NCBI RefSeq assembly: GCF_022869165.1
Contig: NZ_CP094929.1
Location: 2,728,001 to 2,792,000, forward strand
Reading direction: 5' to 3'
DNA length: 64,000 nt
Origin: Sphaerochaeta associata
GTDB taxonomy: Bacteria > Spirochaetota > Spirochaetia > Sphaerochaetales > Sphaerochaetaceae
Part shown: one piece after another, positions 1 through 64,000 of the stretch
How positions within the stretch are numbered: position 1 is the stretch's first letter
Layout of the letters: each line of letters opens with the position of its first letter
Translations under genes and position numbers: made by a program
Notes under the pieces: model-generated
Database searches by the model: none
Seen by the model: only the letters and a program-made list of their open reading frames with translations
Told to the model about the DNA's origin: nothing

Positions 1-1084
1 TACCACCGCGAATCAGCGCACTCTGAAGTTCCATGCCAAGCTGACGGCCTGCTTCATACAGGTTCTCCATGGCAAATGGTTTGGCAGCAGCAACCAAGGC
101 CATGTTGTAGTAGATGTGCTTGGCATCGACGCTCACCTTCCCGTTCGGATAGAGCGCCTCTGTGGCGACGGCAAGACTCTTCAGAGCCTCGATTCTGCGA
201 TTGAGGATGTCCAGATCGAAATCCCTGAGATAGATGGTAAGGTCCACTTCGGTGCTGGTTCCGCTGATGTTCTGGGCGCAATAGTAGCCGTAGCGACCGT
301 CGGTTGCCTCCGGACTCTCGGCCTGGGGAAGTGCATTGATGAAGAATGAGGCCATGGTCAATGCGTTGACAAGCCTTCCGCGTGCCATGCCCAAGTGATA
401 ACTGACACCGCTGAAATGAACCTTCACCGTCGCAGCATTGAAGCATTCGCTCTCGATCTCATAGCGTTTTCCACCGTCGATCGTGTAGCAGTAATCGCAG
501 CTGATCTTATCATAGGGGAAGGTATTCATGCCTGCTCCCGTCTCCTCGTCGCTGGTGAAAATAAACTCAACAACTCCGTGTTTGACCTCGGGATGGGCGA
601 CCAGGAAGGCAGCCGCACTCATGATTTCGGCGATGCCGGCTTTGTCATCACTGCCCAACAGGGTATTGCCGTCGGTGACGACAATCGTCTCCCCCACATA
701 CTTGGAAAGCTCGGGATTCTCCCCTGCGATGAGTGTAAATTGCTCATTGAGCACGATATCCTTGCCGTCGTACGCCTCGATGACTCTCGGTTTCACATTG
801 TTTCCCATTACATCATCGGCGGTGTCGACATGAGCCATGAAGGCTACGGTGGGTACCGTGTGCTCGATATTGGAAGGAAGTCTTGCAATGACCACCCCGT
901 TTGCATCGACCTGAATGTCGTTGATGCCGAGGGACTTCAGTTCGTCGACGAGCAGATTCAACAAATCCCACTGACCGTCGGTGGAGGGGTGTTTGACGGC
1001 CACAGCCTGGTCGTCGCTCATGGTATCAATGGCTGCATAGCGGAGAAACCGTGACAGGATTTCATTTCGAAGGGTATTGGACAT
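1..1084 (-). CDS. pepT: peptidase T (tripeptide aminopeptidase), C-terminus outside window
   Basis: Cytosolic zinc metallopeptidase of the M20 family that removes N-terminal residues from tripeptides. The start ATG (1084) has an AAGGAG box about 9 nt upstream. The product opens with RFLRYAAIDT and carries PSTDGQWDLLNLLVDEL, followed by the metal-ligand block AFMAHVDTADD, all typical of PepT. 361 codons lie in the window, ending at IRGGT just before the C-terminal catalytic histidine region, so only the last 50 or so residues are missing (the family is about 410 aa). It lies downstream of and codirectional with two exported-protein genes, 86 bp from the nearest. The reading frame is open across the whole stretch; the identification is secure from motifs. 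Confidence 0.9.
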   Translation of the reverse strand, partial: MSNTLRNEILSRFLRYAAIDTMSDDQAVAVKHPSTDGQWDLLNLLVDELKSLGINDIQVDANGVVIARLPSNIEHTVPTVAFMAHVDTADDVMGNNVKPRVIEAYDGKDIVLNEQFTLIAGENPELSKYVGETIVVTDGNTLLGSDDKAGIAEIMSAAAFLVAHPEVKHGVVEFIFTSDEETGAGMNTFPYDKISCDYCYTIDGGKRYEIESECFNAATVKVHFSGVSYHLGMARGRLVNALTMASFFINALPQAESPEATDGRYGYYCAQNISGTSTEVDLTIYLRDFDLDILNRRIEALKSLAVATEALYPNGKVSVDAKHIYYNMALVAAAKPFAMENLYEAGRQLGMELQSALIRGG

Positions 1085-1170
1085 GGCGAGGAGCTCCTTC
1101 CTGATGTATAAGATGCACATAGTATTTCACAAACCACAGGCAGGAGCAACCTCAGAATTGCAGAGCTTGT

Positions 1171-2010
1171 TCAGATACCGAAATTGTACTTGGCCAGCAT
1201 CGGCTTCACCATGTCCACCACGTTGTACAGTGCGAACACACAAATGATGATTCCCGTCACTACGGCACCCCGCTTGAGCGTGTTGCCGACTGCAATCACA
1301 CTCGCAGCCAGGGCATAGGAGAGTTCGGGCTCGGTGGTTACACTGGTCAGCCATTCACCGAAAGACTCATCTATGCTGCCGCCGAATTGATAGTACCTCC
1401 AGATGGACATGACAGTACTGGCCACCACCCCGGTGGCAACGGCGATGGCGGTTGCCGCTGAGACTTTCCCCCAGAACATCACCGATGGGATGCATGCATA
1501 GACGACTCCTGCGGTAAAGAGCACCAGCGTCCTGGTGACCAATTTCTGCATGTCCTTCCAGAAGGCTGCACGTTGACTGGGAGCAAGGCCCCGGCTGAGC
1601 ACCTCTGCCTTGTTCAGCATGAGCGTACGGGCGGACTCCAGCTTTTCATCCAACTCCTGCTGTTTCTGTTCATCCAACAAACCATGGGCGAATGCAACAA
1701 CTTCCTCGATATCTGCATCCGAGCCTACGGTGTAACAGAACTCCAGATATCGGCGGCCCTGCTCCTCGGCCAACGTATTGGCCACTATCTCAGCGGAGCT
1801 CACACCCTGCGACGACAGTCCGCGTTGGAGATCCTCCTCCAGATAGGGCCATACAACATCCTTTTGCTGCTCGATCATCTCTGTTACTGCAGGAAACAGC
1901 TGATCATCGCTGATCTTGGCCTTACTCTGTACCTCCCAGCCCATAGAACATCCGCTGAGAGGCAATACAAGCAGGATCACCACCACCCAATTGCCTACGA
2001 TGCGTACCAT
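1171..2010 (-). CDS. putative lipoprotein with internal membrane segments, unknown function
   Basis: 279 aa. Starts with a short signal peptide and a lipobox (LPLSGC, Cys21), so it should be lipidated at the periplasmic face. Residues ~35-150 are acidic and helical, with no cysteines. Two or three hydrophobic segments follow (about 155-205 and 245-270), which is unusual for a lipoprotein. A strong AAGGAGGAATTTC leader precedes the ATG. It is 31 bp downstream of the 2042-2590 gene and probably cotranscribed with it. I do not recognise the family. The hydrophobic C-terminal half could make it an inner-membrane protein with a signal-anchor instead of a true lipoprotein. Confidence 0.7.
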   Translation of the reverse strand: MVRIVGNWVVVILLVLPLSGCSMGWEVQSKAKISDDQLFPAVTEMIEQQKDVVWPYLEEDLQRGLSSQGVSSAEIVANTLAEEQGRRYLEFCYTVGSDADIEEVVAFAHGLLDEQKQQELDEKLESARTLMLNKAEVLSRGLAPSQRAAFWKDMQKLVTRTLVLFTAGVVYACIPSVMFWGKVSAATAIAVATGVVASTVMSIWRYYQFGGSIDESFGEWLTSVTTEPELSYALAASVIAVGNTLKRGAVVTGIIICVFALYNVVDMVKPMLAKYNFGI

Positions 2011-2041
2011 GAAATTCCTCCTTCCTGTTCATGCTGAATCT

Positions 2042-2590
2042 TCACTGCCCTGAGTCCTTGGATGAGGGAACAGGAAACGTCCACCCGACAAGCAGAGCGA
2101 AGCGAACCATGGGAAACCGTGTAAAAAGGGACTGCAACTCTTCATACTCCTCGGTCAAAACCCGATTGGGATCCTTGATGACCACACTTGGCTTGACAAT
2201 GAGGGACGGAGGAATCTGAAACTGCCACCCGATCGCCATCTCATTGAGAAACAGGACCTGAGGCTCCTCTTCGTAGGGATGGTTGGCAAGCAGGGCCACC
2301 TGCATGAGCGAGAGTGAGAGAAATGCATCCCAGGAAAGTGGATGGTACTGAAGGAACAGGCCTGTCTCCCAGCTTTGAACGCCGCCACGGTAACGTTCAG
2401 CCGTCAAGGTGAGGGGCATGCTGAGGCTGAACTCAGGGGTAACCTCAAGTGATGCCTCCAGGCGGATGATTGCGGTATCAAAGGCAAGGCTGTCCAGCGA
2501 ACAGAGATCGATGGCGACCGCAATGCCTTCATGCCCGGCGCCAAGATTGAAAGGAAGCAGGAGAAATAGGAGCATGAAGCGAATCCGCAT
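2042..2590 (-). CDS. exported protein of unknown function
   Basis: About 182 aa from the ATG at 2590, chosen because GGAGGG lies just upstream and a signal peptide (MRIRFMLLFLLLPFNLGAG) begins there; the frame stays open further upstream, but without a ribosome site and overlapping the divergent promoter region. The mature part is rich in alternating hydrophobic residues and aromatic pairs, as in small outer-membrane or periplasmic beta proteins. It heads the minus-strand unit running into the 1171-2010 lipoprotein gene and then pepT. No family recognised. Confidence 0.65.
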   Translation of the reverse strand: MRIRFMLLFLLLPFNLGAGHEGIAVAIDLCSLDSLAFDTAIIRLEASLEVTPEFSLSMPLTLTAERYRGGVQSWETGLFLQYHPLSWDAFLSLSLMQVALLANHPYEEEPQVLFLNEMAIGWQFQIPPSLIVKPSVVIKDPNRVLTEEYEELQSLFTRFPMVRFALLVGWTFPVPSSKDSGQ

Positions 2591-2786
2591 ACTAAACCCT
2601 CCGTATGCAGACCCTACCATGCGCAGGCAATTGCTGATATTCTCCCCGCGGAGTACCCCCAGGAGGGAACAAATCCATAATTCTTCACTGAAAAAGAGGA
2701 ATTGGAAAGATTGTCGGCGATAACTCGTGCTAGACTTGTACAACAGGAGCCTCTTCTGGTGTTATAGTAGTAGCAAGGAGTTTGTT

Positions 2787-3860
2787 GTGAATAAGACTTG
2801 GTCAGTAGTGTTGATTATCCTCGCCTGTCTCACAGTCCTATCCGGTACCTACTGGTATTTTGCGATGAGGCCTGAGACACAGACCGTCGAGCAAGGAGAA
2901 CCGGTACAGACGCAGCACTTGGAATCTTCGGTGCAGTCTCAAGCGGCGCCCACGCTTGAGGATACGGCAGAGCCTGCACTCCCGGTTGAACCAATGCAAG
3001 AGGTGCAGGAAGTCCAACCTGTTGAAGCGGTACAACAGCAGACCATTGTCGAGGTTCCCATCCAGATGCCGGTCATGGACGACACGGCTCCTCTTCCCCC
3101 GCCCATCGACCCGTTGATTCAGTCGGGACTTTTAAAACTTCCCACCTCCAGCGCTCCTAGCGTACCCATTCCGTTCGCAGTTCCCCAGCCCCTTGTAAGG
3201 GCTTCTACAACGACGGAGACACCTAAGGAAGAGCCGGTTGCACCAGACACTGATGATGAGATTGTTCTTGATGAGGAGCCTATCGCTGTAAAACCCGAAG
3301 TGATGGCCCTTGAGGCTGAAGAACCCGTTGCACCGATTGCCGGCGAGAGCGAGAAAGTAGTTCTCACCCCCATAGCTCCCCAGACTCCGCAAATACCCAC
3401 CAACCGTGTGCAGATCGACCCTGAGCCTCTGAGCTGGACGATTGGAGCAGCGATTTCCTTTGCGAATTTCGACCTGCCCTCCCTGAACAACAATGGGTTC
3501 TCATTCCAAGTGGATGTATTGAAACACACCGATACGCTCTTCAGTTTCGGCGGCGCTCTTGAGTACGGGCAGGTCGACGGAAATTCTTATCTCAGCACGT
3601 TGGCAAAGGGACAGTGGACATTCCGAGAGGATAAGGCGTTCAATATTCCTGTATCGGTATCCCTTGGACCGACTTTCCTCTTCGAGACCAATACTGAGTT
3701 CGGTTTGACGGCGAAAGCGTCGGCCGGATTCTCCTATGAGATAGTCAAGGACCTTCGCTTCTTCTACCAGGCAGGCATTCAGGCCCGGTGGATGATCACC
3801 AAGAATGACTTAACCGTCTCCCTTGAGCCGATGCATATAGGTTTCAGCTACAGTTTCTAG
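2787..3860 (+). CDS. membrane-anchored protein: TM, Pro/Glu-rich linker, C-terminal beta domain
   Basis: 357 aa from GTG at 2787, chosen because AAGGAG lies 6 nt upstream; the upstream in-frame ATG has no ribosome site. Residues ~5-27 form a single membrane anchor (TWSVVLIILACLTVLSG). Residues ~30-215 are Pro-, Glu-, Gln- and Val-rich with repeated PV/EPV pairs, a TonB-like extended linker. Residues ~220-357 look like alternating beta strands and end in FSYSF with a terminal Phe, as in outer-membrane barrel proteins. The C-terminal domain resembles small OmpW/porin-like domains only in texture. It may tether inner and outer membranes; the function is unknown. Confidence 0.7.
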   Translation: MNKTWSVVLIILACLTVLSGTYWYFAMRPETQTVEQGEPVQTQHLESSVQSQAAPTLEDTAEPALPVEPMQEVQEVQPVEAVQQQTIVEVPIQMPVMDDTAPLPPPIDPLIQSGLLKLPTSSAPSVPIPFAVPQPLVRASTTTETPKEEPVAPDTDDEIVLDEEPIAVKPEVMALEAEEPVAPIAGESEKVVLTPIAPQTPQIPTNRVQIDPEPLSWTIGAAISFANFDLPSLNNNGFSFQVDVLKHTDTLFSFGGALEYGQVDGNSYLSTLAKGQWTFREDKAFNIPVSVSLGPTFLFETNTEFGLTAKASAGFSYEIVKDLRFFYQAGIQARWMITKNDLTVSLEPMHIGFSYSF

Positions 3861-4345
3861 CCTTGTTTCCAACCCAGGGCGATGGTAATAGCTTCCTTAT
3901 CGTTGGATACACGGCGGCCCACAAACCGGGCCTCTCTTTCATCTGCAATGAAGGTCACACCTTTTCGTACGGAGAGGACCTGCCCTACGGTAAACTGCTT
4001 GACTTGTGCAATATCCATGCTCCAGACCTCCTTGACGGTGCCGCCCTTGGCCTCTTTCTGAAACAGGACAAGTCGTGTGGCGGTGATTATCAGCCTCCCG
4101 CGGATGAGGTCCCCGTCGTCAACCGGAGGGATAAGGGCGCAAAAGCGTGAGTAGGAGAAAGGTTCGCTCGTCACCTTGCGTACCGCGTCCTCGGTGACAT
4201 AGTACGCTATGCGATAAAACAGCCACACCAGGACGAACAACAGGGGGAAGAGTGAATAGTAGACCACCCGTCCGATATAGAGGGGGTTGATGAATACCAA
4301 AACCAGCGTCAGGGCCAATAGGGCGATCTTTACCAATACTTGCAT
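3857..4345 (-). CDS. small membrane protein, PH-like cytoplasmic domain
   Basis: 162 aa from the ATG at 4345, the first methionine before a clear pair of hydrophobic segments (residues 1-22 and 26-48); the longer frame upstream overlaps the divergent lipoprotein leader and looks non-coding. The C-terminal ~110 residues are soluble, with beta-strand texture and RLIITATRLVLF and WSMDIAQVKQF motifs typical of bacterial PH/GRAM-like domains. Its stop overlaps the end of the convergent 2787-3860 gene by 4 bp. Function unknown. Confidence 0.6.
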   Translation of the reverse strand: MQVLVKIALLALTLVLVFINPLYIGRVVYYSLFPLLFVLVWLFYRIAYYVTEDAVRKVTSEPFSYSRFCALIPPVDDGDLIRGRLIITATRLVLFQKEAKGGTVKEVWSMDIAQVKQFTVGQVLSVRKGVTFIADEREARFVGRRVSNDKEAITIALGWKQG

Positions 4346-4429
4346 GCCTTGAATGTACCGGTTGAAGAGAAAAATGAAAAGATGTGAAGCGATTTCCCGT
4401 CCCTCCTTCCTTTGTGGATGGAGGAAAGA

Positions 4430-6466
4430 ATGAATAGAACATCCATTACTTCTCGTTGGTTTCTCATCCCCCTCATCGGCCTTATGTGCCTTATGGCGGG
4501 AGGATGCAAGGAAGAGAGTGCAACTCGGTCCACCTTGCAGTTGAGAATGGTAAGCAGTGAAGCGAACGACCGCTCCCTCCTGCCCAAAGACACTCCCCTG
4601 GAAGTGTCCCGCTACGCCGTAGAAGGAGAAGGTCCCCAGGGGACCACCTTCAGTGTCATGAGCACCACCCAAAACCTGGAAGTGGAAGGGCTCCTGATCG
4701 GAAATTGGACCATTACCGCCATCGGTCAAAACAGCGGTGGTGTCGACTTGGTAACAGGCCAGGCAACAGTCACCCTGTCCCCGGAGCCATCCCCGGTCAC
4801 CATTGAACTGGACAGCCTGGCGGGTAAAGGGTTGCTGAACATCGTCCTGAGGTGGAATGCCGCCCATGTCAGCGACCCATCGCTGCAGGTGAGCCTAACC
4901 GATGAAGCGAACAACACGCAGATCCTCACCCCCACGACGAACAACATGGCAGAGGGCTCGGTGACCTACTCTGGACACTACAATGCCGGATCCTACCTTC
5001 TGAATGCCCAGCTCTTCAGCGGCAGCGCCCCTGTCGCAGGGTGCGCAGAGGTCGTGAGAATCGTAGGCAACAGAACCACAGAGGGGGTGATCGAGCTCAA
5101 GCTGGACAAGTATGCCAACGTACCCTCCGGTTTCACCCTGATCAACCACCTGGGCGTGCCGGTGCAGTGCACGATCACCGGAATCAGCGAGAATGTGGAG
5201 GCTCTTAAGCCGTTGACAGCCTCCATTTCAACCGTCGAAACAGGAGAGATCGCCGTCGATTGGTATCTCGACGGAGTCCTGGTGGGGTCCGCCCATGAAT
5301 GCACCTTCACCCCTGCCAGCGGTACACACCGTTTGGATGTCATCGCAAAGGGGGCCTTGCAGGCTAGTTCCGGTTCGGCCAGCATCTCTTTCACCGCCAC
5401 TGTAAACGGGGAGACCGGAGTCCCGATCCTCGTCAGCACGGTAATGGACAATACCGGCGGTATGCATATTGGAATCGATGCCCATGCAGCATTCCTATCC
5501 GATGGAAAGATTTTGCTGGCCAGCAACCAGGCACAGACCATTCAGGTCTGCAGGATTGTCCGTGATTCACTGGAAGTCGTACACACTTACACGGCTGCCG
5601 ACGGTTTCATTACCAGCGGTATAACCGATGTGCTGGTCGACCATACTTCAAATAGGGTAATCATCGCCGACTCTACGACACCGGGGCTCACCTTCTATGA
5701 GTACAACATTGCAACCTCGTCGCTGAACAAGCTCTTTACCCGCAACAACTCCTATGGCTATGTCATTCCAGGAGATCTGAGATTCCCCTATCTCACCGAC
5801 CTCACCTTGCTTCGCAGCTCGGGAATTCTCTATGGCTTGCATCCAGTCGAGGCGCATGTCGTCGAGACGAAATTCTATGTCAACTCCCAGGAAAACCTCT
5901 ATACGGATTACTATTACATGAAATATCCCGCTTACAACCATCCGTATGCCGGTATGGCCATCAGTGACTCTGCAACCTCATCGGCGCTCACCCAGAAGGA
6001 AGGTTCACTGCTGAGAATCTTCCGCAAGGGTTCATTCTCCGTACCGTTCACCAATCCAGTTGAATTCACCTCGGCAAATACTCCCTACCTCAGCAACGTG
6101 GAAAAAGTAGCATTCTTGAACGACAACAATCTGATGTATGCAACGGACAATGATGTCGGAAGATTCACGTATGCCAATTCGACCTGGGAACAGATGGAGG
6201 TTTATACTTCGAATTTGGATGGGATAGGGAGCATGGAAGGCATTGTACAACTGCTGACCGATGCACTGTCCAACAGGCTCTATGTACTTACCCCGGATTC
6301 CTTGCTGACATTCAACTGTCCTTCTCCGAGTTACGCTCTTTCACATGTGAACACCACAGTCCTGCCTTCCTATCAAGCATCGAGAATGGATGTCTCGAAG
6401 AATCGGGACATGCTTCTGCTCACCTCGGAAAGCAATGCTTCATTGCTGCTCTTTAGAATTCCTTGA
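4430..6466 (+). CDS. large lipoprotein of unknown function
   Basis: 678 aa from ATG 4430, preceded by GGAGGAAAG. Signal peptide with lipobox LMAGGC (Cys26). Residues ~30-330 read as consecutive immunoglobulin-like beta domains (strands such as GNWTITAIGQNSGGVDL and GSYLLNAQLFSG). Residues ~340-678 have repeating hydrophobic/aromatic strands with VLVDHTSNRVIIAD-type turns, consistent with a beta-propeller. This resembles surface lipoproteins of spirochaetes; no catalytic motif was seen. It is monocistronic, with a GC-rich hairpin just after the stop. Confidence 0.75.
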   Translation: MNRTSITSRWFLIPLIGLMCLMAGGCKEESATRSTLQLRMVSSEANDRSLLPKDTPLEVSRYAVEGEGPQGTTFSVMSTTQNLEVEGLLIGNWTITAIGQNSGGVDLVTGQATVTLSPEPSPVTIELDSLAGKGLLNIVLRWNAAHVSDPSLQVSLTDEANNTQILTPTTNNMAEGSVTYSGHYNAGSYLLNAQLFSGSAPVAGCAEVVRIVGNRTTEGVIELKLDKYANVPSGFTLINHLGVPVQCTITGISENVEALKPLTASISTVETGEIAVDWYLDGVLVGSAHECTFTPASGTHRLDVIAKGALQASSGSASISFTATVNGETGVPILVSTVMDNTGGMHIGIDAHAAFLSDGKILLASNQAQTIQVCRIVRDSLEVVHTYTAADGFITSGITDVLVDHTSNRVIIADSTTPGLTFYEYNIATSSLNKLFTRNNSYGYVIPGDLRFPYLTDLTLLRSSGILYGLHPVEAHVVETKFYVNSQENLYTDYYYMKYPAYNHPYAGMAISDSATSSALTQKEGSLLRIFRKGSFSVPFTNPVEFTSANTPYLSNVEKVAFLNDNNLMYATDNDVGRFTYANSTWEQMEVYTSNLDGIGSMEGIVQLLTDALSNRLYVLTPDSLLTFNCPSPSYALSHVNTTVLPSYQASRMDVSKNRDMLLLTSESNASLLLFRIP

Positions 6467-6478
6467 TCCATCGAGCCG

Positions 6479-6500
6479 GCGGGGGCTGCAACGTCCCCGC
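6479..6500. terminator. GC-rich hairpin between convergent genes
   Basis: GCGGGG (6479-6484) pairs with CCCCGC (6495-6500) around a 10-nt loop, in the 40 bp between the converging lipoprotein gene and the 6507-7220 gene. Likely a bidirectional terminator, although no long T tract follows on either strand. Confidence 0.5.
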
Positions 6501-6506
6501 GTGGCT

Positions 6507-7220
6507 CTATCTGTGCAATGTCCGATAAAGCACATAGACGGTACCTGGCAGAAGCACTGCAACAAGACGGTACATACCGGTTTGCGAGAGCGAAAGCGAT
6601 CCGGTCCACACCCCGAAAACAATAATCACATCGAGGGCAACAAAGAGGAGGGCCAGAAGCTTCGCCCATTTTGTGCGATAGAACCCTCTACGTTGTTGGA
6701 TGGGCTGCTTCGAAGGTTGGAAGGAGCGTTCGCTTGGAGGTTCCTGATCCAAGGCCCCACCCGATGGGATGCTTTGGACAAAGCTGTGCACAAACCGGTC
6801 GAAGGCTGCATCCTCCATGGATGTCCCGGCAATTTTCCATTGAAAGGAAGGCTCCTTCCCTTTGATGAGCAAATATGGATAGGCCTGCCAGCTCCGGTTG
6901 CGGTCGTGATCCACCGTATACGACTCGATACGGCTCCAATCGATATGAGTCAGACGCCTCAATTGCTTTGATTTCAAGACCCTCGGTTCTATGAAGCGGG
7001 TAAGTCCATCGGCATCAACACGGTAGTGAATTTCAGCCGAGCAGACATGCAACACCGCTGTGATGGTCCCCACAAGCAGCAGAACATTCACCCAAACAGG
7101 AAGACCAAGCAGCATAGAGGCAAGCATCACCACAAAGCCAAGTTGGGTGCTGATCAGCAATTCAAGCAATACTCCTCCCGAAATCAGACCCTTGCGCCGG
7201 TACTCTACAGCTTGCTGCAT
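6507..7220 (-). CDS. membrane protein with PH-like domain, unknown function
   Basis: 237 aa. Two hydrophobic segments near the N terminus (about 14-40 and 42-62), a soluble central region with strands such as EIHYRVDADGLTRF and LLIKGKEPSFQWKIAGTS, and two further membrane segments near the C terminus (about 185-230). The layout resembles the small PH-domain membrane protein at 3857-4345, and both may be YdbT/PH-type proteins, although the two sequences are not obviously paralogous. Function cannot be assigned. Confidence 0.6.
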   Translation of the reverse strand: MQQAVEYRRKGLISGGVLLELLISTQLGFVVMLASMLLGLPVWVNVLLLVGTITAVLHVCSAEIHYRVDADGLTRFIEPRVLKSKQLRRLTHIDWSRIESYTVDHDRNRSWQAYPYLLIKGKEPSFQWKIAGTSMEDAAFDRFVHSFVQSIPSGGALDQEPPSERSFQPSKQPIQQRRGFYRTKWAKLLALLFVALDVIIVFGVWTGSLSLSQTGMYRLVAVLLPGTVYVLYRTLHR

Positions 7221-7317
7221 CCCTTCACCTCATCTCGCCTGTTGATTCATGCTATCATGGTTTTGTTTCATCACCTAGATTGGGGGCATGCGCACAGAGA
7301 GTTCTCAATCGTTTTTC

Positions 7318-7372
7318 TCTCTTCAATGATCAAGACCCGAACATCACTGTCCGGGTCTTGTCATTGAAGAGA
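7318..7372. terminator. long bidirectional terminator-like hairpin
   Basis: Near-perfect inverted repeat: TCTCTTCAATGA then CAAGACCCG on the left, pairing with CGGGTCTTG then TCATTGAAGAGA on the right, one bulged base, 12-nt loop. It is flanked by T-rich sequence on the left and A-rich sequence on the right, so it can act on both strands. It sits between the 3' end of the hydrogenase operon and the start of the 6507-7220 gene. Confidence 0.75.
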
Positions 7373-7375
7373 AAG

Positions 7376-7398
7376 GCCCGGCCTGTCGGGGGCCGGGC
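7376..7398 (-). terminator. terminator of the hydrogenase operon
   Basis: GCCCGGCC (7376-7383) pairs with GGCCGGGC (7391-7398) around a 7-nt loop, 21 bp after the hydA stop codon. On the minus strand it is followed by CTTTCTCTT. It stacks directly against the hairpin at 7318-7372, giving a tandem terminator. Confidence 0.7.
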
Positions 7399-7419
7399 AC
7401 ATTGGATACTGGCCAGCTA

Positions 7420-9168
7420 TCAGGCCTTGTAAACAGGAATCTCCTGATAGGTGGTATGTAAGAGGTGATGGGCCTTGTGGCTCATCGGCTTCTCAAGGAA
7501 GGTTTCATACAGCTTCTGGATCGACTCATTGTGGTGAGAGCATCTCACTGCACTGTTCTTGTCGTCGGCATAGAGGCCTTTAGAGCGTTCCTTGCGAAGA
7601 ATGTCAGTTGCACCGTAGGGCTGTCCGCCGCCGGCGATACAACCGCCGCGGCAGGCCATTACCTCGATGAACTCGTAGGGAGCCTGCTTGCCCTCAGCCT
7701 TGGCGGCGCGGATCTCATCCATCACTTCCTTGACATGGGACAGGCCATGAACGACAGCAACACGAACAGGTGTTCCATCAAAGTCGACGGTTCCCTTCTT
7801 GATCTCAGCGAGACCACGGACAACATCGACTTCAACATTCTGCAGTTCCTTTCCGGTAACAACATGGTAGGCGGTACGAACCGCAGCTTCCATGACACCG
7901 CCGGTGGCGCCGAAAATGGTACCTGCACCGCTGTACTCGCCGATCGGGCTGTCAGCCTCTTCCTCGGCCAGAGAGACAAAATCGATTCCCTGGCTCTTGA
8001 TCAAGCGGGCGAATTCACGGGTGGTCAGCACCAGATCCACATCCTTGTAACCGCTGGCATACATGTTCTCATCACGTTCGGACTCATACTTCTTGGCGGT
8101 ACAGGGCATGATGGCTACGGTGTACATCTTGGCCGGATCGATTTCCATCTTCTCGGCATAGAAGGTCTTCTCGATGGCTCCCACCATCTGCATCGGGCTC
8201 TTGGCACTGGATACATGGTCGAGCAGGTCGGGATAGTACTTCTGTACATAGTCAACCCAGGCAGGACAGCAGCTGGTCAGCTGAGGAAGGGCACCGCCCT
8301 TGGTCAGACGGGTCACCAGCTCGGTTCCCTCTTCCATGATGGTGAGGTCGGCACCGAAGTTGGTGTCATGCACAGCCTTGACTCCAAGCCTGCGAAGCGC
8401 GGCATAGATCTTCTTGGTGGTTACGGTTCCTGCAGGAAGGCCGAAGGATTCGGACAGGCCTACACGAATCGAGGGAGCGATCTGTACGACAACCTGCTTC
8501 TCGGGATCGGCGGCCGCAGAGAGGAAGGTTGCAATCTCATCCTTCTCATAGATGGCTCCAACTGGGCAGTGAGCGGCACACTGGCCGCAGCGTACACAGG
8601 GGCTGTCTTCGAGCTTGAGCATGGCGGCGGGAGCCATACAGGTCTCATCCCCCCGTCCGATGAACTCAAGGGCGAAGACACCCTGCAAGTCCTGACAGAC
8701 CTGTACACAGCGTCCGCACTTGATGCACTTCTCAGGCTCCAGGACGATGGAAGCCGATGAGGTGTCCTTATCGCGATCGCTGAGACGGACTTCAAAGGGC
8801 TGCTCGCGGATACCGAACTCTGCAGCAAGGTCCTGCAGCTCACACTCACCATTGCGGATGCAGGTGAGGCAGCTGGAGGGGTGGGTTGAGAGAATCAGCT
8901 CCAGGATGGTCTTGCGGGCTTCGAACAACTCGTGGTCGTGGGTGATGACACTCAGACCTTCGTTGACAGGAGCTGCACAAGCACGAATGATTTTTGCGCT
9001 GCCTTCCTGCTTCACGATGCACAGACCGCAGGAGCCGAAGGGCTTGAGGTCCTCGTGGTAGCAGAGGGTCGGGATCTTGACCCCGGCCTGCTTGGCCGCA
9101 TTCAAAACACTGGTCCCCTCTTCAACTTCAACGGGGATGCCATTTATCTTCACATGTACGATACTCAA
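7420..9168 (-). CDS. hydA: [FeFe]-hydrogenase catalytic subunit HydA
   Basis: 582 aa, H-cluster subunit of a multimeric NAD(H)/ferredoxin-linked hydrogenase. It starts at TTG (9168), with GGAGG 6 nt upstream and no competing ATG. Domains: N-terminal [2Fe-2S] (C36, C47, C50, about C63); His-Cys [4Fe-4S] segment at ~95-115 (HPSSCLTC); two ferredoxin-type [4Fe-4S] motifs (CIKCGRCVQVC and CVRCGQCAAHC); then the H-cluster motifs TSCCPAW, MPCTAKK and ACRGGCIAGGGQP; and a C-terminal small-subunit-like region. Last gene of a five-gene operon. The companion NuoE/NuoF-like subunits point to the electron-bifurcating or NADH-dependent type, working in hydrogen production during fermentation. No maturase genes (hydE/F/G type) lie in the window. 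Confidence 0.95.
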   Translation of the reverse strand: MSIVHVKINGIPVEVEEGTSVLNAAKQAGVKIPTLCYHEDLKPFGSCGLCIVKQEGSAKIIRACAAPVNEGLSVITHDHELFEARKTILELILSTHPSSCLTCIRNGECELQDLAAEFGIREQPFEVRLSDRDKDTSSASIVLEPEKCIKCGRCVQVCQDLQGVFALEFIGRGDETCMAPAAMLKLEDSPCVRCGQCAAHCPVGAIYEKDEIATFLSAAADPEKQVVVQIAPSIRVGLSESFGLPAGTVTTKKIYAALRRLGVKAVHDTNFGADLTIMEEGTELVTRLTKGGALPQLTSCCPAWVDYVQKYYPDLLDHVSSAKSPMQMVGAIEKTFYAEKMEIDPAKMYTVAIMPCTAKKYESERDENMYASGYKDVDLVLTTREFARLIKSQGIDFVSLAEEEADSPIGEYSGAGTIFGATGGVMEAAVRTAYHVVTGKELQNVEVDVVRGLAEIKKGTVDFDGTPVRVAVVHGLSHVKEVMDEIRAAKAEGKQAPYEFIEVMACRGGCIAGGGQPYGATDILRKERSKGLYADDKNSAVRCSHHNESIQKLYETFLEKPMSHKAHHLLHTTYQEIPVYKA

Positions 9169-9189
9169 TTGTTTCCTCCTCTCCTGATC

Positions 9190-10977
9190 CTAGTGGATTT
9201 CGACGGCGCCGAACTTACAGGTCTCCATACAGACGCCGCACTTGATGCACAGGGCCTGATCGATGACATGAATCTGTTTTCGTTCGCCAGTGATTGCAGC
9301 GACGGGGCACTTGCGTGCGCAGGCCGTACAACCGATACACTTCTCAGCGTTGATCGTGTAGGAAATGAGTTTCTTACACGTACCGCTGGGACAGCTCTTG
9401 TCCACGATGTGGGCGAGATACTCTTCCTTGAAGTGTTTCATCGAAGAGAGGACCGGGTTGGGAGTGGTCTGTCCCAGAGCACACAGACTGCCCTTCTTCA
9501 TAGCCTCACCGATTGCAGCAAGGGTATCCAGGTCCTTGAGCGTGCCGTTGCCTGCAGTAATCTTCTCCAGGATGTTGCACAGGGACTTTCCACCGATTCT
9601 GCACGGTGCACATTTACCGCAGGATTCATCAACTGAGAAGTTCAGGTAGAACTTCGCAACGTCGACGATGCAGTCGTCTTCGTCCATGACGATCATACCA
9701 CCGCTTCCCATCATCGAGCCGATGCGGACGAGCGAGCCGAAGTCAATCGGGGTATCGAGGTTCTCCTCGGTGATGACGCCGCCCGACGGACCGCCGGTCT
9801 GCACAGCCTTGAACTTCTTGTCATGAGCGATGCCGCCGCCGATGTCGTAAATGATCTCACGAAGCGTGGTTCCCATCGGAACTTCAACCAGACCGGAGTT
9901 GCGGATCTTGCCGGTGAGGGCGAAGACCTTTGTTCCCTTGCTGTCGGATGTCCCGATCTTGTTGAACCAGTTGCCGCCCTTGGTGAGAATCACCGGGACG
10001 TTGGCCCAGGTCTCAACGTTGTTGATGACCGTCGGCTGGCCCCACAGACCCTTTACTGCAGGGAATGGAGGACGAGGCTGGGGCATGCCGCGCTTGCCTT
10101 CGATGGACTGCAGCAGGGCGGTTTCCTCGCCGCAGACGAATGCACCGGCTCCAAGACGGATTTCGATGTCGAAGTCAAAACCACTGCCCAGGATGTTCTT
10201 GCCCAAGAGGCCGTATTCACGGGCCTGCTTCATGGCAATCTCCAGGCGGTGGATGGCCAAGGGGTACTCGGCGCGGATATAGATAAATCCTTGGTGGGCT
10301 CCGATGGTCTTGCCGCAGATGGTCATGGCTTCGAGCACCGAGTGCGGGTCGCCTTCACAGGTCGAGCGGTCCATATAGGCACCCGGGTCCCCTTCGTCGG
10401 CGTTGCAGACGACATACTTGGTATCGTTCTGTACCTGGCGGGAGAAGTTCCACTTCATCCAGGTGGGGAAGCCGGCGCCGCCGCGACCACGCAGTCCTGC
10501 AGTCTTCAGCTCTTCGATGATTTCCTCGCCGGTCATCTCAAAGAGTGCTTTCTCCAGACCCTGATAGCCTTCACGGGCGATATATTCGTCGATGTTCTCG
10601 GGATCGATGAAACCGCAGTTGCGCAGTACGATGCGGAACTGCTTCTGGTAGAACTTGATGTCCTCAACCTTTGCATGCTTGCGGCTCGACTCCTTGTCGT
10701 AGAGCAGACGAGTGACTTCGCGGCCCTTGACCACATGCTCGCTGATGAGCTCCTTGGCATCCTCGGGAGCAACTTTTACATAGAAAGAGTCCTCGGGAAG
10801 GATCTTGACGATCGGGCCCTGCTCACAGAAACCGAAACAGCCGGTCTTGACGACCTGTACTTCATCGGCGACTCCCTGTGCCTTGCACTCCTCTATCAGG
10901 TTCTGGTAAATCTGGTCCGAGCGGCTTGACTCACAAGCAGTACCTCCGCAGACCAAGATGTAGTTTCTGAACGCCAT
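9190..10977 (-). CDS. hydB: NADH-binding hydrogenase subunit HydB (NuoF-like)
   Basis: 595 aa. N-terminal thioredoxin-like [2Fe-2S] domain (CGGTACESS ... CFGFCEQGP), then a NuoF core with the FMN/NADH loop GRGGAGFPTWMKW and GEETALLQSIEG, the [4Fe-4S] motif SCGKCAPCRIGG, and a C-terminal two-cluster ferredoxin domain (CIGCTACARKCP, CIKCGVCMETC). It binds FMN and NAD(H) and passes electrons between NADH and the HydA iron-sulfur chain. The ATG overlaps the upstream gene's TAA by one base (TAATG), implying translational coupling. HydA starts 21 bp downstream. Confidence 0.95.
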   Translation of the reverse strand: MAFRNYILVCGGTACESSRSDQIYQNLIEECKAQGVADEVQVVKTGCFGFCEQGPIVKILPEDSFYVKVAPEDAKELISEHVVKGREVTRLLYDKESSRKHAKVEDIKFYQKQFRIVLRNCGFIDPENIDEYIAREGYQGLEKALFEMTGEEIIEELKTAGLRGRGGAGFPTWMKWNFSRQVQNDTKYVVCNADEGDPGAYMDRSTCEGDPHSVLEAMTICGKTIGAHQGFIYIRAEYPLAIHRLEIAMKQAREYGLLGKNILGSGFDFDIEIRLGAGAFVCGEETALLQSIEGKRGMPQPRPPFPAVKGLWGQPTVINNVETWANVPVILTKGGNWFNKIGTSDSKGTKVFALTGKIRNSGLVEVPMGTTLREIIYDIGGGIAHDKKFKAVQTGGPSGGVITEENLDTPIDFGSLVRIGSMMGSGGMIVMDEDDCIVDVAKFYLNFSVDESCGKCAPCRIGGKSLCNILEKITAGNGTLKDLDTLAAIGEAMKKGSLCALGQTTPNPVLSSMKHFKEEYLAHIVDKSCPSGTCKKLISYTINAEKCIGCTACARKCPVAAITGERKQIHVIDQALCIKCGVCMETCKFGAVEIH

Positions 10978-11381
10978 TATTTACCCCCGTTCTTCTTGAT
11001 GATGTCAGCTGCCGGCCGATCGAACATATGGTCGGTCACCAATTGCTTGCCGATGATGTGCTGCTCAACAATCTTGCGAGCGGTTGCAGCATCCACTTTT
11101 CCATAGATTACGTCGGGCATGCCGGGAACGATGACCTCGATGGTCGGCTCTACATAGCATAGGCCCATGCATCCGGTCTGGGTGACCGAAACATTTTCAA
11201 TCTTCTTCTCGTCCAGAACCTGCAGGAAGGTATCGAGTACGGTTTTCGCACCGGCGGCGATACCGCAGGTACCCATTCCCACTACAATGCGGGAATCCTT
11301 TCCCTCGATGTCACGCTTCTGCAATTCGCTCTGCTTCTGGTCCCTGAGCCTTCTCAGCTCCTCAAGTGTCATTTTAGCCAT
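10977..11381 (-). CDS. thioredoxin-like [2Fe-2S] protein of the hydrogenase operon
   Basis: About 134 aa from ATG 11381 (AGGAG 8 nt upstream; a GTG two codons earlier is also possible). The sequence contains MGTCGIAAGA and TGCMGLCYVEP, the four-cysteine pattern of the NuoE/thioredoxin-like ferredoxin fold, after a helical N terminus rich in Arg/Glu/Lys. It corresponds in position to the small extra subunit between the ATPase gene and hydB in acetogen and clostridial hyd operons (HydD in some nomenclatures). It probably carries one [2Fe-2S] cluster and docks to HydB, which has a homologous N-terminal domain. Overlapped or abutted by both neighbouring genes. Confidence 0.8.
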   Translation of the reverse strand: MAKMTLEELRRLRDQKQSELQKRDIEGKDSRIVVGMGTCGIAAGAKTVLDTFLQVLDEKKIENVSVTQTGCMGLCYVEPTIEVIVPGMPDVIYGKVDAATARKIVEQHIIGKQLVTDHMFDRPAADIIKKNGGK

Positions 11382-11383
11382 GT

Positions 11384-11998
11384 TCACATCTCCTGTTGTT
11401 TGGAAAGCGGCGCTTTTTGCTTGTGTAGATCCAGACTCACGTAATACTGCCGTACATCCTCTTCCTGTGAAGTCACATACTCCTTCAGCAGGTTCAAGGT
11501 TCCACTGGTGGTCAGGTTTCCGAGGACATCCTCAAGCTCCGCCTTATCCAGCTGGTAGCTTCCTGAACCTTTGACCGTGCTGATCGTCCGTCTGATGACA
11601 AACCCCTTCGCCAGCGGGTGGGCCAACAGGATTACGAACGTTGCACACAGGTCCCCGAGTGGAGGGGCATCAAGGTGGGCCAGGTTGAAACTGAACTCAA
11701 CGGTGGTACCGACCCCGACTTCGGAGTGGAGAGCGAAGGTTCCCTCGCAGGCTTCACAAGCCTGGCTGAGAAACGGCAACCCCAATCCTACCTTACGCTT
11801 TGCGTGCTTCTTCCCATCTGTATAGAACGGGTCGAGCACCCTTTTCCGAACCTCTGCATCCATCCCTTTCCCGTTGTCCCGAACCGTGCAGTTGAGCCTG
11901 TCCTCGGTTTGGTCCACTATCAGTTCAACCTGTGAACTGTCTGCTTCGAAAGAGTTCTGAACGATATCCAGCAGATAGTCGTCGATGCAGATATGCAT
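11384..11998 (-). CDS. histidine-kinase-like ATPase of the hydrogenase operon
   Basis: 204 aa from ATG 11998. GHKL ATPase fold: N box IVQNSFEADSS, G1 VRDNGKGMD, G2 KVGLGLPFLSQACEA, then GTTVEFSF. No phospho-acceptor histidine box, sensor or membrane segment is present, so it is not a normal sensor kinase; it resembles anti-sigma-factor-type kinases. The same arrangement (NuoE-like, GHKL ATPase, small Fe-S protein, NuoF-like, HydA) is known from clostridial and acetogen hydrogenase operons, where its role is not clear. Starts 20 bp after hydC; the stop overlaps the next gene's start region. Confidence 0.85.
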   Translation of the reverse strand: MHICIDDYLLDIVQNSFEADSSQVELIVDQTEDRLNCTVRDNGKGMDAEVRKRVLDPFYTDGKKHAKRKVGLGLPFLSQACEACEGTFALHSEVGVGTTVEFSFNLAHLDAPPLGDLCATFVILLAHPLAKGFVIRRTISTVKGSGSYQLDKAELEDVLGNLTTSGTLNLLKEYVTSQEEDVRQYYVSLDLHKQKAPLSKQQEM

Positions 11999-12018
11999 TA
12001 CGAAGAGCGCCTCTCTTC

Positions 12019-12492
12019 TTACCTGAACTTCGCGATGATTCCGGAAATCTGGTCTTTTGTGACCTTGCCGAAAACCTCTCCACCGACAGTCATCACGGGA
12101 GCAAGCCCGCAACAACCAACACAGCGCACAGCCTCAAGGGAGAAATTGCCATCAGCGGTGACTGATCCGACCGGCAGCGTCAGCTGCTTGTCAATCTCGT
12201 CAATGATCGGCTGAGCACCCTTCAGATAGCAAGCCGTTCCAAGGCATACCTGGATGTTGTGCTTGCCCGGCTTGGTCAGCTTGAAGAAGTGGTAGAATGA
12301 TACGACACCCCAGATGGTTGCCAAGGGTACGTCCAGAAGGGCTGACACCTGATCCGCTGCCTCGCGGGAGATGTAACCCTGTTCCTGCTGTACCTTGTGG
12401 AGCACCATGATGAGATTGCCCGGCTTGGTTTTCCATTCCTTGATGAAAGACACCAGAGCGGGAGAGAACGTGAATTCGTTATTGTCCGACAT
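12019..12492 (-). CDS. hydC: hydrogenase subunit HydC (NuoE-like [2Fe-2S])
   Basis: 157 aa from ATG 12492 (GGAGG 4-5 nt upstream). NuoE family: KPGNLIMVLHKVQQEQGYI, the adjacent VSFYHFF motif, cluster ligands in VCLGTACYLKGA and VRCVGCCGLAPVM. Carries one [2Fe-2S] cluster and pairs with the NuoF-like HydB to oxidise or reduce NAD(H). First gene of the minus-strand hydrogenase operon, divergent from rex across a 178-bp AT-rich intergenic region, so expression probably follows the NADH/NAD+ ratio. Confidence 0.93.
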   Translation of the reverse strand: MSDNNEFTFSPALVSFIKEWKTKPGNLIMVLHKVQQEQGYISREAADQVSALLDVPLATIWGVVSFYHFFKLTKPGKHNIQVCLGTACYLKGAQPIIDEIDKQLTLPVGSVTADGNFSLEAVRCVGCCGLAPVMTVGGEVFGKVTKDQISGIIAKFR

Positions 12493-12636
12493 GTAACCTC
12501 CAGTACCCAAATAAACGTTGGGAGTATCCTAGCACTTTTTCAACCAGCTTGTACATAACATTTTTGGTATAAAACGGGGTTTTATCTACAACACCACAAT
12601 TTTTAGAACAATATATTGACCAATTACCCTAGTTAA

Positions 12637-12652
12637 TGTACAATTTTTCACA
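12637..12652. promoter_or_regulatory. candidate Rex operator
   Basis: TGTACAATTTTTCACA fits the TGT-N10-ACA spacing of Rex operators, and the flanks continue the symmetry (TTAATGT ... ACATAATTA). It ends 18 bp before the rex ATG and lies between rex and hydC, so it could serve autoregulation and hydrogenase control. TTGTACAT(T)AAC also occurs inverted at 12549-12559, nearer hydC. Inferred from pattern only. Confidence 0.5.
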
Positions 12653-12670
12653 TAATTAGGAGTAACCGAT

Positions 12671-13306
12671 ATGAACAACGACCAACTTATACGAATCACC
12701 CGATACTTCCGCTCCCTTAATCGTCTGAAGACCATCGGACTTGAGAAAGTGTTTGCACATAACCTAGCCGATGCAGCCGGTGTTTCGGCTGCCATCGTGC
12801 GTAAAGATTTCTCCCAATTAGGAATCCATGGGCAGAAACGCGGCGGCTATGAAATCCATGACCTGCTCGTCTCCCTGGGCGAAATCCTGGGCAAGGGGGA
12901 CAGCCAGAACTGCATCATCATCGGCTGTGGAAGAATCGGCAAGGCGTTGATGCACTACAACGGGTTCGAGCCGGACGGCATACGCATCGTCGCAGGCTTT
13001 GACAGCGACCCCCTGGTTTACAGCGATGCCTCCCACCCGGTGCCCATCTACCCCATCAGCCGTATCGACGAGGTGGTGGAAGCCCTGGAGGTAACAGCGG
13101 GCATCATCACCGTCCCCGAGCAGGCGGCTTCGGACAGCTATGACCGGCTGCTGAAGGCCGGTGTCATGGGAATCCTGAACTTCAGTCCCATCACCCTCAA
13201 ACCACAGGCAACCGAGGATGGACGCGTACCGGTCGTGCACAACATCAACATAGCCTTGGAGCTGGAGCAGATTTTCTACGAGCTCAAGTTTCCCAAAGCA
13301 AAATAA
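12671..13306 (+). CDS. rex: redox-sensing transcriptional repressor Rex
   Basis: 211 aa, full length for the family. N-terminal winged helix (ITRYFRSLNRLK, then AAGVSAAIVRKDFSQLG) and a C-terminal Rossmann domain with IIGCGRIGKALMHY and the DS of FDSDP, which reads the NADH/NAD+ ratio. Rex releases DNA when NADH is high, typically derepressing fermentative and hydrogenase genes. The divergent placement next to a NADH-linked hydrogenase operon makes that operon the obvious target. TAGGAG lies 9 nt before the ATG. Confidence 0.95.
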   Translation: MNNDQLIRITRYFRSLNRLKTIGLEKVFAHNLADAAGVSAAIVRKDFSQLGIHGQKRGGYEIHDLLVSLGEILGKGDSQNCIIIGCGRIGKALMHYNGFEPDGIRIVAGFDSDPLVYSDASHPVPIYPISRIDEVVEALEVTAGIITVPEQAASDSYDRLLKAGVMGILNFSPITLKPQATEDGRVPVVHNINIALELEQIFYELKFPKAK

Positions 13307-13326
13307 AGAGCAGACCGTGCGGGGCT

Positions 13327-14322
13327 CTAGCGCCGCCTGAGAGTCATCAGAACCGGGAAATGGTCGCTGATGCCCTGCATGGTCCTCACATTCCACGCAA
13401 AGGGCCTGCCGTCGCTGCTGCACAGTGACGGCAGGTTTTCTATTGAGAAGCTCTCATACTCCCACCCCATCCCGTCAAACAGTTTTCCGTTGGCCAGAAT
13501 CTGGTCGTAGCGGTGCCAAAGCCCGTCCCAACTGCAGGAACCAGGTGCACTGTCCTTCCAACCCTCATCCAGATATGCACAGTAGTAGAGCGAGGGTGCA
13601 AGGGCGGTGCGGCTGCCAACCAAGCCCAGAGAGCCGGCCATCTGATACCTGCCTGCCTCGGGATGACTCATATCCACCAAAGCCGGCTGGGTTGACGGGG
13701 AGTCCCAAATGCTGGTGGGATTTTCATTGAAGTCTCCGCACAGCAATACCGCCGAGCCAGGCCTCTCATATGAGGCCCGCGCAACAACCTTGGCAAGGGA
13801 GAGACGGAGGGCCTGTCCGTCACCAATTTGACTTTTGGCATGCAGGGCGAAGAGGCAGACATCCCCCGCTTCTGTAGCGATGGTCGCCTCCAGAACCGGC
13901 CTGATTCCTTCAGCCCCATGCACAGCTGTGGAAGCGATGGGATGGCGGCTGATGACGGCAACGGCTATGGCGGCATCCGAGCCCTTCGCAACCGCATACC
14001 AGCGGTAGCCCTTGCGGCCCAAATACCGTGAGAGCAGGTCCTCGACGACGGAAAGCCCTTCCACCTCCTGCAGGACAATCACATCAGGAAAGGAGAGCTT
14101 GTCGGAAAGCAACACTTTGGAGAGAGTGTCCAGACGCATGCGGTAGAAGCGGTCGGTCCAGACCTTGGGATCCTGATACTCCGGATATTCGCCTCCGTCC
14201 AAACGGGCGTCGAATAGATTCTGCACATTGTAGGAGAGGACTCTGAACGCTTTAGGGTCGCCCTCGATGTCACAGGAGCAGCCGGAAAACAACAACAGAC
14301 AGAGAAACAGTACGATTAGCAT
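13327..14322 (-). CDS. endonuclease/exonuclease/phosphatase-family lipoprotein
   Basis: 331 aa with a short signal peptide and lipobox FSGC (Cys15). The body is an EEP (DNase I-like) fold: VLSYNVQNLFD, VIVLQEVEGL (metal Glu), LCGDFNENPTS (catalytic Asp/Asn) and terminal ISDHFPVLMTL (catalytic His). The metal and catalytic residues all appear present, so it should be an active, surface- or periplasm-anchored phosphodiesterase, perhaps a nuclease for scavenging extracellular nucleic acid or a sphingomyelinase-like enzyme. The substrate cannot be told. Convergent with rex, 20 bp apart. Confidence 0.85.
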   Translation of the reverse strand: MLIVLFLCLLLFSGCSCDIEGDPKAFRVLSYNVQNLFDARLDGGEYPEYQDPKVWTDRFYRMRLDTLSKVLLSDKLSFPDVIVLQEVEGLSVVEDLLSRYLGRKGYRWYAVAKGSDAAIAVAVISRHPIASTAVHGAEGIRPVLEATIATEAGDVCLFALHAKSQIGDGQALRLSLAKVVARASYERPGSAVLLCGDFNENPTSIWDSPSTQPALVDMSHPEAGRYQMAGSLGLVGSRTALAPSLYYCAYLDEGWKDSAPGSCSWDGLWHRYDQILANGKLFDGMGWEYESFSIENLPSLCSSDGRPFAWNVRTMQGISDHFPVLMTLRRR

Positions 14323-14354
14323 GCTACCAAAGGCAAAGAGACAAGCTTTTTGCT

Positions 14355-16583
14355 TCAGCTCTTGGCGTTCTTGCCCAAAGAGTAGCTGAAATAGAGCATG
14401 GCCAGGGCATCCTGGACATCGAAGTGGGCAATATCCATCTCGCGCGAGCGCAATAGGCCCTTTTTCAGATTGTCAAAGCAGGGGTCGAAACTGACATCAC
14501 TGACGTCCAGGATTCCCAGGCAGAAATCCCTTAGGGCCACCCAGTCCTGATTCTTGAAATAAGAAAGCACTTCATTGTAATACAAATCGATCTGATTCAG
14601 GTCCCGCGCCTCGGTGAGGAACGGGGAGAGGAAATCCTTCGGAATACCCAGGTTCATCTGTTCATAGAGCTGGGCAAGACGTGGTGAGCCGAACTTCAGG
14701 AAGCTTGCAATCACGGCATAACGTGTCTGACGGAAAGTGGCGCTGCGTCCCTGTTCTATGGAGATGAAGAACTCCTGATAGAACGAGCCGCTCTTGTCCA
14801 TGAATCGCTTGGCGATGAGATAGTCGATCACCTCATCGATATGTTTTGCCGAGTGGCTGAGCTCGTTGACCAGACTCAGGTACTCGGTGCTTTCGGTGAT
14901 CCTGGCCAGGCTCTTGCTGGCCATCGACCGCACCGACGACCACCGGCCGTGGAGCATCAATTGCACAAGCGCATCCTTGGCCTTCTCTTCCTTACGGTAG
15001 GATCCAAGGGCCGCAATGGCATCGAGCTGTACATAGGAGTCGTCGTCCCGGGCTACCTTGATCAAGTCATCGAGCAAGGACTTTCTGGGCCGGTCTGCAA
15101 GGGTGCGCACAGCCTCCAGCTTGTCGGGAGAGAACGGGCTTGCAAGAATCTGACGGAGCTCGCTGGTGGCCAGATTGTTGAAGTTCTCACCCAGGCTGAG
15201 CATCAGGAAGCGGCGTTTTGCAGGATCACTGGTGTGCTCGAGCTTCTCGATCATGGAGACGGCGCGGATGCCGTGCATGGAGAAAATGACTTGGGCGGCT
15301 TCTTGGGAGGAGTAGGCACCCACTTCCTGAAGTCTGCTTGCCACCAAGGTTTCAATCATGGTCAGGGCGATGGCAAAGAGGAACACCAAGGTGTACCCGT
15401 TGCCGGCCACCTTTCCGTCAAGGACGAACAGGTTTCGGGCTATATCACCTTTGTCCGCCAAAAAACCACTGAATATCCCCACAAGGAAGGCAATGATGGC
15501 GATGACGAAATTGACCATCGAGTTGAAGGGAACCGTTTCGTCATCGGGCATGACTTGGGCGACCAGACGGAAGGTCAGAAGGCTGATCAGAGCAACAAAG
15601 AAGTTGGTGAGAAAGCCCAGGACAAAGAACCAGATAGGGTTGACGGTTCTGGTGACCAGGACCCATGCCATGAAAAAGAAGAGACTGAACAGGGTCGAGA
15701 AGAAGACCAAGGGACGGGAGCCAAGACGGTCTGAGAACTGCTTGCTGACATAACTGGCGGCCATGACCGAAACACCGAGGACCACCGAATACACGACGAC
15801 CACTGAGTTTGAGAGTCCCAGTTCGAGACGCAGAAATGGTGTGGTCAGACCGAAGATAACGGCCACTGCAGTGGAAAGCCAGCGCAGAATCAGGCGACGA
15901 CGGAACATCTGATCGGTCATCGCCTCCTTGAAAAGGACCATGACCGTCCGTCCCTTCTTGTAGACGATGGTGCTGCGCGACGGGATGAGGGACATTTCGC
16001 GGCTTGCAAAGAAATTTACAAAGACACCGGCCATCTGAAGTCCGATCAGGCCTGCAAGGCCTCCAAAACGTTGTATACCTAATACAAGGGCGGTAAGGCA
16101 GCGGATGACAATCGAAGAACTCTGATAGGCCGCGTTTACGTTGGCAACGACCTTGCCGCGGTTGGAGACACTGCTGATGTTCTTCAACGTCGAGTCGTTC
16201 AGCGCGATGCCGATCATGCGGAAGATGTTGAACAACGTATAGACCAGCAGCAACAGAAGCACTGCCAGGTCACCGGATATCACATACAAGCCCAGATAGC
16301 CCAGGCATACGACTCCACGAAGCACCCAGACCAGTGACTGCACCTTGATCTGGTTTCGCCCGTGGAACATCTGGGGCACGAACGGAAGTACGATTCCGGC
16401 TATGTAACTGGCAGAAGAGATGTAGCCCAAGGCAATGTTGCCGGCGCCGAAGTAGATGGCAAGGAGATATACAATGGTATCACCAAGCAGGCTGTAGGCG
16501 ACGCCGTTGTACAGCTCCTGGCGGTACATATGCTTCCTTCCTACTCGTTTTTCTGCCTCGCTGAGGTATTTTGTCTTGGGCAT
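14355..16583 (-). CDS. MFS transporter fused to C-terminal HEAT-like repeats
   Basis: 742 aa. Residues ~25-430 have about 12 hydrophobic segments and MFS loop motifs (SVSNRGKVVAN in loop 2-3, SDRLGSRPLVFFS after TM8). Residues ~440-742 are soluble and helical; 460-580 show HEAT-like repeats (LADRPRKSLLDDLIKVARDD; DAIAALGSYRKEEKAKDALV; MASKSLARITES). An MFS carrier with a 300-residue cytoplasmic repeat domain is uncommon. The start is 6 bp after the clpP-like stop, so the two are probably cotranscribed and coupled. Substrate unknown. Confidence 0.8.
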   Translation of the reverse strand: MPKTKYLSEAEKRVGRKHMYRQELYNGVAYSLLGDTIVYLLAIYFGAGNIALGYISSASYIAGIVLPFVPQMFHGRNQIKVQSLVWVLRGVVCLGYLGLYVISGDLAVLLLLLVYTLFNIFRMIGIALNDSTLKNISSVSNRGKVVANVNAAYQSSSIVIRCLTALVLGIQRFGGLAGLIGLQMAGVFVNFFASREMSLIPSRSTIVYKKGRTVMVLFKEAMTDQMFRRRLILRWLSTAVAVIFGLTTPFLRLELGLSNSVVVVYSVVLGVSVMAASYVSKQFSDRLGSRPLVFFSTLFSLFFFMAWVLVTRTVNPIWFFVLGFLTNFFVALISLLTFRLVAQVMPDDETVPFNSMVNFVIAIIAFLVGIFSGFLADKGDIARNLFVLDGKVAGNGYTLVFLFAIALTMIETLVASRLQEVGAYSSQEAAQVIFSMHGIRAVSMIEKLEHTSDPAKRRFLMLSLGENFNNLATSELRQILASPFSPDKLEAVRTLADRPRKSLLDDLIKVARDDDSYVQLDAIAALGSYRKEEKAKDALVQLMLHGRWSSVRSMASKSLARITESTEYLSLVNELSHSAKHIDEVIDYLIAKRFMDKSGSFYQEFFISIEQGRSATFRQTRYAVIASFLKFGSPRLAQLYEQMNLGIPKDFLSPFLTEARDLNQIDLYYNEVLSYFKNQDWVALRDFCLGILDVSDVSFDPCFDNLKKGLLRSREMDIAHFDVQDALAMLYFSYSLGKNAKS

Positions 16584-16589
16584 GGCTTA

Positions 16590-17165
16590 TTACAGCTCAC
16601 TCCTGGAGGAGACTATCCTGCTTACCAGACCATAGGCCTTTGCCTCTTCGGCTGAGAGCCAGTGGTCACGTTCGGTATCGAGGCGGACTTCCTCTGCACT
16701 CTTGCCGGTTTCGGAGGCGATCAGGGCGTCGAGCTTGAGGCGCAGTTTTTCCAGATGCTGGGCATGGATCTCGATATCGGTGGCCACCCCGCGCATCCCG
16801 CTCATCGGCTGATGAATCAGATAGGTTGAGTTGGGAAGTGCCAAGCGGCGCTCGGCGGGAACAGCGAGCAACACAAGGGAGGCTGCACTGGCCACCAGAC
16901 CCATGCCGATCATGGTGACGGGGGCGGTGACGAAGCGGGCCATGTCATAGATGGCATATCCGGCATCGACATCGCCGCCGGGGCTGTTGATGAAAATCTT
17001 GATCGGTTCGTTGCTCTCGCCTTCAAGCACCAAAAGCTGCTTGATCACAGCCTCCGCACTCTCCTTGTTGATCTCTCCTGAAAGGAGGATGCTTCTGGTC
17101 TTCAAGAGCTTTTCTTGTATCTGCGGATCCTGCACGGCAGGCTTCTTTTCTTCTTCTTGTGGCAT
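16590..17165 (-). CDS. clpP: ClpP-like serine protease
   Basis: 191 aa from ATG 17165 (GAAGGGG upstream); an upstream extension would run into the decayed module. ClpP family: FINSPGGDVDAGYAIYD, nucleophile Ser in GLVASAASL, His in YLIHQPMSG, and Asp in the RLDTERDHWLSAEEA region, ending AKAYGLVSRI. The Ser environment (VASAAS rather than AASMA) and the charged N terminus are those of a divergent ClpP paralogue, not the housekeeping copy. It would form a chambered peptidase with Clp ATPases. No clpX or tig nearby, unlike canonical clpP. Heads a unit with the MFS-HEAT gene. Confidence 0.85.
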   Translation of the reverse strand: MPQEEEKKPAVQDPQIQEKLLKTRSILLSGEINKESAEAVIKQLLVLEGESNEPIKIFINSPGGDVDAGYAIYDMARFVTAPVTMIGMGLVASAASLVLLAVPAERRLALPNSTYLIHQPMSGMRGVATDIEIHAQHLEKLRLKLDALIASETGKSAEEVRLDTERDHWLSAEEAKAYGLVSRIVSSRSEL

Positions 17166-17314
17166 GGAACGCCCCTTCTTGATGGTTTTAAACAAAAGTC
17201 TATCCAAGTATACGGGATAAGAGCGGCCTTGAAAAGGGAGATGGGTTTGAGATAAGGAGGTAAAACATTGCCGTTCATTGCAAAGTATCCTTGCCTCGGC
17301 ATGGGAAGAACAAT

Positions 17315-17566
17315 TCAAGATTGCTTACTCGATGGATTTTGAGGCACACCTGGACGGTTAAAAGCTTTTGCAATACAGAGCCCAAAATTTGTGTGGCGCT
17401 CAAGAGAATGCTTCCCCTCCTTGATAAAAACCCAAGACTGAAGGTAAGGCAATTCGACAGAAAAGGATACAGCATTCTTATCATAAATACGATTCAGCAA
17501 TACTCCAAGTGCTTCATCATCGGAAGGCCCCTCGACAATCACAAATACAATTTTTCTACGAGCCAC
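17315..17566 (-). pseudogene. truncated TOPRIM-like partner of the AAA ATPase
   Basis: 83 aa, beginning RKIVFVIVEGPSDDEALGVL, the first strand and acidic motif of TOPRIM/OLD-type nuclease domains, then abruptly SWVFIKEGKHSLERHTNF, which reads like the tail of such a protein. Full-length partners are usually 200 aa or more, so most of the middle, including the DxD motif, is missing; the simplest reading is an internal deletion. The start overlaps the ATPase stop by 11 bp, as in intact two-gene modules. Probably non-functional. Confidence 0.6.
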
Positions 17567-18983
17567 AGTATTCTCCAGCTTCTCTGAATGAAAGAGCTAT
17601 GTCTGCGTTGTTTGTCTGCTCATACAACTGCTCATCTTGTTCTCCAAGCATGATGTCCCTGAAATAGAAGTCGCGAAGGTTGTTATTATCCTTGACGTTA
17701 ATCATTCGGACATAACGATTTTGAGGATTTGTTGTAGTAAATGCAATGAATCCTCGGTCAAGCGTCTCAAGCGGGCGGAGATTGTGTGAAGTGAAGATCA
17801 ACTGGCCTTTCCCCCTCTCTGAGATAATGCTGAGCAGTTCACCAAGAAGATATTCAAAAACTCCCGAATCAAGTTCATCTATTGCCACCGTGATGGAAGC
17901 CTGATTATAAACAACAATGAGAAGCTGGAGGATGGAGATAATTTTCTTGATTCCCTCTGACTCATAGCTGAGCGGGATTTCCTTGCTGTCCTTACGGGAC
18001 ATAAGCTGAATACGACTTCCAATTTCCCCGTTCTCAAGTACTTGTGTTCCCAAGTCCTTGATGTGTATCGTAAGATCAGGAACTAGCTGTTTGAGAACCA
18101 CATTCATGTTTTGTATCACCTTGGTGACAACCTCCTTCGCCTTCTCTGGTATCACAGCCGGTTCATTAAGAGGAAGCATCATCGATCCTATGGCGCCTAC
18201 CTTTCCTCCAGAGAACTTGAAGCTCAAAGGCTGTGCATTAAGACTGATAATTCCGGTATTGCTTGTATTGATGATGAAAAGTTCATGGTTTCCAAAATTC
18301 ACCAGGCTCTCGATGATGGTTGCATAGAAGAAACGTTCTTTTTCGGAGTTTATAGATTTCGAGACCACATTCCTGATAGCACCCAGCAATTCACTCGAAA
18401 ATACAAACGAACGAGATTGGACACTTGTGAGCTTCTTCGCAACCTGAAGATCTGTATCGATCTTTCTGTCATTTCCAATAAGAAGCAGCCGCTTTGGATT
18501 CGGAAGGAATACCTGTGAAGTATCTGTATCGATAAGCTTGCCAATCCTAATTTTCTTCTCACCTAAAATCGGACACTTGAGCAATTCATTGTAAATGCGC
18601 ACTCGTTTCCTGTGTTCTGTTGATTGGATGGAATTGATATTCTGCTCAGAAACATCTTGAGCAGACTGTATGCTGAATTGGTATGAAACGATGAAACTCT
18701 CCTCCGATGTTGTTACGATGAATTGATAGACAAGTGTGGCAGATTCTGAATCAACATTGATGTACTCTGCAAACTTTTCTGGAATCGTTCTCCCACACAG
18801 TACGTATTTCAGGAGTTCCAAAGCATCAATCAACGCTGTCTTGCCTGACCCGTTTTGTCCATACAGGCCTACGATACTGGCCTTGTAAGTCTTCCTCGTG
18901 TTTATGAACGACAGTGAGCCTTCAAGTACATTTTTGAAGTTGTATATTGTAATTCCGCCAAGTCTGACTGAAGCTGCTTTCAT
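17556..18983 (-). CDS. AAA/OLD-like ATP-binding protein (SMC-type)
   Basis: 475 aa from ATG 18983, chosen because GGAGGGT is 6 nt upstream; an ATG nine codons earlier lacks such a site. N-terminal ITIYNFKNV, Walker A GQNGSGKTALIDAL, late ABC-like region LSYESEGIKKI (signature) and Walker B TVAIDELDSG followed by IFTSHNLRPLET (switch His). This is the ATPase half of AAA_15/AAA_21 proteins that pair with TOPRIM or DUF4435 nucleases in phage-defence or toxin modules. It appears intact whereas its partner is truncated. AT-richer than its neighbours and inserted between clpP and era, which suggests horizontal origin. Confidence 0.8.
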   Translation of the reverse strand: MKAASVRLGGITIYNFKNVLEGSLSFINTRKTYKASIVGLYGQNGSGKTALIDALELLKYVLCGRTIPEKFAEYINVDSESATLVYQFIVTTSEESFIVSYQFSIQSAQDVSEQNINSIQSTEHRKRVRIYNELLKCPILGEKKIRIGKLIDTDTSQVFLPNPKRLLLIGNDRKIDTDLQVAKKLTSVQSRSFVFSSELLGAIRNVVSKSINSEKERFFYATIIESLVNFGNHELFIINTSNTGIISLNAQPLSFKFSGGKVGAIGSMMLPLNEPAVIPEKAKEVVTKVIQNMNVVLKQLVPDLTIHIKDLGTQVLENGEIGSRIQLMSRKDSKEIPLSYESEGIKKIISILQLLIVVYNQASITVAIDELDSGVFEYLLGELLSIISERGKGQLIFTSHNLRPLETLDRGFIAFTTTNPQNRYVRMINVKDNNNLRDFYFRDIMLGEQDEQLYEQTNNADIALSFREAGEYCGS

Positions 18984-19101
18984 TGGACACCCTCCATACT
19001 TTCTCTTCATCTACCAATATGCCATACATATCCCCTATTGTCAATTCGAATACATTTTTCTATACTTTTTGTACCTTTTTTAGGTTTCAAACACACCTAT
19101 G

Positions 19102-19134
19102 CCTGCATCAAATTATTTTAGAAGCTAATGCAGG
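19102..19134 (-). terminator. hairpin after the 19135-19260 gene remnant
   Basis: CCTGCAT (19102-19108) pairs with ATGCAGG (19128-19134), directly after the TAA of the minus-strand fragment. It has no strong T tract but is well placed as the original gene's terminator. Confidence 0.45.
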
Positions 19135-19260
19135 TTATACAAACTCCCAGTACCCATACCGCTTGCCCTGCTTTCGAAAGAGCACATCGGCACCAACCAA
19201 GCCAGATTCTATAGCAAAGAAGCAGGCATGCCGCCTTCGCTTCAGCTCTTTGATGAGTCT
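19135..19260 (-). pseudogene. C-terminal fragment of a lost gene
   Basis: An open stretch of 41 codons on the minus strand ends at TAA (19135-19137). It is bounded upstream by an in-frame stop and has no start codon. The peptide (KELKRRRHACFFAIESGLV and then GADVLFRKQGKRYGYWEFV) has a protein-like composition, and the stop is followed immediately by a hairpin, as for a genuine gene end. The family is not recognised. It lies upstream of, and codirectional with, the AAA ATPase gene and may be another relic of the same foreign segment. Confidence 0.4.
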
Positions 19261-19310
19261 CTATACAAGACAGCTCAAATTCCCGATACTTACCATAAGG
19301 AGCCACACCC

Positions 19311-20192
19311 ATGAAATGTGCCACGGTTGCCATCATCGGCCGACCATCAGCAGGTAAAAGCACCCTGCTCAATACCATCTGTGAGATGAAAGTCTCCATC
19401 ACCGCCTCTACGCCCCAGACGACTCGAAACGCCATCAGGGGAATCTATACCGACAGCCGCGGGCAGTTGATCTTCACCGACACGCCGGGCTTTCATCTCA
19501 GCGAGAAGACACTGAACAAGCGCCTGCAGGAGACAGCACTGAGAAGTCTTGAAGAGAGCGATGCAGTGCTCTACATCCTCGACTCCAAGCGCAGTGCAGG
19601 CGAGGAAGAACTCGCCCTGGTCTCCCATATTGCAAAGCTCAAGACTCCGGTGGTTTGTGTCATCAACAAGGCAGACATCATTCGCGACAGCGAAGAAGAG
19701 GCTGTAAAAGCCTTCCTTGCCGAGCACCTTCCCGACAGGCCGGTGCTGAAAGCTTCGGCCAAGTTGGACGAAGGTGTCGATGAAATTTTGATCGAACTGT
19801 TCAAGCTTGCCCCCGAGGGCGAGCTGCTCTACCCCCCCGATGCCTACACCGACCAGAACCTGGAGTTCCGCATCAGCGAGATCATCCGCGAGAAGGCGAT
19901 CAACCTCGTCACCGAGGAGATTCCCCACGCCATCTATGTCACCATCGAGGACATAGAACACACCGAAGCAACCAATACCATCTGGGTGCGTGCAGCCATT
20001 ATTGTTGAACGTGAAACCCAAAAGGGTATTGTAGTTGGCAAGGGCGGGGCGAACATCACCAAGATCCGCAAAGGAAGCGAGCCCGAGATCCGCCAGATAT
20101 TCGCCGGCAAGAAGCTCAGGCTCGACCTCAGGGTGAAAGCCCAGGACAAGTGGAGAAACAACTCCGTAGTGTTGGACAAGATCCTGCGCTAG
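19311..20192 (+). CDS. era: GTPase Era
   Basis: 293 aa. TRAFAC GTPase with G1 GRPSAGKS, switch I TASTPQTTRNAIRGI, G3 DTPGF, G4 NKAD, and a C-terminal KH domain (GIVVGKGGANITKIRKG) that binds the 3' end of 16S rRNA. Required for 30S ribosome maturation. AAGGAG is 8 nt before the ATG. Typical length and all motifs present. Confidence 0.96.
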   Translation: MKCATVAIIGRPSAGKSTLLNTICEMKVSITASTPQTTRNAIRGIYTDSRGQLIFTDTPGFHLSEKTLNKRLQETALRSLEESDAVLYILDSKRSAGEEELALVSHIAKLKTPVVCVINKADIIRDSEEEAVKAFLAEHLPDRPVLKASAKLDEGVDEILIELFKLAPEGELLYPPDAYTDQNLEFRISEIIREKAINLVTEEIPHAIYVTIEDIEHTEATNTIWVRAAIIVERETQKGIVVGKGGANITKIRKGSEPEIRQIFAGKKLRLDLRVKAQDKWRNNSVVLDKILR

Positions 20193-20812
20193 CGGATGTA
20201 ATTCGTTACAAACCGTCTTTCAGCCTCAGGAGCTGCCAAACCTGCTTGCCTGCCTGCAGCAATGCTCTGCAGCAGCCAGGCAAGGTTGGCTCCGAGGTTG
20301 CGCATCACCTGCAGTCCCTCCAGGTCCTGCTCGACTTCTTCCACTGAGTTTCCATGGACTGAATTCCAATAGGTTGAAGAGACCACCGGCATGCCGCTGA
20401 TCGTAAAGTACTTGTTCAGTTGGTCAAAGGAAGCACTTGCCCCTCCACGGCGGCAGGAAACTACCGAAGCCCCGGGCTTGAGATACATGCGCTTGGAAAC
20501 AACGCGGAACAACCGGTCCAGGAAGGCACTGCCCGCCCCTGCAATGCTTGCATAGTGCACCGGGGCTCCAAGAATGAGGGCATCACAGGCGAGAGCCTTC
20601 TGAGCGGCCTCGTTCACTTTATCGTCGTTGAAGACGCAGACACCATGCTTGAAGCAATAGCCGCAATCGATACAGCCGTGCAGGCTCTCCTTGCCGATCC
20701 ACAGGATTTCGCTCTCAATCCCATTCTGTGCAAGGACAGAAGCAATCTCCTCAAGCGCGCGATTGGTGCAGCCCTTCTGGTGGGGACTGCTGTTGATCAT
20801 CAAAACATGCAT
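20189..20812 (-). CDS. iron-sulfur flavoprotein / NADPH-dependent FMN reductase family
   Basis: 207 aa from ATG 20812 (GGAGG 7 nt upstream). Flavodoxin-like fold: MINSSPHQKGCTNRALEEI (FMN phosphate loop), Cys cluster CIDCGYCFKHGVC, and LILGAPVHYASIAG. The Cys pattern matches iron-sulfur flavoproteins of anaerobes that carry FMN plus one cluster and act in oxygen/peroxide defence or as electron carriers. The C terminus is Ala/Arg-rich. It follows lysS across a terminator, so it is probably transcribed on its own. Overlaps the end of convergent era by 4 bp. Confidence 0.85.
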   Translation of the reverse strand: MHVLMINSSPHQKGCTNRALEEIASVLAQNGIESEILWIGKESLHGCIDCGYCFKHGVCVFNDDKVNEAAQKALACDALILGAPVHYASIAGAGSAFLDRLFRVVSKRMYLKPGASVVSCRRGGASASFDQLNKYFTISGMPVVSSTYWNSVHGNSVEEVEQDLEGLQVMRNLGANLAWLLQSIAAGRQAGLAAPEAERRFVTNYIR

Positions 20813-20831
20813 AGAAACCTCCAAATAAACA

Positions 20832-20853
20832 ACAGGGAGCCGAAGCTCCCTGT
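20832..20853 (-). terminator. lysS terminator
   Basis: ACAGGGAGC (20832-20840) and GCTCCCTGT (20845-20853) form a perfect 9-bp stem with a CGAA tetraloop, about 21 bp after the lysS stop. The minus-strand tail is TGTTTATTT. Confidence 0.8.
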
Positions 20854-20874
20854 AAGTATGCCATACATCAGTGA

Positions 20875-22449
20875 TTAATACTTGGTAAGAATGGCCAGGA
20901 CCTTCTCTTTTCCACAGGTCTGCAGGAAGGGTCCGAGCTTCGGACCGCGATCCTTGCCGATCATAATGGTATAGACAAGCTTGAAGAAGTCGCCGGTATC
21001 CAGCCCGTTGAGCTTTGCAGCATCGTAGAGGCGGGTGGTGTACTCCTTATCCTCCAGCTCGTCCATCTGCTCAACCACCTTGATCAGGTCGTGGATGGCC
21101 TTGGTCTGCACCTCGTCCAGAACTACCAGGGGATCTCCTTCATGCCACAGGCGGTACTTGAAGTCCTCGGGGGCGAAGGTGGTGATCCAGTTCCAGGCGC
21201 ACTTGCAGCGCACCCGCAGTCGATCCTTCTGGCTGTCGGTCATCTCACCAAGGGTGGAGATGGCACGCTCGATGTCCCCTTCATGCAGCTGAAGCAGGTT
21301 GCACAGGTGACGGAAGGGTATCTGGTAGCAGGCTTCGGTGGGAATCTCCCCTACCTGGCTCAACTCGTAGATTCTTCTCTCCTTCTCCCTGCGCTTCTCA
21401 TTCACTTCCTGCAGGCCGAAGTAGATGCGCTCGCAGGTGTCGTAATCCTCGTAGATCTTGAGCACGTCGAGGTCGAAGGAGATGGCAAACTCCGTGTTCG
21501 GCCGGGTGCCGGCGAACATGAAGCGGGTGATCTCGGGGGTATAGACTTCCAAGACATCGTAGAGGGAGATTACCTCGCCGCTGGAAGAAGAGATCTTGCC
21601 TCCCCTGCCCTTGATGCTGATGAAGTCATACTGAAAGGAGACCGGAGGCTGGGCGCCGAAGACGGTCACGACCTTCTTGGAGGTATCGAAGCTGCCGCCT
21701 TCGCTGTGGTGGTCCTTGCCTGCCGGTTCGAAGTCGACGCCTTCATGAGCCCAACGCATGGGCCAGTCGATTCTCCAAGGTAGTTTTGCATAAGGGGTAT
21801 TGCGAAGGTCGAGGGTCTCGGTCTGCCCGGTCTCATCGTCACGATAGGTCACGTTCCACTCGCCGTCCCAGTCGAGGATGGTGGTGGTGTCCTTGTCGGT
21901 GAAGGAGGAGAAGACTGAAATCGGCCACCAGTCGGCCTCAAGGGGTTCGGTTCTGAACTCGTCCAGGATCGCCCTGATCTCGTCCCGTTTCTCCAAGGCG
22001 GTTCTCATGCCCTGGGCATACATGCTTGAGCGATACCGCTTGGCCTGGTAGAGGTACTCGGGCTCTACACCGACGGTGGGAAGAATCTCTTCCACATCCA
22101 GTTCGTTTGCACGTGCGTAGTTCTCGGCCCTGCCGGTGGTATCGGGAACCAAGGTGATGGGTTTGCGCAGGAAGGTGGCCAGCAGCTCGGGCTGAGGCAT
22201 GTTCTTGGGAACCTTGCGGAACACATCATAGTCGTCCCAGCTGTAGATGAAGCGGACTTTTTTGCCTTTGGCTCTGAGTGCCCTCACCACCAATTCAACC
22301 GAGATGATCTCCCGGAAGTTTCCGATATGGACTGTGCCAGAAGGGGTAATGCCGGAGGCGCAGGTATAGACCTCCTTCTCCCCTTTCTCACGAATGATCT
22401 TGTCGGCGTATATATCCGCCCAATGTGTAGATACGTTCTGTTCGCTCAT
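20875..22449 (-). CDS. lysS: class I lysyl-tRNA synthetase
   Basis: 524 aa. Class I (Rossmann) enzyme, recognised by SGITPSGTVHIGNFREI (HIGH motif as HIGN) and KISSSSG (KMSKS equivalent), with IYSWDDYDVFRKVPKNMP typical of the archaeal/spirochaetal family, unrelated to the usual bacterial class II LysRS. Charges tRNA-Lys. Finding this class is a strong taxonomic hint for spirochaetes, although it also occurs in some alphaproteobacteria and archaea. Divergent from the RlpA-like gene. Confidence 0.96.
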   Translation of the reverse strand: MSEQNVSTHWADIYADKIIREKGEKEVYTCASGITPSGTVHIGNFREIISVELVVRALRAKGKKVRFIYSWDDYDVFRKVPKNMPQPELLATFLRKPITLVPDTTGRAENYARANELDVEEILPTVGVEPEYLYQAKRYRSSMYAQGMRTALEKRDEIRAILDEFRTEPLEADWWPISVFSSFTDKDTTTILDWDGEWNVTYRDDETGQTETLDLRNTPYAKLPWRIDWPMRWAHEGVDFEPAGKDHHSEGGSFDTSKKVVTVFGAQPPVSFQYDFISIKGRGGKISSSSGEVISLYDVLEVYTPEITRFMFAGTRPNTEFAISFDLDVLKIYEDYDTCERIYFGLQEVNEKRREKERRIYELSQVGEIPTEACYQIPFRHLCNLLQLHEGDIERAISTLGEMTDSQKDRLRVRCKCAWNWITTFAPEDFKYRLWHEGDPLVVLDEVQTKAIHDLIKVVEQMDELEDKEYTTRLYDAAKLNGLDTGDFFKLVYTIMIGKDRGPKLGPFLQTCGKEKVLAILTKY

Positions 22450-22530
22450 AGACGTCGATTATAGTGAATCATACCCATCAGTTCAACTGCTGGTTGCCAA
22501 AACAAAGCACGAGGCCTTATACTCTTGGGT

Positions 22531-23193
22531 ATGAAACGATTGATGGCATTGCTTGCAGTACTCCTTGTCGCCTCCTTCGCCCTGATAGCGGCGGATGAGC
22601 CGTTGCAGCCGGGTACGGTCATTGAGAAAGGGATTGCCTCCTGGTACACCTCCGATAAGAGCGAGAGCCTGACTGCCAACGGTGAGATTTTCGACCCCAA
22701 CACCCTGTCGGCGGCCCATAAGAGCCTGAAGTTCGGCACCATTGTCAGAGTGACGAACCTTGCCAACGGCAAGAGTGTGGATGTGCGCATAAACGACCGC
22801 GGGCCGTATGTCGATGGAAGAATCATCGACCTCACCCCGGCTGCCGCCAAGCAGATCGACATGCTTAAAAGCGGCATCTCATCAGTCGACCTCACCCTGA
22901 TCTTCGAGCCCGAAGTTCCTGAGTCGAAGTACAATCGAGCAGGAGACACCGGCTGGTATCAGATCCAGGTGGGAGCCTACTCCTCCCTGCTTACCGCCTA
23001 TGCCCAGTACGACAGGCTGCTCAACGCAGGACTGAAGCCCTATGCAGAGCAGCTTCCCGACTCCCAGGCGGTACGCCTTACGGTTCGTTGGGTTCCGGCT
23101 TATCAACTCGATAGGACGATGAAGGCTCTTTCTGCCCTTGGCTTTGCCGAGAAGAATGTGCTGAAGAAGAGCGAGGTCAACCCTTACCGCTGA
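22531..23193 (+). CDS. rlpA: RlpA-like protein with SPOR-like domain
   Basis: 220 aa from ATG 22531. Signal peptide without a lipobox (LLVASFALIAAD), then a double-psi beta-barrel (GIASWYTSDKSESLTANGE ... VRINDRGPYVDGRIIDLTPAA) with the NDRGP motif of RlpA lytic transglycosylases. Residues ~147-215 (WYQIQVGAYSSLLTAYAQYD) form a SPOR-like domain that would bind denuded peptidoglycan at division sites. Likely a periplasmic septal murein enzyme. The 3' end overlaps the convergent oxidoreductase gene by 17 bp. Confidence 0.9.
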   Translation: MKRLMALLAVLLVASFALIAADEPLQPGTVIEKGIASWYTSDKSESLTANGEIFDPNTLSAAHKSLKFGTIVRVTNLANGKSVDVRINDRGPYVDGRIIDLTPAAAKQIDMLKSGISSVDLTLIFEPEVPESKYNRAGDTGWYQIQVGAYSSLLTAYAQYDRLLNAGLKPYAEQLPDSQAVRLTVRWVPAYQLDRTMKALSALGFAEKNVLKKSEVNPYR

Positions 23194-24640
23194 AGCGTTT
23201 TCCATCCTGTTTGCAGATCATCTTTGCTATGTCCCGTCCGTCCTTTGCGGCGGTGGGAAGCCCGCCTCCGGGTACGGTCCACTGCCCGATCATGGCAAAC
23301 CGGGAAAGGCCGTCCAAGGTTTTGGGAAGGCGTTTAGAGAGGGTTGCCTTGGTCGGGGCAAAACCTTCAAAGCTTCCTTTCCAGTTGCCTGTGTAGCGGA
23401 TGACCGAGTGGGGTGTGGACACATCGACCATGTCGATCAAGCCTTCCAGTGGTCCCAACAAAGGCTCCAAGCGTTTGATTATTTCCCCAGCTATGCGTTT
23501 CTTTTCTTCTTCATATTCCTGGCGATTATCAGAGGCAAGTTTCTCCCAGGCCTCCCACTCCCAGGTGTTGATCATGGCGGTCACCAAGGTGCAGCCCTCA
23601 GGGGCGAGGGTGGGATCGAATGCATAGACGTTCAAGCCGAAGCTGTTATGAGATGTACCATCGCAGAGAACGATTGGCTCTTCAAAGTACGGAGACGAGG
23701 AGTGTACAAACTGCTGTAGATTTTTCTTGATGCCCAAGGCCACCATAAGGGAGGAGGGAAACAGCGGATACTGCTCATAGGCTTTCGTATAAGCCGGACT
23801 CAAATATCGTCCCGAAAGCATCGAGTAAAGCGTCGTATGTCCATCAGCTGCGCTGATTACATAGTCGGCATCAACAATCTGTCCATCCGAAAGTTGTACG
23901 CCCACTGCCTTCCCATCAGAAACCAATACCTTTTCCACCGCACTGTTATACCGAAACGTGACACCAAGCGAGGAAGCCTTCCTGGCGATGTTCATGGCAA
24001 AGTTCAATGATCCCCCTATGGGATAGCCTGCACTCTTGTACGGTTGTTGAGAGAGCCCTAGGGTGAGCGCGACGAGGCTCCAATCGGGAGGAAGGGTGGA
24101 GAGGAAGATTTCCCGGAGCCTGGGATTGGTGAAGCGCTTGGCATACTCCTCTACCGGAATCAGGTGACCCAGCATGGTGAAAAACTGCACCAGGGAGGCG
24201 AAGGGATTGCCCGAGAATGCGCCTGCCAGGCGCTTGAGGCTCCGATGAAACTTCCCTATTTGCTTTGCATCCTCCGGGGCGAGGGCCAGCAGTGACTCCT
24301 TCAGCTGTTCAAGGTCGCTGGACAGACACAATGAATCCCCGTTTGAAAGACCGATGGTGGTGAACTGGTCGAAGTTGGCAATACCAACAGGTGAGCCGTC
24401 GGCATTGGTGAAGGCCCCCAGTTCCTGCCACATCGAATAGAACTGGGTTCCTTCACGTGAGCCCATCAGCCAATGAATGCAGTAGTCGATGGTATAGCCG
24501 CCTCGTTTCCAGGAGGTGCAGAGTCCTCCAGGCAGGCTGTGCTTTTCCACCACCGTGACCCGATAGCCGTTTCTGGCAAGGTAGGAGGCTGCAGAGAGCC
24601 CTGCTATTCCTGCTCCAATAACAACGATGTGCTTATCCAT
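23177..24640 (-). CDS. phytoene desaturase-like FAD-dependent oxidoreductase
   Basis: 487 aa from ATG 24640 (GGAGGT upstream). N-terminal dinucleotide fold VIGAGIAGLSAASYLARNGY, then VVEKHSLPGGLCTSWKRGGY and the family C-terminal FAD motif GQWTVPGGGLPTAAKDG. Belongs to the CrtI/retinol-saturase-like amine oxidase family. No carotenoid genes are nearby and CIHWLMGS replaces the usual G-x-H context, so the substrate is open; similar stand-alone proteins occur in many anaerobes. Probably cytosolic or membrane-peripheral. Confidence 0.85.
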   Translation of the reverse strand: MDKHIVVIGAGIAGLSAASYLARNGYRVTVVEKHSLPGGLCTSWKRGGYTIDYCIHWLMGSREGTQFYSMWQELGAFTNADGSPVGIANFDQFTTIGLSNGDSLCLSSDLEQLKESLLALAPEDAKQIGKFHRSLKRLAGAFSGNPFASLVQFFTMLGHLIPVEEYAKRFTNPRLREIFLSTLPPDWSLVALTLGLSQQPYKSAGYPIGGSLNFAMNIARKASSLGVTFRYNSAVEKVLVSDGKAVGVQLSDGQIVDADYVISAADGHTTLYSMLSGRYLSPAYTKAYEQYPLFPSSLMVALGIKKNLQQFVHSSSPYFEEPIVLCDGTSHNSFGLNVYAFDPTLAPEGCTLVTAMINTWEWEAWEKLASDNRQEYEEEKKRIAGEIIKRLEPLLGPLEGLIDMVDVSTPHSVIRYTGNWKGSFEGFAPTKATLSKRLPKTLDGLSRFAMIGQWTVPGGGLPTAAKDGRDIAKMICKQDGKRFSGKG

Positions 24641-24717
24641 GCAACTACCTCCAAACACTTAGTCTCATGTATTGTACCATACCCAATACAAATGAGAAGA
24701 AAATGTTGAAAAGGCAG

Positions 24718-25824
24718 TTAGTTCGAGAGTCTTGCCAGTATTTTTCCTACCATCTTTGCCCCTGGATGTTCGTAATTCTCTCCTACTAAGAGATACGCCA
24801 TTTCATAGCCGATATCCATATAGGAACGTACAGCAAAGGTTACCGATACTCCGGTACTTGCGATGAAACCGGATTCAGGAATTGAGGTGTTGTACAATTC
24901 TCCCCATCCAAAGCCGAAGTCAAAAAAGAGCACCAAGCGGGGGAAGAATCCGGACACGAAGGGCTCGGGGCCGTTGAAACGAAGATCGAACTGGTTTGCA
25001 ATCGAGTAATCGGTGGGAAACTGGAAGGTTCCAAATCCACGGACTTTACTACCCAAAGAAGTGGTCTGTTGAACGGACAGGGGTATGGAAGAGCCGAAGA
25101 CCCCACTGATATTCAATCGGTCTGCAAGAACAATAGAGTACAGGTTCTTAGCACTTTCGGTGAGGGTAAGCAGCGTTTTTGCTGCCTGTACTTCCCCTTC
25201 CAGACGAGCATAGGATGCATTGGTGTTCAGCAGCATGGGGCCGAACCAGAGCAGTGCCGATGCGGCATATCCATCAGCAGAGGTAAACGTTTCGACAAGG
25301 TTGTTGTAGTGGTAGGCAAAACCGATATTGGTCCCGATCCCCGAGAGTTGTCCATAGACTGCATTACCACCAGAGAAGAAGGAGGAAAGACTTTGGACGG
25401 TTCCACTGTCCAGAGTGGTTCCTACGATCATGGAGTCGAGGGCCTTCTCATAGGACCCTCGGTATCCAACAAAGAGGCTGTGCTTCTGTGAAGAGCCGAG
25501 GTATTGGTTCAAGCCTAGTGTCCAATCGAAGAGCAGTTGGTCATATACGAGGGGGATTCCTGTACGGTGATTACCACCTACGGGATCTTGCCAGACCAAA
25601 CGCTCCTGGTACCCGACTTTCCCCAAGAGATAGAAATCAGTCTTCCAATCGGCAAACAGGGAGAGACTGTCATTCACAGCTCCTGCCCTGATTCCTGTTG
25701 GAACCAAGCCGGCAGCAATCCGGGGGTGTCCATCCCAGCTGTCATAGGCGAAAGACCAGGAGGCAAAGATAGAAAGAGGCAGCAGACAAACAAGCAATAG
25801 AAACAATACAAGCTTCTTATTCAT
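24718..25824 (-). CDS. putative outer-membrane beta-barrel protein
   Basis: 368 aa. Cleavable signal peptide (LVLFLLLVCLLPLSIFA), then amphipathic strands with frequent aromatic edges (WSFAYDSW, LFVGYRGSYEKAL, VLFFDFGFGWGELYN), consistent with a porin-type barrel. Several 'SLFADWKTDFYLLG'-like strands repeat with similar spacing. No recognised domain. GGAGG precedes the ATG. Monocistronic, ahead of the tRNA gene on the other strand. Confidence 0.75.
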   Translation of the reverse strand: MNKKLVLFLLLVCLLPLSIFASWSFAYDSWDGHPRIAAGLVPTGIRAGAVNDSLSLFADWKTDFYLLGKVGYQERLVWQDPVGGNHRTGIPLVYDQLLFDWTLGLNQYLGSSQKHSLFVGYRGSYEKALDSMIVGTTLDSGTVQSLSSFFSGGNAVYGQLSGIGTNIGFAYHYNNLVETFTSADGYAASALLWFGPMLLNTNASYARLEGEVQAAKTLLTLTESAKNLYSIVLADRLNISGVFGSSIPLSVQQTTSLGSKVRGFGTFQFPTDYSIANQFDLRFNGPEPFVSGFFPRLVLFFDFGFGWGELYNTSIPESGFIASTGVSVTFAVRSYMDIGYEMAYLLVGENYEHPGAKMVGKILARLSN

Positions 25825-25909
25825 GACTACCCTCCTCTCTCATTGGTACCAATACTATCACAGCAAAAAGCCTATGAGTACAACTGTACACTCCTCTTCA
25901 CAAACATTC

Positions 25910-25938
25910 TTTACATTCTTCTAAAAATCCTTTAGATT
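25910..25938 (+). promoter_or_regulatory. tRNA promoter
   Basis: TTTACA (25910-25915), 17-bp spacer, TAGATT (25933-25938); the tRNA begins 12 bp downstream. Confidence 0.6.
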
Positions 25939-25949
25939 ACCTTCATATC

Positions 25950-26023
25950 GGGCCTATAGCTCAGTTGGTTAGAGCATCGGACTCATAATCCGTGGGTCAA
26001 AGGTTCAAGTCCTTCTGGGCCCA
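25950..26023 (+). tRNA. tRNA with CAU anticodon (Ile2 or elongator Met)
   Basis: A 74-nt cloverleaf can be drawn: 7-bp acceptor GGGCCTA/TGGGCCC (one T-G pair), D arm GCTC...GAGC, anticodon loop CTCATAA with CAU, T arm AAAGG-TTCAAGT-CCTTC, discriminator A. CCA is not encoded. The outer anticodon-stem pair (T27-T43) and outer T-stem pair (A-C) are mismatched. CAU could be elongator Met or the Ile2 tRNA whose C34 is changed to lysidine; the GGGCCTA acceptor is that commonly seen in tRNA-Ile, but sequence alone does not settle it. Confidence 0.85.
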
Positions 26024-26027
26024 GTAA

Positions 26028-26057
26028 CAGAACTCCTTGCAATGCAGGGAGTTCTTG
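26028..26057 (+). terminator. tRNA terminator
   Basis: CAGAACTCC (26028-26036) pairs with GGAGTTCTTG (26048-26057), followed by TTGTT. Starts 5 bp after the tRNA. Confidence 0.75.
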
Positions 26058-26097
26058 TTGTTAGAGGATACAATAATTCAACGTTCACTAGAGCACT

Positions 26098-26118
26098 GTA
26101 CCAAAAGGTGTACCAAAA
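26098..26118 (+). repeat. short direct repeat GTACCAAAA x2 downstream of the tRNA
   Basis: GTACCAAAA at 26098-26106 and 26110-26118 (12-bp period). The plus-strand frame reads ALYQKVYQKVLERIENLI then stop. Could be the tail of a lost integrase or simply non-coding; the 26.02-26.27 kb stretch otherwise shows no gene. Confidence 0.4.
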
Positions 26119-26271
26119 AGTCTTGGAACGTATTGAGAATCTCATATGAATGTGAACTTCTCAAGTTTTTTCCACTCAAAATCCTAGATTGATCATTACA
26201 TCCTAGATAAAACTTTGAATCATAATGATTTTCTCACTTTCCTTCATTGAAAATATCGAGAATCGTGCATC

Positions 26272-26532
26272 TTAATTGAGTGTAACCGTTAAACTCATAT
26301 AGGAGACTGGATGCACTACGATTTCGCTATTATCAGCATTCCAGACGGCTCTAATGACGTTTGAGTGGAACTTTTGTGCAAAGTTCACAATGAACAAAGT
26401 TACACCGTTTATCGGCATGATTCCTTTGGATGTAAAATTGAGAGCAGCCATGTGTGAAGCGACCTTATGTCCAACACACGAGAGGGTCTTCACTGACCAC
26501 CCGGAACCATGTTTTACGAAATCATGCTCCAA
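26272..26532 (-). CDS. small ORF, doubtful
   Basis: 86 codons from a TTG, with no ribosome site. The middle (GIMPINGVTLFIVNFAQKF) is protein-like, with beta-strand alternation. It may be a remnant of a longer gene; no family recognised. Lies between the tRNA and the DUF4041 gene in AT-rich accessory sequence. Confidence 0.3.
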   Translation of the reverse strand: MEHDFVKHGSGWSVKTLSCVGHKVASHMAALNFTSKGIMPINGVTLFIVNFAQKFHSNVIRAVWNADNSEIVVHPVSYMSLTVTLN

Positions 26533-26691
26533 AGGTGTTATTCTGCAGTCTCTGCGGAGGATGGGGATTTTCTTTCAGGTACCAATGACAGTGTTTCATC
26601 TCGAAGCCCAATAGAGGTTGAAGTTTGTATTGTTACAGTTAGCTGAAACACCTTCACTTTTGAAACCCAGAATATGAACCATACACTCTCA

Positions 26692-28818
26692 TTACACAAT
26701 AGCTTCTAACTCTTCTTCATCGTCTTGATTTTGGAAATCAGAATCTGTATCGGAGAGTGGGAGATCCTGATTTCCTATCGATATTGATATCTTATAATCC
26801 TCAGCAAGCATGGTACGATTGAATTCTGCAGTAGGATTAATTTCGTTTACCAGTGCTTCCAGTTCATCCAAGGTAATATCAAAGAATTCCTTTCTTAAAT
26901 TTACCTTGTTCATCCTTCTACTATGTAGTCTCTTATGTAATTCATTCTCCAATCCAACAGCATCTTCTGAGAAAATGAAGCTATGAACATCAAATTTAAA
27001 GGGCACACTTGCACTACCAAGTTCATCAACACGCTCCTGAGGATCAAGTCGTCGAGTCATGCCAACCTTGAATACATGGTCACCAAAGGATCCCAGGTTG
27101 CTGATGATATATACATTCCCTGCCTTACCATTCTGCAACTTGATGATCTCATCCTTCTTTTCTTCGACCTGCCCAAGGTGAATATTCAACTCTTCCAACT
27201 TCGCGATGATTTCAACCCGTTTGGATGAATCTTCTGGTTCAGAATCTAATTGCTCTCGAACTTTCTCGATTTCCGCCTTATACTTCGATTCTTCGAATGC
27301 AATCTGCTTCCGCTGCTCTTCCAACCGCTTCCGCTCTTCAGCTTCCTCTCTCATCTGCTGACGTAACGCTAGCTGCTCCTGCCTGGCTTGCTCTCTCTTG
27401 ATGTAGTACTCGTATTCAATCCGCACGGCATTTTCAAACAGATGTTCTAATTCGCCAATAAATCTCCTCATGGTACCTACGATACTTTGATTACCATCAG
27501 TAGCTATCACAAGATATTTTGAAATGAGTGCCTGAACCTGCAACAGGGCATTATCAAGTTTCTCGTATTTAAGGTTATAGAGTATATTTTGCAATTCTGA
27601 GCTCAACGAGATTACCATCAATTTGTAAATGGCTTTGTTTGCTTTTGTGGTATACCTTTGCTCATACTCAGCAAATAAGGCCTCCAGCTGTTTATGATTT
27701 TCCCTGAATTCTTTTCTCAGCTCTTGGTAGTTCATGTAGTTAAGCGTCAGCATAACTGAAGGAGCCATCGAGTCTAAATCTACCTTGTCTTGTTCTGTTA
27801 AAGGCTTATAGAATACCGATGGAATTTCGGTCGTATGGAAGCGATTAACGGCATGTTCTACGGCACTATACAGTTCTTTGAATCTTACCAATTTGAGTTT
27901 CTGACTCTCTAACCGCTTTTCCAGTTTCGAACAAGTATCATCAAGTTCCCCTTTCTCGGTTTTTAAAGAAACCCGCTCATCCTGCAAGTGAACCAATTCA
28001 GTTTCAATTCTGGCAATCTCATCTTTGATTTGCCGCTGTTTCACTTGTGCTGACTCTAAATCGGTTATACCCAGCTTTAGAATTCTATCCTGTTCTGTTT
28101 GGAGTCGCTGCTCAAGAGAACCCGACTTGTTCTGTTCGGTCTCAAGCTGATGTTTTAAAGATCCGCTCTTGTTCTGCTCATATTGGAGATGATGCTTGAG
28201 CAATCGAGTTTTCCGAAGGAAGAAAACTAAAAGGATAATCACCACCAAAACGAGTAGATAGAGAATTTCTATAGGCATTACCATCCTCACTTTTTGACCT
28301 TCTGGTGGAGGCAGAGCCTGCCCAAAGTCAATTGTGTTTTCAGTAGAATTTGTGTTGAGATTTACAGGTTCACTCTTAGAACCAGTTTCTCCAACCGATT
28401 CAACAACGATTGGAGTAGAGACAGGGCTCTCGATGAGTACAGCAGGTTCATCCAGGTAAGTATCCTGAGAATTAAGTATCGTGGCTTCCATGTCCCTATT
28501 CAGTTCGGATACTGTCGGGATCTCAGAATCGATCGAATGAACGCTACGATCATTTCCCTCAGGTATGGGAGCATTAATAGCAACTTCCGTAATAATAGGT
28601 TCTTCAGTTAGTGGAGTTTCGTTGACTATAGCAGGTGATTTTTCGATTGTCTCTGGTATTGGACTTTTAAGACTATCTACATTCTTCTCAATATCTATTT
28701 GTTCAACTCTCTGGGTATGTTTATCCAGCTCAATCTCTTTAGCTGTTGTACAACCAATAGAAAAGAACACTGGGAGCAATAGAATTAATATTACGAGAAC
28801 AATCTCCGTTTTTCTCAT
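26692..28818 (-). CDS. membrane-anchored DUF4041 / T5orf172 GIY-YIG protein
   Basis: 708 aa. N-terminal signal peptide with possible lipobox FSIGC (Cys23), an acidic, Thr/Pro/Glu-rich stretch (25-175), one membrane segment (~180-205: ILYLLVLVVIILLVFFLRK), then a coiled coil (~205-330) with three tandem copies of a YEQNKSGSLKHQL-like 14-mer, a DUF4041-like helical region (~330-560, ending in an EERKRLEEQRKQ coil), and a C-terminal GIY-YIG/MUG113 domain (~570-665: VYIISNLGSFGDHVFKVGM, RVDELGSASVPF, then EL..RL). Soluble DUF4041-GIY-YIG proteins are common on prophages and islands; this one carries an added exported and membrane part. The acidic tail ends DDEEELEAIV. The region is AT-rich accessory DNA. 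Confidence 0.8.
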   Translation of the reverse strand: MRKTEIVLVILILLLPVFFSIGCTTAKEIELDKHTQRVEQIDIEKNVDSLKSPIPETIEKSPAIVNETPLTEEPIITEVAINAPIPEGNDRSVHSIDSEIPTVSELNRDMEATILNSQDTYLDEPAVLIESPVSTPIVVESVGETGSKSEPVNLNTNSTENTIDFGQALPPPEGQKVRMVMPIEILYLLVLVVIILLVFFLRKTRLLKHHLQYEQNKSGSLKHQLETEQNKSGSLEQRLQTEQDRILKLGITDLESAQVKQRQIKDEIARIETELVHLQDERVSLKTEKGELDDTCSKLEKRLESQKLKLVRFKELYSAVEHAVNRFHTTEIPSVFYKPLTEQDKVDLDSMAPSVMLTLNYMNYQELRKEFRENHKQLEALFAEYEQRYTTKANKAIYKLMVISLSSELQNILYNLKYEKLDNALLQVQALISKYLVIATDGNQSIVGTMRRFIGELEHLFENAVRIEYEYYIKREQARQEQLALRQQMREEAEERKRLEEQRKQIAFEESKYKAEIEKVREQLDSEPEDSSKRVEIIAKLEELNIHLGQVEEKKDEIIKLQNGKAGNVYIISNLGSFGDHVFKVGMTRRLDPQERVDELGSASVPFKFDVHSFIFSEDAVGLENELHKRLHSRRMNKVNLRKEFFDITLDELEALVNEINPTAEFNRTMLAEDYKISISIGNQDLPLSDTDSDFQNQDDEEELEAIV

Positions 28819-28861
28819 GGTATCTTGGTCATCTTATCATGAAAGAGGGATTAAGAAATAA

Positions 28862-29160
28862 AATACATCTTTTATGTTGCCAATGTTTTTCATATTCATC
28901 CAGAAAATCACAGTCGGATAAAATTCATCCAAAATGAAACAGGACAAAAGTGTGGATCGAACCGAAAGCGAAAGTCCTTCATCAATTCCGTACATACACT
29001 ATGCTACAGATTCCGAGGAAGGTTTTTAGCTCACCTTCCTTGCTTGGGACCAGATTGCGTCCCAGCAGGATTACAGCCAAGACTACATCTATCATCTGCA
29101 TAGAAGGCGTTGAAGCTGGTAAAGGTGTTATGATTCCGATGGCTTCTCCCACAAGATTCG
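28862..29160. other. no gene seen
   Basis: AT-rich interval upstream of the DUF4041 gene. An open plus-strand frame near 28950-29174 lacks a ribosome site and has no protein-like pattern. Nothing supported beyond the promoter region of the DUF4041 gene. Confidence 0.5.
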
Positions 29161-29196
29161 ATAATCTCCCATAGGATTACTTCTGTGGGAGATTAT
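29161..29196. repeat. inverted repeat with TCTCCCA arms
   Basis: ATAATCTCCCA (29161-29171) and TGGGAGATTAT (29186-29196) form a perfect 11-bp stem. The arms match the TCTCCCA/TGGGAGA boxes flanking the fic promoter at 30.55-30.62 kb, so it may be a regulatory site or a terminator after the small gene at 29274. Confidence 0.55.
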
Positions 29197-29273
29197 GCTT
29201 CTATGCTGTCCCCAGTGAAGACTATTCATAATCAAAGTCTGGAAACAACTCTCCTCTGAATTATCCTTGCATA

Positions 29274-29444
29274 CTAATAAATTTTGTCTGGATCCAACTC
29301 TGGTCTGAAAGGCTTGCCTGTTTCAAGACTCTCTTCAAGCAGTTTGCGTATTTCTTCACCATCGATCCCCAAGACCAAGAAAATTGGAAAATTCTCTTCA
29401 AATCTCTCAACATATTTTTCCAACAGATTATCAATCTCATCCAT
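29274..29444 (-). CDS. small conserved-type protein, unknown function
   Basis: 56 aa from ATG 29444 (MDEIDNLLEKYVERFEENFP). Highly acidic and helical; the pattern 'FPIF.V.G.D.EEI.KLLEESLETGKP' resembles short Firmicutes/anaerobe proteins of unknown function. AGGTAT precedes the ATG. 35 bp after the fic stop, same strand, so probably cotranscribed with fic. Its small size and its place behind a Fic gene raise the possibility of an antitoxin or regulator, but the Fic protein already carries its own inhibitory motif. Confidence 0.6.
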   Translation of the reverse strand: MDEIDNLLEKYVERFEENFPIFLVLGIDGEEIRKLLEESLETGKPFRPELDPDKIY

Positions 29445-29478
29445 CAAATGATACCTCCGTCGCAATGGCTAGGCTCTC

Positions 29479-30546
29479 TCACTTATACATAGGCAGTTGA
29501 TCGGGATTCCGAACATACGTAGTGTTCCTTCCACTGCCTTGGCTGAGTATGAAGCCTTCTTCCTTGAGGCGCTTGAGAGCAGCCTCCACTGAGGAGCTGC
29601 CGATGCTGGGGCAAAGTTCGAGAATCTGGGCCTTGGTGAATACTCCCAAGCTGTCCTCAACAGCTTTTCGCACGATCTCATATGAGCTACTCTTACGGTC
29701 GACTGAGCCAAGCCTTCTCTCAAAATCACGATAACAATTCAGGACAATCCCAAGAAGGTACTTGATGAAGGATGTGTAGTCATTGGTACCATTATGCCAT
29801 CCGCTGGAGACCTTCCCCAATACATCGTAATACGTATCCTTCGTCCTCTCAATCTTCTGCTCGATACTGATATACTTGCCGACAAAGAATCCACTCTGGT
29901 ACAAGAGCAGAGTAGTAAGAAGCCGGCTCATGCGTCCGTTGCCGTCATTGAAAGGATGGATGCAGAGAAAGTCGCATATGAATATCGGGATCAGTATCAG
30001 CGTATCGACTACCTGATTATCAAGTGCCTGCCGATAACTTGCGCAGATAGCATCCACCGCCATCGGTGTCTCAAACGGCTCAAGCGGAGTGAATCTGGTG
30101 AAGGAACCTCCATCGGTATGGGTCTCGTTGATATAATTCTGCGTGTTCTTGTACTTACCACCGAAGGTCTTGCCCGTGTATGCCAATAGATCCCTGTGCA
30201 ATTGCAGGATTACATTGCCATTGAGCGGGATGTGCTTGTAATTCTCGTGGATTGTTTTCAAGGCATCGCGATAGCCCGCAATCTCTTGCTCATCACGGCT
30301 GCGGGGTGTAGTTTTTTCATTGACCAACTCCCGCATCCGTGCATTCGAGGTTCCTATGCCCTCGATTCTGTTCGAGCTGTCGGTGCTCTGGATTTTCGCC
30401 ACCTCGATCAAGCGTTCCAACTCTACCGGTTTCTGTCTGAGATACAGATCCTGTTTTCCCTTGTGCTCGCGGATCTGAGCAACGAGCGAAAGTACCTCTC
30501 CGTCCCAGGAGCTCTTTTTCAGCTGGTCATAATCAAATTCGCGCAT
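29479..30546 (-). CDS. Fic family protein (AMP transferase) with C-terminal winged helix
   Basis: 355 aa. N-terminal helical region with autoinhibitory motif S58-NRI-E62-G63 ([ST]xxxE[GN]), so a class II, self-inhibited Fic. Core motif HPFNDGNGRMSR at 197-208 is complete, including catalytic His197, so it should transfer AMP (or a related group) to hydroxyls of target proteins. Residues ~285-345 form a winged-helix-like domain (VFTKAQILELCPSIGSSSVEAALKRL). The Shine-Dalgarno GGGAG lies inside one copy of a TCTCCCA/TGGGAGA box repeated four times over the promoter, which suggests autoregulation through the C-terminal domain. Target unknown. Confidence 0.9.
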   Translation of the reverse strand: MREFDYDQLKKSSWDGEVLSLVAQIREHKGKQDLYLRQKPVELERLIEVAKIQSTDSSNRIEGIGTSNARMRELVNEKTTPRSRDEQEIAGYRDALKTIHENYKHIPLNGNVILQLHRDLLAYTGKTFGGKYKNTQNYINETHTDGGSFTRFTPLEPFETPMAVDAICASYRQALDNQVVDTLILIPIFICDFLCIHPFNDGNGRMSRLLTTLLLYQSGFFVGKYISIEQKIERTKDTYYDVLGKVSSGWHNGTNDYTSFIKYLLGIVLNCYRDFERRLGSVDRKSSSYEIVRKAVEDSLGVFTKAQILELCPSIGSSSVEAALKRLKEEGFILSQGSGRNTTYVRNPDQLPMYK

Positions 30547-30548
30547 CT

Positions 30549-30620
30549 TTCTCCCACCATTTTCCTTTTTCTCCCATATTGTACCCTATTTTGGGAGATA
30601 ATCAATAGTTCGTGGGAGAA
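30549..30620 (-). promoter_or_regulatory. fic promoter enclosed by four TCTCCCA boxes
   Basis: On the minus strand: -35 TTGATT (30600-30605), 16-bp spacer, -10 TACAAT (30578-30583). TCTCCCA occurs at 30550-30556 and 30570-30576 and, inverted, at about 30592-30598 and 30613-30619. These form nested inverted repeats covering the promoter and the ribosome-binding site. Confidence 0.55.
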
Positions 30621-30760
30621 CCGATAGAGTTGATTCGATTAGACAGAACAATTCATTCAGCCTTGTTCCTTGCTGATTCCTAAATGGATGTGCTATGTCC
30701 AAGAACTGGATTGCATCTGTACCCATGTTCCTGAAATATCATTTCCCCGGCAGCGTATTC

Positions 30761-31912
30761 TCACACTACCTTGAAAACCTCTTGGATCTTCATATCAGAG
30801 GAAAGCATCACCAAGTCAGCCTTGTACCCGGGCTTGATGAAGCCTCGATCTGTTTGAGAAAGCACCCGTAAGGGGTTCTCGGACGCAACCTGGAAGAAGG
30901 ATTGCTTGTCCAACAAGTTTTTGTGAAAAAGGTTTTTTGCTGAATCGCTGATAAGCATGGCAGAACCTATCAGGATGTCACTATCACGGTAATAGCAGGC
31001 CTTTCCATTCGAATACATTTGCTTGCCCAAATACAGGCCTTCACCGGCACCCATGCCGGCCAAACTCATAGCATCAGAAATCAGACAAAGCCTTTCCGTA
31101 CCAAGCGAATTGATCGTCAAATCTATCACAGACGGATGCACATGCACCTCATCACAAACAAGTTCATAGGTTGCATGGCTGAAGTTGCGGACAAACGGCA
31201 TGGCTGCCAAGCCTGGGCGTTTGTGATCTATACCGCTCATCGCATTGAAAAGATGGGTAAGATGATTTTTGTCCCTAGGATGCAATGCATCCAGGGGACA
31301 ATCACTATGGCCATAGGCCACAACAATGTTGTTCCGTTCCAACATATTCGAAAGCTCTTCACTGCCTTGCAGTTCAGGAGCAATGGTCATGGAGGTGACA
31401 AGTGGCTTCTTTCCACACTTGATGGAAAGAATCTTCTCCAGGTACCCCCTGTCAAAGGTCCTGATACCTGAAGATGGAATGCCACCCTTTTTCTCAGGTG
31501 CGATAAAAGGTCCTTCCACATAGACCCCAAGCAGATGGGATGAGAGGAAAGCACTCCTGTCCATTGCTTGTTTAATCTGGTCCAAGAGATCCAAATCCAT
31601 GACAACTGCAAGTTGGAAACTCGTTATACCCTTCCCTGCAAGAAACAAGGCCATGCCTTCTAGGTTTTCCTGAATATTTCCTCTGGTAGAATCAAAGCCG
31701 CCACAACCATGGATGTGCATATCGACTAGACCCGGGCCCACAAGGCTGCCCTTGGCATCATATTGCTTTAGATGCTGTACCATCTCTTGCTCAAGCTTAC
31801 CGACATACCTGACGATCCCCTGCTCCACCACTATGGTGGCATCAGGTAGCAGCACTCCATCGGTATACGCCAAGGCATGGGATATTGCGTAGTCGACTTC
31901 ATAATGAACCAT
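30761..31912 (-). CDS. nagA: N-acetylglucosamine-6-phosphate deacetylase
   Basis: 383 aa. Amidohydrolase fold with VDMHIHGCGGFDST, metal Glu in GVYVEGPFIAPEKKGG, H in VAYGHSDCP and HLFNAMSGI, and catalytic Asp in LISDAMSLAGM. Removes acetate from GlcNAc-6-P to give glucosamine-6-P for glycolysis or wall synthesis. nagB and transport genes are not adjacent. The start is the first ATG; no strong ribosome site (CAAATGG context). Flanked by repeat-rich accessory sequence. Confidence 0.93.
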   Translation of the reverse strand: MVHYEVDYAISHALAYTDGVLLPDATIVVEQGIVRYVGKLEQEMVQHLKQYDAKGSLVGPGLVDMHIHGCGGFDSTRGNIQENLEGMALFLAGKGITSFQLAVVMDLDLLDQIKQAMDRSAFLSSHLLGVYVEGPFIAPEKKGGIPSSGIRTFDRGYLEKILSIKCGKKPLVTSMTIAPELQGSEELSNMLERNNIVVAYGHSDCPLDALHPRDKNHLTHLFNAMSGIDHKRPGLAAMPFVRNFSHATYELVCDEVHVHPSVIDLTINSLGTERLCLISDAMSLAGMGAGEGLYLGKQMYSNGKACYYRDSDILIGSAMLISDSAKNLFHKNLLDKQSFFQVASENPLRVLSQTDRGFIKPGYKADLVMLSSDMKIQEVFKVV

Positions 31913-32017
31913 TTGCTATTACTCCAGATCAAGAGAATTGGGTTTGTACTGAGAGGTAACAGTGAATACAGGACTCTTGTCGAATACCTCATAGTTTCGC
32001 CCTCATACCACGGTTAA

Positions 32018-32125
32018 ATGTCAAAGCGTGGAGGTACGTACTACAAACCCTTCACTGCTCAACAGGCACTGCATCTTGGTCCAATCACAGATTGTCCTGC
32101 CCCGCTCTTGCAGTATCCGCAAGCA
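32018..32125. repeat. dispersed degenerate repeat, copy A
   Basis: Shares TTCACTGCTCAACAGGCACTG with copy B (one mismatch) and the preceding GTACGTAC...CAAACCC, but diverges on both sides. Part of a 900-bp stretch (31913-32829) with no intact gene. Confidence 0.6.
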
Positions 32126-32159
32126 AGTTCATGATTGTCAATACAAAGGTAGTTCTAAG

Positions 32160-32267
32160 GAGGCTTGTAATCATGCCGGTAGTGAGTCTTACATATCAAA
32201 CTGGAAAGGGCATATCTTAGACTTTCATAATCAAGCGACCGTGAATGTGAAGAAGTTTCGCCGCTGA
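32160..32267 (+). pseudogene. possible C-terminal gene fragment
   Basis: The plus-strand frame ends SYISNWKGHILDFHNQATV then NVKKFRR and TGA, and the stop overlaps a good intrinsic terminator (32261-32294). This suggests the 3' end of a real gene whose body is gone. Family not identified; the frame upstream overlaps repeat copy A and looks non-coding. Confidence 0.35.
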
Positions 32268-32294
32268 ACCGGCTTACGCTGATCAGCGGTTTTT
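32261..32294 (+). terminator. intrinsic terminator
   Basis: CCGCTGA (32261-32267) pairs with TCAGCGG (32283-32289), followed by TTTTT. It ends the fragment at 32160-32267. Confidence 0.65.
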
Positions 32295-32295
32295 C

Positions 32296-32520
32296 TATTG
32301 GTATAGGAAACCTAAAGACAGAGCTTCAGGTTCATAAAGAAGTACGTTTCTTTCGGTAAGCATCACCTTACGGCACCACTTCCTACAGCTAAGGTGCGGT
32401 ACGTACAAACCCTTCACAGCTCAACAGGCACTGTCTCTTAGCCCAATCCCTGCATCATCGCAATCACTACTGGTCCTGCCAGCAATGAGTAGAACTCCTG
32501 CCCTACATCGATATTATGTG
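32296..32520. repeat. dispersed degenerate repeat, copy B
   Basis: About 200 bp homologous to copy C at 61.0 kb (AGCTTCAGGTT, ACGTTTCTTT, CTTCCTACA, CGTACAAAC and GGCACTGT blocks in the same order) and partly to copy A. On the minus strand it starts with a frame ending DVGQEFYSLLAGPVVIAMMQ then GLG and stop, so the repeat may derive from the 3' end of a gene. Confidence 0.6.
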
Positions 32521-32829
32521 CATGCAAAAAAAGGCTTGTCAACAACATATCTGTAGATATCTCAGGAAGCATGATTGTGTTCAATCAAAATTGAAAGTCA
32601 AGGAATTTTTCCTTCGAGTAAAAAAATCTTATCGCTTACTCCTTGACGCTTGGCCCTCTCCTCTTGAGTTCGCCGGCACACACCCCAGCCATTTGACCGG
32701 AGGAAAACCGCCTAGTGAATTATAAATCTCTGCCATCAATAACTGACTAGACGTTTGTTTTTGTCTAGGCTTGACAGGTTTATCTCGGTTGGTGATACAG
32801 AAGAACATCGATGTGAATTGGTTCTGATT

Positions 32830-34503
32830 TTATCTATTATACTTAGCCATACGAATTAGATAATTCAATACCAATTTTTTACGATATTCCTCAGGTTCTT
32901 CAGTAGTGATTCCTTCAGTTGTATATACACTGTCACAAAGACTTACTGTTGATATGAAGTTTTTAATGTAGTTTTCATTAGTGATTCCGCAATATTTTAT
33001 ATGCGCTGCAACAAACCGGGAAAGGTAGTCTTTGTCATCAAGATCAACACCGAATCCACAGTAGTCGCTCATTTTCTTAACCCCTTCTTTATAAGCAGTT
33101 TCAACCGATCTATTAGGTGCCCTTTCTTGAATAGATTGTGAATACTTATCAACAATCGTATCAAATGTTTCCACAGAAAGGCTAGTTTTCGGGATATCTC
33201 GATCAATTATGCTCTTATATTCAGTATTGGCTACAGGTACAAGATTATTTTGATAATCGGAGATAACGCTGTTCAGATAGCTTACTACTTCCTCCACCGT
33301 GTCAACTCCAATTACTGTCTTGAACCGTTCAACAATCTTGTCCTTGTCGTGAATGTAAAAATTGTAGTGATCACCGCCTTTATTGCCAAGAGAATACCCT
33401 GTGAGGTTCTTATAATCAAACACGAGAGGCTTATGACCATTTGTACTTAGATTATTCCAGAATTTCACTCCAGTATTGGACGCTATGGAATCGGTAAAGC
33501 TACTCATGGATAAATCCTTATATTCTTGATAATTGCTGAAAGATGCAGCTCTGTCAAAATAATATGAGAGTATTTTATTGGAATCTCTAAAAAAGTATGG
33601 AATTATTTCTTTAATGAATTCGAGATCAATCAAATTAAGAGTATTCTCTGCCAGGAAAGAATCAAACCATGCTTTTGCCGTTGTATCGTCTATAAAAAAG
33701 CCACCATTGCTCCATTTTCTCGATGGGTCTGTATAGGAAGCAAATATACCATCGTTTGATTTCGCAGTGACCCCAATGCTATTTATCCAATATCCATACG
33801 GGTAATACCATGCATCATTAATCAGCTTACCATCAGTTCTACCTTCAAATGGTGTACCAAATCCTGTATGGTTATTGAGCCGTATTGTCGTGGCAATAAT
33901 GTTGTTTCTCAACATTCCGTTTTCATCATACTCTTCACTCGAGAAATCGATTCCATACCGATTAGAATCATCAATCTTCATATCCAGATATTCTAGAATA
34001 TTCAGCTCACCGTAGTTTTCTGCGAATGTAATCCCGTTGCTCCCGGAGCTCGAAGAGGTATAAAGAAACATTTCGCGGAGAGAAAATGTTTTTGTGCTTT
34101 TATAATAGTAATAATCAAAGAACCCAACTGTATAGCCTGAATCCTGCAGCGAAAACAAACAATACAACCCATCAGGGTTGATCTTTACAGTTTCAAGGAT
34201 TATATCAAAGCCCCAAACGCTTGCACCCCTGTAACTGTTTTCAATTTTTGACTTGAGGTTATCAGCTGATACTATCTGAAGAGATTGAAGAATCGGGAAA
34301 GTTTGATAAATTGAATTTGAATTAATGCTACCACTGACTTTTTCTATCCTATAGGAAGTAAGTCCTCTGCCTGTGCTCGCAGAAAAAGAGGGAATGAAAA
34401 CCACATCACCGTTTACCTGATTAGTATCGAGAGAACATGACGATACAGCGATTATGCAGCATGTAATTACAACGAGTGCAAAAAATGATTTGAATCGTTT
34501 CAT
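32830..34503 (-). CDS. lipoprotein of unknown function
   Basis: 557 aa, AT-rich. Signal peptide with lipobox VSSC (Cys23). The mature part is rich in Asn, Ser, Tyr and Phe, with long beta stretches near the front (SLQIVSADNLK, YCLFSLQDSGYTVGFFDYYY) and helices near the end; no motif recognised. The style (Ser/Asn-rich, CSLDTNQ start) resembles other large spirochaetal lipoproteins of unknown role. Monocistronic; about 300 bp upstream there are repeats but no partner gene. Confidence 0.75.
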   Translation of the reverse strand: MKRFKSFFALVVITCCIIAVSSCSLDTNQVNGDVVFIPSFSASTGRGLTSYRIEKVSGSINSNSIYQTFPILQSLQIVSADNLKSKIENSYRGASVWGFDIILETVKINPDGLYCLFSLQDSGYTVGFFDYYYYKSTKTFSLREMFLYTSSSSGSNGITFAENYGELNILEYLDMKIDDSNRYGIDFSSEEYDENGMLRNNIIATTIRLNNHTGFGTPFEGRTDGKLINDAWYYPYGYWINSIGVTAKSNDGIFASYTDPSRKWSNGGFFIDDTTAKAWFDSFLAENTLNLIDLEFIKEIIPYFFRDSNKILSYYFDRAASFSNYQEYKDLSMSSFTDSIASNTGVKFWNNLSTNGHKPLVFDYKNLTGYSLGNKGGDHYNFYIHDKDKIVERFKTVIGVDTVEEVVSYLNSVISDYQNNLVPVANTEYKSIIDRDIPKTSLSVETFDTIVDKYSQSIQERAPNRSVETAYKEGVKKMSDYCGFGVDLDDKDYLSRFVAAHIKYCGITNENYIKNFISTVSLCDSVYTTEGITTEEPEEYRKKLVLNYLIRMAKYNR

Positions 34504-34664
34504 AGAGTTCCCTTACTGATTATTGTTGTTGCTTTGTTCCATGATAATATCACTAAAAGCAAAAGAATGCGAGAAAAATTGCTCAAAAGTACAAGTACAA
34601 GTTATCTGAATAAGCATCCAAAAGAACAGGGTATTACATCAGTATTAAAGGAGCAAAATACTGC

Positions 34665-34946
34665 TCAGGCATCGCGAAATCGTAGTCCGGCATTGGAGAG
34701 AGCTGCTCTCAGCTTGGGGATCGATGCAGGGCCCATACCATGAAGTTTCAGGATTTCTGATTCCGTATGGTTCGCCAGTTCCTGCAGGTTGGTGATCCCT
34801 GCACTCTCAAGGGCATTGGAAGCAGGAGAAGAAAGGATGGCACGGAAAGGCCCCTCAGTCTTCATGCGTTCACAGATGGGACAAACAGGACAGTCGGTAC
34901 TTTTCTCATACGTGTGTCCTCTCTCGCAAGTTTGCTCCATCTTGGA
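34665..34946 (-). CDS. small RpoA-CTD-like protein with Cys4 motif
   Basis: About 93 aa from the second or third Met (MKNSKMEQ / MEQTCERGH). N-terminal zinc-ribbon-like CERGHTYEKSTDCPVCPIC, then a helix-hairpin-helix/RNA-polymerase-alpha-C-terminal-like domain (LSSPASNALESAGITNLQEL ... HGMGPASIPKLRAAL). This small family is widespread and uncharacterised; the fold suggests DNA or RNA contact. Which Met is used is uncertain. No operon partner. Confidence 0.75.
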   Translation of the reverse strand, partial: SKMEQTCERGHTYEKSTDCPVCPICERMKTEGPFRAILSSPASNALESAGITNLQELANHTESEILKLHGMGPASIPKLRAALSNAGLRFRDA

Positions 34947-35117
34947 ATTTTTCATTTTCAACGCTCCATTTCCTGTAAAGTATTATATCTCCTGCAGAAG
35001 GGCGAATACCATACCTCGAAATCAAGGTTCTTATTGAACGGAAGGAGTTCTAGCTTATCAGAAGCATCAGTTTGAGGAATTCCCCTGCCCATACCTGCCA
35101 CTTGACCTAAATAATGC

Positions 35118-35366
35118 CTACCGCTGCGATTCCTCGTTCAGGTAGTATTCAAGGTCCAGGTAGATCTCCTCCAGCTTTGTCCGTGCCCAAAGGTTCTTGC
35201 GCAGGAACTTCAAGCTGGATTTGATGCTGGGATCGTTATAGAAGCATTGCAGCTGCACCATGTCGAACAGCCCGTCCCAGCCGTAGTAATCGACCAGGCG
35301 GGTAAGCAGTTTCTCAAGCGTTATGCCATGCAGGGGGTTGTTCACTTGTGTAGTTGAAGTGGTCAT
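35118..35366 (-). CDS. VF530 (DUF2132) family protein
   Basis: 82 aa: [20 protein letters not shown] followed by [20 protein letters not shown] is diagnostic of the VF530 family, small proteins suggested by structure to bind DNA. Full length. The ATG overlaps the stop of ywbE by 4 bp (ATGA), so the two are translationally coupled. Confidence 0.85.
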
Positions 35367-35563
35367 GTCCTTGATAGAATCTCCTTCACCCGCCCAACTG
35401 CACCACTCTCAAGACGAACCTTGATACCGTGCGGATGCATGTTGGAGTTGGTCAGGATGTCCTTGACCACACCCTTGGTGGTGTTGCCTGTGGCTTGGTC
35501 CTGCTTGAGGACGATAAGCACTTCCAGTCCAGCGTGTATATCAGCTCTTCTCCTACCATCCAT
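35363..35563 (-). CDS. YwbE family protein (DUF2196)
   Basis: 66 aa from ATG 35563 (AGGAG about 10 nt upstream), preferred over an ATG eight codons earlier. [35 protein letters not shown] and [20 protein letters not shown] match the YwbE family of small SH3-like proteins of unknown function. First of a two-gene unit with VF530. Confidence 0.8.
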
Positions 35564-35587
35564 ATCGACATCTCCTACAACCCTCAC

Positions 35588-35871
35588 TCTACAGGAGAAT
35601 GTAATAATGTTGAAGAGGAATCAGTATTGGATTTGGGCCAGGTGCAAAACTGCCGGCATTACCAGAGATGAGTTGAGAGAATGCTACCAACTTTAAGGGA
35701 TGAACAAGCGTATCTGGGCTACTTGGCTGCCGCCAAGCTGAAGATATTGCATTGGACTGATATCCCATTCCCAGCCGGATGACTGGAGATTGATGATGCA
35801 AACCAACACAAGCTACAAGATATTCATGATCAAGACTCTTACTGAGGAGGGGACAACTGTGGTCAAACTTA
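35588..35871. other. no intact gene; possible gene tail interrupted by the IS
   Basis: Near the right edge the plus frame reads MMQTNTSYKIFMIKTLTEEG then TTVVKLK and a stop at 35874, directly before the IS target duplication, which could be the end of a lost gene. Otherwise nothing supported. Confidence 0.3.
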
Positions 35872-35879
35872 AATAGTAA

Positions 35880-35905
35880 AAATCCGTATTTGCACAGTGT
35901 TGATA
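35880..35905 (+). repeat. IS left terminal inverted repeat
   Basis: 26 bp, begins AAATCCGTATTTGCAC and is the exact reverse complement of 37056-37081. Confidence 0.95.
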
Positions 35906-35983
35906 AATGACCGTTGAAGCATAAGCAAACAAAAGCATATACTGTGGCTGTAATTTGTGAAGACAGTTGGCTGGATAGTTGCG

Positions 35984-36033
35984 ATGTGGTAGTCCCTATC
36001 TGGCCTCTGTCTTCTTGCAAAGGACTACCACAT
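35984..36033 (+). promoter_or_regulatory. hairpin hiding the transposase start codon
   Basis: ATGTGGTAGTCC (35984-35995) pairs perfectly with GGACTACCACAT (36022-36033), which includes the A and T of the transposase ATG and part of the AAAGGA ribosome site. Read-through transcripts from outside would fold and block translation, as known for IS10 and IS50; a transcript starting inside the loop would be free. Confidence 0.65.
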
Positions 36034-37023
36034 GAAGAACATAAGATCAAAGTCCAGGAGGAAGACTCCTTGGTCCGATGCGCCTGAAGCCACCGCACTT
36101 CAGGCATTCATTGATGAAAGCAATCAGGACAATTATCACAGGAAGCATCCAGGCATTTCTGATACCGGCGAGGTTGAGCTGCTCAACTCGATGGGTGTAC
36201 AGGAATGCAGGCACTGCAGTAGCACTGCAATCCAGAGATTCGGCTTCACCTCCAACGGTGTTCGTAGGTTCAGGTGCAAGGATTGCAGGAGAACCTTCAA
36301 CATCCTGACCAACACAATCATCGACTCCCACAAACTGCCGCTTACCTAATGGCTTGACTTCCTGCTCTCAATTTTCGGGTACGGCAGCTTCAGCCTGACA
36401 TCGAAGAGCAATCGTAATGCTTATACAACCACAAGATACTGGATGGATAAGGTGTTCCTTGTATTGAGGGACTACCAAAACACCTTGGTCCTGTCGTGTT
36501 AGGTTGAGCTTGACGAGACCTTCTATAAGGTCCGCAAGGCCGACATCCAAAGAAAAGAGGACGGCAAGGAGTATCAGGGATTGTCCCACAACCAGATATG
36601 CATCGGGATAGCCTGCGACCAAAGCAGTGTCATCTGCTTCGTGGAAGGCGAGGGAAAGCCGACCAAACAAGGAAGACTCGATACGTTTGCATCTCACATT
36701 GAGCTTGAATCAACCATGAGCCATGACATGGAACAAGCTCACGGACCGTTGGTCGAAGCTCTCAGGCTCAAAAGCATCGTATACAATTCGAGACAGATCA
36801 AACAGCTGCTAAATTCCGAGAATCCGCTGAACAGGATCAACCAATACTGCAGGATTTTGAAACTGTTCCTTGCCTCCCCCTCAGGATTCATCAGGGAGGA
36901 TTTGCAGGATTATCTGAACCCTTCTGCTTTGTCATGAACCAGCCCAAGGACAAACACGAAAAGGTCGAAAAGTTCATGAGCATGGCAGTAGGCTGTCGTA
37001 TCTTGCTCAGATATCTGGGGTGA
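36032..37023 (+). pseudogene. IS1595-family transposase, inactivated
   Basis: N-terminal zinc-ribbon (CRHCSSTAIQRFGFTSNGVR, then CKDCRRTFN) and an ISXO2-like DDE domain (VELDETFYKVRK with the first Asp; IGIACDQSSVICFVEG with the second). In frame there are two stops: TAA at 36347-36349 (after KLPLT) and TAG at 36500-36502 (before VELDETF). A frameshift near 36920 (after LQDYLN) moves the tail NQPKDKHEKVEKFM to another frame, ending at 37023. The predicted product is therefore dead. Confidence 0.85.
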
Positions 37024-37055
37024 AACCGCAATTCAAGCTGTGTATTGCCGATTCA

Positions 37056-37081
37056 TATCAACACTGTGCAAATACGGATTT
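37056..37081 (-). repeat. IS right terminal inverted repeat
   Basis: 26 bp, exact inverse of 35880-35905. Confidence 0.95.
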
Positions 37082-37216
37082 AATAGTAATCTTAATCACG
37101 TAGCGGGACAGGCCGCCACCCACCATATCTGGTGAATTTCTTCCGGATTCAGATGGGGAAAATAGCGGGATTATCCAATGGCCTATGAGTCAGCTTTCGT
37201 TTGAATTGGATGTAAT

Positions 37217-38041
37217 TCAAGAATGGCAATTTTGTCGAATGTCCTTATAAACCAGCTCTTCCCCAAGAGACAAGAAAGTCCAATCCTGCATTGGATACCT
37301 CTTCATGATCTCGAAGAACGCCTTGGCATCCCCCCCATGAGAAGCACACATACCGAAATGACAAGGAACCAGGAGCTTTGGCTTCACAAGCTGAGCCAAG
37401 GCGGCACACTCTTCACCAGTAAGGTTCCCAAACTCACCATTGATCGGGGCAAACATGAGGTCAATCTCCCCATATTTGGTATAGACTTCTGCCCATTCGG
37501 AATGAAACGAGGAATCACCCACTTCAAGAATCCGAACGCCATCGATCTCAATGACAAGGCCAAAGGCATCGGGAGCCTGATTGCCATGGTCACAACAAAT
37601 GAAATGCAGATGGTAAGAGCCTGCCTGCACCTCATCTCCGACACGCTGATAGCGTACACGACTTTCCTCGATGCCATACTTAAAAATGAGTTCCCTGCAA
37701 CCTTCTGAACAGAAAAGCAACGTCTCAGGATTACTCATCATAACCGGAATCGACTCAGGGTCAAAGTGATCATCATGTTGATGGGTACAGACCAAATAGT
37801 GAAAAGACAACTCCTCAGCATTTAGAATCCTGGGAAGCAACCGCTTGAATCCAACATGTCCATTGTTCTTCTCGCAGGCATTGGACAGATACAGATCATT
37901 ACCCAAAAGCTCTCCCTTCGAATTCCTAAGGACAAATCCTGCCTGGCCAAGGAAGAAAACATGAAGATGGTGATCGCTAATTCCCTTTACCGTATCTGCA
38001 AAACCATTCGTCATTGTATACTCCGAATCAGAAATAGACAT
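37217..38041 (-). CDS. MBL-fold hydrolase, UlaG-like
   Basis: 274 aa. Metallo-beta-lactamase fold with CTHQHDDHFDPES (HxHxDH variant), H in CCDHGNQAPDAFG, D in LEVGDSSFHSEW, and LVPCHFGM near the end, as in UlaG L-ascorbate-6-phosphate lactonase and its relatives. All metal ligands appear present. A ring-opening lactonase or phosphodiesterase role is likely, and its closeness to the UlaE-like pentose-phosphate epimerase gene would fit L-ascorbate/L-sugar metabolism, but it is separated from that operon. AGAGGAAG precedes the ATG. Confidence 0.8.
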   Translation of the reverse strand: MSISDSEYTMTNGFADTVKGISDHHLHVFFLGQAGFVLRNSKGELLGNDLYLSNACEKNNGHVGFKRLLPRILNAEELSFHYLVCTHQHDDHFDPESIPVMMSNPETLLFCSEGCRELIFKYGIEESRVRYQRVGDEVQAGSYHLHFICCDHGNQAPDAFGLVIEIDGVRILEVGDSSFHSEWAEVYTKYGEIDLMFAPINGEFGNLTGEECAALAQLVKPKLLVPCHFGMCASHGGDAKAFFEIMKRYPMQDWTFLSLGEELVYKDIRQNCHS

Positions 38042-38134
38042 CCGGCTTCCTCTACCCCACCGTGAACTGAGTATACCAGTAAATCGAGACCTGAGGGTGG
38101 TACAAAAAGAAATTAGGTAGGCCCTTGACGCTCT

Positions 38135-38335
38135 TCAAGTATAAGGACACCTGTCCCATTCTTGCAGCAGGGCTTTCCTACCCTCTTGGGATAGCTGATT
38201 TAATACGCCTATGTAAGGTTGAGTTTTCCCGATGCCGAACATAGCCAATTTTTCGCGGTCCATAACATCCATCCATGTCAGATTGGAGCTCTTCTGAATC
38301 AACCAGTCTGAGAGAATATAATCCTCACTGTTCAC
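38135..38335 (-). CDS. short ORF, possible gene fragment
   Basis: 66 aa from GTG 38335. Protein-like (SDWLIQKSSNLTWMDVMDRE; GKTQPYIGVLNQLSQEGRKA) but with no ribosome site and no recognised family. It may be the end of a decayed gene downstream of the kinase operon. Confidence 0.35.
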   Translation of the reverse strand: MNSEDYILSDWLIQKSSNLTWMDVMDREKLAMFGIGKTQPYIGVLNQLSQEGRKALLQEWDRCPYT

Positions 38336-38524
38336 GAAGGTTCGGCTATTCTCTACTCAATAAGAAACAAAGAAAAAGTTGAAGGATACATCCAATAAGG
38401 CAAGACCGATCAGGTCATATCAGTACTGTGCATTGCTTTCATGCATTGAGGGGAGCAGCTAAGCTCCCCTCACCTATATTTTTGTTGCTATTGTTCGGTT
38501 ATATCTCTGCTGTTGGCTAGCAGT

Positions 38525-40054
38525 TTACTTCTCCGCGAGCTGCTGCATCTCATCCCAGACACCATCGAGGCTATCGATGACTCTCTTATAAAGATTATAC
38601 TTTTTCTCATACATTTCTTTGAAATCTGGATTCGGCATGACTCTTGCTGAAATTTTACACATTCTGCCAACTGCTTCATCAAGGGAGGCATAATCGCCTA
38701 CAGCTGCAGCTACTCCGATTGCACATCCTAATGCTCCTGTTTCATTCGCTTTAACAGTCTCAAAAGGAATCTGCATTACATCGGCAAACATCTGAGTCCA
38801 CTGTCTGCTGTGAGCCGCCCCACCGGCAAGCCTGATGACTTTCACATCAGTTATCCTGCTCTTAAGCAGCCTCTCGGTATGCATTTTATGACAGAAGCAA
38901 ATACCTTCAAACACACTGCGGAGAAGATGCTTGCGGGAGTGGTTCATAGTAATGCCGATGAATGACCCTTTTGCATTCGGATGCACATTGCTGGCCATTA
39001 GAAAAGGAAGAAAAACAGGGACAAATTCATCGGGGCCAATCTCATCAATCCAACTGTCGAGTTCCTTATAAATGTTACCACCCCGGGCTGCCAAATCCCT
39101 TCTGAGCTCCGGCAGCAACTGGTTGATGTACCAGGCATTGTTGCCGGCGGAGGTAGGACTCGACTCCTCTATGAGGAAATACTCAGGCAGTGCGAACAGC
39201 GAGTTCATTGCAACAGAGCCATCCAGTACCGGCTCCTTCCTGATATACTCATTGATCGACCAGGTCCCTGCGATCATACACAGGTTGTCCTCGTTAGTGA
39301 TACCGGTACCCAAAGCACAGGCATCGATGTCGAACATGCCGCCGATTACCGGAGTTCCTGCATTGAGGCCGCACTTTTCAGCAGCCTGTTCGGTCACATA
39401 GCCTGCAATCTCGGTTGCTGTACACAACGGGGGCAAAGCATCATGTACCTCGCTGATACCGAACAGCTTCAAGAGCTCATCATCATAGGTACGAGTGTGC
39501 AGGTTGAGGAAGTTTGCACCTGAATAGTCGGTATACTCCGCCTTTGCCTCACCGGTAAGCCTGAATCTCACATAGTCCTTGCACTCAAACACATACTTGA
39601 TATTCGTATAAGACTCGGGTTCGTTATCCTTCAGCCAAGCCAACAAAGCAACCGGCTGGCAGGCCATGATATGTTGGCAGGAGAGCGCAAACACCTTCTG
39701 CTCTGTACCATCCTGAGCCCATTTCTTTGGGTATTCATATGCGCGGTTGTCGGTGGAAATGATACCGTAGCGAACAGGACGGTCATCCTTTCCCCATAGA
39801 TATAGACCCTTTCCATGACCGCAGATTCCTACGCCGGCAACATCGTCGGCCGAGATGCCAGTCTCCTCAAGAACCCCCTTGATTACTGAACAGTTGGCTT
39901 CCCACATCTCTTCCATATCGCGCTCTGTGTACCCTGGACGGACGGCAATCATGGCAGTGGCTTTACTGCAAATACCAACCTCATTTCCCTCAGCATCAAA
40001 CAGCGCTGCTTTTGTCGTAGTTCCGCCATTATCAAGCCCGAGATAATACTTCAT
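38525..40054 (-). CDS. FGGY-family carbohydrate kinase (L-xylulose kinase-like)
   Basis: 509 aa. Actin-fold kinase: GLDNGGTTTKAALFDAEG (phosphate 1), GHGKGLYLWGKDDRPVRYG, catalytic region GGMFDIDACALGTG and adenosine motif LAGGAAHSRQWTQMFADV. Phosphorylates a ketose or alditol. The overlap with the 3-epimerase gene (ATGA) and the upstream alditol dehydrogenase favour L-xylulose (from L-arabitol or xylitol) as substrate; L-ribulose or erythritol kinases of the same family are alternatives. Last gene of the operon. Confidence 0.9.
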   Translation of the reverse strand: MKYYLGLDNGGTTTKAALFDAEGNEVGICSKATAMIAVRPGYTERDMEEMWEANCSVIKGVLEETGISADDVAGVGICGHGKGLYLWGKDDRPVRYGIISTDNRAYEYPKKWAQDGTEQKVFALSCQHIMACQPVALLAWLKDNEPESYTNIKYVFECKDYVRFRLTGEAKAEYTDYSGANFLNLHTRTYDDELLKLFGISEVHDALPPLCTATEIAGYVTEQAAEKCGLNAGTPVIGGMFDIDACALGTGITNEDNLCMIAGTWSINEYIRKEPVLDGSVAMNSLFALPEYFLIEESSPTSAGNNAWYINQLLPELRRDLAARGGNIYKELDSWIDEIGPDEFVPVFLPFLMASNVHPNAKGSFIGITMNHSRKHLLRSVFEGICFCHKMHTERLLKSRITDVKVIRLAGGAAHSRQWTQMFADVMQIPFETVKANETGALGCAIGVAAAVGDYASLDEAVGRMCKISARVMPNPDFKEMYEKKYNLYKRVIDSLDGVWDEMQQLAEK

Positions 40055-40956
40055 TGTTGACTCCTTTCATTCAGAGTAGCCTTAGAGGCGGCAAGCATTT
40101 CTATTCCCTTTTTGAATTGTTCTTCCATCCACAAGCGTGAACGTAAAACCTCGGATTCGGAGAATGTAACATCTTCGTACCACATCTCCATCATATAAGG
40201 TCCGGTATAATTTAGTCTTTCAAGTTGTGCAAAACGCTTGGAGAAATCAACGCAACCTGATCCGAACGGAACGCACTTGAATTTGCCCGGGAAGGACTCA
40301 GTGACAGAAAGCGTATCCTTGAGGTGAACCCCAACGATGCTCGATATTCCTCGCTCCAATTCAAAATCAACATCGTTCTCCGGCCATGCCGAAAGATTTC
40401 CGATATCGGGGTACACCTTATACCATGGTGAATTAATCATCGCCTCATAGGCCATGTGCTTTGAGATGGAGTTAAGAAAAGGAGTATCCATTATTTCCAT
40501 TGCAAGCATCACCTGCTTCTGCTCAGCCACCTTGGCAGCCCAAGCCATCGCCTGACGGAAATACATGACAGACTGTGGCGTAGAAGGTTCATAGTACACG
40601 TCATAGCCGGCAAGCTGGATGACTCTGACCCCTGCATGGTTGCAAAAATCAACCGCTTTCAGCAAAAGTTCATGAGCCTTTTCCCGCACTGCAGGATCTT
40701 TGGAACCGAAGGGAAACCTTCGGTGAACAGAGAGACACATCGACTGGCAGGTCATTCCCGATACCAGAGCAGCATGCCTGAACTCTTCAATTTGTTCCAG
40801 ACTCCAGTCAAGCCGTGTCAGCCTCTCATCGGTTTCATCGATGCTTATTTCGAGAAAGTCAAAACCAAGCTGTTTTGCTTTTGCAAATCTCTCGTGCCAG
40901 TTGAATTTTGGATCCAGCGCTTTCTCATACAACCCCAACAGATGATTACCTAACAC
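40051..40956 (-). CDS. ulaE: L-ribulose-5-phosphate / L-xylulose-5-phosphate 3-epimerase
   Basis: 301 aa from GTG 40956 (AGGAG upstream). TIM-barrel xylose-isomerase-like protein of the UlaE/SgbU family: LEISIDETDERLTRLDW, CLSVHRRFPFGS, metal ligands Glu in AMEIMDTPF, Asp in YPDIGNLSAW, His in GVHLKD and Glu in MMEMWYED. Would interconvert L-xylulose-5-P and L-ribulose-5-P after the FGGY kinase; an AraD-type 4-epimerase is needed next and is not in the window. Confidence 0.88.
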   Translation of the reverse strand: MLGNHLLGLYEKALDPKFNWHERFAKAKQLGFDFLEISIDETDERLTRLDWSLEQIEEFRHAALVSGMTCQSMCLSVHRRFPFGSKDPAVREKAHELLLKAVDFCNHAGVRVIQLAGYDVYYEPSTPQSVMYFRQAMAWAAKVAEQKQVMLAMEIMDTPFLNSISKHMAYEAMINSPWYKVYPDIGNLSAWPENDVDFELERGISSIVGVHLKDTLSVTESFPGKFKCVPFGSGCVDFSKRFAQLERLNYTGPYMMEMWYEDVTFSESEVLRSRLWMEEQFKKGIEMLAASKATLNERSQQ

Positions 40957-41089
40957 TGATCACTCCTATACTAAAGTCCTCGGGGAACGCACAGAGGTCG
41001 TCGACAAACACATGGTAGAGTACCAAGAACACATCAGTATAGAGCGATGTCGACCTGTGTGGCACGCCTCCCACCCTCTCATCAGCAAA

Positions 41090-41120
41090 GTCACAGGCAG
41101 CCAAACAGCATGCCTGTGAC
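41090..41120 (-). terminator. hairpin between transport and catabolic genes
   Basis: GTCACAGGCA (41090-41099) and TGCCTGTGAC (41111-41120) form a perfect 10-bp stem; the minus-strand tail is TTTGCT, so termination would be partial. It sits in the 200-bp gap between the small membrane ORF and ulaE and could lower or protect catabolic mRNA. Confidence 0.55.
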
Positions 41121-41167
41121 ACATAATATTACCATACAACAAGTGCTGCGCACCTGCATATGCGAAC

Positions 41168-41284
41168 TTACTTATCTCTCACCAACTCCAGTACGATAGC
41201 GACTATATTCCAAATCGAACTCAGAATCTGCCAGACAAGAAATAGTATTAAGGCAATCGATACGATTGTTGCAAGCATAATCAT
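41168..41284 (-). CDS. 38-aa single-pass membrane protein in the polyol operon
   Basis: A complete ORF (MIMLATIVSIALILFLVWQI ... VLELVRDK) with an AAGGGGGG ribosome site overlapping the preceding ATPase stop, 14 bp downstream of it. One long hydrophobic helix, charged C terminus. The position and ribosome site indicate a translated small protein, perhaps an accessory of the ABC transporter. No homologue known to me. Confidence 0.65.
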   Translation of the reverse strand: MIMLATIVSIALILFLVWQILSSIWNIVAIVLELVRDK

Positions 41285-41298
41285 GTGCAATACCCCCC

Positions 41299-42420
41299 TT
41301 ACGCCTTTTCTCTAATCCGTTCGCCTGTTTCGATGTCGAACAGGTGAGTCTTTTCTCCCCGGACCTCAAGCTTGACTACATCATCCCTTCGGTACCGTCT
41401 CTCATCCTCGGTGATCAGCATAAGTAACATATCACCGACATGAATGCCGATGCGCCGCTCATCACCCAGGTTCTCGAACGTCGCAATATGCTCAGGTGTC
41501 CCTACAGAGTCCTCGCCGCCGATCAACACATCCATCGGTCGAACACCGACCTTGCAGCGGAAACCGTCCTGGATTACGTCATAATATCGTCTTGGAACAG
41601 TGATCTGGAGATTACTGTTCTCGAATGAGAAAAAGTAGACTCCTTCCTTCTTGATGATTTTCGTCTCAAGAATATTCATCGGTGGTTCACCAATGAAGGA
41701 TGCAACGAACTCGTTGGCAGGATCATCATATACCTCAGTCGGGGTTCCGAACTGCTGCAGAACACCGAAATTGATGATGGCGATCCTGTCGGCAAGGGAC
41801 ATTGCTTCCAACTGGTCATGCGTTACATAGATTGTGGTGCATTTGATTTTGTTTATCAGGCGCTTAATCTCAATACGCATGGCCTGGCGGGCTTTGCCGT
41901 CAAGGTGTGAAAGCGGCTCATCCATCAAAAGAATTTCCGGCTCCCTAATGATTGCACGAGCAATGTTCACACGCTGTTTCTGTCCACCGGAAAGTTTGAC
42001 AGGCATCTTTTCCAGAAGGTCCTCAATCTGCATCAGTGGTGCAATTTCTCGGACTCTTCTATCAATCTCAGCACTATCAACCCCTTTAGCCCTAAGATTA
42101 AACGCAACGTTCCCGTACACATTAAGAGGAGGATACATTGCATAATCCTCGAAGGCCAGACCTATCTTTCGATCCTTTGGGTGAAGGTCATTGATAAGAC
42201 AATCATCAATATAGATATTCCCTTTCGTAATGTCTTCAAGACCGGCAATCATACGGAGCGTGGTTGTTTTCCCGCATCCGGAAGGCCCAAGTAAAGCAAC
42301 AAACTCTCCCTGCTCACATTTAAGGTTCAAATCATTTACGGCATAATCATTAACGGTTCTCTTCTTTTTACCGGAATTGTCATATCGTTTGAATAAATGT
42401 TCTAGAGTCAGACCAGCCAT
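41299..42420 (-). CDS. sugar/polyol ABC transporter ATPase (MalK/UgpC type), second of two
   Basis: 373 aa. Walker A GPSGCGKTTTLRMIAG, signature LSGGQKQRVNIARAI, Walker B ILLMDEPLSHLDG, H-loop TIYVTHDQ, and a C-terminal OB (TOBE) domain (CKVGVRPMDVLIGGEDS). Energises polyol or oligosaccharide import with the neighbouring permeases. Starts inside the stop of the upstream ATPase (TAATG). Two different ATPases in one operon resemble the GlpS/GlpT pair of glycerol uptake systems; they probably form a heterodimer. Confidence 0.92.
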   Translation of the reverse strand: MAGLTLEHLFKRYDNSGKKKRTVNDYAVNDLNLKCEQGEFVALLGPSGCGKTTTLRMIAGLEDITKGNIYIDDCLINDLHPKDRKIGLAFEDYAMYPPLNVYGNVAFNLRAKGVDSAEIDRRVREIAPLMQIEDLLEKMPVKLSGGQKQRVNIARAIIREPEILLMDEPLSHLDGKARQAMRIEIKRLINKIKCTTIYVTHDQLEAMSLADRIAIINFGVLQQFGTPTEVYDDPANEFVASFIGEPPMNILETKIIKKEGVYFFSFENSNLQITVPRRYYDVIQDGFRCKVGVRPMDVLIGGEDSVGTPEHIATFENLGDERRIGIHVGDMLLMLITEDERRYRRDDVVKLEVRGEKTHLFDIETGERIREKA

Positions 42421-43583
42421 TATCGAACCTCCTGTATTGTTGCTAAAGCCTTCACGGCCTCTTCATCATATCTGACAATGTAATTCTTCGATTCGCAGTC
42501 AAATACAATGGACTTCCCGATTTCAGGATGGATGTAGATATCGCTGTCTATTCGGACCCTCAAGCCGTTCGGAGCAATCATGCGAAGCTGGTAGTCACCG
42601 CAATCGGCAATAATTACCGATTTGTTCCCGATACTCTCATAGCTGTACACCGTTGCCTTAAAGTAACCCTCAATCTTCTCGAAGCTGTATTGGATGTGCT
42701 GGGGGCGGATTCCGATATCGACACAGCGAAGAGCAAGCTCACCGATCTTTACCATAACCTTCTCATCCACAGGCATTTCCATACTGATCTTCTTTCCGAG
42801 TACTTCAAAGCAGAGGTTGTATTTGTTTCCCTCAACTTTAATCGTGGAAGGGATGATATTGATCTGAGGTTCACCCATTAAAGAGGCAACAAACTCATTG
42901 ATCGGCATATAGTATATTTCATCACCGGATCCAATCTGAATGATCTTACCCTTATTGATGATGGCAATCCTATCGCCTAATGCCATGGCTTCCATAAAGT
43001 CATGTGTAACATAGATACAAGTCGAGCCAAGGTTGGCCTGCATTTCCTTCAGCTCCGTACGCATGGAGTTTCTGAGTTTTGCGTCCAAGTGAGCAAGTGG
43101 CTCATCCATGAGAAATACATTAGGGTCGCGGACTAGTGCCCGTCCCATTGCCACACGCTGCTTCTGGCCGTTGGACAACTGGCTCGGCAACCGCTCGAGC
43201 AAATTCTCCATCTTCATCATCTTCGCAGCGGCATACACCTTTTCCTTGATGGTATTCTCATCGGTTTTGTAGAGCTTGCTTCTAAGGGGAGATGCCATAT
43301 TGTCATATACGGTCATGTTGGGGTAAAGCGCATAGTTCTCAAATACCATTGCAACATTCCGGCGGGCCGGATCGACCAGATTCATCAATTGGTCATTAAA
43401 TGATATGGTCCCTTCATCTGGAATCAAAATACCAGCAACACAATTCAGAATGGTTGTCTTTCCTGCACCAGCCGGCCCGAATAATACGAAGAACTCATTA
43501 TCATGAATCTCGAATGAAATACCGTCGAGTGCGCATACCTTTCCAAACGTTTTCTTAACATTTTCAAACTTAATTCTTGCCAT
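42420..43583 (-). CDS. sugar/polyol ABC transporter ATPase, first of two
   Basis: 387 aa. Walker A GPAGAGKTTILNCVAG, an unusual signature LSNGQKQRVAMGRAL (Asn for the normal second Ser/Gly), Walker B VFLMDEPLAHLDAK, H-loop CIYVTHDFMEAMALGD, C-terminal TOBE domain. The altered signature suggests that one ATP site of the heterodimer is weak. Follows the permease gene by 8 bp and is coupled to the next ATPase gene. Confidence 0.92.
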   Translation of the reverse strand: MARIKFENVKKTFGKVCALDGISFEIHDNEFFVLFGPAGAGKTTILNCVAGILIPDEGTISFNDQLMNLVDPARRNVAMVFENYALYPNMTVYDNMASPLRSKLYKTDENTIKEKVYAAAKMMKMENLLERLPSQLSNGQKQRVAMGRALVRDPNVFLMDEPLAHLDAKLRNSMRTELKEMQANLGSTCIYVTHDFMEAMALGDRIAIINKGKIIQIGSGDEIYYMPINEFVASLMGEPQINIIPSTIKVEGNKYNLCFEVLGKKISMEMPVDEKVMVKIGELALRCVDIGIRPQHIQYSFEKIEGYFKATVYSYESIGNKSVIIADCGDYQLRMIAPNGLRVRIDSDIYIHPEIGKSIVFDCESKNYIVRYDEEAVKALATIQEVR

Positions 43584-43591
43584 ATCAAACC

Positions 43592-44416
43592 TTATCCTTT
43601 AACCGCACCGAAACTCAGTCCGCGCACAAGATGCTTCTGAATAAACAGTGCAAATACGATAGCAGGAAGTGCTGAGACTGTTGCCGCAACTGCAAGGTTC
43701 CCGTAACGGGCAGTGTCAGTACCAAGATATTTGGTGATTGCTACAGTGACAGGATACACTTTGCTACTGGCGAGAATCAGCGGGAATGTAAACGAGTTCC
43801 ATGAAAAAATGAATGCCAACAATGCAGAGGAGACAAGGCCCGGTTTGATAAGAGGTATAAGCATCTTGAAGAAAATCTGATACCACGGATAGCCGTCTAC
43901 TTGCGCAGCATATTCGATCTCAACGGAAATATCCTCAAAGTACCCTCTTACTACCCAAATCAGTAGAGGGAGCGAAATGAGCTGATAGACCCAAATCAAG
44001 CCTATATAGCTGTCATAGAGGCCCATCTTCTGATAGAGCATGAAGAGAGGAAGTACTACAAGAATCTCCGGTGCGAACTTGAAGGAAAGAATCTGGAAAG
44101 CCAGCTCCTCCTTCCTAGGGAAGTTGTATCGTGCAAGTGCATATGCTGCAGGAACACCGACGATCACAGAGACGAGAACGGCACCTCCGGAAACAATGAG
44201 GCTGTCTGTGATGTATCTTACGTAATCTGAACGCAACAATACTTCCTTATAGTTCGACAATGTCGGATTGAAGATGAAAGTTGTGGTGAAAACCTCTGTA
44301 TCTGCCTTAAAAGAGATCATAACCATCCAAAGCAACGGAAACAGAGCAAAAATTGCATAGATTATCAGCAGAATATTCATTAGCGCGGTTAGTGCACCTT
44401 TTTTGCCTTTATTCAT
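43592..44416 (-). CDS. carbohydrate ABC transporter permease (MalG type)
   Basis: 274 aa from ATG 44416 (GAGGAAGGGGG upstream). Six membrane segments and the EAA loop YAAQVDGYPWYQIFFKMLIP (E..A..DG pattern) for contact with the ATPases. Partner of the 44430 permease in a polyol or sugar importer. Confidence 0.9.
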   Translation of the reverse strand: MNKGKKGALTALMNILLIIYAIFALFPLLWMVMISFKADTEVFTTTFIFNPTLSNYKEVLLRSDYVRYITDSLIVSGGAVLVSVIVGVPAAYALARYNFPRKEELAFQILSFKFAPEILVVLPLFMLYQKMGLYDSYIGLIWVYQLISLPLLIWVVRGYFEDISVEIEYAAQVDGYPWYQIFFKMLIPLIKPGLVSSALLAFIFSWNSFTFPLILASSKVYPVTVAITKYLGTDTARYGNLAVAATVSALPAIVFALFIQKHLVRGLSFGAVKG

Positions 44417-44429
44417 AATACCCCCTTCC

Positions 44430-45362
44430 TCACTCTTCCAGACCAGAGGCCTGCCTTTGTGCAAAGCGCTGGCGCTTTACAATAAACTTAGCCATCACAT
44501 TGATGATAAGCCAAAGAACCAAAATGAATGAGATTGCAGATCCAAATTTCTGAAACTTGAATCCCTTCTGATACGAAGTCAACGAAAGCGACATGAGCGT
44601 ATCGCCGGGACCGCCCTTCGTAAGTGCGAATATGACCGCATACTCCTGAAGTGCAGCCATCAATCTGAACAAGAGTGCGATGTAGAGACTCGGTTTGAGC
44701 ATCGGGAGGGTCAGGTTCTTGAAATTGAACCAAGCACTTCCGCCGTCAATCTTGGCTGATTCGAACGGTGACTTGGGAAGGGATTGAAGTCCCGCAAGCA
44801 CTAGAAGAATGACGAATGACGTGTTGATCCATACATCGATCATCACTACAGTCATGAGCGCAGTCCCAGGGGCTGACGCCCAAGGGAAATTATAAACTCC
44901 GAATATATTAAACAGTTTTTCTACAATACCTACTGAACTGTTCAGCATGAGCTGCCAAACAATCGTTGCAGTAACAGGAGCAACCATGAGTGGGAATACG
45001 AGCAAAACACGTAATACTTTCGAAAGCCAATTGTTCAGACTATTGAGAAGGAGAGCGATTCCTAGACCAAGGAGGATCTCTATCGCAGTGGAGAACAATC
45101 CATATAAAAGTGAAACTGTGAGAGCATTCCAGAATTCCCTGGAAGTCAACATGTTGACCCAGTTATCGAGACCAACAAACCTATGAGTAGGAAATTGGAA
45201 TGAATAATTCGTAAACGAATACCAGATTGCCATCACAAATGGAACCATAATGCCAATTGTAATGATCAGTGACGGGGCAACAATAAGATACGGCCTTACC
45301 CGTACCTTGAAAGGGACTTTGTTCAAATCAGCTTTCTTGATGCCCAAGTTATCTTTTTGCAT
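44430..45362 (-). CDS. carbohydrate ABC transporter permease (MalF type)
   Basis: 310 aa from ATG 45362 (AAGAGG upstream). Six membrane segments, EAA loop FESAKIDGGSAWFNFKNLTL. Forms the channel with the MalG-type permease; 13 bp between the genes. The SBP gene lies upstream across a terminator-like hairpin. Confidence 0.9.
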   Translation of the reverse strand: MQKDNLGIKKADLNKVPFKVRVRPYLIVAPSLIITIGIMVPFVMAIWYSFTNYSFQFPTHRFVGLDNWVNMLTSREFWNALTVSLLYGLFSTAIEILLGLGIALLLNSLNNWLSKVLRVLLVFPLMVAPVTATIVWQLMLNSSVGIVEKLFNIFGVYNFPWASAPGTALMTVVMIDVWINTSFVILLVLAGLQSLPKSPFESAKIDGGSAWFNFKNLTLPMLKPSLYIALLFRLMAALQEYAVIFALTKGGPGDTLMSLSLTSYQKGFKFQKFGSAISFILVLWLIINVMAKFIVKRQRFAQRQASGLEE

Positions 45363-45388
45363 AACAGCACCTCTTGCAACAAACATAA

Positions 45389-45424
45389 AAGCACGGAGTA
45401 TGGATTGGCCTATGCTCCGTGCTT
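45389..45424 (-). terminator. attenuator hairpin after the binding-protein gene
   Basis: AAGCACGGAG (45389-45398) pairs with CTCCGTGCTT (45415-45424); the minus-strand tail is TTTTATGTTTG. It stands between the SBP and first permease genes and would give excess SBP mRNA over transporter mRNA. Confidence 0.7.
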
Positions 45425-45446
45425 ATTAGCAGACTAACTACCTAGG

Positions 45447-46865
45447 TTATTCAACTTTAAGATCAGCAACGATAGAATCCATCGTCTTCTTCAATTGATC
45501 CATTGCAACCTGGACAGACGGGTACTTGTTGGTGGTAACCAGCTCTTGCAGAACCTTTGCCCATTCAGTGGTGGTTTCAACGAAATACGGCTGTGCAGTG
45601 AAGAAGATGCTTGCATTCTTCGACACAGTGCTGAATGCCTCATAGTAGCCTTCTGCATCAGCAACAGAATTTCTGTAAGCCTGGCTGGTCAGAACAGATG
45701 TGCGCGGAGTATCGGTACAAGCACCTTCCGTACCGGACCAGAGCATGAACTCGGGGCTGGTGAAGTGCTGCATGAAGTACCAAGCCGGTCCCTTCTTCTT
45801 AGAGGCAGAGTTCATAGCCATGGACCATACCCAAAGGTTGGATTTCATATCAGCTTCGGTCTTGCCAGCGGATACCGGATAAGGAACCATACCGAATGCA
45901 AGGTTGCCAGCCTGAGAAGAAGCACCCTTCACGTTCTGAGTGTATCCACCTCTGTCAGCATCCCACATCATTGCTGCCTTACCAGCACCAAGATCAGCAC
46001 CGCACAACTCCCAACCGTAGCTTGCCCACTGAGGAGCACCACCGTTCTTTACCAGGTCAACCCAGTACTCGGTCATAGCGACAGCTTCAGGAGAGTTTAC
46101 ACGGCTCACGAGCTTTCCATTGACAACTTCAAAATCCTTTGCACCCCATGTCGAATAGAGGGACATGTATGCAGGGTGGATGGTGCCCCAGTCGGGGAGG
46201 CCGCGAACTGCGAGACCATAGGTTCCGCTTCCGCCAAATCCCTTCAGAGCCTTTGCAACACTCAGTAGCTCTTCAGCAGTCTTCGGAGGATTCAGACCCT
46301 TATCAGCAAGGACTTTCTTGTTGTAGGTGAGAATGTTAACTTCCCAACCCATCGGAAGTGCCCACTGAGAACCCTTTCCAACCGGGTGACCGGGCTTGAG
46401 GTCCCACTTCAGAGCATCGATTACACCAGGAATGAAGTCGGCATAGTTCCAACTCTTATCGGTGAGCGATGCATTGTTGATGTAGTTTTCCAACGGCTCT
46501 ACGTTACCAGCGGTTGCATATCCCCAAGACTGATAAGCACCAGTCATGAAGACATCAATCGAACCAGAGCGGCTAGCAAGCTCTACATTCAGCTTCTCGA
46601 AGTAGTTACCTTCGGGCATGCTCGAATAGTTTACCTTGATACCAGTCTTATCAGTGAAATCCTTCAGCTTTGCTTCAACAGCACTAGCGTAGGTGTGATC
46701 GCTGAAGAGAACGGTAATCTCACTTCCGGCATACCTTTTCAAATCAAAATCGCCTGTCACTGATGTTGCATCAAGCACGGTGCTTGCTGCGTCCTTGGAT
46801 CCCTGTGCAAATACGCTCGGCATAAGGACCGCAAGAATCATGAAAACCACTAAAAACTTTTTCAT
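45447..46865 (-). CDS. extracellular sugar/polyol-binding protein
   Basis: 472 aa with signal peptide (FLVVFMILAVLMPSVFAQGS). Type 1 solute-binding protein (cluster D): ITVLFSDHTYASAVEAKLKD, MTGAYQSWGYATAGN, GWEVNILTYNKKVL. No lipobox Cys at the cleavage site, so it is either periplasmic or tethered otherwise. AGGAGG precedes the ATG. Delivers the solute to the two-permease, two-ATPase transporter. First transporter gene after the dehydrogenase. Confidence 0.9.
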   Translation of the reverse strand: MKKFLVVFMILAVLMPSVFAQGSKDAASTVLDATSVTGDFDLKRYAGSEITVLFSDHTYASAVEAKLKDFTDKTGIKVNYSSMPEGNYFEKLNVELASRSGSIDVFMTGAYQSWGYATAGNVEPLENYINNASLTDKSWNYADFIPGVIDALKWDLKPGHPVGKGSQWALPMGWEVNILTYNKKVLADKGLNPPKTAEELLSVAKALKGFGGSGTYGLAVRGLPDWGTIHPAYMSLYSTWGAKDFEVVNGKLVSRVNSPEAVAMTEYWVDLVKNGGAPQWASYGWELCGADLGAGKAAMMWDADRGGYTQNVKGASSQAGNLAFGMVPYPVSAGKTEADMKSNLWVWSMAMNSASKKKGPAWYFMQHFTSPEFMLWSGTEGACTDTPRTSVLTSQAYRNSVADAEGYYEAFSTVSKNASIFFTAQPYFVETTTEWAKVLQELVTTNKYPSVQVAMDQLKKTMDSIVADLKVE

Positions 46866-46948
46866 CCTTTTTCCTCCTTAATACTATATCCTTCTTATGA
46901 AAGATAAAAACCACAAACACTCGTCACAAAAACCAAAACCCTTTCAGG

Positions 46949-48037
46949 TTAATCGAACTTGATGACTACCTTCAAATCGCCTTCAGCCCCGCCGGCAAGT
47001 TTGAAACCCCTCTCCCAATCCTCCAGAGAGATTGTGGTTGTAACTATTCCATCGGTTTTCAAGTTACCCTTACTCATATTCTCAATCACAAATGGATAAG
47101 CATACGGGCTCAGGTGCGCTCCCCTAATATCAAGTTCCTTTCGGTCGCCGATAATCGACCAGTCAACGGTTGTTTCCTTAGAAAAGACTGAGAATTCTAC
47201 AAAAGTACCAAGCTTCCTGATGATGGTGAGGCCCTGAATCACGCTTGCCGGGTTTCCAGTTGCTTCGATGTAGATGTCACAACCATATCCTTCGGTAAGA
47301 GCCTTGATTTCCTTGTCGATATCGCACTTGCCGGGATTCAGGATCAGGTCGGCACCAAACTCCTTGGCCTTTGCCAAGCGGTTATCCTGCATGTCGAGAA
47401 CGATCAGCAACTTAGGATTCTTCATACGCGCATAGGTAACCATGCCGAGTCCGAGCGTGCCGGCACCGGAGATGACGACCACATCCTCGTTGGAGATCTC
47501 TGCCCTATCGACAGCATGCTTGGAGCAACCATAGGGCTCAATGAGCACAGCCTGTTCCATTAGCATATCGGCGGGGATCTTGGAAACGACAGCATTCTTC
47601 GGGTAGCGCACATACTCGGCCATACCACCGTTTGTGTAGTACATGAAGCCGAACATATCGTGGGGTTGGCACATCCAATAGTGGCCATCCTTGCAGAAAC
47701 GACACTTGCCGCACGGAACAATCTGGTCAGCTGCAACACGATCGCCGAGCTGGAAGTCCGTTACATTCTCGCCGATCTGCACAACGGTTCCGAAGAACTC
47801 ATGCCCGGGAATGAAAGGCGGCTTCACCCATGAAGGCTGAATGTCATCACCCCAGAACATGGCTGCACCATGGCTGCACTTAAGATCACCGGCACAAATA
47901 CCGCATGCTTCCGTCTTAATAATTATATCATCAGCCCCGCACTCAGGTGTCGGGTACTCCGGTTCAAAACGATAGTCATCCTTGCTGTAAGCTACTAATG
48001 CCTTCATCGTCTTTGGGATTGTTCCTTTTACTGCCAT
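46949..48037 (-). CDS. zinc-dependent alditol dehydrogenase (erythritol/L-threitol-type)
   Basis: 362 aa MDR-family enzyme: catalytic zinc ligands in ACGICAGDLKC and GHEFFG, structural zinc cysteines CGKCRFCKDGHYWMC, and NAD motif GAGTLGLGMVTYARM. The segment HGAAMFWGDDIQPSW and VKPPFIPGHEFFG is typical of erythritol/L-threitol and related alditol dehydrogenases. First gene of the operon. With the L-xylulose-type kinase and 3-epimerase downstream, it likely oxidises a pentitol (L-arabitol or xylitol) to a ketopentose; a tetritol is the alternative. Confidence 0.88.
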   Translation of the reverse strand: MAVKGTIPKTMKALVAYSKDDYRFEPEYPTPECGADDIIIKTEACGICAGDLKCSHGAAMFWGDDIQPSWVKPPFIPGHEFFGTVVQIGENVTDFQLGDRVAADQIVPCGKCRFCKDGHYWMCQPHDMFGFMYYTNGGMAEYVRYPKNAVVSKIPADMLMEQAVLIEPYGCSKHAVDRAEISNEDVVVISGAGTLGLGMVTYARMKNPKLLIVLDMQDNRLAKAKEFGADLILNPGKCDIDKEIKALTEGYGCDIYIEATGNPASVIQGLTIIRKLGTFVEFSVFSKETTVDWSIIGDRKELDIRGAHLSPYAYPFVIENMSKGNLKTDGIVTTTISLEDWERGFKLAGGAEGDLKVVIKFD

Positions 48038-48086
48038 AACAGGTACTCCTCGATTATCACTTATAGAAAGTCATTTTATATATGTC

Positions 48087-48115
48087 ATGATATGTCAATA
48101 AAATTGACTTGTCAA
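48087..48115 (-). promoter_or_regulatory. polyol operon promoter with overlapping operator
   Basis: Minus strand: TTGACA (48110-48115), 17-bp spacer, TATCAT (48087-48092). The inverted repeat TTGAC-TT-GTCAA (48104-48115) overlaps the -35 box and TGTCA is repeated nearby; this is a plausible ROK repressor site. Confidence 0.6.
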
Positions 48116-48198
48116 ACACATTTTTTTAATTTTTACCCCATATTTTCCGCAAAACTCAGTGAATATATATGAAACATGGCACTATGTAATGTAAACTA

Positions 48199-48226
48199 TT
48201 GACTTTAATAATAAATGTTATATGAT
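48199..48226 (+). promoter_or_regulatory. ROK regulator promoter
   Basis: TTGACT (48199-48204), 16-bp spacer, TATGAT (48221-48226), 35 bp before the ATG. Confidence 0.55.
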
Positions 48227-48261
48227 ATGCTTTTATAAAAGCAAACTATGGAAAATCAACA

Positions 48262-49395
48262 ATGAATCTATCGTCCGCAAAATTGAAGCAAGCAAACCGA
48301 AAAAAAGTATTTCTTGAAATATATGAGAAGAAGGCAATATCAAAAAACTCAATCTTAGAAAACCTAAAATTAAGCATTCCTACTATTACTCAGAACCTAA
48401 AGGAACTTGAGAATGAAGGGTTAATTATTCAGGAGGGATATTTCAAATCCACTGGAGGAAGACCTGCGACAATATACAAGTCCAATGAGAAAGCCTGTAT
48501 TGCTATTGGAATGGATCTTCAGCCAAACAGCATTGAGATAGCTTCAATAGATATGTATGGCAGAATTATTGAAAAGGATTCACTAAGCATTACTTTCACC
48601 AACTCAGATTCATACTTCAAAACCCTCGGCAGCTTTGTCAATGAATTTATTCACAGAAGCGAGAAGCACAGCTCAACAGTTTTAGGGGTAGGCATTGCCG
48701 TCCCTGGCATTATTGCATCTGATGAAAACCATATGCTGTATTCCCAGGTTCTCAAGACATCTGATTTTACTCTTTCAGATCTAGCAAAATACATTGAAAC
48801 CCCTCGCTGCCATTTTTATCACAATGCAGAATCCGGTGCTTTTGCTGAAATCTGGCATGGCAAGATCGACGGTTCTGCTTTAATGCTTTTCTTGGACAAC
48901 TGTCTGTGCAATGCATTGATATTGAACGGTAAAGTATATCAAGGAATACTGAGCAGCGGTACTATTGAGCATATGGTTCTCCATCCAGGCGGAGAAACCT
49001 GCTACTGTGGAAAGAAAGGATGCGTTGATGCTTATTGTTCCGCATCAGGACTCAGCAGAATGATGAAACAGGACAATCTGGATGAATTCTTCATTGATTT
49101 AAGAAACGGAGATAGTGAAGCTGGAAGGATATGGAGCAAGTATCTTGAAGAACTGGCTTTAGCCATCGATAACTGTAGGATGATCATTGCCAGTGATGTG
49201 ATACTGTCCGGTATGCTCCAGAAATATTTGACAAGTGAAGATTTCGAGATACTTAAATCGCTCTCCATGAGTAAAACAACATTTAAAAATGCTGATTTCA
49301 ACATAACCAATGGAGTCTGTGGACGCAATGCAATAGTCATTGGAGCAGCAATACCACTGATGAAGGAATTCTTGCACAGCTGCAAGCTTCCATAG
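48262..49395 (+). CDS. ROK-family transcriptional regulator
   Basis: 377 aa. N-terminal winged helix (KNSILENLKLSIPTITQNLK ... GLIIQEGYFKSTGGRPATIY), then the ROK sugar-kinase-like domain (GVGIAVPGIIASDENHMLY) with zinc motif CYCGKKGCVDAYCSASG. The CxCGxxGC motif binds zinc for ligand recognition. A XylR/NagC-type repressor, divergent from the polyol operon and the likely sensor of its sugar or phosphate intermediate. Confidence 0.9.
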   Translation: MNLSSAKLKQANRKKVFLEIYEKKAISKNSILENLKLSIPTITQNLKELENEGLIIQEGYFKSTGGRPATIYKSNEKACIAIGMDLQPNSIEIASIDMYGRIIEKDSLSITFTNSDSYFKTLGSFVNEFIHRSEKHSSTVLGVGIAVPGIIASDENHMLYSQVLKTSDFTLSDLAKYIETPRCHFYHNAESGAFAEIWHGKIDGSALMLFLDNCLCNALILNGKVYQGILSSGTIEHMVLHPGGETCYCGKKGCVDAYCSASGLSRMMKQDNLDEFFIDLRNGDSEAGRIWSKYLEELALAIDNCRMIIASDVILSGMLQKYLTSEDFEILKSLSMSKTTFKNADFNITNGVCGRNAIVIGAAIPLMKEFLHSCKLP

Positions 49396-49559
49396 CAATC
49401 ATCATCCATCAAGTGTCCGAGCTGACTGAAAATCCAAGACTCTTCCATCGAGCTGTAAAAGTTATAAACTTGTTGAGTAATGTTAGCAGGGCAATCGCTT
49501 AAAAAGGAATTTCTATAAGGATTGACAAATGAGGCTAAGCATTGGTCTCGTTTTGGTGA

Positions 49560-49910
49560 ATTTTCTTTTTCATCTCTATACATTTTCAGGAATTCACGAA
49601 TATCAACAATGCATAAAATCCCAGAGGTCCATGATTGGCCAGGGCTGAACCGGATCTGCTCGTTCGCTGTGAATTATATCCAGCCGGGAAGTCTATGTAC
49701 TAACTGAGTTCCTGGTACCTTTATGGAAGGATCCAAAAAACCATCTTCCCACATGATTGATAGGTATGCCGGTAATGGATCTGCCTTCCTTTTTGTGAGC
49801 TTTTCGCCATCTTTGGGTCATCTTCAGGCTTGGCAAGATGCATCACGAGCTTCCTCAACAGGGAGAAGGTATTTTCGATTCAGTTGGATGTACCACGTAT
49901 TTGCTCTTGG
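49560..49910 (-). pseudogene. possible IS256-type (mutator) transposase remnant
   Basis: On the minus strand, GTSN-stop-IENTFSLLRK and, in another frame, LKMTQRWRKAHKKEG resemble the C-terminal TTNAIESFNSLLRK and NITKRW blocks of IS256-like transposases. One stop and at least one frameshift are needed. Weak evidence; the rest of the gap 49396-49986 shows no gene. Confidence 0.3.
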
Positions 49911-49912
49911 AG

Positions 49913-49941
49913 TTGACAACACAAGAGAATGGTACTATAGG
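49913..49941 (+). promoter_or_regulatory. promoter of the hydrolase gene
   Basis: TTGACA (49913-49918), 17-bp spacer, TATAGG (49936-49941). Confidence 0.5.
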
Positions 49942-49986
49942 GAACAATGTACATTATCTCAACGCTGCCCTACAGGGAGAATTTAC

Positions 49987-51420
49987 ATGAAAGCTCATAT
50001 GGCCGTATTGCTTGTCCTGTTGATCGCCTTGTTACCAGGATGCACCACAAAGACAACGGAACAAGAGATTGTCTACGTCCCTGCCGTGAAGGAAGAACGT
50101 GTCGACTTCAGTGGCTACTGGGAAGGATCCTTGGTCATTGGTGTGGAACAATCACTTGCAATGGGCTTCACCATTAACTCCAACGGCGAGGGAACCTATG
50201 AAGCCCTGTTGCAGATTCCGTCCCAAGGCCTGAGGAATTTCAAGGTCTCGTCGATCCAACAGGAACACAACCAGCTTGCCATTGACATGGAGCAGTTGCA
50301 AGCCACATTCACGGGAACCTACGATGCCGGGACCCAACAGATAGCAGGGACCTTTGTCCAGATGGGGCAATCGCTCCCCCTTGTTCTTGCCAAGGGAGAA
50401 GTCAAGGAGAACACACGACCGCAAGACCCCGTCAAACCGTATCCTTACATAGCCGAAGATATCTATTTCCAACAAGAACCGGAGGGCTTCAAGCTTGCAG
50501 GAACCATTACACGACCACAAGGGGACGGCCCGTACCCCGCCGTGGTGTTGGTTACCGGATCAGGATCCCAAAATCGGGACGAAGAGCTGCTTGGTCATAG
50601 GCCGTTCTTAGTACTGGCAGATGCACTGACACGTTCCGGAATTGTGGTCTTGCGCTATGATGACCGTGGATTCGCCGAGTCGGAAGGCGATGCGAGTGCC
50701 GCCACATCGTTGGATTTCGCTGACGATGCCGAATCAGCTGTACACTACCTCAAGTCCTTGCCGTATGTCGATGCAGGAAATATTGGAGTCCTCGGACATA
50801 GCGAGGGTGCCATCATCGCACCGATTGTCGCCCAAAGGAATCGTGACCTGGCATTTCTCATACTCATGGCCGGCCCCGGTGTTGATGGAGTGGCCGTACT
50901 CGAGGACCAAACAGCGGCCATTCTTAGGGCTCAGCAGGCTCCCGAGCCGTATATCGCCCAGATAGTGCAGGCAAACCTGGCCATCTATGCAACGATCCTG
51001 GATGAGGGGAAGACAATCGAGGAACGCAAGGAAGCTGTACTGCAGACACTCCTGGCGATGGGATTGCCCGAAGACCAGGCAAAGGCCCAGGTATCTGCAC
51101 TATTCTCCCCCTGGTATATGACGTTCCTCGCACTTGACCCTTCCGATTACCTGAAAGACCTGGCATTGCCCGTCATGGTCCTCAATGGAGCGAAAGATAC
51201 GCAAGTTTCCGCAGCACTGCATGTACCGGCTATCGAAAAGGCTTTGCTTACCGGAGGAAACACCCGCAATACGATTAAGGTATACGAGGGGCTCAACCAT
51301 CTGTTCCAACCGGCACAAACCGGCGCTCCAGAGGAATATGAGAATATTGATATAACAATCGACCCACAGGTTCTGGAGGATGTCTCAAACTGGATTGTCA
51401 GCGGAAGGTTCCAACTATAA
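49987..51420 (+). CDS. alpha/beta-hydrolase lipoprotein
   Basis: 477 aa from ATG 49987 (AGGGAG upstream). Signal peptide and lipobox LLPGC (Cys19). Residues ~35-140 are an N-terminal beta domain of the kind fused to peptidase/esterase hydrolases (FSGYWEGSLVIGVEQ; GTYDAGTQQIAGTFVQMGQ). The rest is an S9/BAAT-like alpha/beta hydrolase: oxyanion VLVTGSGSQNRDEE, nucleophile Ser in VLGHSEGAII, Asp in VLNGAKDTQV, His in YEGLNHLFQP. Likely a surface esterase or peptidase; substrate unknown. Monocistronic with a downstream terminator. Confidence 0.85.
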   Translation: MKAHMAVLLVLLIALLPGCTTKTTEQEIVYVPAVKEERVDFSGYWEGSLVIGVEQSLAMGFTINSNGEGTYEALLQIPSQGLRNFKVSSIQQEHNQLAIDMEQLQATFTGTYDAGTQQIAGTFVQMGQSLPLVLAKGEVKENTRPQDPVKPYPYIAEDIYFQQEPEGFKLAGTITRPQGDGPYPAVVLVTGSGSQNRDEELLGHRPFLVLADALTRSGIVVLRYDDRGFAESEGDASAATSLDFADDAESAVHYLKSLPYVDAGNIGVLGHSEGAIIAPIVAQRNRDLAFLILMAGPGVDGVAVLEDQTAAILRAQQAPEPYIAQIVQANLAIYATILDEGKTIEERKEAVLQTLLAMGLPEDQAKAQVSALFSPWYMTFLALDPSDYLKDLALPVMVLNGAKDTQVSAALHVPAIEKALLTGGNTRNTIKVYEGLNHLFQPAQTGAPEEYENIDITIDPQVLEDVSNWIVSGRFQL

Positions 51421-51475
51421 CGAACAGATTTCAGCAACAATGCCAATGACTTTTCAATGTGAATTCCCGGTAACC

Positions 51476-51515
51476 AGCCGTAAAATCCGTCAACTTGATG
51501 ATTGATTTTACGGCT
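51476..51515 (+). terminator. hydrolase gene terminator
   Basis: AGCCGTAAAATC (51476-51487) pairs with GATTTTACGGCT (51504-51515), a perfect 12-bp stem, 55 bp after the stop. Confidence 0.75.
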
Positions 51516-51960
51516 ATTCACTGTATGCAGGCGTATGTACAGCCAAGCCTTCATTTTTGAGAAAAGTCTGGCAAAAAAGGAATGAAACAACTCCTATATA
51601 TAAGACCCTCACCATCGCTCAAGGATTCCTGGTTCCCGTCAGTAGCAACAATTTTCCTGAAGAAATCGCTGTTTTCCTTAAGAAGCAGAACCTCAGCTGG
51701 CTTTTCTGACCGCCAATGGTTTTTTGATTCCTACGATGCCTTTGCTGCCACCGGAAGAAAACGTACCTTTTTCATAAGATAGCAAACCTTATTTCTTGTT
51801 TCCTGAGATTTGGTTGGAAAGAGGAAAATATCATACCAAACTCAAGAGAATAGCTCATGTACTTCTGACATAGCCGGCCTTAGCATTTAATTACCAGATG
51901 CGGCGTTGCCGCTGAATAACTATCTCCCATGTTTTTTGTGATTCCCTAAAAGGAGGAGAA
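51516..51960. other. upstream region of the sugar ABC operon, no gene seen
   Basis: AT-rich. Holds a small GCGGC-GTT-GCCGC inverted repeat (51900-51912), a possible operator, and AAGGAGGAG just before the SBP start. No supported ORF. Confidence 0.45.
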
Positions 51961-51961
51961 C

Positions 51962-52948
51962 ATGAAAAAGGCTCTAGGTATTTTGATGGTTCTGATTATG
52001 CTGGGTTCGGGTGCACTGTTCGCCCAAGCTCAGGCTGAGACCGGCCTTACCAAGGTGGGTATTGTCAATCTGCCCCCCGAAGAATCCGGATATCGCCAGG
52101 CCAACGTAGAAGACATGAACACGGTATTCTCAAAAGCCAACGGTTATGACGCAAAACAGACCAACACCATGGACAACAGCGAACAGATCGCTGCCGCGAA
52201 AGGCTACATCCGTGATGGAGTGGACTATCTCCTGATCTCAGCAGCAAACGCTTCTGGTTGGGACGACACCCTCAAGTCTGCAAAAGATGCCGGAATCAAG
52301 GTAATTCTTTTTGACCGCGCAATCGATACCGCTCCCGCCAACTACCAGGCCGCCCTGCTCTCCGACATGGCCTATGAAGGCAAGAAAGCAGTGGAATGGG
52401 TATTGGGCCTTGGTCTTCCCAAGATCAATCTGATCCTTATCCGCGGACAGATGGGTTCTGCAGCTGAAATCGGCAGAAGTGCAGCAGTACTCGAAGCCGC
52501 TAAAGCAGGCAAGCTCAACATCGTCGCCGATGGAACAGGTGGGGACAGCTGGAGTCTTGAGGAAGCCCGCAAAGTTGTTGAAGCAGCGATTGCAGCAGGC
52601 AAGGATTTCAACGTCATCTACGCACAGAATGACGGTATGGCCCAAGGTGCTGTCCAGGCTCTGCAAGCAGCAGGCATCAGCCATGGAAAGGGCGGCAAGG
52701 TCAAGGTCATCGGATTTGACTTCAACCGCTTTGCCCTTCGAAACGTCCAGGCCGGTTACTGGGATGCCGACATGCAATGCAATCCCCGCCAGGCAGCCGA
52801 AATCTCCAAGTGGATCAAGAGTGGAAACATCCCCAGTGGAGTCATCTATCAGGAAGAACTGCTGTTGACAACCGAAACCATCACCGATGAACTCATCGAC
52901 AAGTGGGGCATCAACGCCGATCCAGGCAAGGGTGTAATCACCAGGTAA
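51962..52948 (+). CDS. sugar ABC transporter binding protein (ribose/galactofuranose type)
   Basis: 328 aa with signal peptide (ALGILMVLIMLGSGALFAQA). Type I periplasmic-binding fold (PBP1): KVGIVNLPPEESGYRQANVE, YLLISAANASGWDDTLKSA, ILFDRAID, VIYAQNDGMAQGAVQAL, VIGFDF. Binds a monosaccharide and delivers it to the following ATPase and permeases. It shares the GWDDxL/xDR ligand pattern with YtfQ. AAGGAGGAG precedes the ATG. Confidence 0.9.
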   Translation: MKKALGILMVLIMLGSGALFAQAQAETGLTKVGIVNLPPEESGYRQANVEDMNTVFSKANGYDAKQTNTMDNSEQIAAAKGYIRDGVDYLLISAANASGWDDTLKSAKDAGIKVILFDRAIDTAPANYQAALLSDMAYEGKKAVEWVLGLGLPKINLILIRGQMGSAAEIGRSAAVLEAAKAGKLNIVADGTGGDSWSLEEARKVVEAAIAAGKDFNVIYAQNDGMAQGAVQALQAAGISHGKGGKVKVIGFDFNRFALRNVQAGYWDADMQCNPRQAAEISKWIKSGNIPSGVIYQEELLLTTETITDELIDKWGINADPGKGVITR

Positions 52949-52974
52949 GGTTTCATTCACAACCATGTGAAGTA

Positions 52975-53016
52975 TGCAGTGTGGTGTGCAGATTCGATTC
53001 TGCATGCCGCATTGCA
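52975..53016 (+). promoter_or_regulatory. 18-bp stem hairpin between binding-protein and ATPase genes
   Basis: TGCAGTGTGGTGTGCAGA (52975-52992) pairs with TCTGCATGCCGCATTGCA (52999-53016) through Watson-Crick and G-U pairs around a 6-nt loop. No T tract, so more likely an mRNA stabiliser or processing site that keeps the binding-protein mRNA abundant. Confidence 0.6.
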
Positions 53017-53053
53017 TGTAGTTTGTTCCGTATGAGTATAAGGAGAACCTTGA

Positions 53054-54571
53054 TTGTTGTCAGAAACCATACTCGAAATGACGGATATCAGCAAATCATT
53101 TCCTGGAGTCAAAGCTCTGGATGGCGTGGACTTCAAGCTCCGAAAAGGTGAAATCCATGCGCTCATGGGCGAAAACGGAGCGGGCAAATCCACACTGATA
53201 AAAGTCATCACCGGAGTCTACGAAAAAGACGCCGGCCTCATCACATTGCAGGGAGAGTCCATCCACTTCAAGACGCCCGAAGAAGCGCAGAACAAGGGAA
53301 TAGGCACCGTCTATCAGGAGATAATGCTGTGTCCGAATTTGACCGTGGCAGAGAATATGTTCATCGGCCGCAGTCACACAGCCCTCGTCAATTGGAAGCA
53401 GATGAACGAAAAGGCAGCCGAGCTGCTTGCATCACTGAGTATTCCTGCAAGTCCCACCCAGGAACTTTCCAGTTGTTCGATCGCCGTACAGCAGATGATT
53501 GCAATCGCCCGTGCAGTCGACATGGACTGTAAAATCCTCATACTCGACGAGCCCACCTCCTCGCTGGATGAAGACGAAGTACATAAACTCTTCGCCCTCA
53601 TGCGTCAGCTCAAAGAGCGGGGCGTAGGAATCATCTTCATCACGCACTTTCTCGAGCAGGTATACGAAATCAGTGACATGATCACCGTACTGCGCAACGG
53701 AAAGCTGGTAGGCGAATATGAAACATCCGCGCTCTCCCAATTCGACCTCATCGCAAAGATGCTGGGCAATGAACTTGAGGATATCAGCAAGCTTAAGAAA
53801 CATGAACCGGTGGCATCGGACTCCACCACCCCGGTCTTCGAATGCATCGGTCTTTCAAGTTCCAAAGGAGTCAGACCGTTCAATTTCACCATACAGAAAG
53901 GTGAAGTAAACGGATTCGCCGGACTACTCGGATCAGGACGCAGTGAAAGTGTGCGAGCCATCTTCGCTGCAGACAAGGTAACAGGCGGTGAAGTGAAAAT
54001 CCATGGCAAGCGGGTGAAAATCAAAACACCGCTTCAGGCCATACAACACGGAATAGGATACCTTCCCGAGGACCGCAAGGACGACGGCATCATCGCCGAC
54101 CTGTCGGTACGGGACAACATCATTCTCACGCTGCAGGTCATGAAAGGCTTCTTCAAACCCCTTTCACTGAAGCAGGCGCAGGCATTCGCCCAAGAGTACA
54201 TTGAGAAGTTGAACATCAAGACTCCGACTCCCAACACCCCCATCAAATCCCTCTCGGGAGGCAACCAGCAGAAAGTCATTCTGGCCAGGTGGCTGCTAAC
54301 CCACCCCGAGTACCTGATTTTGGATGAACCGACCCGGGGAATCGACGTTGGAACCAAGGTCGAGATTCAGAAACTGGTACTGAAGCTTGCATCTGAAGGG
54401 ATGAGTTTGACCTTCATCTCCTCGGAGATCGACGAGATGCTCAGAACCTGCTCGCACTTGATAGTCATGAAAGACCGTCAAATTGTAGCTCAGCTCAGAG
54501 GAACGGAATTGACGGAAAACGATGTAATGAACGTGATAGCCCAAGGGGGAAAGAACACATGCGCAAAGTAA
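53054..54571 (+). CDS. sugar ABC transporter ATPase (RbsA/YtfR type, double ABC)
   Basis: 505 aa from TTG 53054 (AAGGAG 8-9 nt upstream; a second TTG follows at once). First ABC half: GENGAGKSTLIKVITG, LSSCSIAVQQMIAIARAV, LILDEPTSSLDEDE. Second half: degenerate Walker A GLLGSGRSESVRAI, signature LSGGNQQKVILARWL, LILDEPTRGIDVG. Standard for ribose/galactofuranose-type importers. Overlaps the next permease gene by 13 bp. Confidence 0.93.
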   Translation: MLSETILEMTDISKSFPGVKALDGVDFKLRKGEIHALMGENGAGKSTLIKVITGVYEKDAGLITLQGESIHFKTPEEAQNKGIGTVYQEIMLCPNLTVAENMFIGRSHTALVNWKQMNEKAAELLASLSIPASPTQELSSCSIAVQQMIAIARAVDMDCKILILDEPTSSLDEDEVHKLFALMRQLKERGVGIIFITHFLEQVYEISDMITVLRNGKLVGEYETSALSQFDLIAKMLGNELEDISKLKKHEPVASDSTTPVFECIGLSSSKGVRPFNFTIQKGEVNGFAGLLGSGRSESVRAIFAADKVTGGEVKIHGKRVKIKTPLQAIQHGIGYLPEDRKDDGIIADLSVRDNIILTLQVMKGFFKPLSLKQAQAFAQEYIEKLNIKTPTPNTPIKSLSGGNQQKVILARWLLTHPEYLILDEPTRGIDVGTKVEIQKLVLKLASEGMSLTFISSEIDEMLRTCSHLIVMKDRQIVAQLRGTELTENDVMNVIAQGGKNTCAK

Positions 54572-55638
54572 TAAAGAACGTTTCCCACCTGGTGCTTCCC
54601 CTATCGGTGTTGACGCTGCTGGTCATCATCAATCTGATAAAGGGTGCCGACTACTTTTACATAACCATGGTGAACGGAGCCCTGTACGGGAACATCCCGA
54701 ACATCCTCTTCGGAGCCTCGGAGCTGGTCATCCTCTCCATAGGCATGACACTGGTTACCGCCGCTTCAAGAGGACAGGACATCAGCATCGGGGAGACAGC
54801 CACCATAACCTCAGCGGTATTCGTGCTCTATGTCCTGCAGGCACAAGAGGTCACCCTGCTTACGATAGTAATTGGCTTTCTCCTCAGTTGTGTTGCAGGC
54901 TTGCTTCTTGGAGCATTCAACGGCACCTTGGTTTCGGTATTCAAGGTTCAGCCGATGGTTGCATCGCTCATCCTCTTTACCGGCGGCAGGTCCATAGCCT
55001 TCATGATCGACGGCAAGCTGTCCCCCATCCTGGCCAATGACCTGTCGAACAAAATCGGTACGGTCATACCAGGCGTGCCGATACAGACTCCCATCATCCT
55101 GACGGTCCTCTTCATCGTGTTTGTTGCAGTGGTGTTCAAGACTACAACGCTCAGGCTCTATGTGGAGAGTGTGGGCATCAACCCGAATGCGGCACGACTG
55201 AACGGCATCAACCCCAAGAAAATCATATTCATAACCTTCTTGATCATGGGATTCTGCAGCGCAGTTGCCGGCTTCATCGCAGTGAACAAGGCAGGCCGCC
55301 ATGACAGCGTCAACCTGCTCAAGCTCATCATGATGGATGCAATCCTCGCCGTGGCCATAGGCGGGAACTCATTGGGCGGTGGAAAGTTCAGCATCAGCGG
55401 TTCGGTCATCGGGGCGTATACGATAGAGATGCTCAACCGGACGCTGCTGAGGCTGGAGATAGACCCGGCGATGATCAAGGTCTTCAAGGCGGTCTTCATC
55501 ATCATTCTCATGGTGGTTGCATCACCGGTGGTCCGCTTGTACATCAGCAGAACCATGGACAAGATCCGAGCTTGGAGAAGTGCTGCAGGCAGAGCACCCA
55601 TTCCCACCACGAGAGCTGCAGGGAAGAAGGAGCAATAG
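54559..55638 (+). CDS. sugar ABC transporter permease (YtfT-like)
   Basis: 359 aa with about 9-10 membrane segments. Contains GMTLVTAASRGQDISIGETA, the BPD_transp_2 motif (normally AGGIDLSVG; here in the variant RGQDISIGE), and AVAIGGNSLGGGKFSISGSV. Forms the channel with the YjfF-like permease downstream. The start lies inside the ATPase gene. Confidence 0.9.
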   Translation: MRKVIKNVSHLVLPLSVLTLLVIINLIKGADYFYITMVNGALYGNIPNILFGASELVILSIGMTLVTAASRGQDISIGETATITSAVFVLYVLQAQEVTLLTIVIGFLLSCVAGLLLGAFNGTLVSVFKVQPMVASLILFTGGRSIAFMIDGKLSPILANDLSNKIGTVIPGVPIQTPIILTVLFIVFVAVVFKTTTLRLYVESVGINPNAARLNGINPKKIIFITFLIMGFCSAVAGFIAVNKAGRHDSVNLLKLIMMDAILAVAIGGNSLGGGKFSISGSVIGAYTIEMLNRTLLRLEIDPAMIKVFKAVFIIILMVVASPVVRLYISRTMDKIRAWRSAAGRAPIPTTRAAGKKEQ

Positions 55639-55639
55639 G

Positions 55640-56731
55640 ATGGCATCGGCGAATATACTCAAACAAAAAGCAAGACTATCGAACTCGAATATTCTCTTTC
55701 TCATCGCTGCAGTCATCTTTGTACTGATGTACCTGTTTGCAATAATCAGTTACCCGGCCAGCTTTATGCAGTTCCAGACGTTCTTCGACTTGTTCAACCT
55801 CAATGCTCCACTGCTCATCATGACATTGGGATTGTGCATCGTCATGATCGGAGGCGGCATCGACATCTCCATCGGCTCGGTGTGCGGCCTGATAACCATG
55901 GCCTGTGCGGTGTATCTGCAATCCGAGTCAGGAAGCATCGGCGGTGCCATCCTCATCGCACTGGGCATAGGCATTGCGTTCGGAATCCTGCAAGGCTACC
56001 TTATCGCCTATCTTGAGATCCAACCGTTCATCATCACCTTGTCCGGCTTGTTCCTGGCACAAGGCCTGTTGACGACACTGCATAAGGATCCGATCAACGT
56101 AACCATGCCGGCATTCGTAAGACTCAGGGATTTTGAATTTGTGATCACATGGCTGGGTACGAGAAACAGACTGGGTGTTTTCATCCCTTGTGAAATAAAA
56201 CCCGGAACCGTACTTGTGGTAATTTTGCTTGTCATACTGGCATCGTTGATGAAGTGGTCGCGTTTTGGACGTAATGTCTACGCCGTCGGCGGCAACATGC
56301 ACAGCGCCCTGATGCTCGGCGTCAACGTAAAAAGAACCATATTCATCACCTATGTGATCAGCGGATTGACCGCCGGCATAGCGGGCTTCGTGTACATAAT
56401 GACCACAGGGGCCGGCAATGTCGGGAATGCGGCGGGAGCCGAAATGAAAGCCATAGCCTCGGCCATCATAGGAGGAACACTGCTCAACGGCGGTGTCGGG
56501 AACCTGCTGGGTGCACCGATAGGTACGTTGACGCTGCTGGTGATCAACGAACTGATCCGGGCGGCGGGTGTTCAATCGAACTTCCAAGCAATGGTAAGCG
56601 GTCTGTTGCTGTACTTCTTCATCGTACTGCAAAGCATCATCATGTCGCTGCGTGACCGAAAGAGCATCAAACTCACCCTGCCGCCTTGGCTCAAGCTTTC
56701 GGACAAGCAGCAGGTTCCAAGCAACCAGTAA
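55640..56731 (+). CDS. sugar ABC transporter permease (YjfF-like)
   Basis: 363 aa from ATG 55640 (AAGGAGCAATAGG). BPD_transp_2 fold with GLCIVMIGGGIDISIGSVCG, YAVGGNMHSALMLGV and AIIGGTLLNGGVGNLLGA. Two different permeases in one operon match the YtfT/YjfF arrangement. The stop is 18 bp from the end of the convergent response-regulator gene. Confidence 0.92.
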   Translation: MASANILKQKARLSNSNILFLIAAVIFVLMYLFAIISYPASFMQFQTFFDLFNLNAPLLIMTLGLCIVMIGGGIDISIGSVCGLITMACAVYLQSESGSIGGAILIALGIGIAFGILQGYLIAYLEIQPFIITLSGLFLAQGLLTTLHKDPINVTMPAFVRLRDFEFVITWLGTRNRLGVFIPCEIKPGTVLVVILLVILASLMKWSRFGRNVYAVGGNMHSALMLGVNVKRTIFITYVISGLTAGIAGFVYIMTTGAGNVGNAAGAEMKAIASAIIGGTLLNGGVGNLLGAPIGTLTLLVINELIRAAGVQSNFQAMVSGLLLYFFIVLQSIIMSLRDRKSIKLTLPPWLKLSDKQQVPSNQ

Positions 56732-56749
56732 CAAAGAGTGCTTGTTTCT

Positions 56750-58339
56750 TCAACTCTGGCATTTGCTCCCGGTCCTGAACTCCCGGGGGGAAATGCCTGT
56801 ATGTTTCTTGAAAATATAACTGAAGTAATGGGGGTCGCCGAATCCAACCTCGTAGGCGATGTCCGCACTTCTGTGCGATGTCGTCAACAGCAGCTCCTTG
56901 GATGTATTGATACGGACCCGGGTAAGATACTCAATGAACGTTTCACCGGTTTCCTGCGAGAAGATGGTGCTGAAATGGTTGGGGCTTACATGGACGATCG
57001 AGGCCACCGAGTGCAGGGAGATGTCCTGGTCGGCAAAGTGCAGGTTGATATGCTGCTTTGCCTTCTGAATCATTTCATAGTATTTTCCAGCCGCTTTTTG
57101 ATCCCTGAAATCTATGAAAGGATCGAGGATTGACTTCACCCCGTCACAGAAGGTCTCTTTCGAACCGGCCATCTCTAAAAGTTGGGCTTTATTCGATAAG
57201 CACGGAATTACTTCCTGCACAACACCACCCAGTTCATCAATAATCCTTGAGATAGCCACCATAAGGTCATAGAGAAGATAATAGCTGATGAGCGTGGTCT
57301 GCAACGGGTCGGTGCCTATCATGGTCATATACTGGGCGATGATCTCATTGATGCCCGATTTCTTCACATATTTAAGCCGCTCCGATATGGGGCTTCCGTC
57401 CAGTTTCAGAAAGTCAATTTCAGAAAAGGTATTCAGGTCATGAATGCCGATTATCAGATTCTGACCGGTCTTTACAGAAAAGGTAATGGCCTTTTCCGCA
57501 TCGGCATAGGATTGGGAGAGGCTGCCGATCCGCTCGACGAACGAGCCTATTCCGATTGTCACCAAGCATTTGGTGTTTCGTTCCACCTCATATTTTATGG
57601 CCTGCCCCAATGTATATGCAGTCTCTTCGAGAGGTTCGGATACAAGCTGCTTCAACAGCAGGACGATGGAGTCCCTGCTCTGGGAAAAGCATACCACCTC
57701 CTCCTGATGGTCGATGAGGCTGTTGATATTGAGCTTGGCGTTGATCAGTTCTGCATAGTTTTCAGAGGAGATGGAGAGCTTGATGATGGCTACAAGGTAC
57801 CCATGGGCGATGAGATCGAGTCCCATGTCCCCGCCTTTTTCAAGTGCATCCTCGGTTTTGACAATACCGGTTACCAGGTCGTACAGCCAGCGCTCCCTGA
57901 TCAGGTCCGAATTGGATTGGGCCTGCTGTTTCAAGTTCTCAATGCTTGAAAGGTGCAGTTTCTCCTGCTCGATCCTATCCACCAGTTTGCCGAGCGTTAG
58001 AAGCATATCCGAGGCGGAAATAGGTTTAAGGATGTACTCATCAACTCCGATTGATATTGCTTCCTGCGCGTACTGGAATTCGTCGTGCCCGGAGATGATG
58101 ATGATTTTTATCCAGGGAAGTATCTTCTTGATGATTCTGGAGAGGCTCAGCCCGTCAACAAACGGCATCCGAATATCAGTGATCAGGATGTCGGGTTTCA
58201 CATCCTTCATGATCGAGAGGGCCATCTCGCCGTCCGAGGCTTCTCCGACGAGAACGAACGGCCCCGATCCCGCCTGAATGCTGTTTCGAAGCCCTTCACG
58301 TACTACAATTTCGTCTTCTGCAATAAATACCTTATACAT
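56750..58339 (-). CDS. YesN-type response regulator with AraC HTH
   Basis: 529 aa from ATG 58339 (a TTG three codons upstream is the alternative). REC domain: FIAEDEIVVREGL, phospho-acceptor Asp in DILITDIRMPFVDGLSL, ISGHDEFQYAQEA, Lys in EYILKPISASDM. A long middle region (~130-420) links to a C-terminal AraC pair of helix-turn-helices (VASIVHVSPNHFSTIFSQET; IAYEVGFGDPHYFSYIFKKH). The start overlaps the kinase stop (ATGTATAA). Likely activates the facing ABC operon when its sugar is sensed. Confidence 0.92.
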   Translation of the reverse strand: MYKVFIAEDEIVVREGLRNSIQAGSGPFVLVGEASDGEMALSIMKDVKPDILITDIRMPFVDGLSLSRIIKKILPWIKIIIISGHDEFQYAQEAISIGVDEYILKPISASDMLLTLGKLVDRIEQEKLHLSSIENLKQQAQSNSDLIRERWLYDLVTGIVKTEDALEKGGDMGLDLIAHGYLVAIIKLSISSENYAELINAKLNINSLIDHQEEVVCFSQSRDSIVLLLKQLVSEPLEETAYTLGQAIKYEVERNTKCLVTIGIGSFVERIGSLSQSYADAEKAITFSVKTGQNLIIGIHDLNTFSEIDFLKLDGSPISERLKYVKKSGINEIIAQYMTMIGTDPLQTTLISYYLLYDLMVAISRIIDELGGVVQEVIPCLSNKAQLLEMAGSKETFCDGVKSILDPFIDFRDQKAAGKYYEMIQKAKQHINLHFADQDISLHSVASIVHVSPNHFSTIFSQETGETFIEYLTRVRINTSKELLLTTSHRSADIAYEVGFGDPHYFSYIFKKHTGISPREFRTGSKCQS

Positions 58340-59804
58340 TGAATCCAACCTCAGGTACGCTGAAATACACAGTAGTACCCTCTTGATACCGACTTGTTAT
58401 TTCCAGCTTCGTGCTTGCATCATAATACAGCTCCAGCCTCTTGTTAACATTATACAATCCATAGACATTGTTCAGATCCTCGGGATCAGCAGAGCCGTTG
58501 ATCTGCTGGTTGATGTTTGCAAGTTTCTCTTCGGTCATTCCTATCCCGTTGTCCTGGACTGAGAAACACAGGCGATTGTTTTCACGCCAGCCTTTCACCG
58601 ACAAGAATCCTCGACCCCGCTTATTCTTGATCCCGTGGTACAAGGCGTTTTCAACAAGAGGCTGCAGCACGAGTTTCAAGATTTGGCAGCTTGCCATTTC
58701 AGGTTCGTACTCAATCTCATAATCCAAAATATCCCTGTATCGTATCTTCTGAATGGTCAGATAGCTTTTCACATGCTCAAATTCCTCGCTGACCGTCAGA
58801 TAATCCTTTCCCTTGTTCAGAGATATCCTGAAGAAACTTGAGAAGGCGCGTGTTATATCAATGACCTGGTCATTCTTCTTCTCTTCGGCTAGCCAGACTA
58901 TGGTATCGAATGTGTTATAGAGGAAATGGGGGGTGATCTGGGCCTGGAGGGCTTTCATCTCCGATTTCTGCAGGTTTTGCTGTTCCCTCACATTCTCTGC
59001 GATCAACTCTTGGATTTTGACAGCCATGATGTTCAGGTTGTCGGTCAGTCCGTCAAGCTCGCTTACCTGAGGAAGTTTCACCCTGACCGTAAAATCCCCC
59101 TCGGCAATTCTCTTTGACAGGTCATCAAGCCTTTTAATCGGGTCGTTGATGCTGGCGGTCACCGAACGCTGGGTAAAAACAGCGAAGATTGCAACAAACA
59201 CCACGGTAAAAATCTGAATGACGGTCAGGACGAATGTAATGCGCTTGTGATGCTCGTTTGTTATTGTTGCCGACTCGATTACGCGTACGATAAAATCCTG
59301 GAGGATGTCGGAGATGAGGGCGGACACGCCTCGGATTTCATCGAGCATTTCCTCATTCGCACTCACCAGGGACTGGTTCGCCATCTGGCTTCCCAACCGA
59401 TCGACATTGCGCCTGAGCGTATCGACGGCACGACCGGCGACCTCAAGCATCTGCCTGTTTTCCCGTTCTTCGGTCGTTCTCATGATGTCATCCAGGCTTT
59501 CGTTGATTCCGTCGATGATGTCGTACTGCCGACCTTCTTCGAATTTCTTGTTTCCTGCTACAATATCCCATACCTCATTGGAGATATCCATTTTTACCGT
59601 TTGATTGAGACGGTTTGTCTTGCTGACATTGGTAATGATGAGGTCATAGCGAACCATCTGGACAACAAACGAGAAGATGGTGATAACCGGTGGGGTTATC
59701 ATCAAAAGGATTATGATCACGTAGGAGAGCTTGATCCTCTCTTTAATGCTCCTGCTTTTAAACACTGAGAAAATCTTATCGACCATGGAAATCTGGTGCT
59801 TCAT
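58332..59804 (-). CDS. YesM/LytS-type sensor histidine kinase
   Basis: 490 aa from ATG 59804, which lies 1 bp after the upstream stop (TGATATG). Two membrane segments (about 25-50 and 175-200) enclose a ~125-residue helical extracytoplasmic region; HAMP (NDPIKRLDDLSKRIAEGDF); phosphorylation His in AQITPHFLYNTFDT; and GHKL motifs LVENALYHGIKNK and VQDNGIGMTEE. Passes a sugar signal from the adjacent sensor lipoprotein to the YesN regulator. Coupled translation on both sides. Confidence 0.92.
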   Translation of the reverse strand: MKHQISMVDKIFSVFKSRSIKERIKLSYVIIILLMITPPVITIFSFVVQMVRYDLIITNVSKTNRLNQTVKMDISNEVWDIVAGNKKFEEGRQYDIIDGINESLDDIMRTTEERENRQMLEVAGRAVDTLRRNVDRLGSQMANQSLVSANEEMLDEIRGVSALISDILQDFIVRVIESATITNEHHKRITFVLTVIQIFTVVFVAIFAVFTQRSVTASINDPIKRLDDLSKRIAEGDFTVRVKLPQVSELDGLTDNLNIMAVKIQELIAENVREQQNLQKSEMKALQAQITPHFLYNTFDTIVWLAEEKKNDQVIDITRAFSSFFRISLNKGKDYLTVSEEFEHVKSYLTIQKIRYRDILDYEIEYEPEMASCQILKLVLQPLVENALYHGIKNKRGRGFLSVKGWRENNRLCFSVQDNGIGMTEEKLANINQQINGSADPEDLNNVYGLYNVNKRLELYYDASTKLEITSRYQEGTTVYFSVPEVGFNV

Positions 59805-59805
59805 A

Positions 59806-60825
59806 TCAATACCCACGCGGTTCTATGAGCGAAAGGTCATCGGTTTCATAAAACACTTCTTCATGTACGTATTGGAGTCGTGGGATGTATTGACCAGCCG
59901 CCAACCTTTCAGCCAGCCTGATGATTTCCGGACCGGTCTTGGGATTGCATTCGATGACACAATTCACCTTTCCTTCCCGCAGTGCATCGATGGCTGCCTG
60001 CTGAGCATCTATGGTAACAATGACGATATCCTTTCCAGGACGAATCCCTCTCTCTTCCATCGCCTCGATCGCCCCAAGGGTCATGCCGTCATTGTGGGAG
60101 AATATCACGTCGATGTCTTCATACATATCCAGAAACTCAACAGCAAGTTCGTACCCTTTGGAGCGGAGAAAGTCACCTGATTTGCTGTAGATGATTTGAA
60201 ACTCCGGATGCGACGCAAGCACTTCCCTGAAGCCTTCCGCCCTTCCATTTGCCACCGAAGAACCTTCCGTCCCGAATAATTCCACGATGGTAATGGGTTC
60301 TTTGGTTTGCTCGAAACGCTTACGCTTCTCTGAAAATGTATCCAATACGAATTGCCCGGCATTCCGGCCCTCCTTCAAGCTGTCGGTACCGATGAAGCCG
60401 GCATAGAGCGAGGGGTCTGCCACTTCGATCTTTCGGTCTGTAACCAGGACAGGAATCCCGGCGTCGCGGGCTTCCTGCAATACATTATCCCAGCCATCGG
60501 TGACGATCGGAACGAATACGATTACATCGACTTGATACGCAATGAAAGAGCGTATCGCCTTAATCTGGTTCTCCTGTTTCTGTTCAGCATTGTCATACAC
60601 CAGCTGCACCCCCTGTGCAGCTGCGGCATCCTGCACCGAGCGGGTGTTGCATGTTCTCCAGGCACTTTCAGCACCAATCTGCGAAAAACCCACAATAAGC
60701 CCATGATCTTCTTCAAATTGAGAGCTCTTCCCCTTTTGCGCGCCGCATCCAACGAGACAACAGGTGAGCAGGAGGAACATGATAGTACGGAATTGCTTGC
60801 TGATTGACCATTTCATATGAATCAT
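59806..60825 (-). CDS. YtfQ-like sugar-binding lipoprotein, sensor component
   Basis: 339 aa; ATG at 60825 or the Met at 60816, both before the signal peptide and lipobox LVGC (Cys27). PBP1 fold very like YtfQ galactofuranose-binding proteins: VGFSQIGAESAWRTCNTRSV, AEQKQENQIKAIRSFIAYQV, VPIVTDGWDNVLQEA, VTDRKIE. It precedes and is coupled to a YesM kinase and YesN regulator instead of permeases, which is the layout of three-component sugar sensors such as XylFII-LytS. Likely presents bound sugar to the kinase. Confidence 0.88.
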   Translation of the reverse strand: MIHMKWSISKQFRTIMFLLLTCCLVGCGAQKGKSSQFEEDHGLIVGFSQIGAESAWRTCNTRSVQDAAAAQGVQLVYDNAEQKQENQIKAIRSFIAYQVDVIVFVPIVTDGWDNVLQEARDAGIPVLVTDRKIEVADPSLYAGFIGTDSLKEGRNAGQFVLDTFSEKRKRFEQTKEPITIVELFGTEGSSVANGRAEGFREVLASHPEFQIIYSKSGDFLRSKGYELAVEFLDMYEDIDVIFSHNDGMTLGAIEAMEERGIRPGKDIVIVTIDAQQAAIDALREGKVNCVIECNPKTGPEIIRLAERLAAGQYIPRLQYVHEEVFYETDDLSLIEPRGY

Positions 60826-61004
60826 CGACAGGACCCTTTTTCGTGCATGTACACTGATTATACATTCTCAGCACTGGAATTAACAGGAAAAGTTGAGAAC
60901 AGCCACCCCCATCTTCATCCTCCTGCATCGATGGGAGAAAGAGATGATCTCTGGTTGAAGCCGAGGTTCCTTTTTCAACTAACCGCGTTTATTCTATGGA
61001 ATGA

Positions 61005-61210
61005 TTTCGTTGGTTGAAAAATCTGAAGACAAAGCTTCAGGTTAAAAAGGATGGACGTTTCTTTTGGCAATACTTCCTACAACCAAGATGCGGAACGTAC
61101 AAACTTTTCACAACTCAGATGGCACTGTATGTTGGTCCAAAACCAATCGGTGATGATCTCATCAGCAGTGAGCAGGACGCATACCCTACAGCTGTTGGCT
61201 TGGCCAAACA
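61005..61210. repeat. dispersed degenerate repeat, copy C
   Basis: Homologous to copy B (32296-32520) in the same order of blocks: GAAGACAAAGCTTCAGGTT, GACGTTTCTTT, TACTTCCTACAACCAAG, AACGTACAAAC, GGCACTGTATG, GGTCC. Occupies most of the gap 60826-61318, which has no other feature. Confidence 0.6.
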
Positions 61211-61318
61211 GAAAAGTCATGTAAACAATAAATGGGAGACTGTTTTCCCATGCTGTTCACCTCACACAAAGATCTGGCAGAATAGGTGGAGTACTCAACG
61301 GTGTTCAAGAGCCATCAA

Positions 61319-62132
61319 TTATTGAACGAAGCCATAACGGCTACTCAGATATTCCTTATCCCAGATTTTATAGTAGGAAAGCTCAAATAGTGTTATCTCA
61401 TTTTCATATGAACAGCACACATCCTTGATCCTTATATGAGGACCGGAAAAGAGTTCCTCTACAACTCTCTCAATGTACTCTTTCTTATCCAGTCCAAGAT
61501 CAACGTCGAATGAACTTCCCTGCAGAAGAATACGTATTTCCAAGTTGTATACATCAGTGGGAGGTATTTCTGAAAAAGGATCGAGTTTGAAGAAAAAGCG
61601 TTTGATCGAAGGGAAAGATTTATTAAGTTCTGTGAGCTTGTTGTCGAGTTTTTTATTCTTTGAAAGATAGGTATTAAAGAGATCCGGAAAGGCAGGTCGG
61701 CTGTACCGTTTAGACAACCAGGAAACCAGCGTCGACAAAGATTCCGTGGTAAGCTCCTTATCAGAAACTGGAAAGTTTTCGTCAATCAGATTCCGAGGAA
61801 TACGTATCCGATGAGCCATTTGTACATGAAAAAAAGTGCCACCTCTGTCTTCCACATGCAATCTACGAGGATTTTTCCCATACCTTAAATTTATATCGCA
61901 AGCTTCAATAGATTGTGCACAAAGAAATTCAACAAACGGTTCATTCTCAAGAGAATGATGTTGCAAATCACAATCTTGGCTGAATAGAATGCATGCGTCT
62001 GCTTCATTTACCCAAGAGAACTGCTCAGTAGCATGGCTTACCAGCACATCTTTTTAATGCACCGTCAAATACTTGTCCTTGTTTCCAACCCAGTTTTTGT
62101 ATCCGTTGTTGTATTGTCTCTACCACACCCAT
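61319..62132 (-). pseudogene. Cys-motif protein of the TIGR04255 operon, frameshifted
   Basis: The main frame (61319-62047, 242 codons) begins at a weak GTG directly after an in-frame stop and lacks a ribosome site. A second frame starts at ATG 62132 (AAGGGATA upstream; MGVVETIQQRIQKLGWKQGQ) and runs VFDGALKR into stop at 62025. Removing one A from the A5 run at 62051-62055 joins them (GALKDVLVSHATEQFSW), giving about 271 aa. The body has ADACILFSQDCDLQHHS and INLRYGKNPRRLHVED, a recurrent pattern (SQxCDL ... GKNPRxLH) in proteins that I associate with HTH/TIGR04255-type loci. Either a frameshift mutation, a sequence error, or programmed +1 shifting. Confidence 0.65.
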
Positions 62133-62145
62133 TATCCCTTCTCTT

Positions 62146-62847
62146 CTAAGAAAGAAGCTGATCAAGATTATAGGCGAAGGTTTCTTCCGAAGCCTTCTTT
62201 GTTGCAGCCAGTCTGTCTAGTTCTTCCTTTTTCCTGCGAGATCGATCCAACAACTCTTCCAAGACCTGGATAATGGTACTACGTTGTTCAACAACAGCAT
62301 TTGGAGAGGAAATCACTTCGAACAAAGAGGCATTCAGCTTTGCGATGTGATGATGCAAATACAACTGGACAGTATCCTCAGAAGAAATATCAGAAATTTC
62401 GCATACTAATTGGAACAATTGCTCAATCCGCTTTTTATTCGCACCTGAGGGCTCCATCGTCCTATTCAACCACCCGTAGATGGTAACACGGCTCACTCCG
62501 AATATTTGAGCCCATTCAGTCTTTCTGAACTGAAAGAACCGATGGAGATGCTTGAATTGTTCATAGATATCAGTAACAAGTGACTTCTGTTTGGCTTTAG
62601 ATACCATGACAGCATCCGTAGAAGTTTTTTGAGAAAAAATCCAGTACGTATTTGGAATCATCTTATATGCAGTACCGGCCATAAAGGTTTGTTGTAAAAT
62701 ATTTTCATCTACCAGCTTATTTGAATCTTCAGAAAAATAAATAACTTGAACATTCAAGCTGCTACAATTACTTACATTTTTATAGGACCTTGAAGGTGCA
62801 AATCCTATGCAGGTAGTCTGTGTTGCATCGCCGGTTGTCATGACCAT
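62146..62847 (-). CDS. helix-turn-helix protein of the TIGR04255 operon
   Basis: 233 aa. Residues ~95-140 form an HTH of the XRE/MerR-like sort (EWAQIFGVSRVTIYGWLNRT), with a long helical C terminus (VVEQRSTIIQVLEELLDRSR). Residues 1-90 form an unfamiliar beta-like region with four cysteines. The ATG overlaps the TIGR04255 gene's end by 10 bp and 13 bp separate it from the next gene, so all three are one unit. Probably a DNA-binding regulator or antitoxin of the unit. Confidence 0.75.
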   Translation of the reverse strand: MVMTTGDATQTTCIGFAPSRSYKNVSNCSSLNVQVIYFSEDSNKLVDENILQQTFMAGTAYKMIPNTYWIFSQKTSTDAVMVSKAKQKSLVTDIYEQFKHLHRFFQFRKTEWAQIFGVSRVTIYGWLNRTMEPSGANKKRIEQLFQLVCEISDISSEDTVQLYLHHHIAKLNASLFEVISSPNAVVEQRSTIIQVLEELLDRSRRKKEELDRLAATKKASEETFAYNLDQLLS

Positions 62848-63659
62848 AATTGCTTAGCCTCCTCTGTAATGAGAGAAGTAAAAAAAACATTCTCAATCAC
62901 TGTATGTAAAGCAATAAAAACCTCTTTGCTCTTTGGCACAATCGCGTCCTTAGCACCATTTTGAAACACAATGAAATGGTCCAGATCAGCATAGGTAACC
63001 AAGGGCCCAGAAGAGACATAATCTATTACTCCGCGAGGATCGCGAATAATATCTTCTGGATACTTTCTCCCAGCTGCATTCTGGTATATTCGTACAAGTA
63101 AGTTACTTGTCATTTTCACTTCAGGAAGCCTTACCATCCTTTGGAGAGCCCAAGTCAACAATCCATTATCCGCCCAATGTACATCATCCGGGAATGGACA
63201 TCCTTGGAATTCCGGCTTGATTGCAGCTTGCCAGGTCAACTCAGGCTTCTCTTCAATGGTATTAATAAATCGAAGACCCAATCCATTGATCAAGGAAAAA
63301 TCAACAAGTTCATCAATCTTGTTCATGAGTTGCATGAAGGTAGCGAGTAAATCCTCGAATGAATAATCAGCCAAATCAAACACTTGAAAGGTAAGTTTCT
63401 CCGTATCAATAAACAGTGTTCTTTGATAATCAGCCGAAGCGAATACCCATTGCACAACAATAGTTTTCTCAACCTCTCCGTTTTGGCCAATTTTCAGCAT
63501 ATCTCCCCGCATTTTTGTAATCTGCGGGAAACCGACTTTTCGGCAATAATCTTGTATTGCTGGAATATACTTATCAATTTCCAAAATTGGTGCATACTGC
63601 ATTTGGAAGAGAACCACTGACAAAGGTCCGTTGGGAAGTTCTTGTTTAATTGTAGCCAT
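62838..63659 (-). CDS. TIGR04255 family protein
   Basis: 273 aa. PLSVVLFQMQYAPILEID, FPQITKMRGDMLK, VVQWVFASADYQRTLFIDTE and FIVFQNGAKDAIVPKSKEV are characteristic of TIGR04255, a sporadically distributed family of unknown function often beside HTH genes on mobile regions. Alternating beta strands suggest a two-lobed fold. GGGAG...AAGG precedes the ATG. First gene of the three-gene unit. Confidence 0.85.
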   Translation of the reverse strand: MATIKQELPNGPLSVVLFQMQYAPILEIDKYIPAIQDYCRKVGFPQITKMRGDMLKIGQNGEVEKTIVVQWVFASADYQRTLFIDTEKLTFQVFDLADYSFEDLLATFMQLMNKIDELVDFSLINGLGLRFINTIEEKPELTWQAAIKPEFQGCPFPDDVHWADNGLLTWALQRMVRLPEVKMTSNLLVRIYQNAAGRKYPEDIIRDPRGVIDYVSSGPLVTYADLDHFIVFQNGAKDAIVPKSKEVFIALHTVIENVFFTSLITEEAKQLWS

Positions 63660-63899
63660 TGCCTTACTCCCTACTATTACTTTACGCTAAACTTTACACA
63701 ATTACAAGGAAAATGCATATCTTCTCACCAAACCGCACCTATGACCTACGGGCACTCGTGTCATGATCAATGCACCACCGAAAACATCATCATAGGTACC
63801 ACGGTGAACTGTCCTTTTTGATGGTATTCCGTCAGAAATCCATCTTATTACGATAGATATTTTCTTTCTTCCAGCTTCCCATCCGGTTACAATTGCTCC
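63660..63899. other. intergenic, no gene seen
   Basis: AT-rich region shared by the divergent TIGR04255 unit and the partial gene at the window edge. Nothing clear beyond presumed promoters. Confidence 0.4.
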
Positions 63900-64000
63900 A
63901 TGGATTATCAGACAACCAAAGAACGCTGCATCGCCTTTGATAAGAGCTATCAGGAAGTTGAACGCTTTGCCATCGAGTGGGGCATGGCTGCGACGCATGT
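63900..64000 (+). CDS. N-terminal part of an unidentified gene, runs off the window
   Basis: ATG 63900 opens a frame MDYQTTKERCIAFDKSYQEV and continues ERFAIEWGMAATHV to the edge. Composition and codon use look coding and higher GC than the preceding intergenic DNA, but there is no ribosome site and too little sequence for a call. Confidence 0.4.
   Translation, partial: MDYQTTKERCIAFDKSYQEVERFAIEWGMAATH

Follow-up and report, generated by a model that had tools for sequence, protein, structure and literature searches.

Why should the gene of a nuclease begin like that of a lipoprotein? The question is raised by a locus in a stretch of 64,000 nucleotides from Sphaerochaeta associata (contig NZ_CP094929.1, positions 2,728,001 to 2,792,000; hereafter the window), in which a single, unbroken frame of 708 codons with an ATG start (26692..28818, minus strand, as for all parts of this gene given below) was identified by ORF analysis and a family HMM match as a lipoprotein-type SNIPE nuclease in its long form. 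The answer that we favour, and hold to be quite probable, is that it encodes an anti-phage nuclease of the SNIPE family in which a lipoprotein export module has been fused before the membrane anchor, and that two products are made. Family membership, intact catalytic residues, a conserved architecture and conserved start signals are directly supported by the analysis.

The protein contains two hydrophobic segments, residues 6-24 and residues 183-201, the latter within the transmembrane (TM) helix. The signal peptide (residues 1-22; 28753..28818), recognized by hydropathy and by a match to PROSITE PS00013, is followed by Cys23, the putative lipidated residue (28750..28752), and by a Ser/Thr/Pro-rich exported stretch (residues 24-182; 28273..28749), which is predicted to be disordered and for which pLDDT in the AlphaFold2 model was about 30-55 across residues 51-181. 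The preliminary description had proposed an acidic stretch of about 150 residues here, which agrees with the 159 residues and net charge of -19 obtained. Next come the TM helix (residues 183-203; 28210..28272), with its C-terminal side predicted inside, a first coiled coil (residues 204-329; 27832..28209), a helical middle domain of type B with conserved Lys/Arg at the position of DUF4041 (residues 342-441; 27496..27795), a second long helical region (residues 447-562; 27133..27480), and the GIY-YIG nuclease domain of the T5orf172/MUG113 type (residues 567-660; 26839..27120). For the middle domain and the long helix pLDDT was mostly 80-94. Three tandem 14-residue repeats had been described in the coiled coil (28075..28200), of which two are good units (residues 207-220 and 221-234, 11 of 14 positions identical) and the third (235-248) is weak, sharing only 5 of 14. 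The lag-14 self-match of the coiled coil was above chance (0 of 2,000 shuffles), and no tandem DNA repeat was found in a TRF run. Since the repeat equals two heptads and is missing in the seven other long homologues, we take it as a local extension of the coiled coil, not as a central feature of the protein.

Assignment to the SNIPE (PD-lambda-1) family, including its mechanism class, is well supported. The PADLOC model PD-Lambda-1 (PDLC03976) matched residues 186-686 with 1.1e-76 over profile positions 7-477 of 491, and phrog_1847 matched with 3.2e-90; the same two models are the best matches of E. coli SNIPE itself. The GIY-YIG assignment made earlier was borne out by Pfam MUG113 (residues 583-660, 3e-18) and T5orf172 (residues 568-660, 1.3e-14) at the C-terminus. 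SNIPE is the name given to PD-lambda-1 in a 2026 paper, where it is described as a nuclease of the inner membrane by which phage DNA is cleaved while it is being injected (PMC13190303). The E. coli protein has an exported N-terminus, DUF4041, and a GIY-YIG nuclease in which E414 is essential, and it is toxic to its own cell without its TM (PMC13190303). As a reference for E. coli SNIPE we used a phage-borne copy annotated as PD-lambda-1 (L015), whose identity was confirmed by a check of E414 and of eight residues mutated in that study, all of which stand at the published positions. Its E414 aligns with Glu624 of the window protein (26947..26949), the predicted catalytic residue. The catalytic residues, whose check had been left to an alignment, are kept: E624 is present in 45 of 46 type-B homologues, and Y570, R589, and H612 of the nuclease domain are likewise conserved, so that loss of the catalytic residues in all homologues is not what is seen.

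The membrane anchor preceding a cytoplasmic nuclease, by which PD-lambda-1 is recognized, is predicted by sequence from the TM at 183-203 and the positive-inside rule in eight of the eight long homologues. Since SNIPE is an inner-membrane nuclease, such an anchor is normal for the family, and the earlier remark that GIY-YIG domains of this type are normally soluble is wrong for it: among SNIPE homologues, 59% have one and 7% have two predicted TMs within the first 70 residues (PMC13190303). The topology suggested earlier, with an exported N-terminal part, the second hydrophobic helix as anchor, and the nuclease behind it in the cytoplasm, is supported by family membership and by what has been published on how E. 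coli SNIPE is oriented and works (PMC13190303), and so is the idea of a defence protein located at the membrane.

The label DUF4041 for the middle domain had to be dropped. PF13250 (DUF4041) detects E. coli SNIPE (1e-19) and L008, a homologue from the same genus (1e-23), but gave no match to the window protein with the threshold relaxed to E=10. By BLASTP, the middle regions separate the homologues into two groups with no matches between them: type A contains E. coli SNIPE, L008, L007, and 21 homologues from viruses, whereas type B contains the window protein, its family relatives, and 43 viral homologues. In profile comparison by hhalign, the two types aligned at full length over 279 columns with 100% probability, and their middle regions alone showed a weak similarity (76 columns, 54.6% probability). 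The family HMMs (PDLC03976 and phrog_1847) align through the middle region of the window protein. Judging from the full-length and middle-only profile scores, the middle is therefore either a DUF4041 that has diverged strongly or another domain that has taken its place. The domain keeps ten Lys/Arg positions in at least 85% of type-B rows, which would suit DNA binding; tape measure protein binding may not carry over, because the domain has no PF13250 match and its profile similarity is weak. Other candidate identities were set aside. Foldseek against PDB returned nothing at E<=0.001; the structure matches from VIA-align were long helices, with Z up to 10.5, a range common for helical models, and this list barely tested the GIY-YIG part. 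Sequence matches to the solved structures of OXA-10 and YbgF were weak (E 0.02-0.09) and were taken as chance.

Homologues were searched for in 139 genomes, the same set serving for family and order, and SNIPE matches were found in 10 of them. The long form occurs in eight of these ten genomes, including that of the window, and in six genera, with lengths of 668-730 aa and the same plan; two entries, L001 and L004, are apparently one gene. That the N-terminal part might be a separate, misjoined gene is contradicted by the same open arrangement in seven further genomes. Class- and phylum-level searches revealed no additional long form. In the tree the eight long homologues form one group, with an extension-less paralogue, L014, inside. 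After the Cys they have 135-192 residues with a net charge of -18 to -31 and no further Cys, and their TM is flanked by 3-7 K/R inside versus 0-2 outside (4 versus 2 in the window protein). Mean pairwise identity among them is 17% in the exported stretch and 22% in the TM, as against 66% in the middle domain and 84% in the nuclease. A predicted lipoprotein front before the SNIPE anchor, found in one spirochaete clade among the genomes searched, is the novel feature of these genes.

The gene has two sets of start signals. Directly ahead of the TM, an in-frame ATG is found in all eight long genes, occupying the same alignment column in seven of them. In the window protein, the Met of this column is Met179 (28282-28284), and the predicted start of a short, canonical SNIPE form is Met181 (28276..28278), preceded at 6 nt by the Shine-Dalgarno (SD)-like GTGAGG (28285..28290), with which an SD is aligned in 8 of 8 homologues. 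GAGG or GAGAGG precedes the internal ATG, usually by 6 nt, and among the in-frame ATGs of each gene it is always this one that has the strongest anti-SD pairing (rank 1 of 11 to 16). The mean SD energy was -7.2 kcal/mol, compared with -0.8 for 289 other internal ATGs; this strength was reached in 0 of 5,000 permutations and the total in 0 of 1,000 synonymous recodings, although eight related sequences are not independent trials for these statistics. A strong SD is often met ahead of one or another in-frame ATG within a gene (in 120 of 334 ORFs of a genome sample), and only its aligned position in all eight genes is unusual. Because the residues encoded at the SD vary (Val-Arg in the window, Glu-Arg, Glu-Gly, or Glu-Glu elsewhere), it is the DNA signal and not the peptide that is conserved.

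The ATG of the long form, on the contrary, has a weak or absent SD in the eight genes (+1.0 to -4.2 kcal/mol, with a median of -6.3 for the first ATGs in a sample of this genome). An extended -10 promoter-like box, TGATAAGAT (28831..28839), ends 12 nt before it, as in a leaderless-type start, and seven of the eight genes have such a box, TGNTANNNT, whose end lies 12 nt ahead of the long ATG (11 nt in one gene). Of the 334 sampled ORFs of the genome, only 3, the window gene among them, have an extended -10 box at 10-13 nt before the ATG. From the usual distances between the -10 box and the start site, a box so near the ATG implies a leader of about 5 nt. In the paralogue L014, the SD-bearing Met15 is the only usable-looking start. 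Given these conserved start signals, one gene probably gives rise both to a long lipoprotein form from a leaderless start and to a short SNIPE of the canonical kind, and we consider two isoforms likely on the strength of the sequence. In the simplest reading, the canonical SNIPE start was retained when the lipoprotein module joined upstream, and both starts would be used.

An ordinary SNIPE with one product, in which the internal SD and ATG are a fossil of the start used before the fusion and only the long form is made, is the alternative that survives best. The internal Met is located exactly where extension-less SNIPE relatives begin, and the single clade of long forms implies one fusion or gain event; both observations speak for such a history. 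A fossil start should have decayed, however, and this one is kept in all eight genes in spite of the differing residues (VR, ER, EG, EE), within an extension only 17% identical, where synonymous recoding does not reproduce it. We therefore regard the single-product explanation as unlikely and retain the reading with two starts in use.

Lipidation of Cys23 is very probable. The preliminary description had already proposed a signal peptide with a Cys23 lipobox, and FSIGC does fit PS00013 at the end of the hydrophobic residues 6-24. The strict pattern was found in the window protein and six of the seven other long homologues; L012, with L-M-G-C instead, is missed because of N at -4. These lipobox calls rest on patterns. 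In a 464-kb sample of the same genome, PS00013 was matched by 20 of the 105 ORFs that open with a hydrophobic segment, and these 20 include another with S at -3. If the first helix were instead an uncleaved signal anchor, the protein would cross the membrane twice as a hairpin, its N- and C-termini both being cytoplasmic, as in the SNIPE homologues with two predicted TMs; the presence of two hydrophobic helices and the S at -3, which makes the lipobox of the window protein non-classical, would fit such an arrangement. Against it, the first hydrophobic helix of every one of the eight long homologues ends in a Cys (position 21-25) that G or S precedes, compared with the 20 of 105 ORFs given above for the pattern in this genome, and the gene of signal peptidase II (LspA) was found in the genome. 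The hairpin is thus very unlikely, and a cleaved, lipidated front module is the preferred reading.

In the mechanism that we propose, the export module, consisting of a signal peptide, a lipidated Cys, and an acidic disordered linker of about 160 residues, would be fused ahead of the normal anchor. By analogy with E. coli SNIPE, the TM helix would keep the coiled coil, the DNA-binding middle domain, and the GIY-YIG nuclease at the cytoplasmic face, where the membrane-bound nuclease would be harmless to the chromosome and cut incoming phage DNA during injection. The variable N-terminus of SNIPE has been proposed as an adapter (PMC13190303), and the exported module may in the same way locate a phage or the host entry machinery in the envelope. 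The long lipoprotein form would be started on a near-leaderless mRNA and the short canonical SNIPE at Met181, and the two may mix via their shared coiled coil.

Insertion of the lipid into the outer membrane is speculative; the lolCE model gave a match below its cut-off. Bridging of both membranes by one molecule is a possibility suggested by analogy with the unimolecular spanins (PMC6139136), of which T1 gp11 has the same front topology, with a lipoprotein signal, a Cys-free periplasmic stretch, and a downstream TM. That comparison concerns only the way of working: T1 gp11 is the product of a lysis gene, has a mainly beta-sheet periplasmic domain, and carries no nuclease (PMC6139136). Despite its lipoprotein signal and downstream TM, the window protein was not filed as a spanin, which would be encoded in a lysis cassette and end at its TM; here 500 cytoplasmic residues follow the TM, and no lysis genes were seen near the SNIPE gene in the inspected contexts. 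A match to the Rz-like spanin family phrog_89 (E 0.0025, residues 187-275) covers the TM and the cytoplasmic coiled coil and was rejected as coiled-coil similarity. It is conceivable, but rather doubtful, that a leaderless, outer-membrane-lipidated, envelope-spanning form and an SD-driven short form co-assemble by the coiled coil into a nuclease held beneath the points at which phage tails pass through both membranes, their ratio being set by conditions favouring leaderless initiation.

Defence against phage is highly likely as the function of the window protein, judging from its sequence relationships. The next full-size gene upstream (29479..30546, minus strand) encodes a Fic protein resembling SoFic (2.7e-41), a family known for single-gene defence, and a tRNA-Met gene (25950..26023, plus strand) lies on the other side, so that the locus looks like a small defence-type insertion spot. 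GC3 is 0.40 in the SNIPE gene versus 0.54-0.76 in four genes across the tRNA-Met. In one relative (G358) the tRNA-Met 3' end occurs in two copies 62 kb apart, around an island of about 62 kb. No att duplicate was found around the window gene in its own genome, where one copy of the tRNA 3' end is present, and for this reason we do not claim an island whose ends are defined. In another relative (G455) the SNIPE neighbour is an AbiL/AriA-like ATPase; the remaining relatives have metabolic neighbours. Because the relatives share no common partner gene, SNIPE acts as a single-gene unit. Farther from the nuclease, positions 32830-34503 of the window encode a 557-aa putative lipoprotein of low GC content (0.367) with no Pfam or PADLOC match.

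That this membrane-tethered GIY-YIG nuclease serves housekeeping or a mobile element instead of phage defence has little probability: the metabolic contexts of several relatives, which lack a defence partner, and a middle domain that is not Pfam DUF4041 would agree with it, but the PD-lambda-1 match spans the whole length, presence is patchy (10 of 139 genomes), type-B relatives are abundant in viral contigs, and SoFic-like and AbiL-like neighbours occur in two contexts.

The anti-phage SNIPE thus favoured resembles the E. coli protein (PMC13190303) in its TM anchor, exported N-terminus, coiled coil, helical middle domain, and GIY-YIG domain with an equivalent of E414, and differs from it in the lipoprotein module of about 180 aa in front, in a middle domain undetectable as PF13250, and in the conserved internal start, which predicts two isoforms. 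Cas11 (PMC11899642), an unrelated protein, is known to be produced from within a defence gene by translation that begins internally and in frame; it is a small subunit, whereas the additional product predicted here would comprise almost the entire nuclease. SNIPE is a recent case in which self and non-self are told apart by location, and the N-termini, which vary across the family, are the proposed adapters determining which phages get caught. A fast-diverging lipoprotein adapter and a second start for an adapter-free form would provide a natural comparison with and without the adapter in one gene, rendering the adapter idea directly testable. The family is extended to a predicted lipidated nuclease that may span the envelope, and to a type of middle domain missed by current Pfam annotation.

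Two further SNIPE genes were atypical. L014 is the second SNIPE gene of genome G482, lying about 12 kb from L012; its catalytic Glu is replaced by Val and four further conserved nuclease positions are altered, which makes it a decayed or inactive SNIPE next to an intact one. L006 (G347:C6) is a C-terminal SNIPE fragment with an in-frame TGA close to the contig end, possibly a broken gene.

A direct scan of viral_contigs with the single window protein gave no match; homologues were obtained by an alignment-based scan. The lipoprotein extension was present in 0 of 64 viral-contig homologues with a readable frame (a few of them near-duplicates), those of type B included. Type-B homologues from viral contigs (e.g., L023, L026, and L035) share the middle domain and the nuclease with the window protein, at about 40-59% identity; their N-terminus lies at the TM or immediately ahead of it, or they carry a Cys-rich motif or lack a membrane segment. 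This Cys-rich, zinc-ribbon-like motif, comparable to the DUF4428 of the SNIPE paper (PMC13190303), takes the place of a TM at the opening of many of them, namely L039, L042, L043, L045, L046, L048, L051, L053, L057, L058, and L066.
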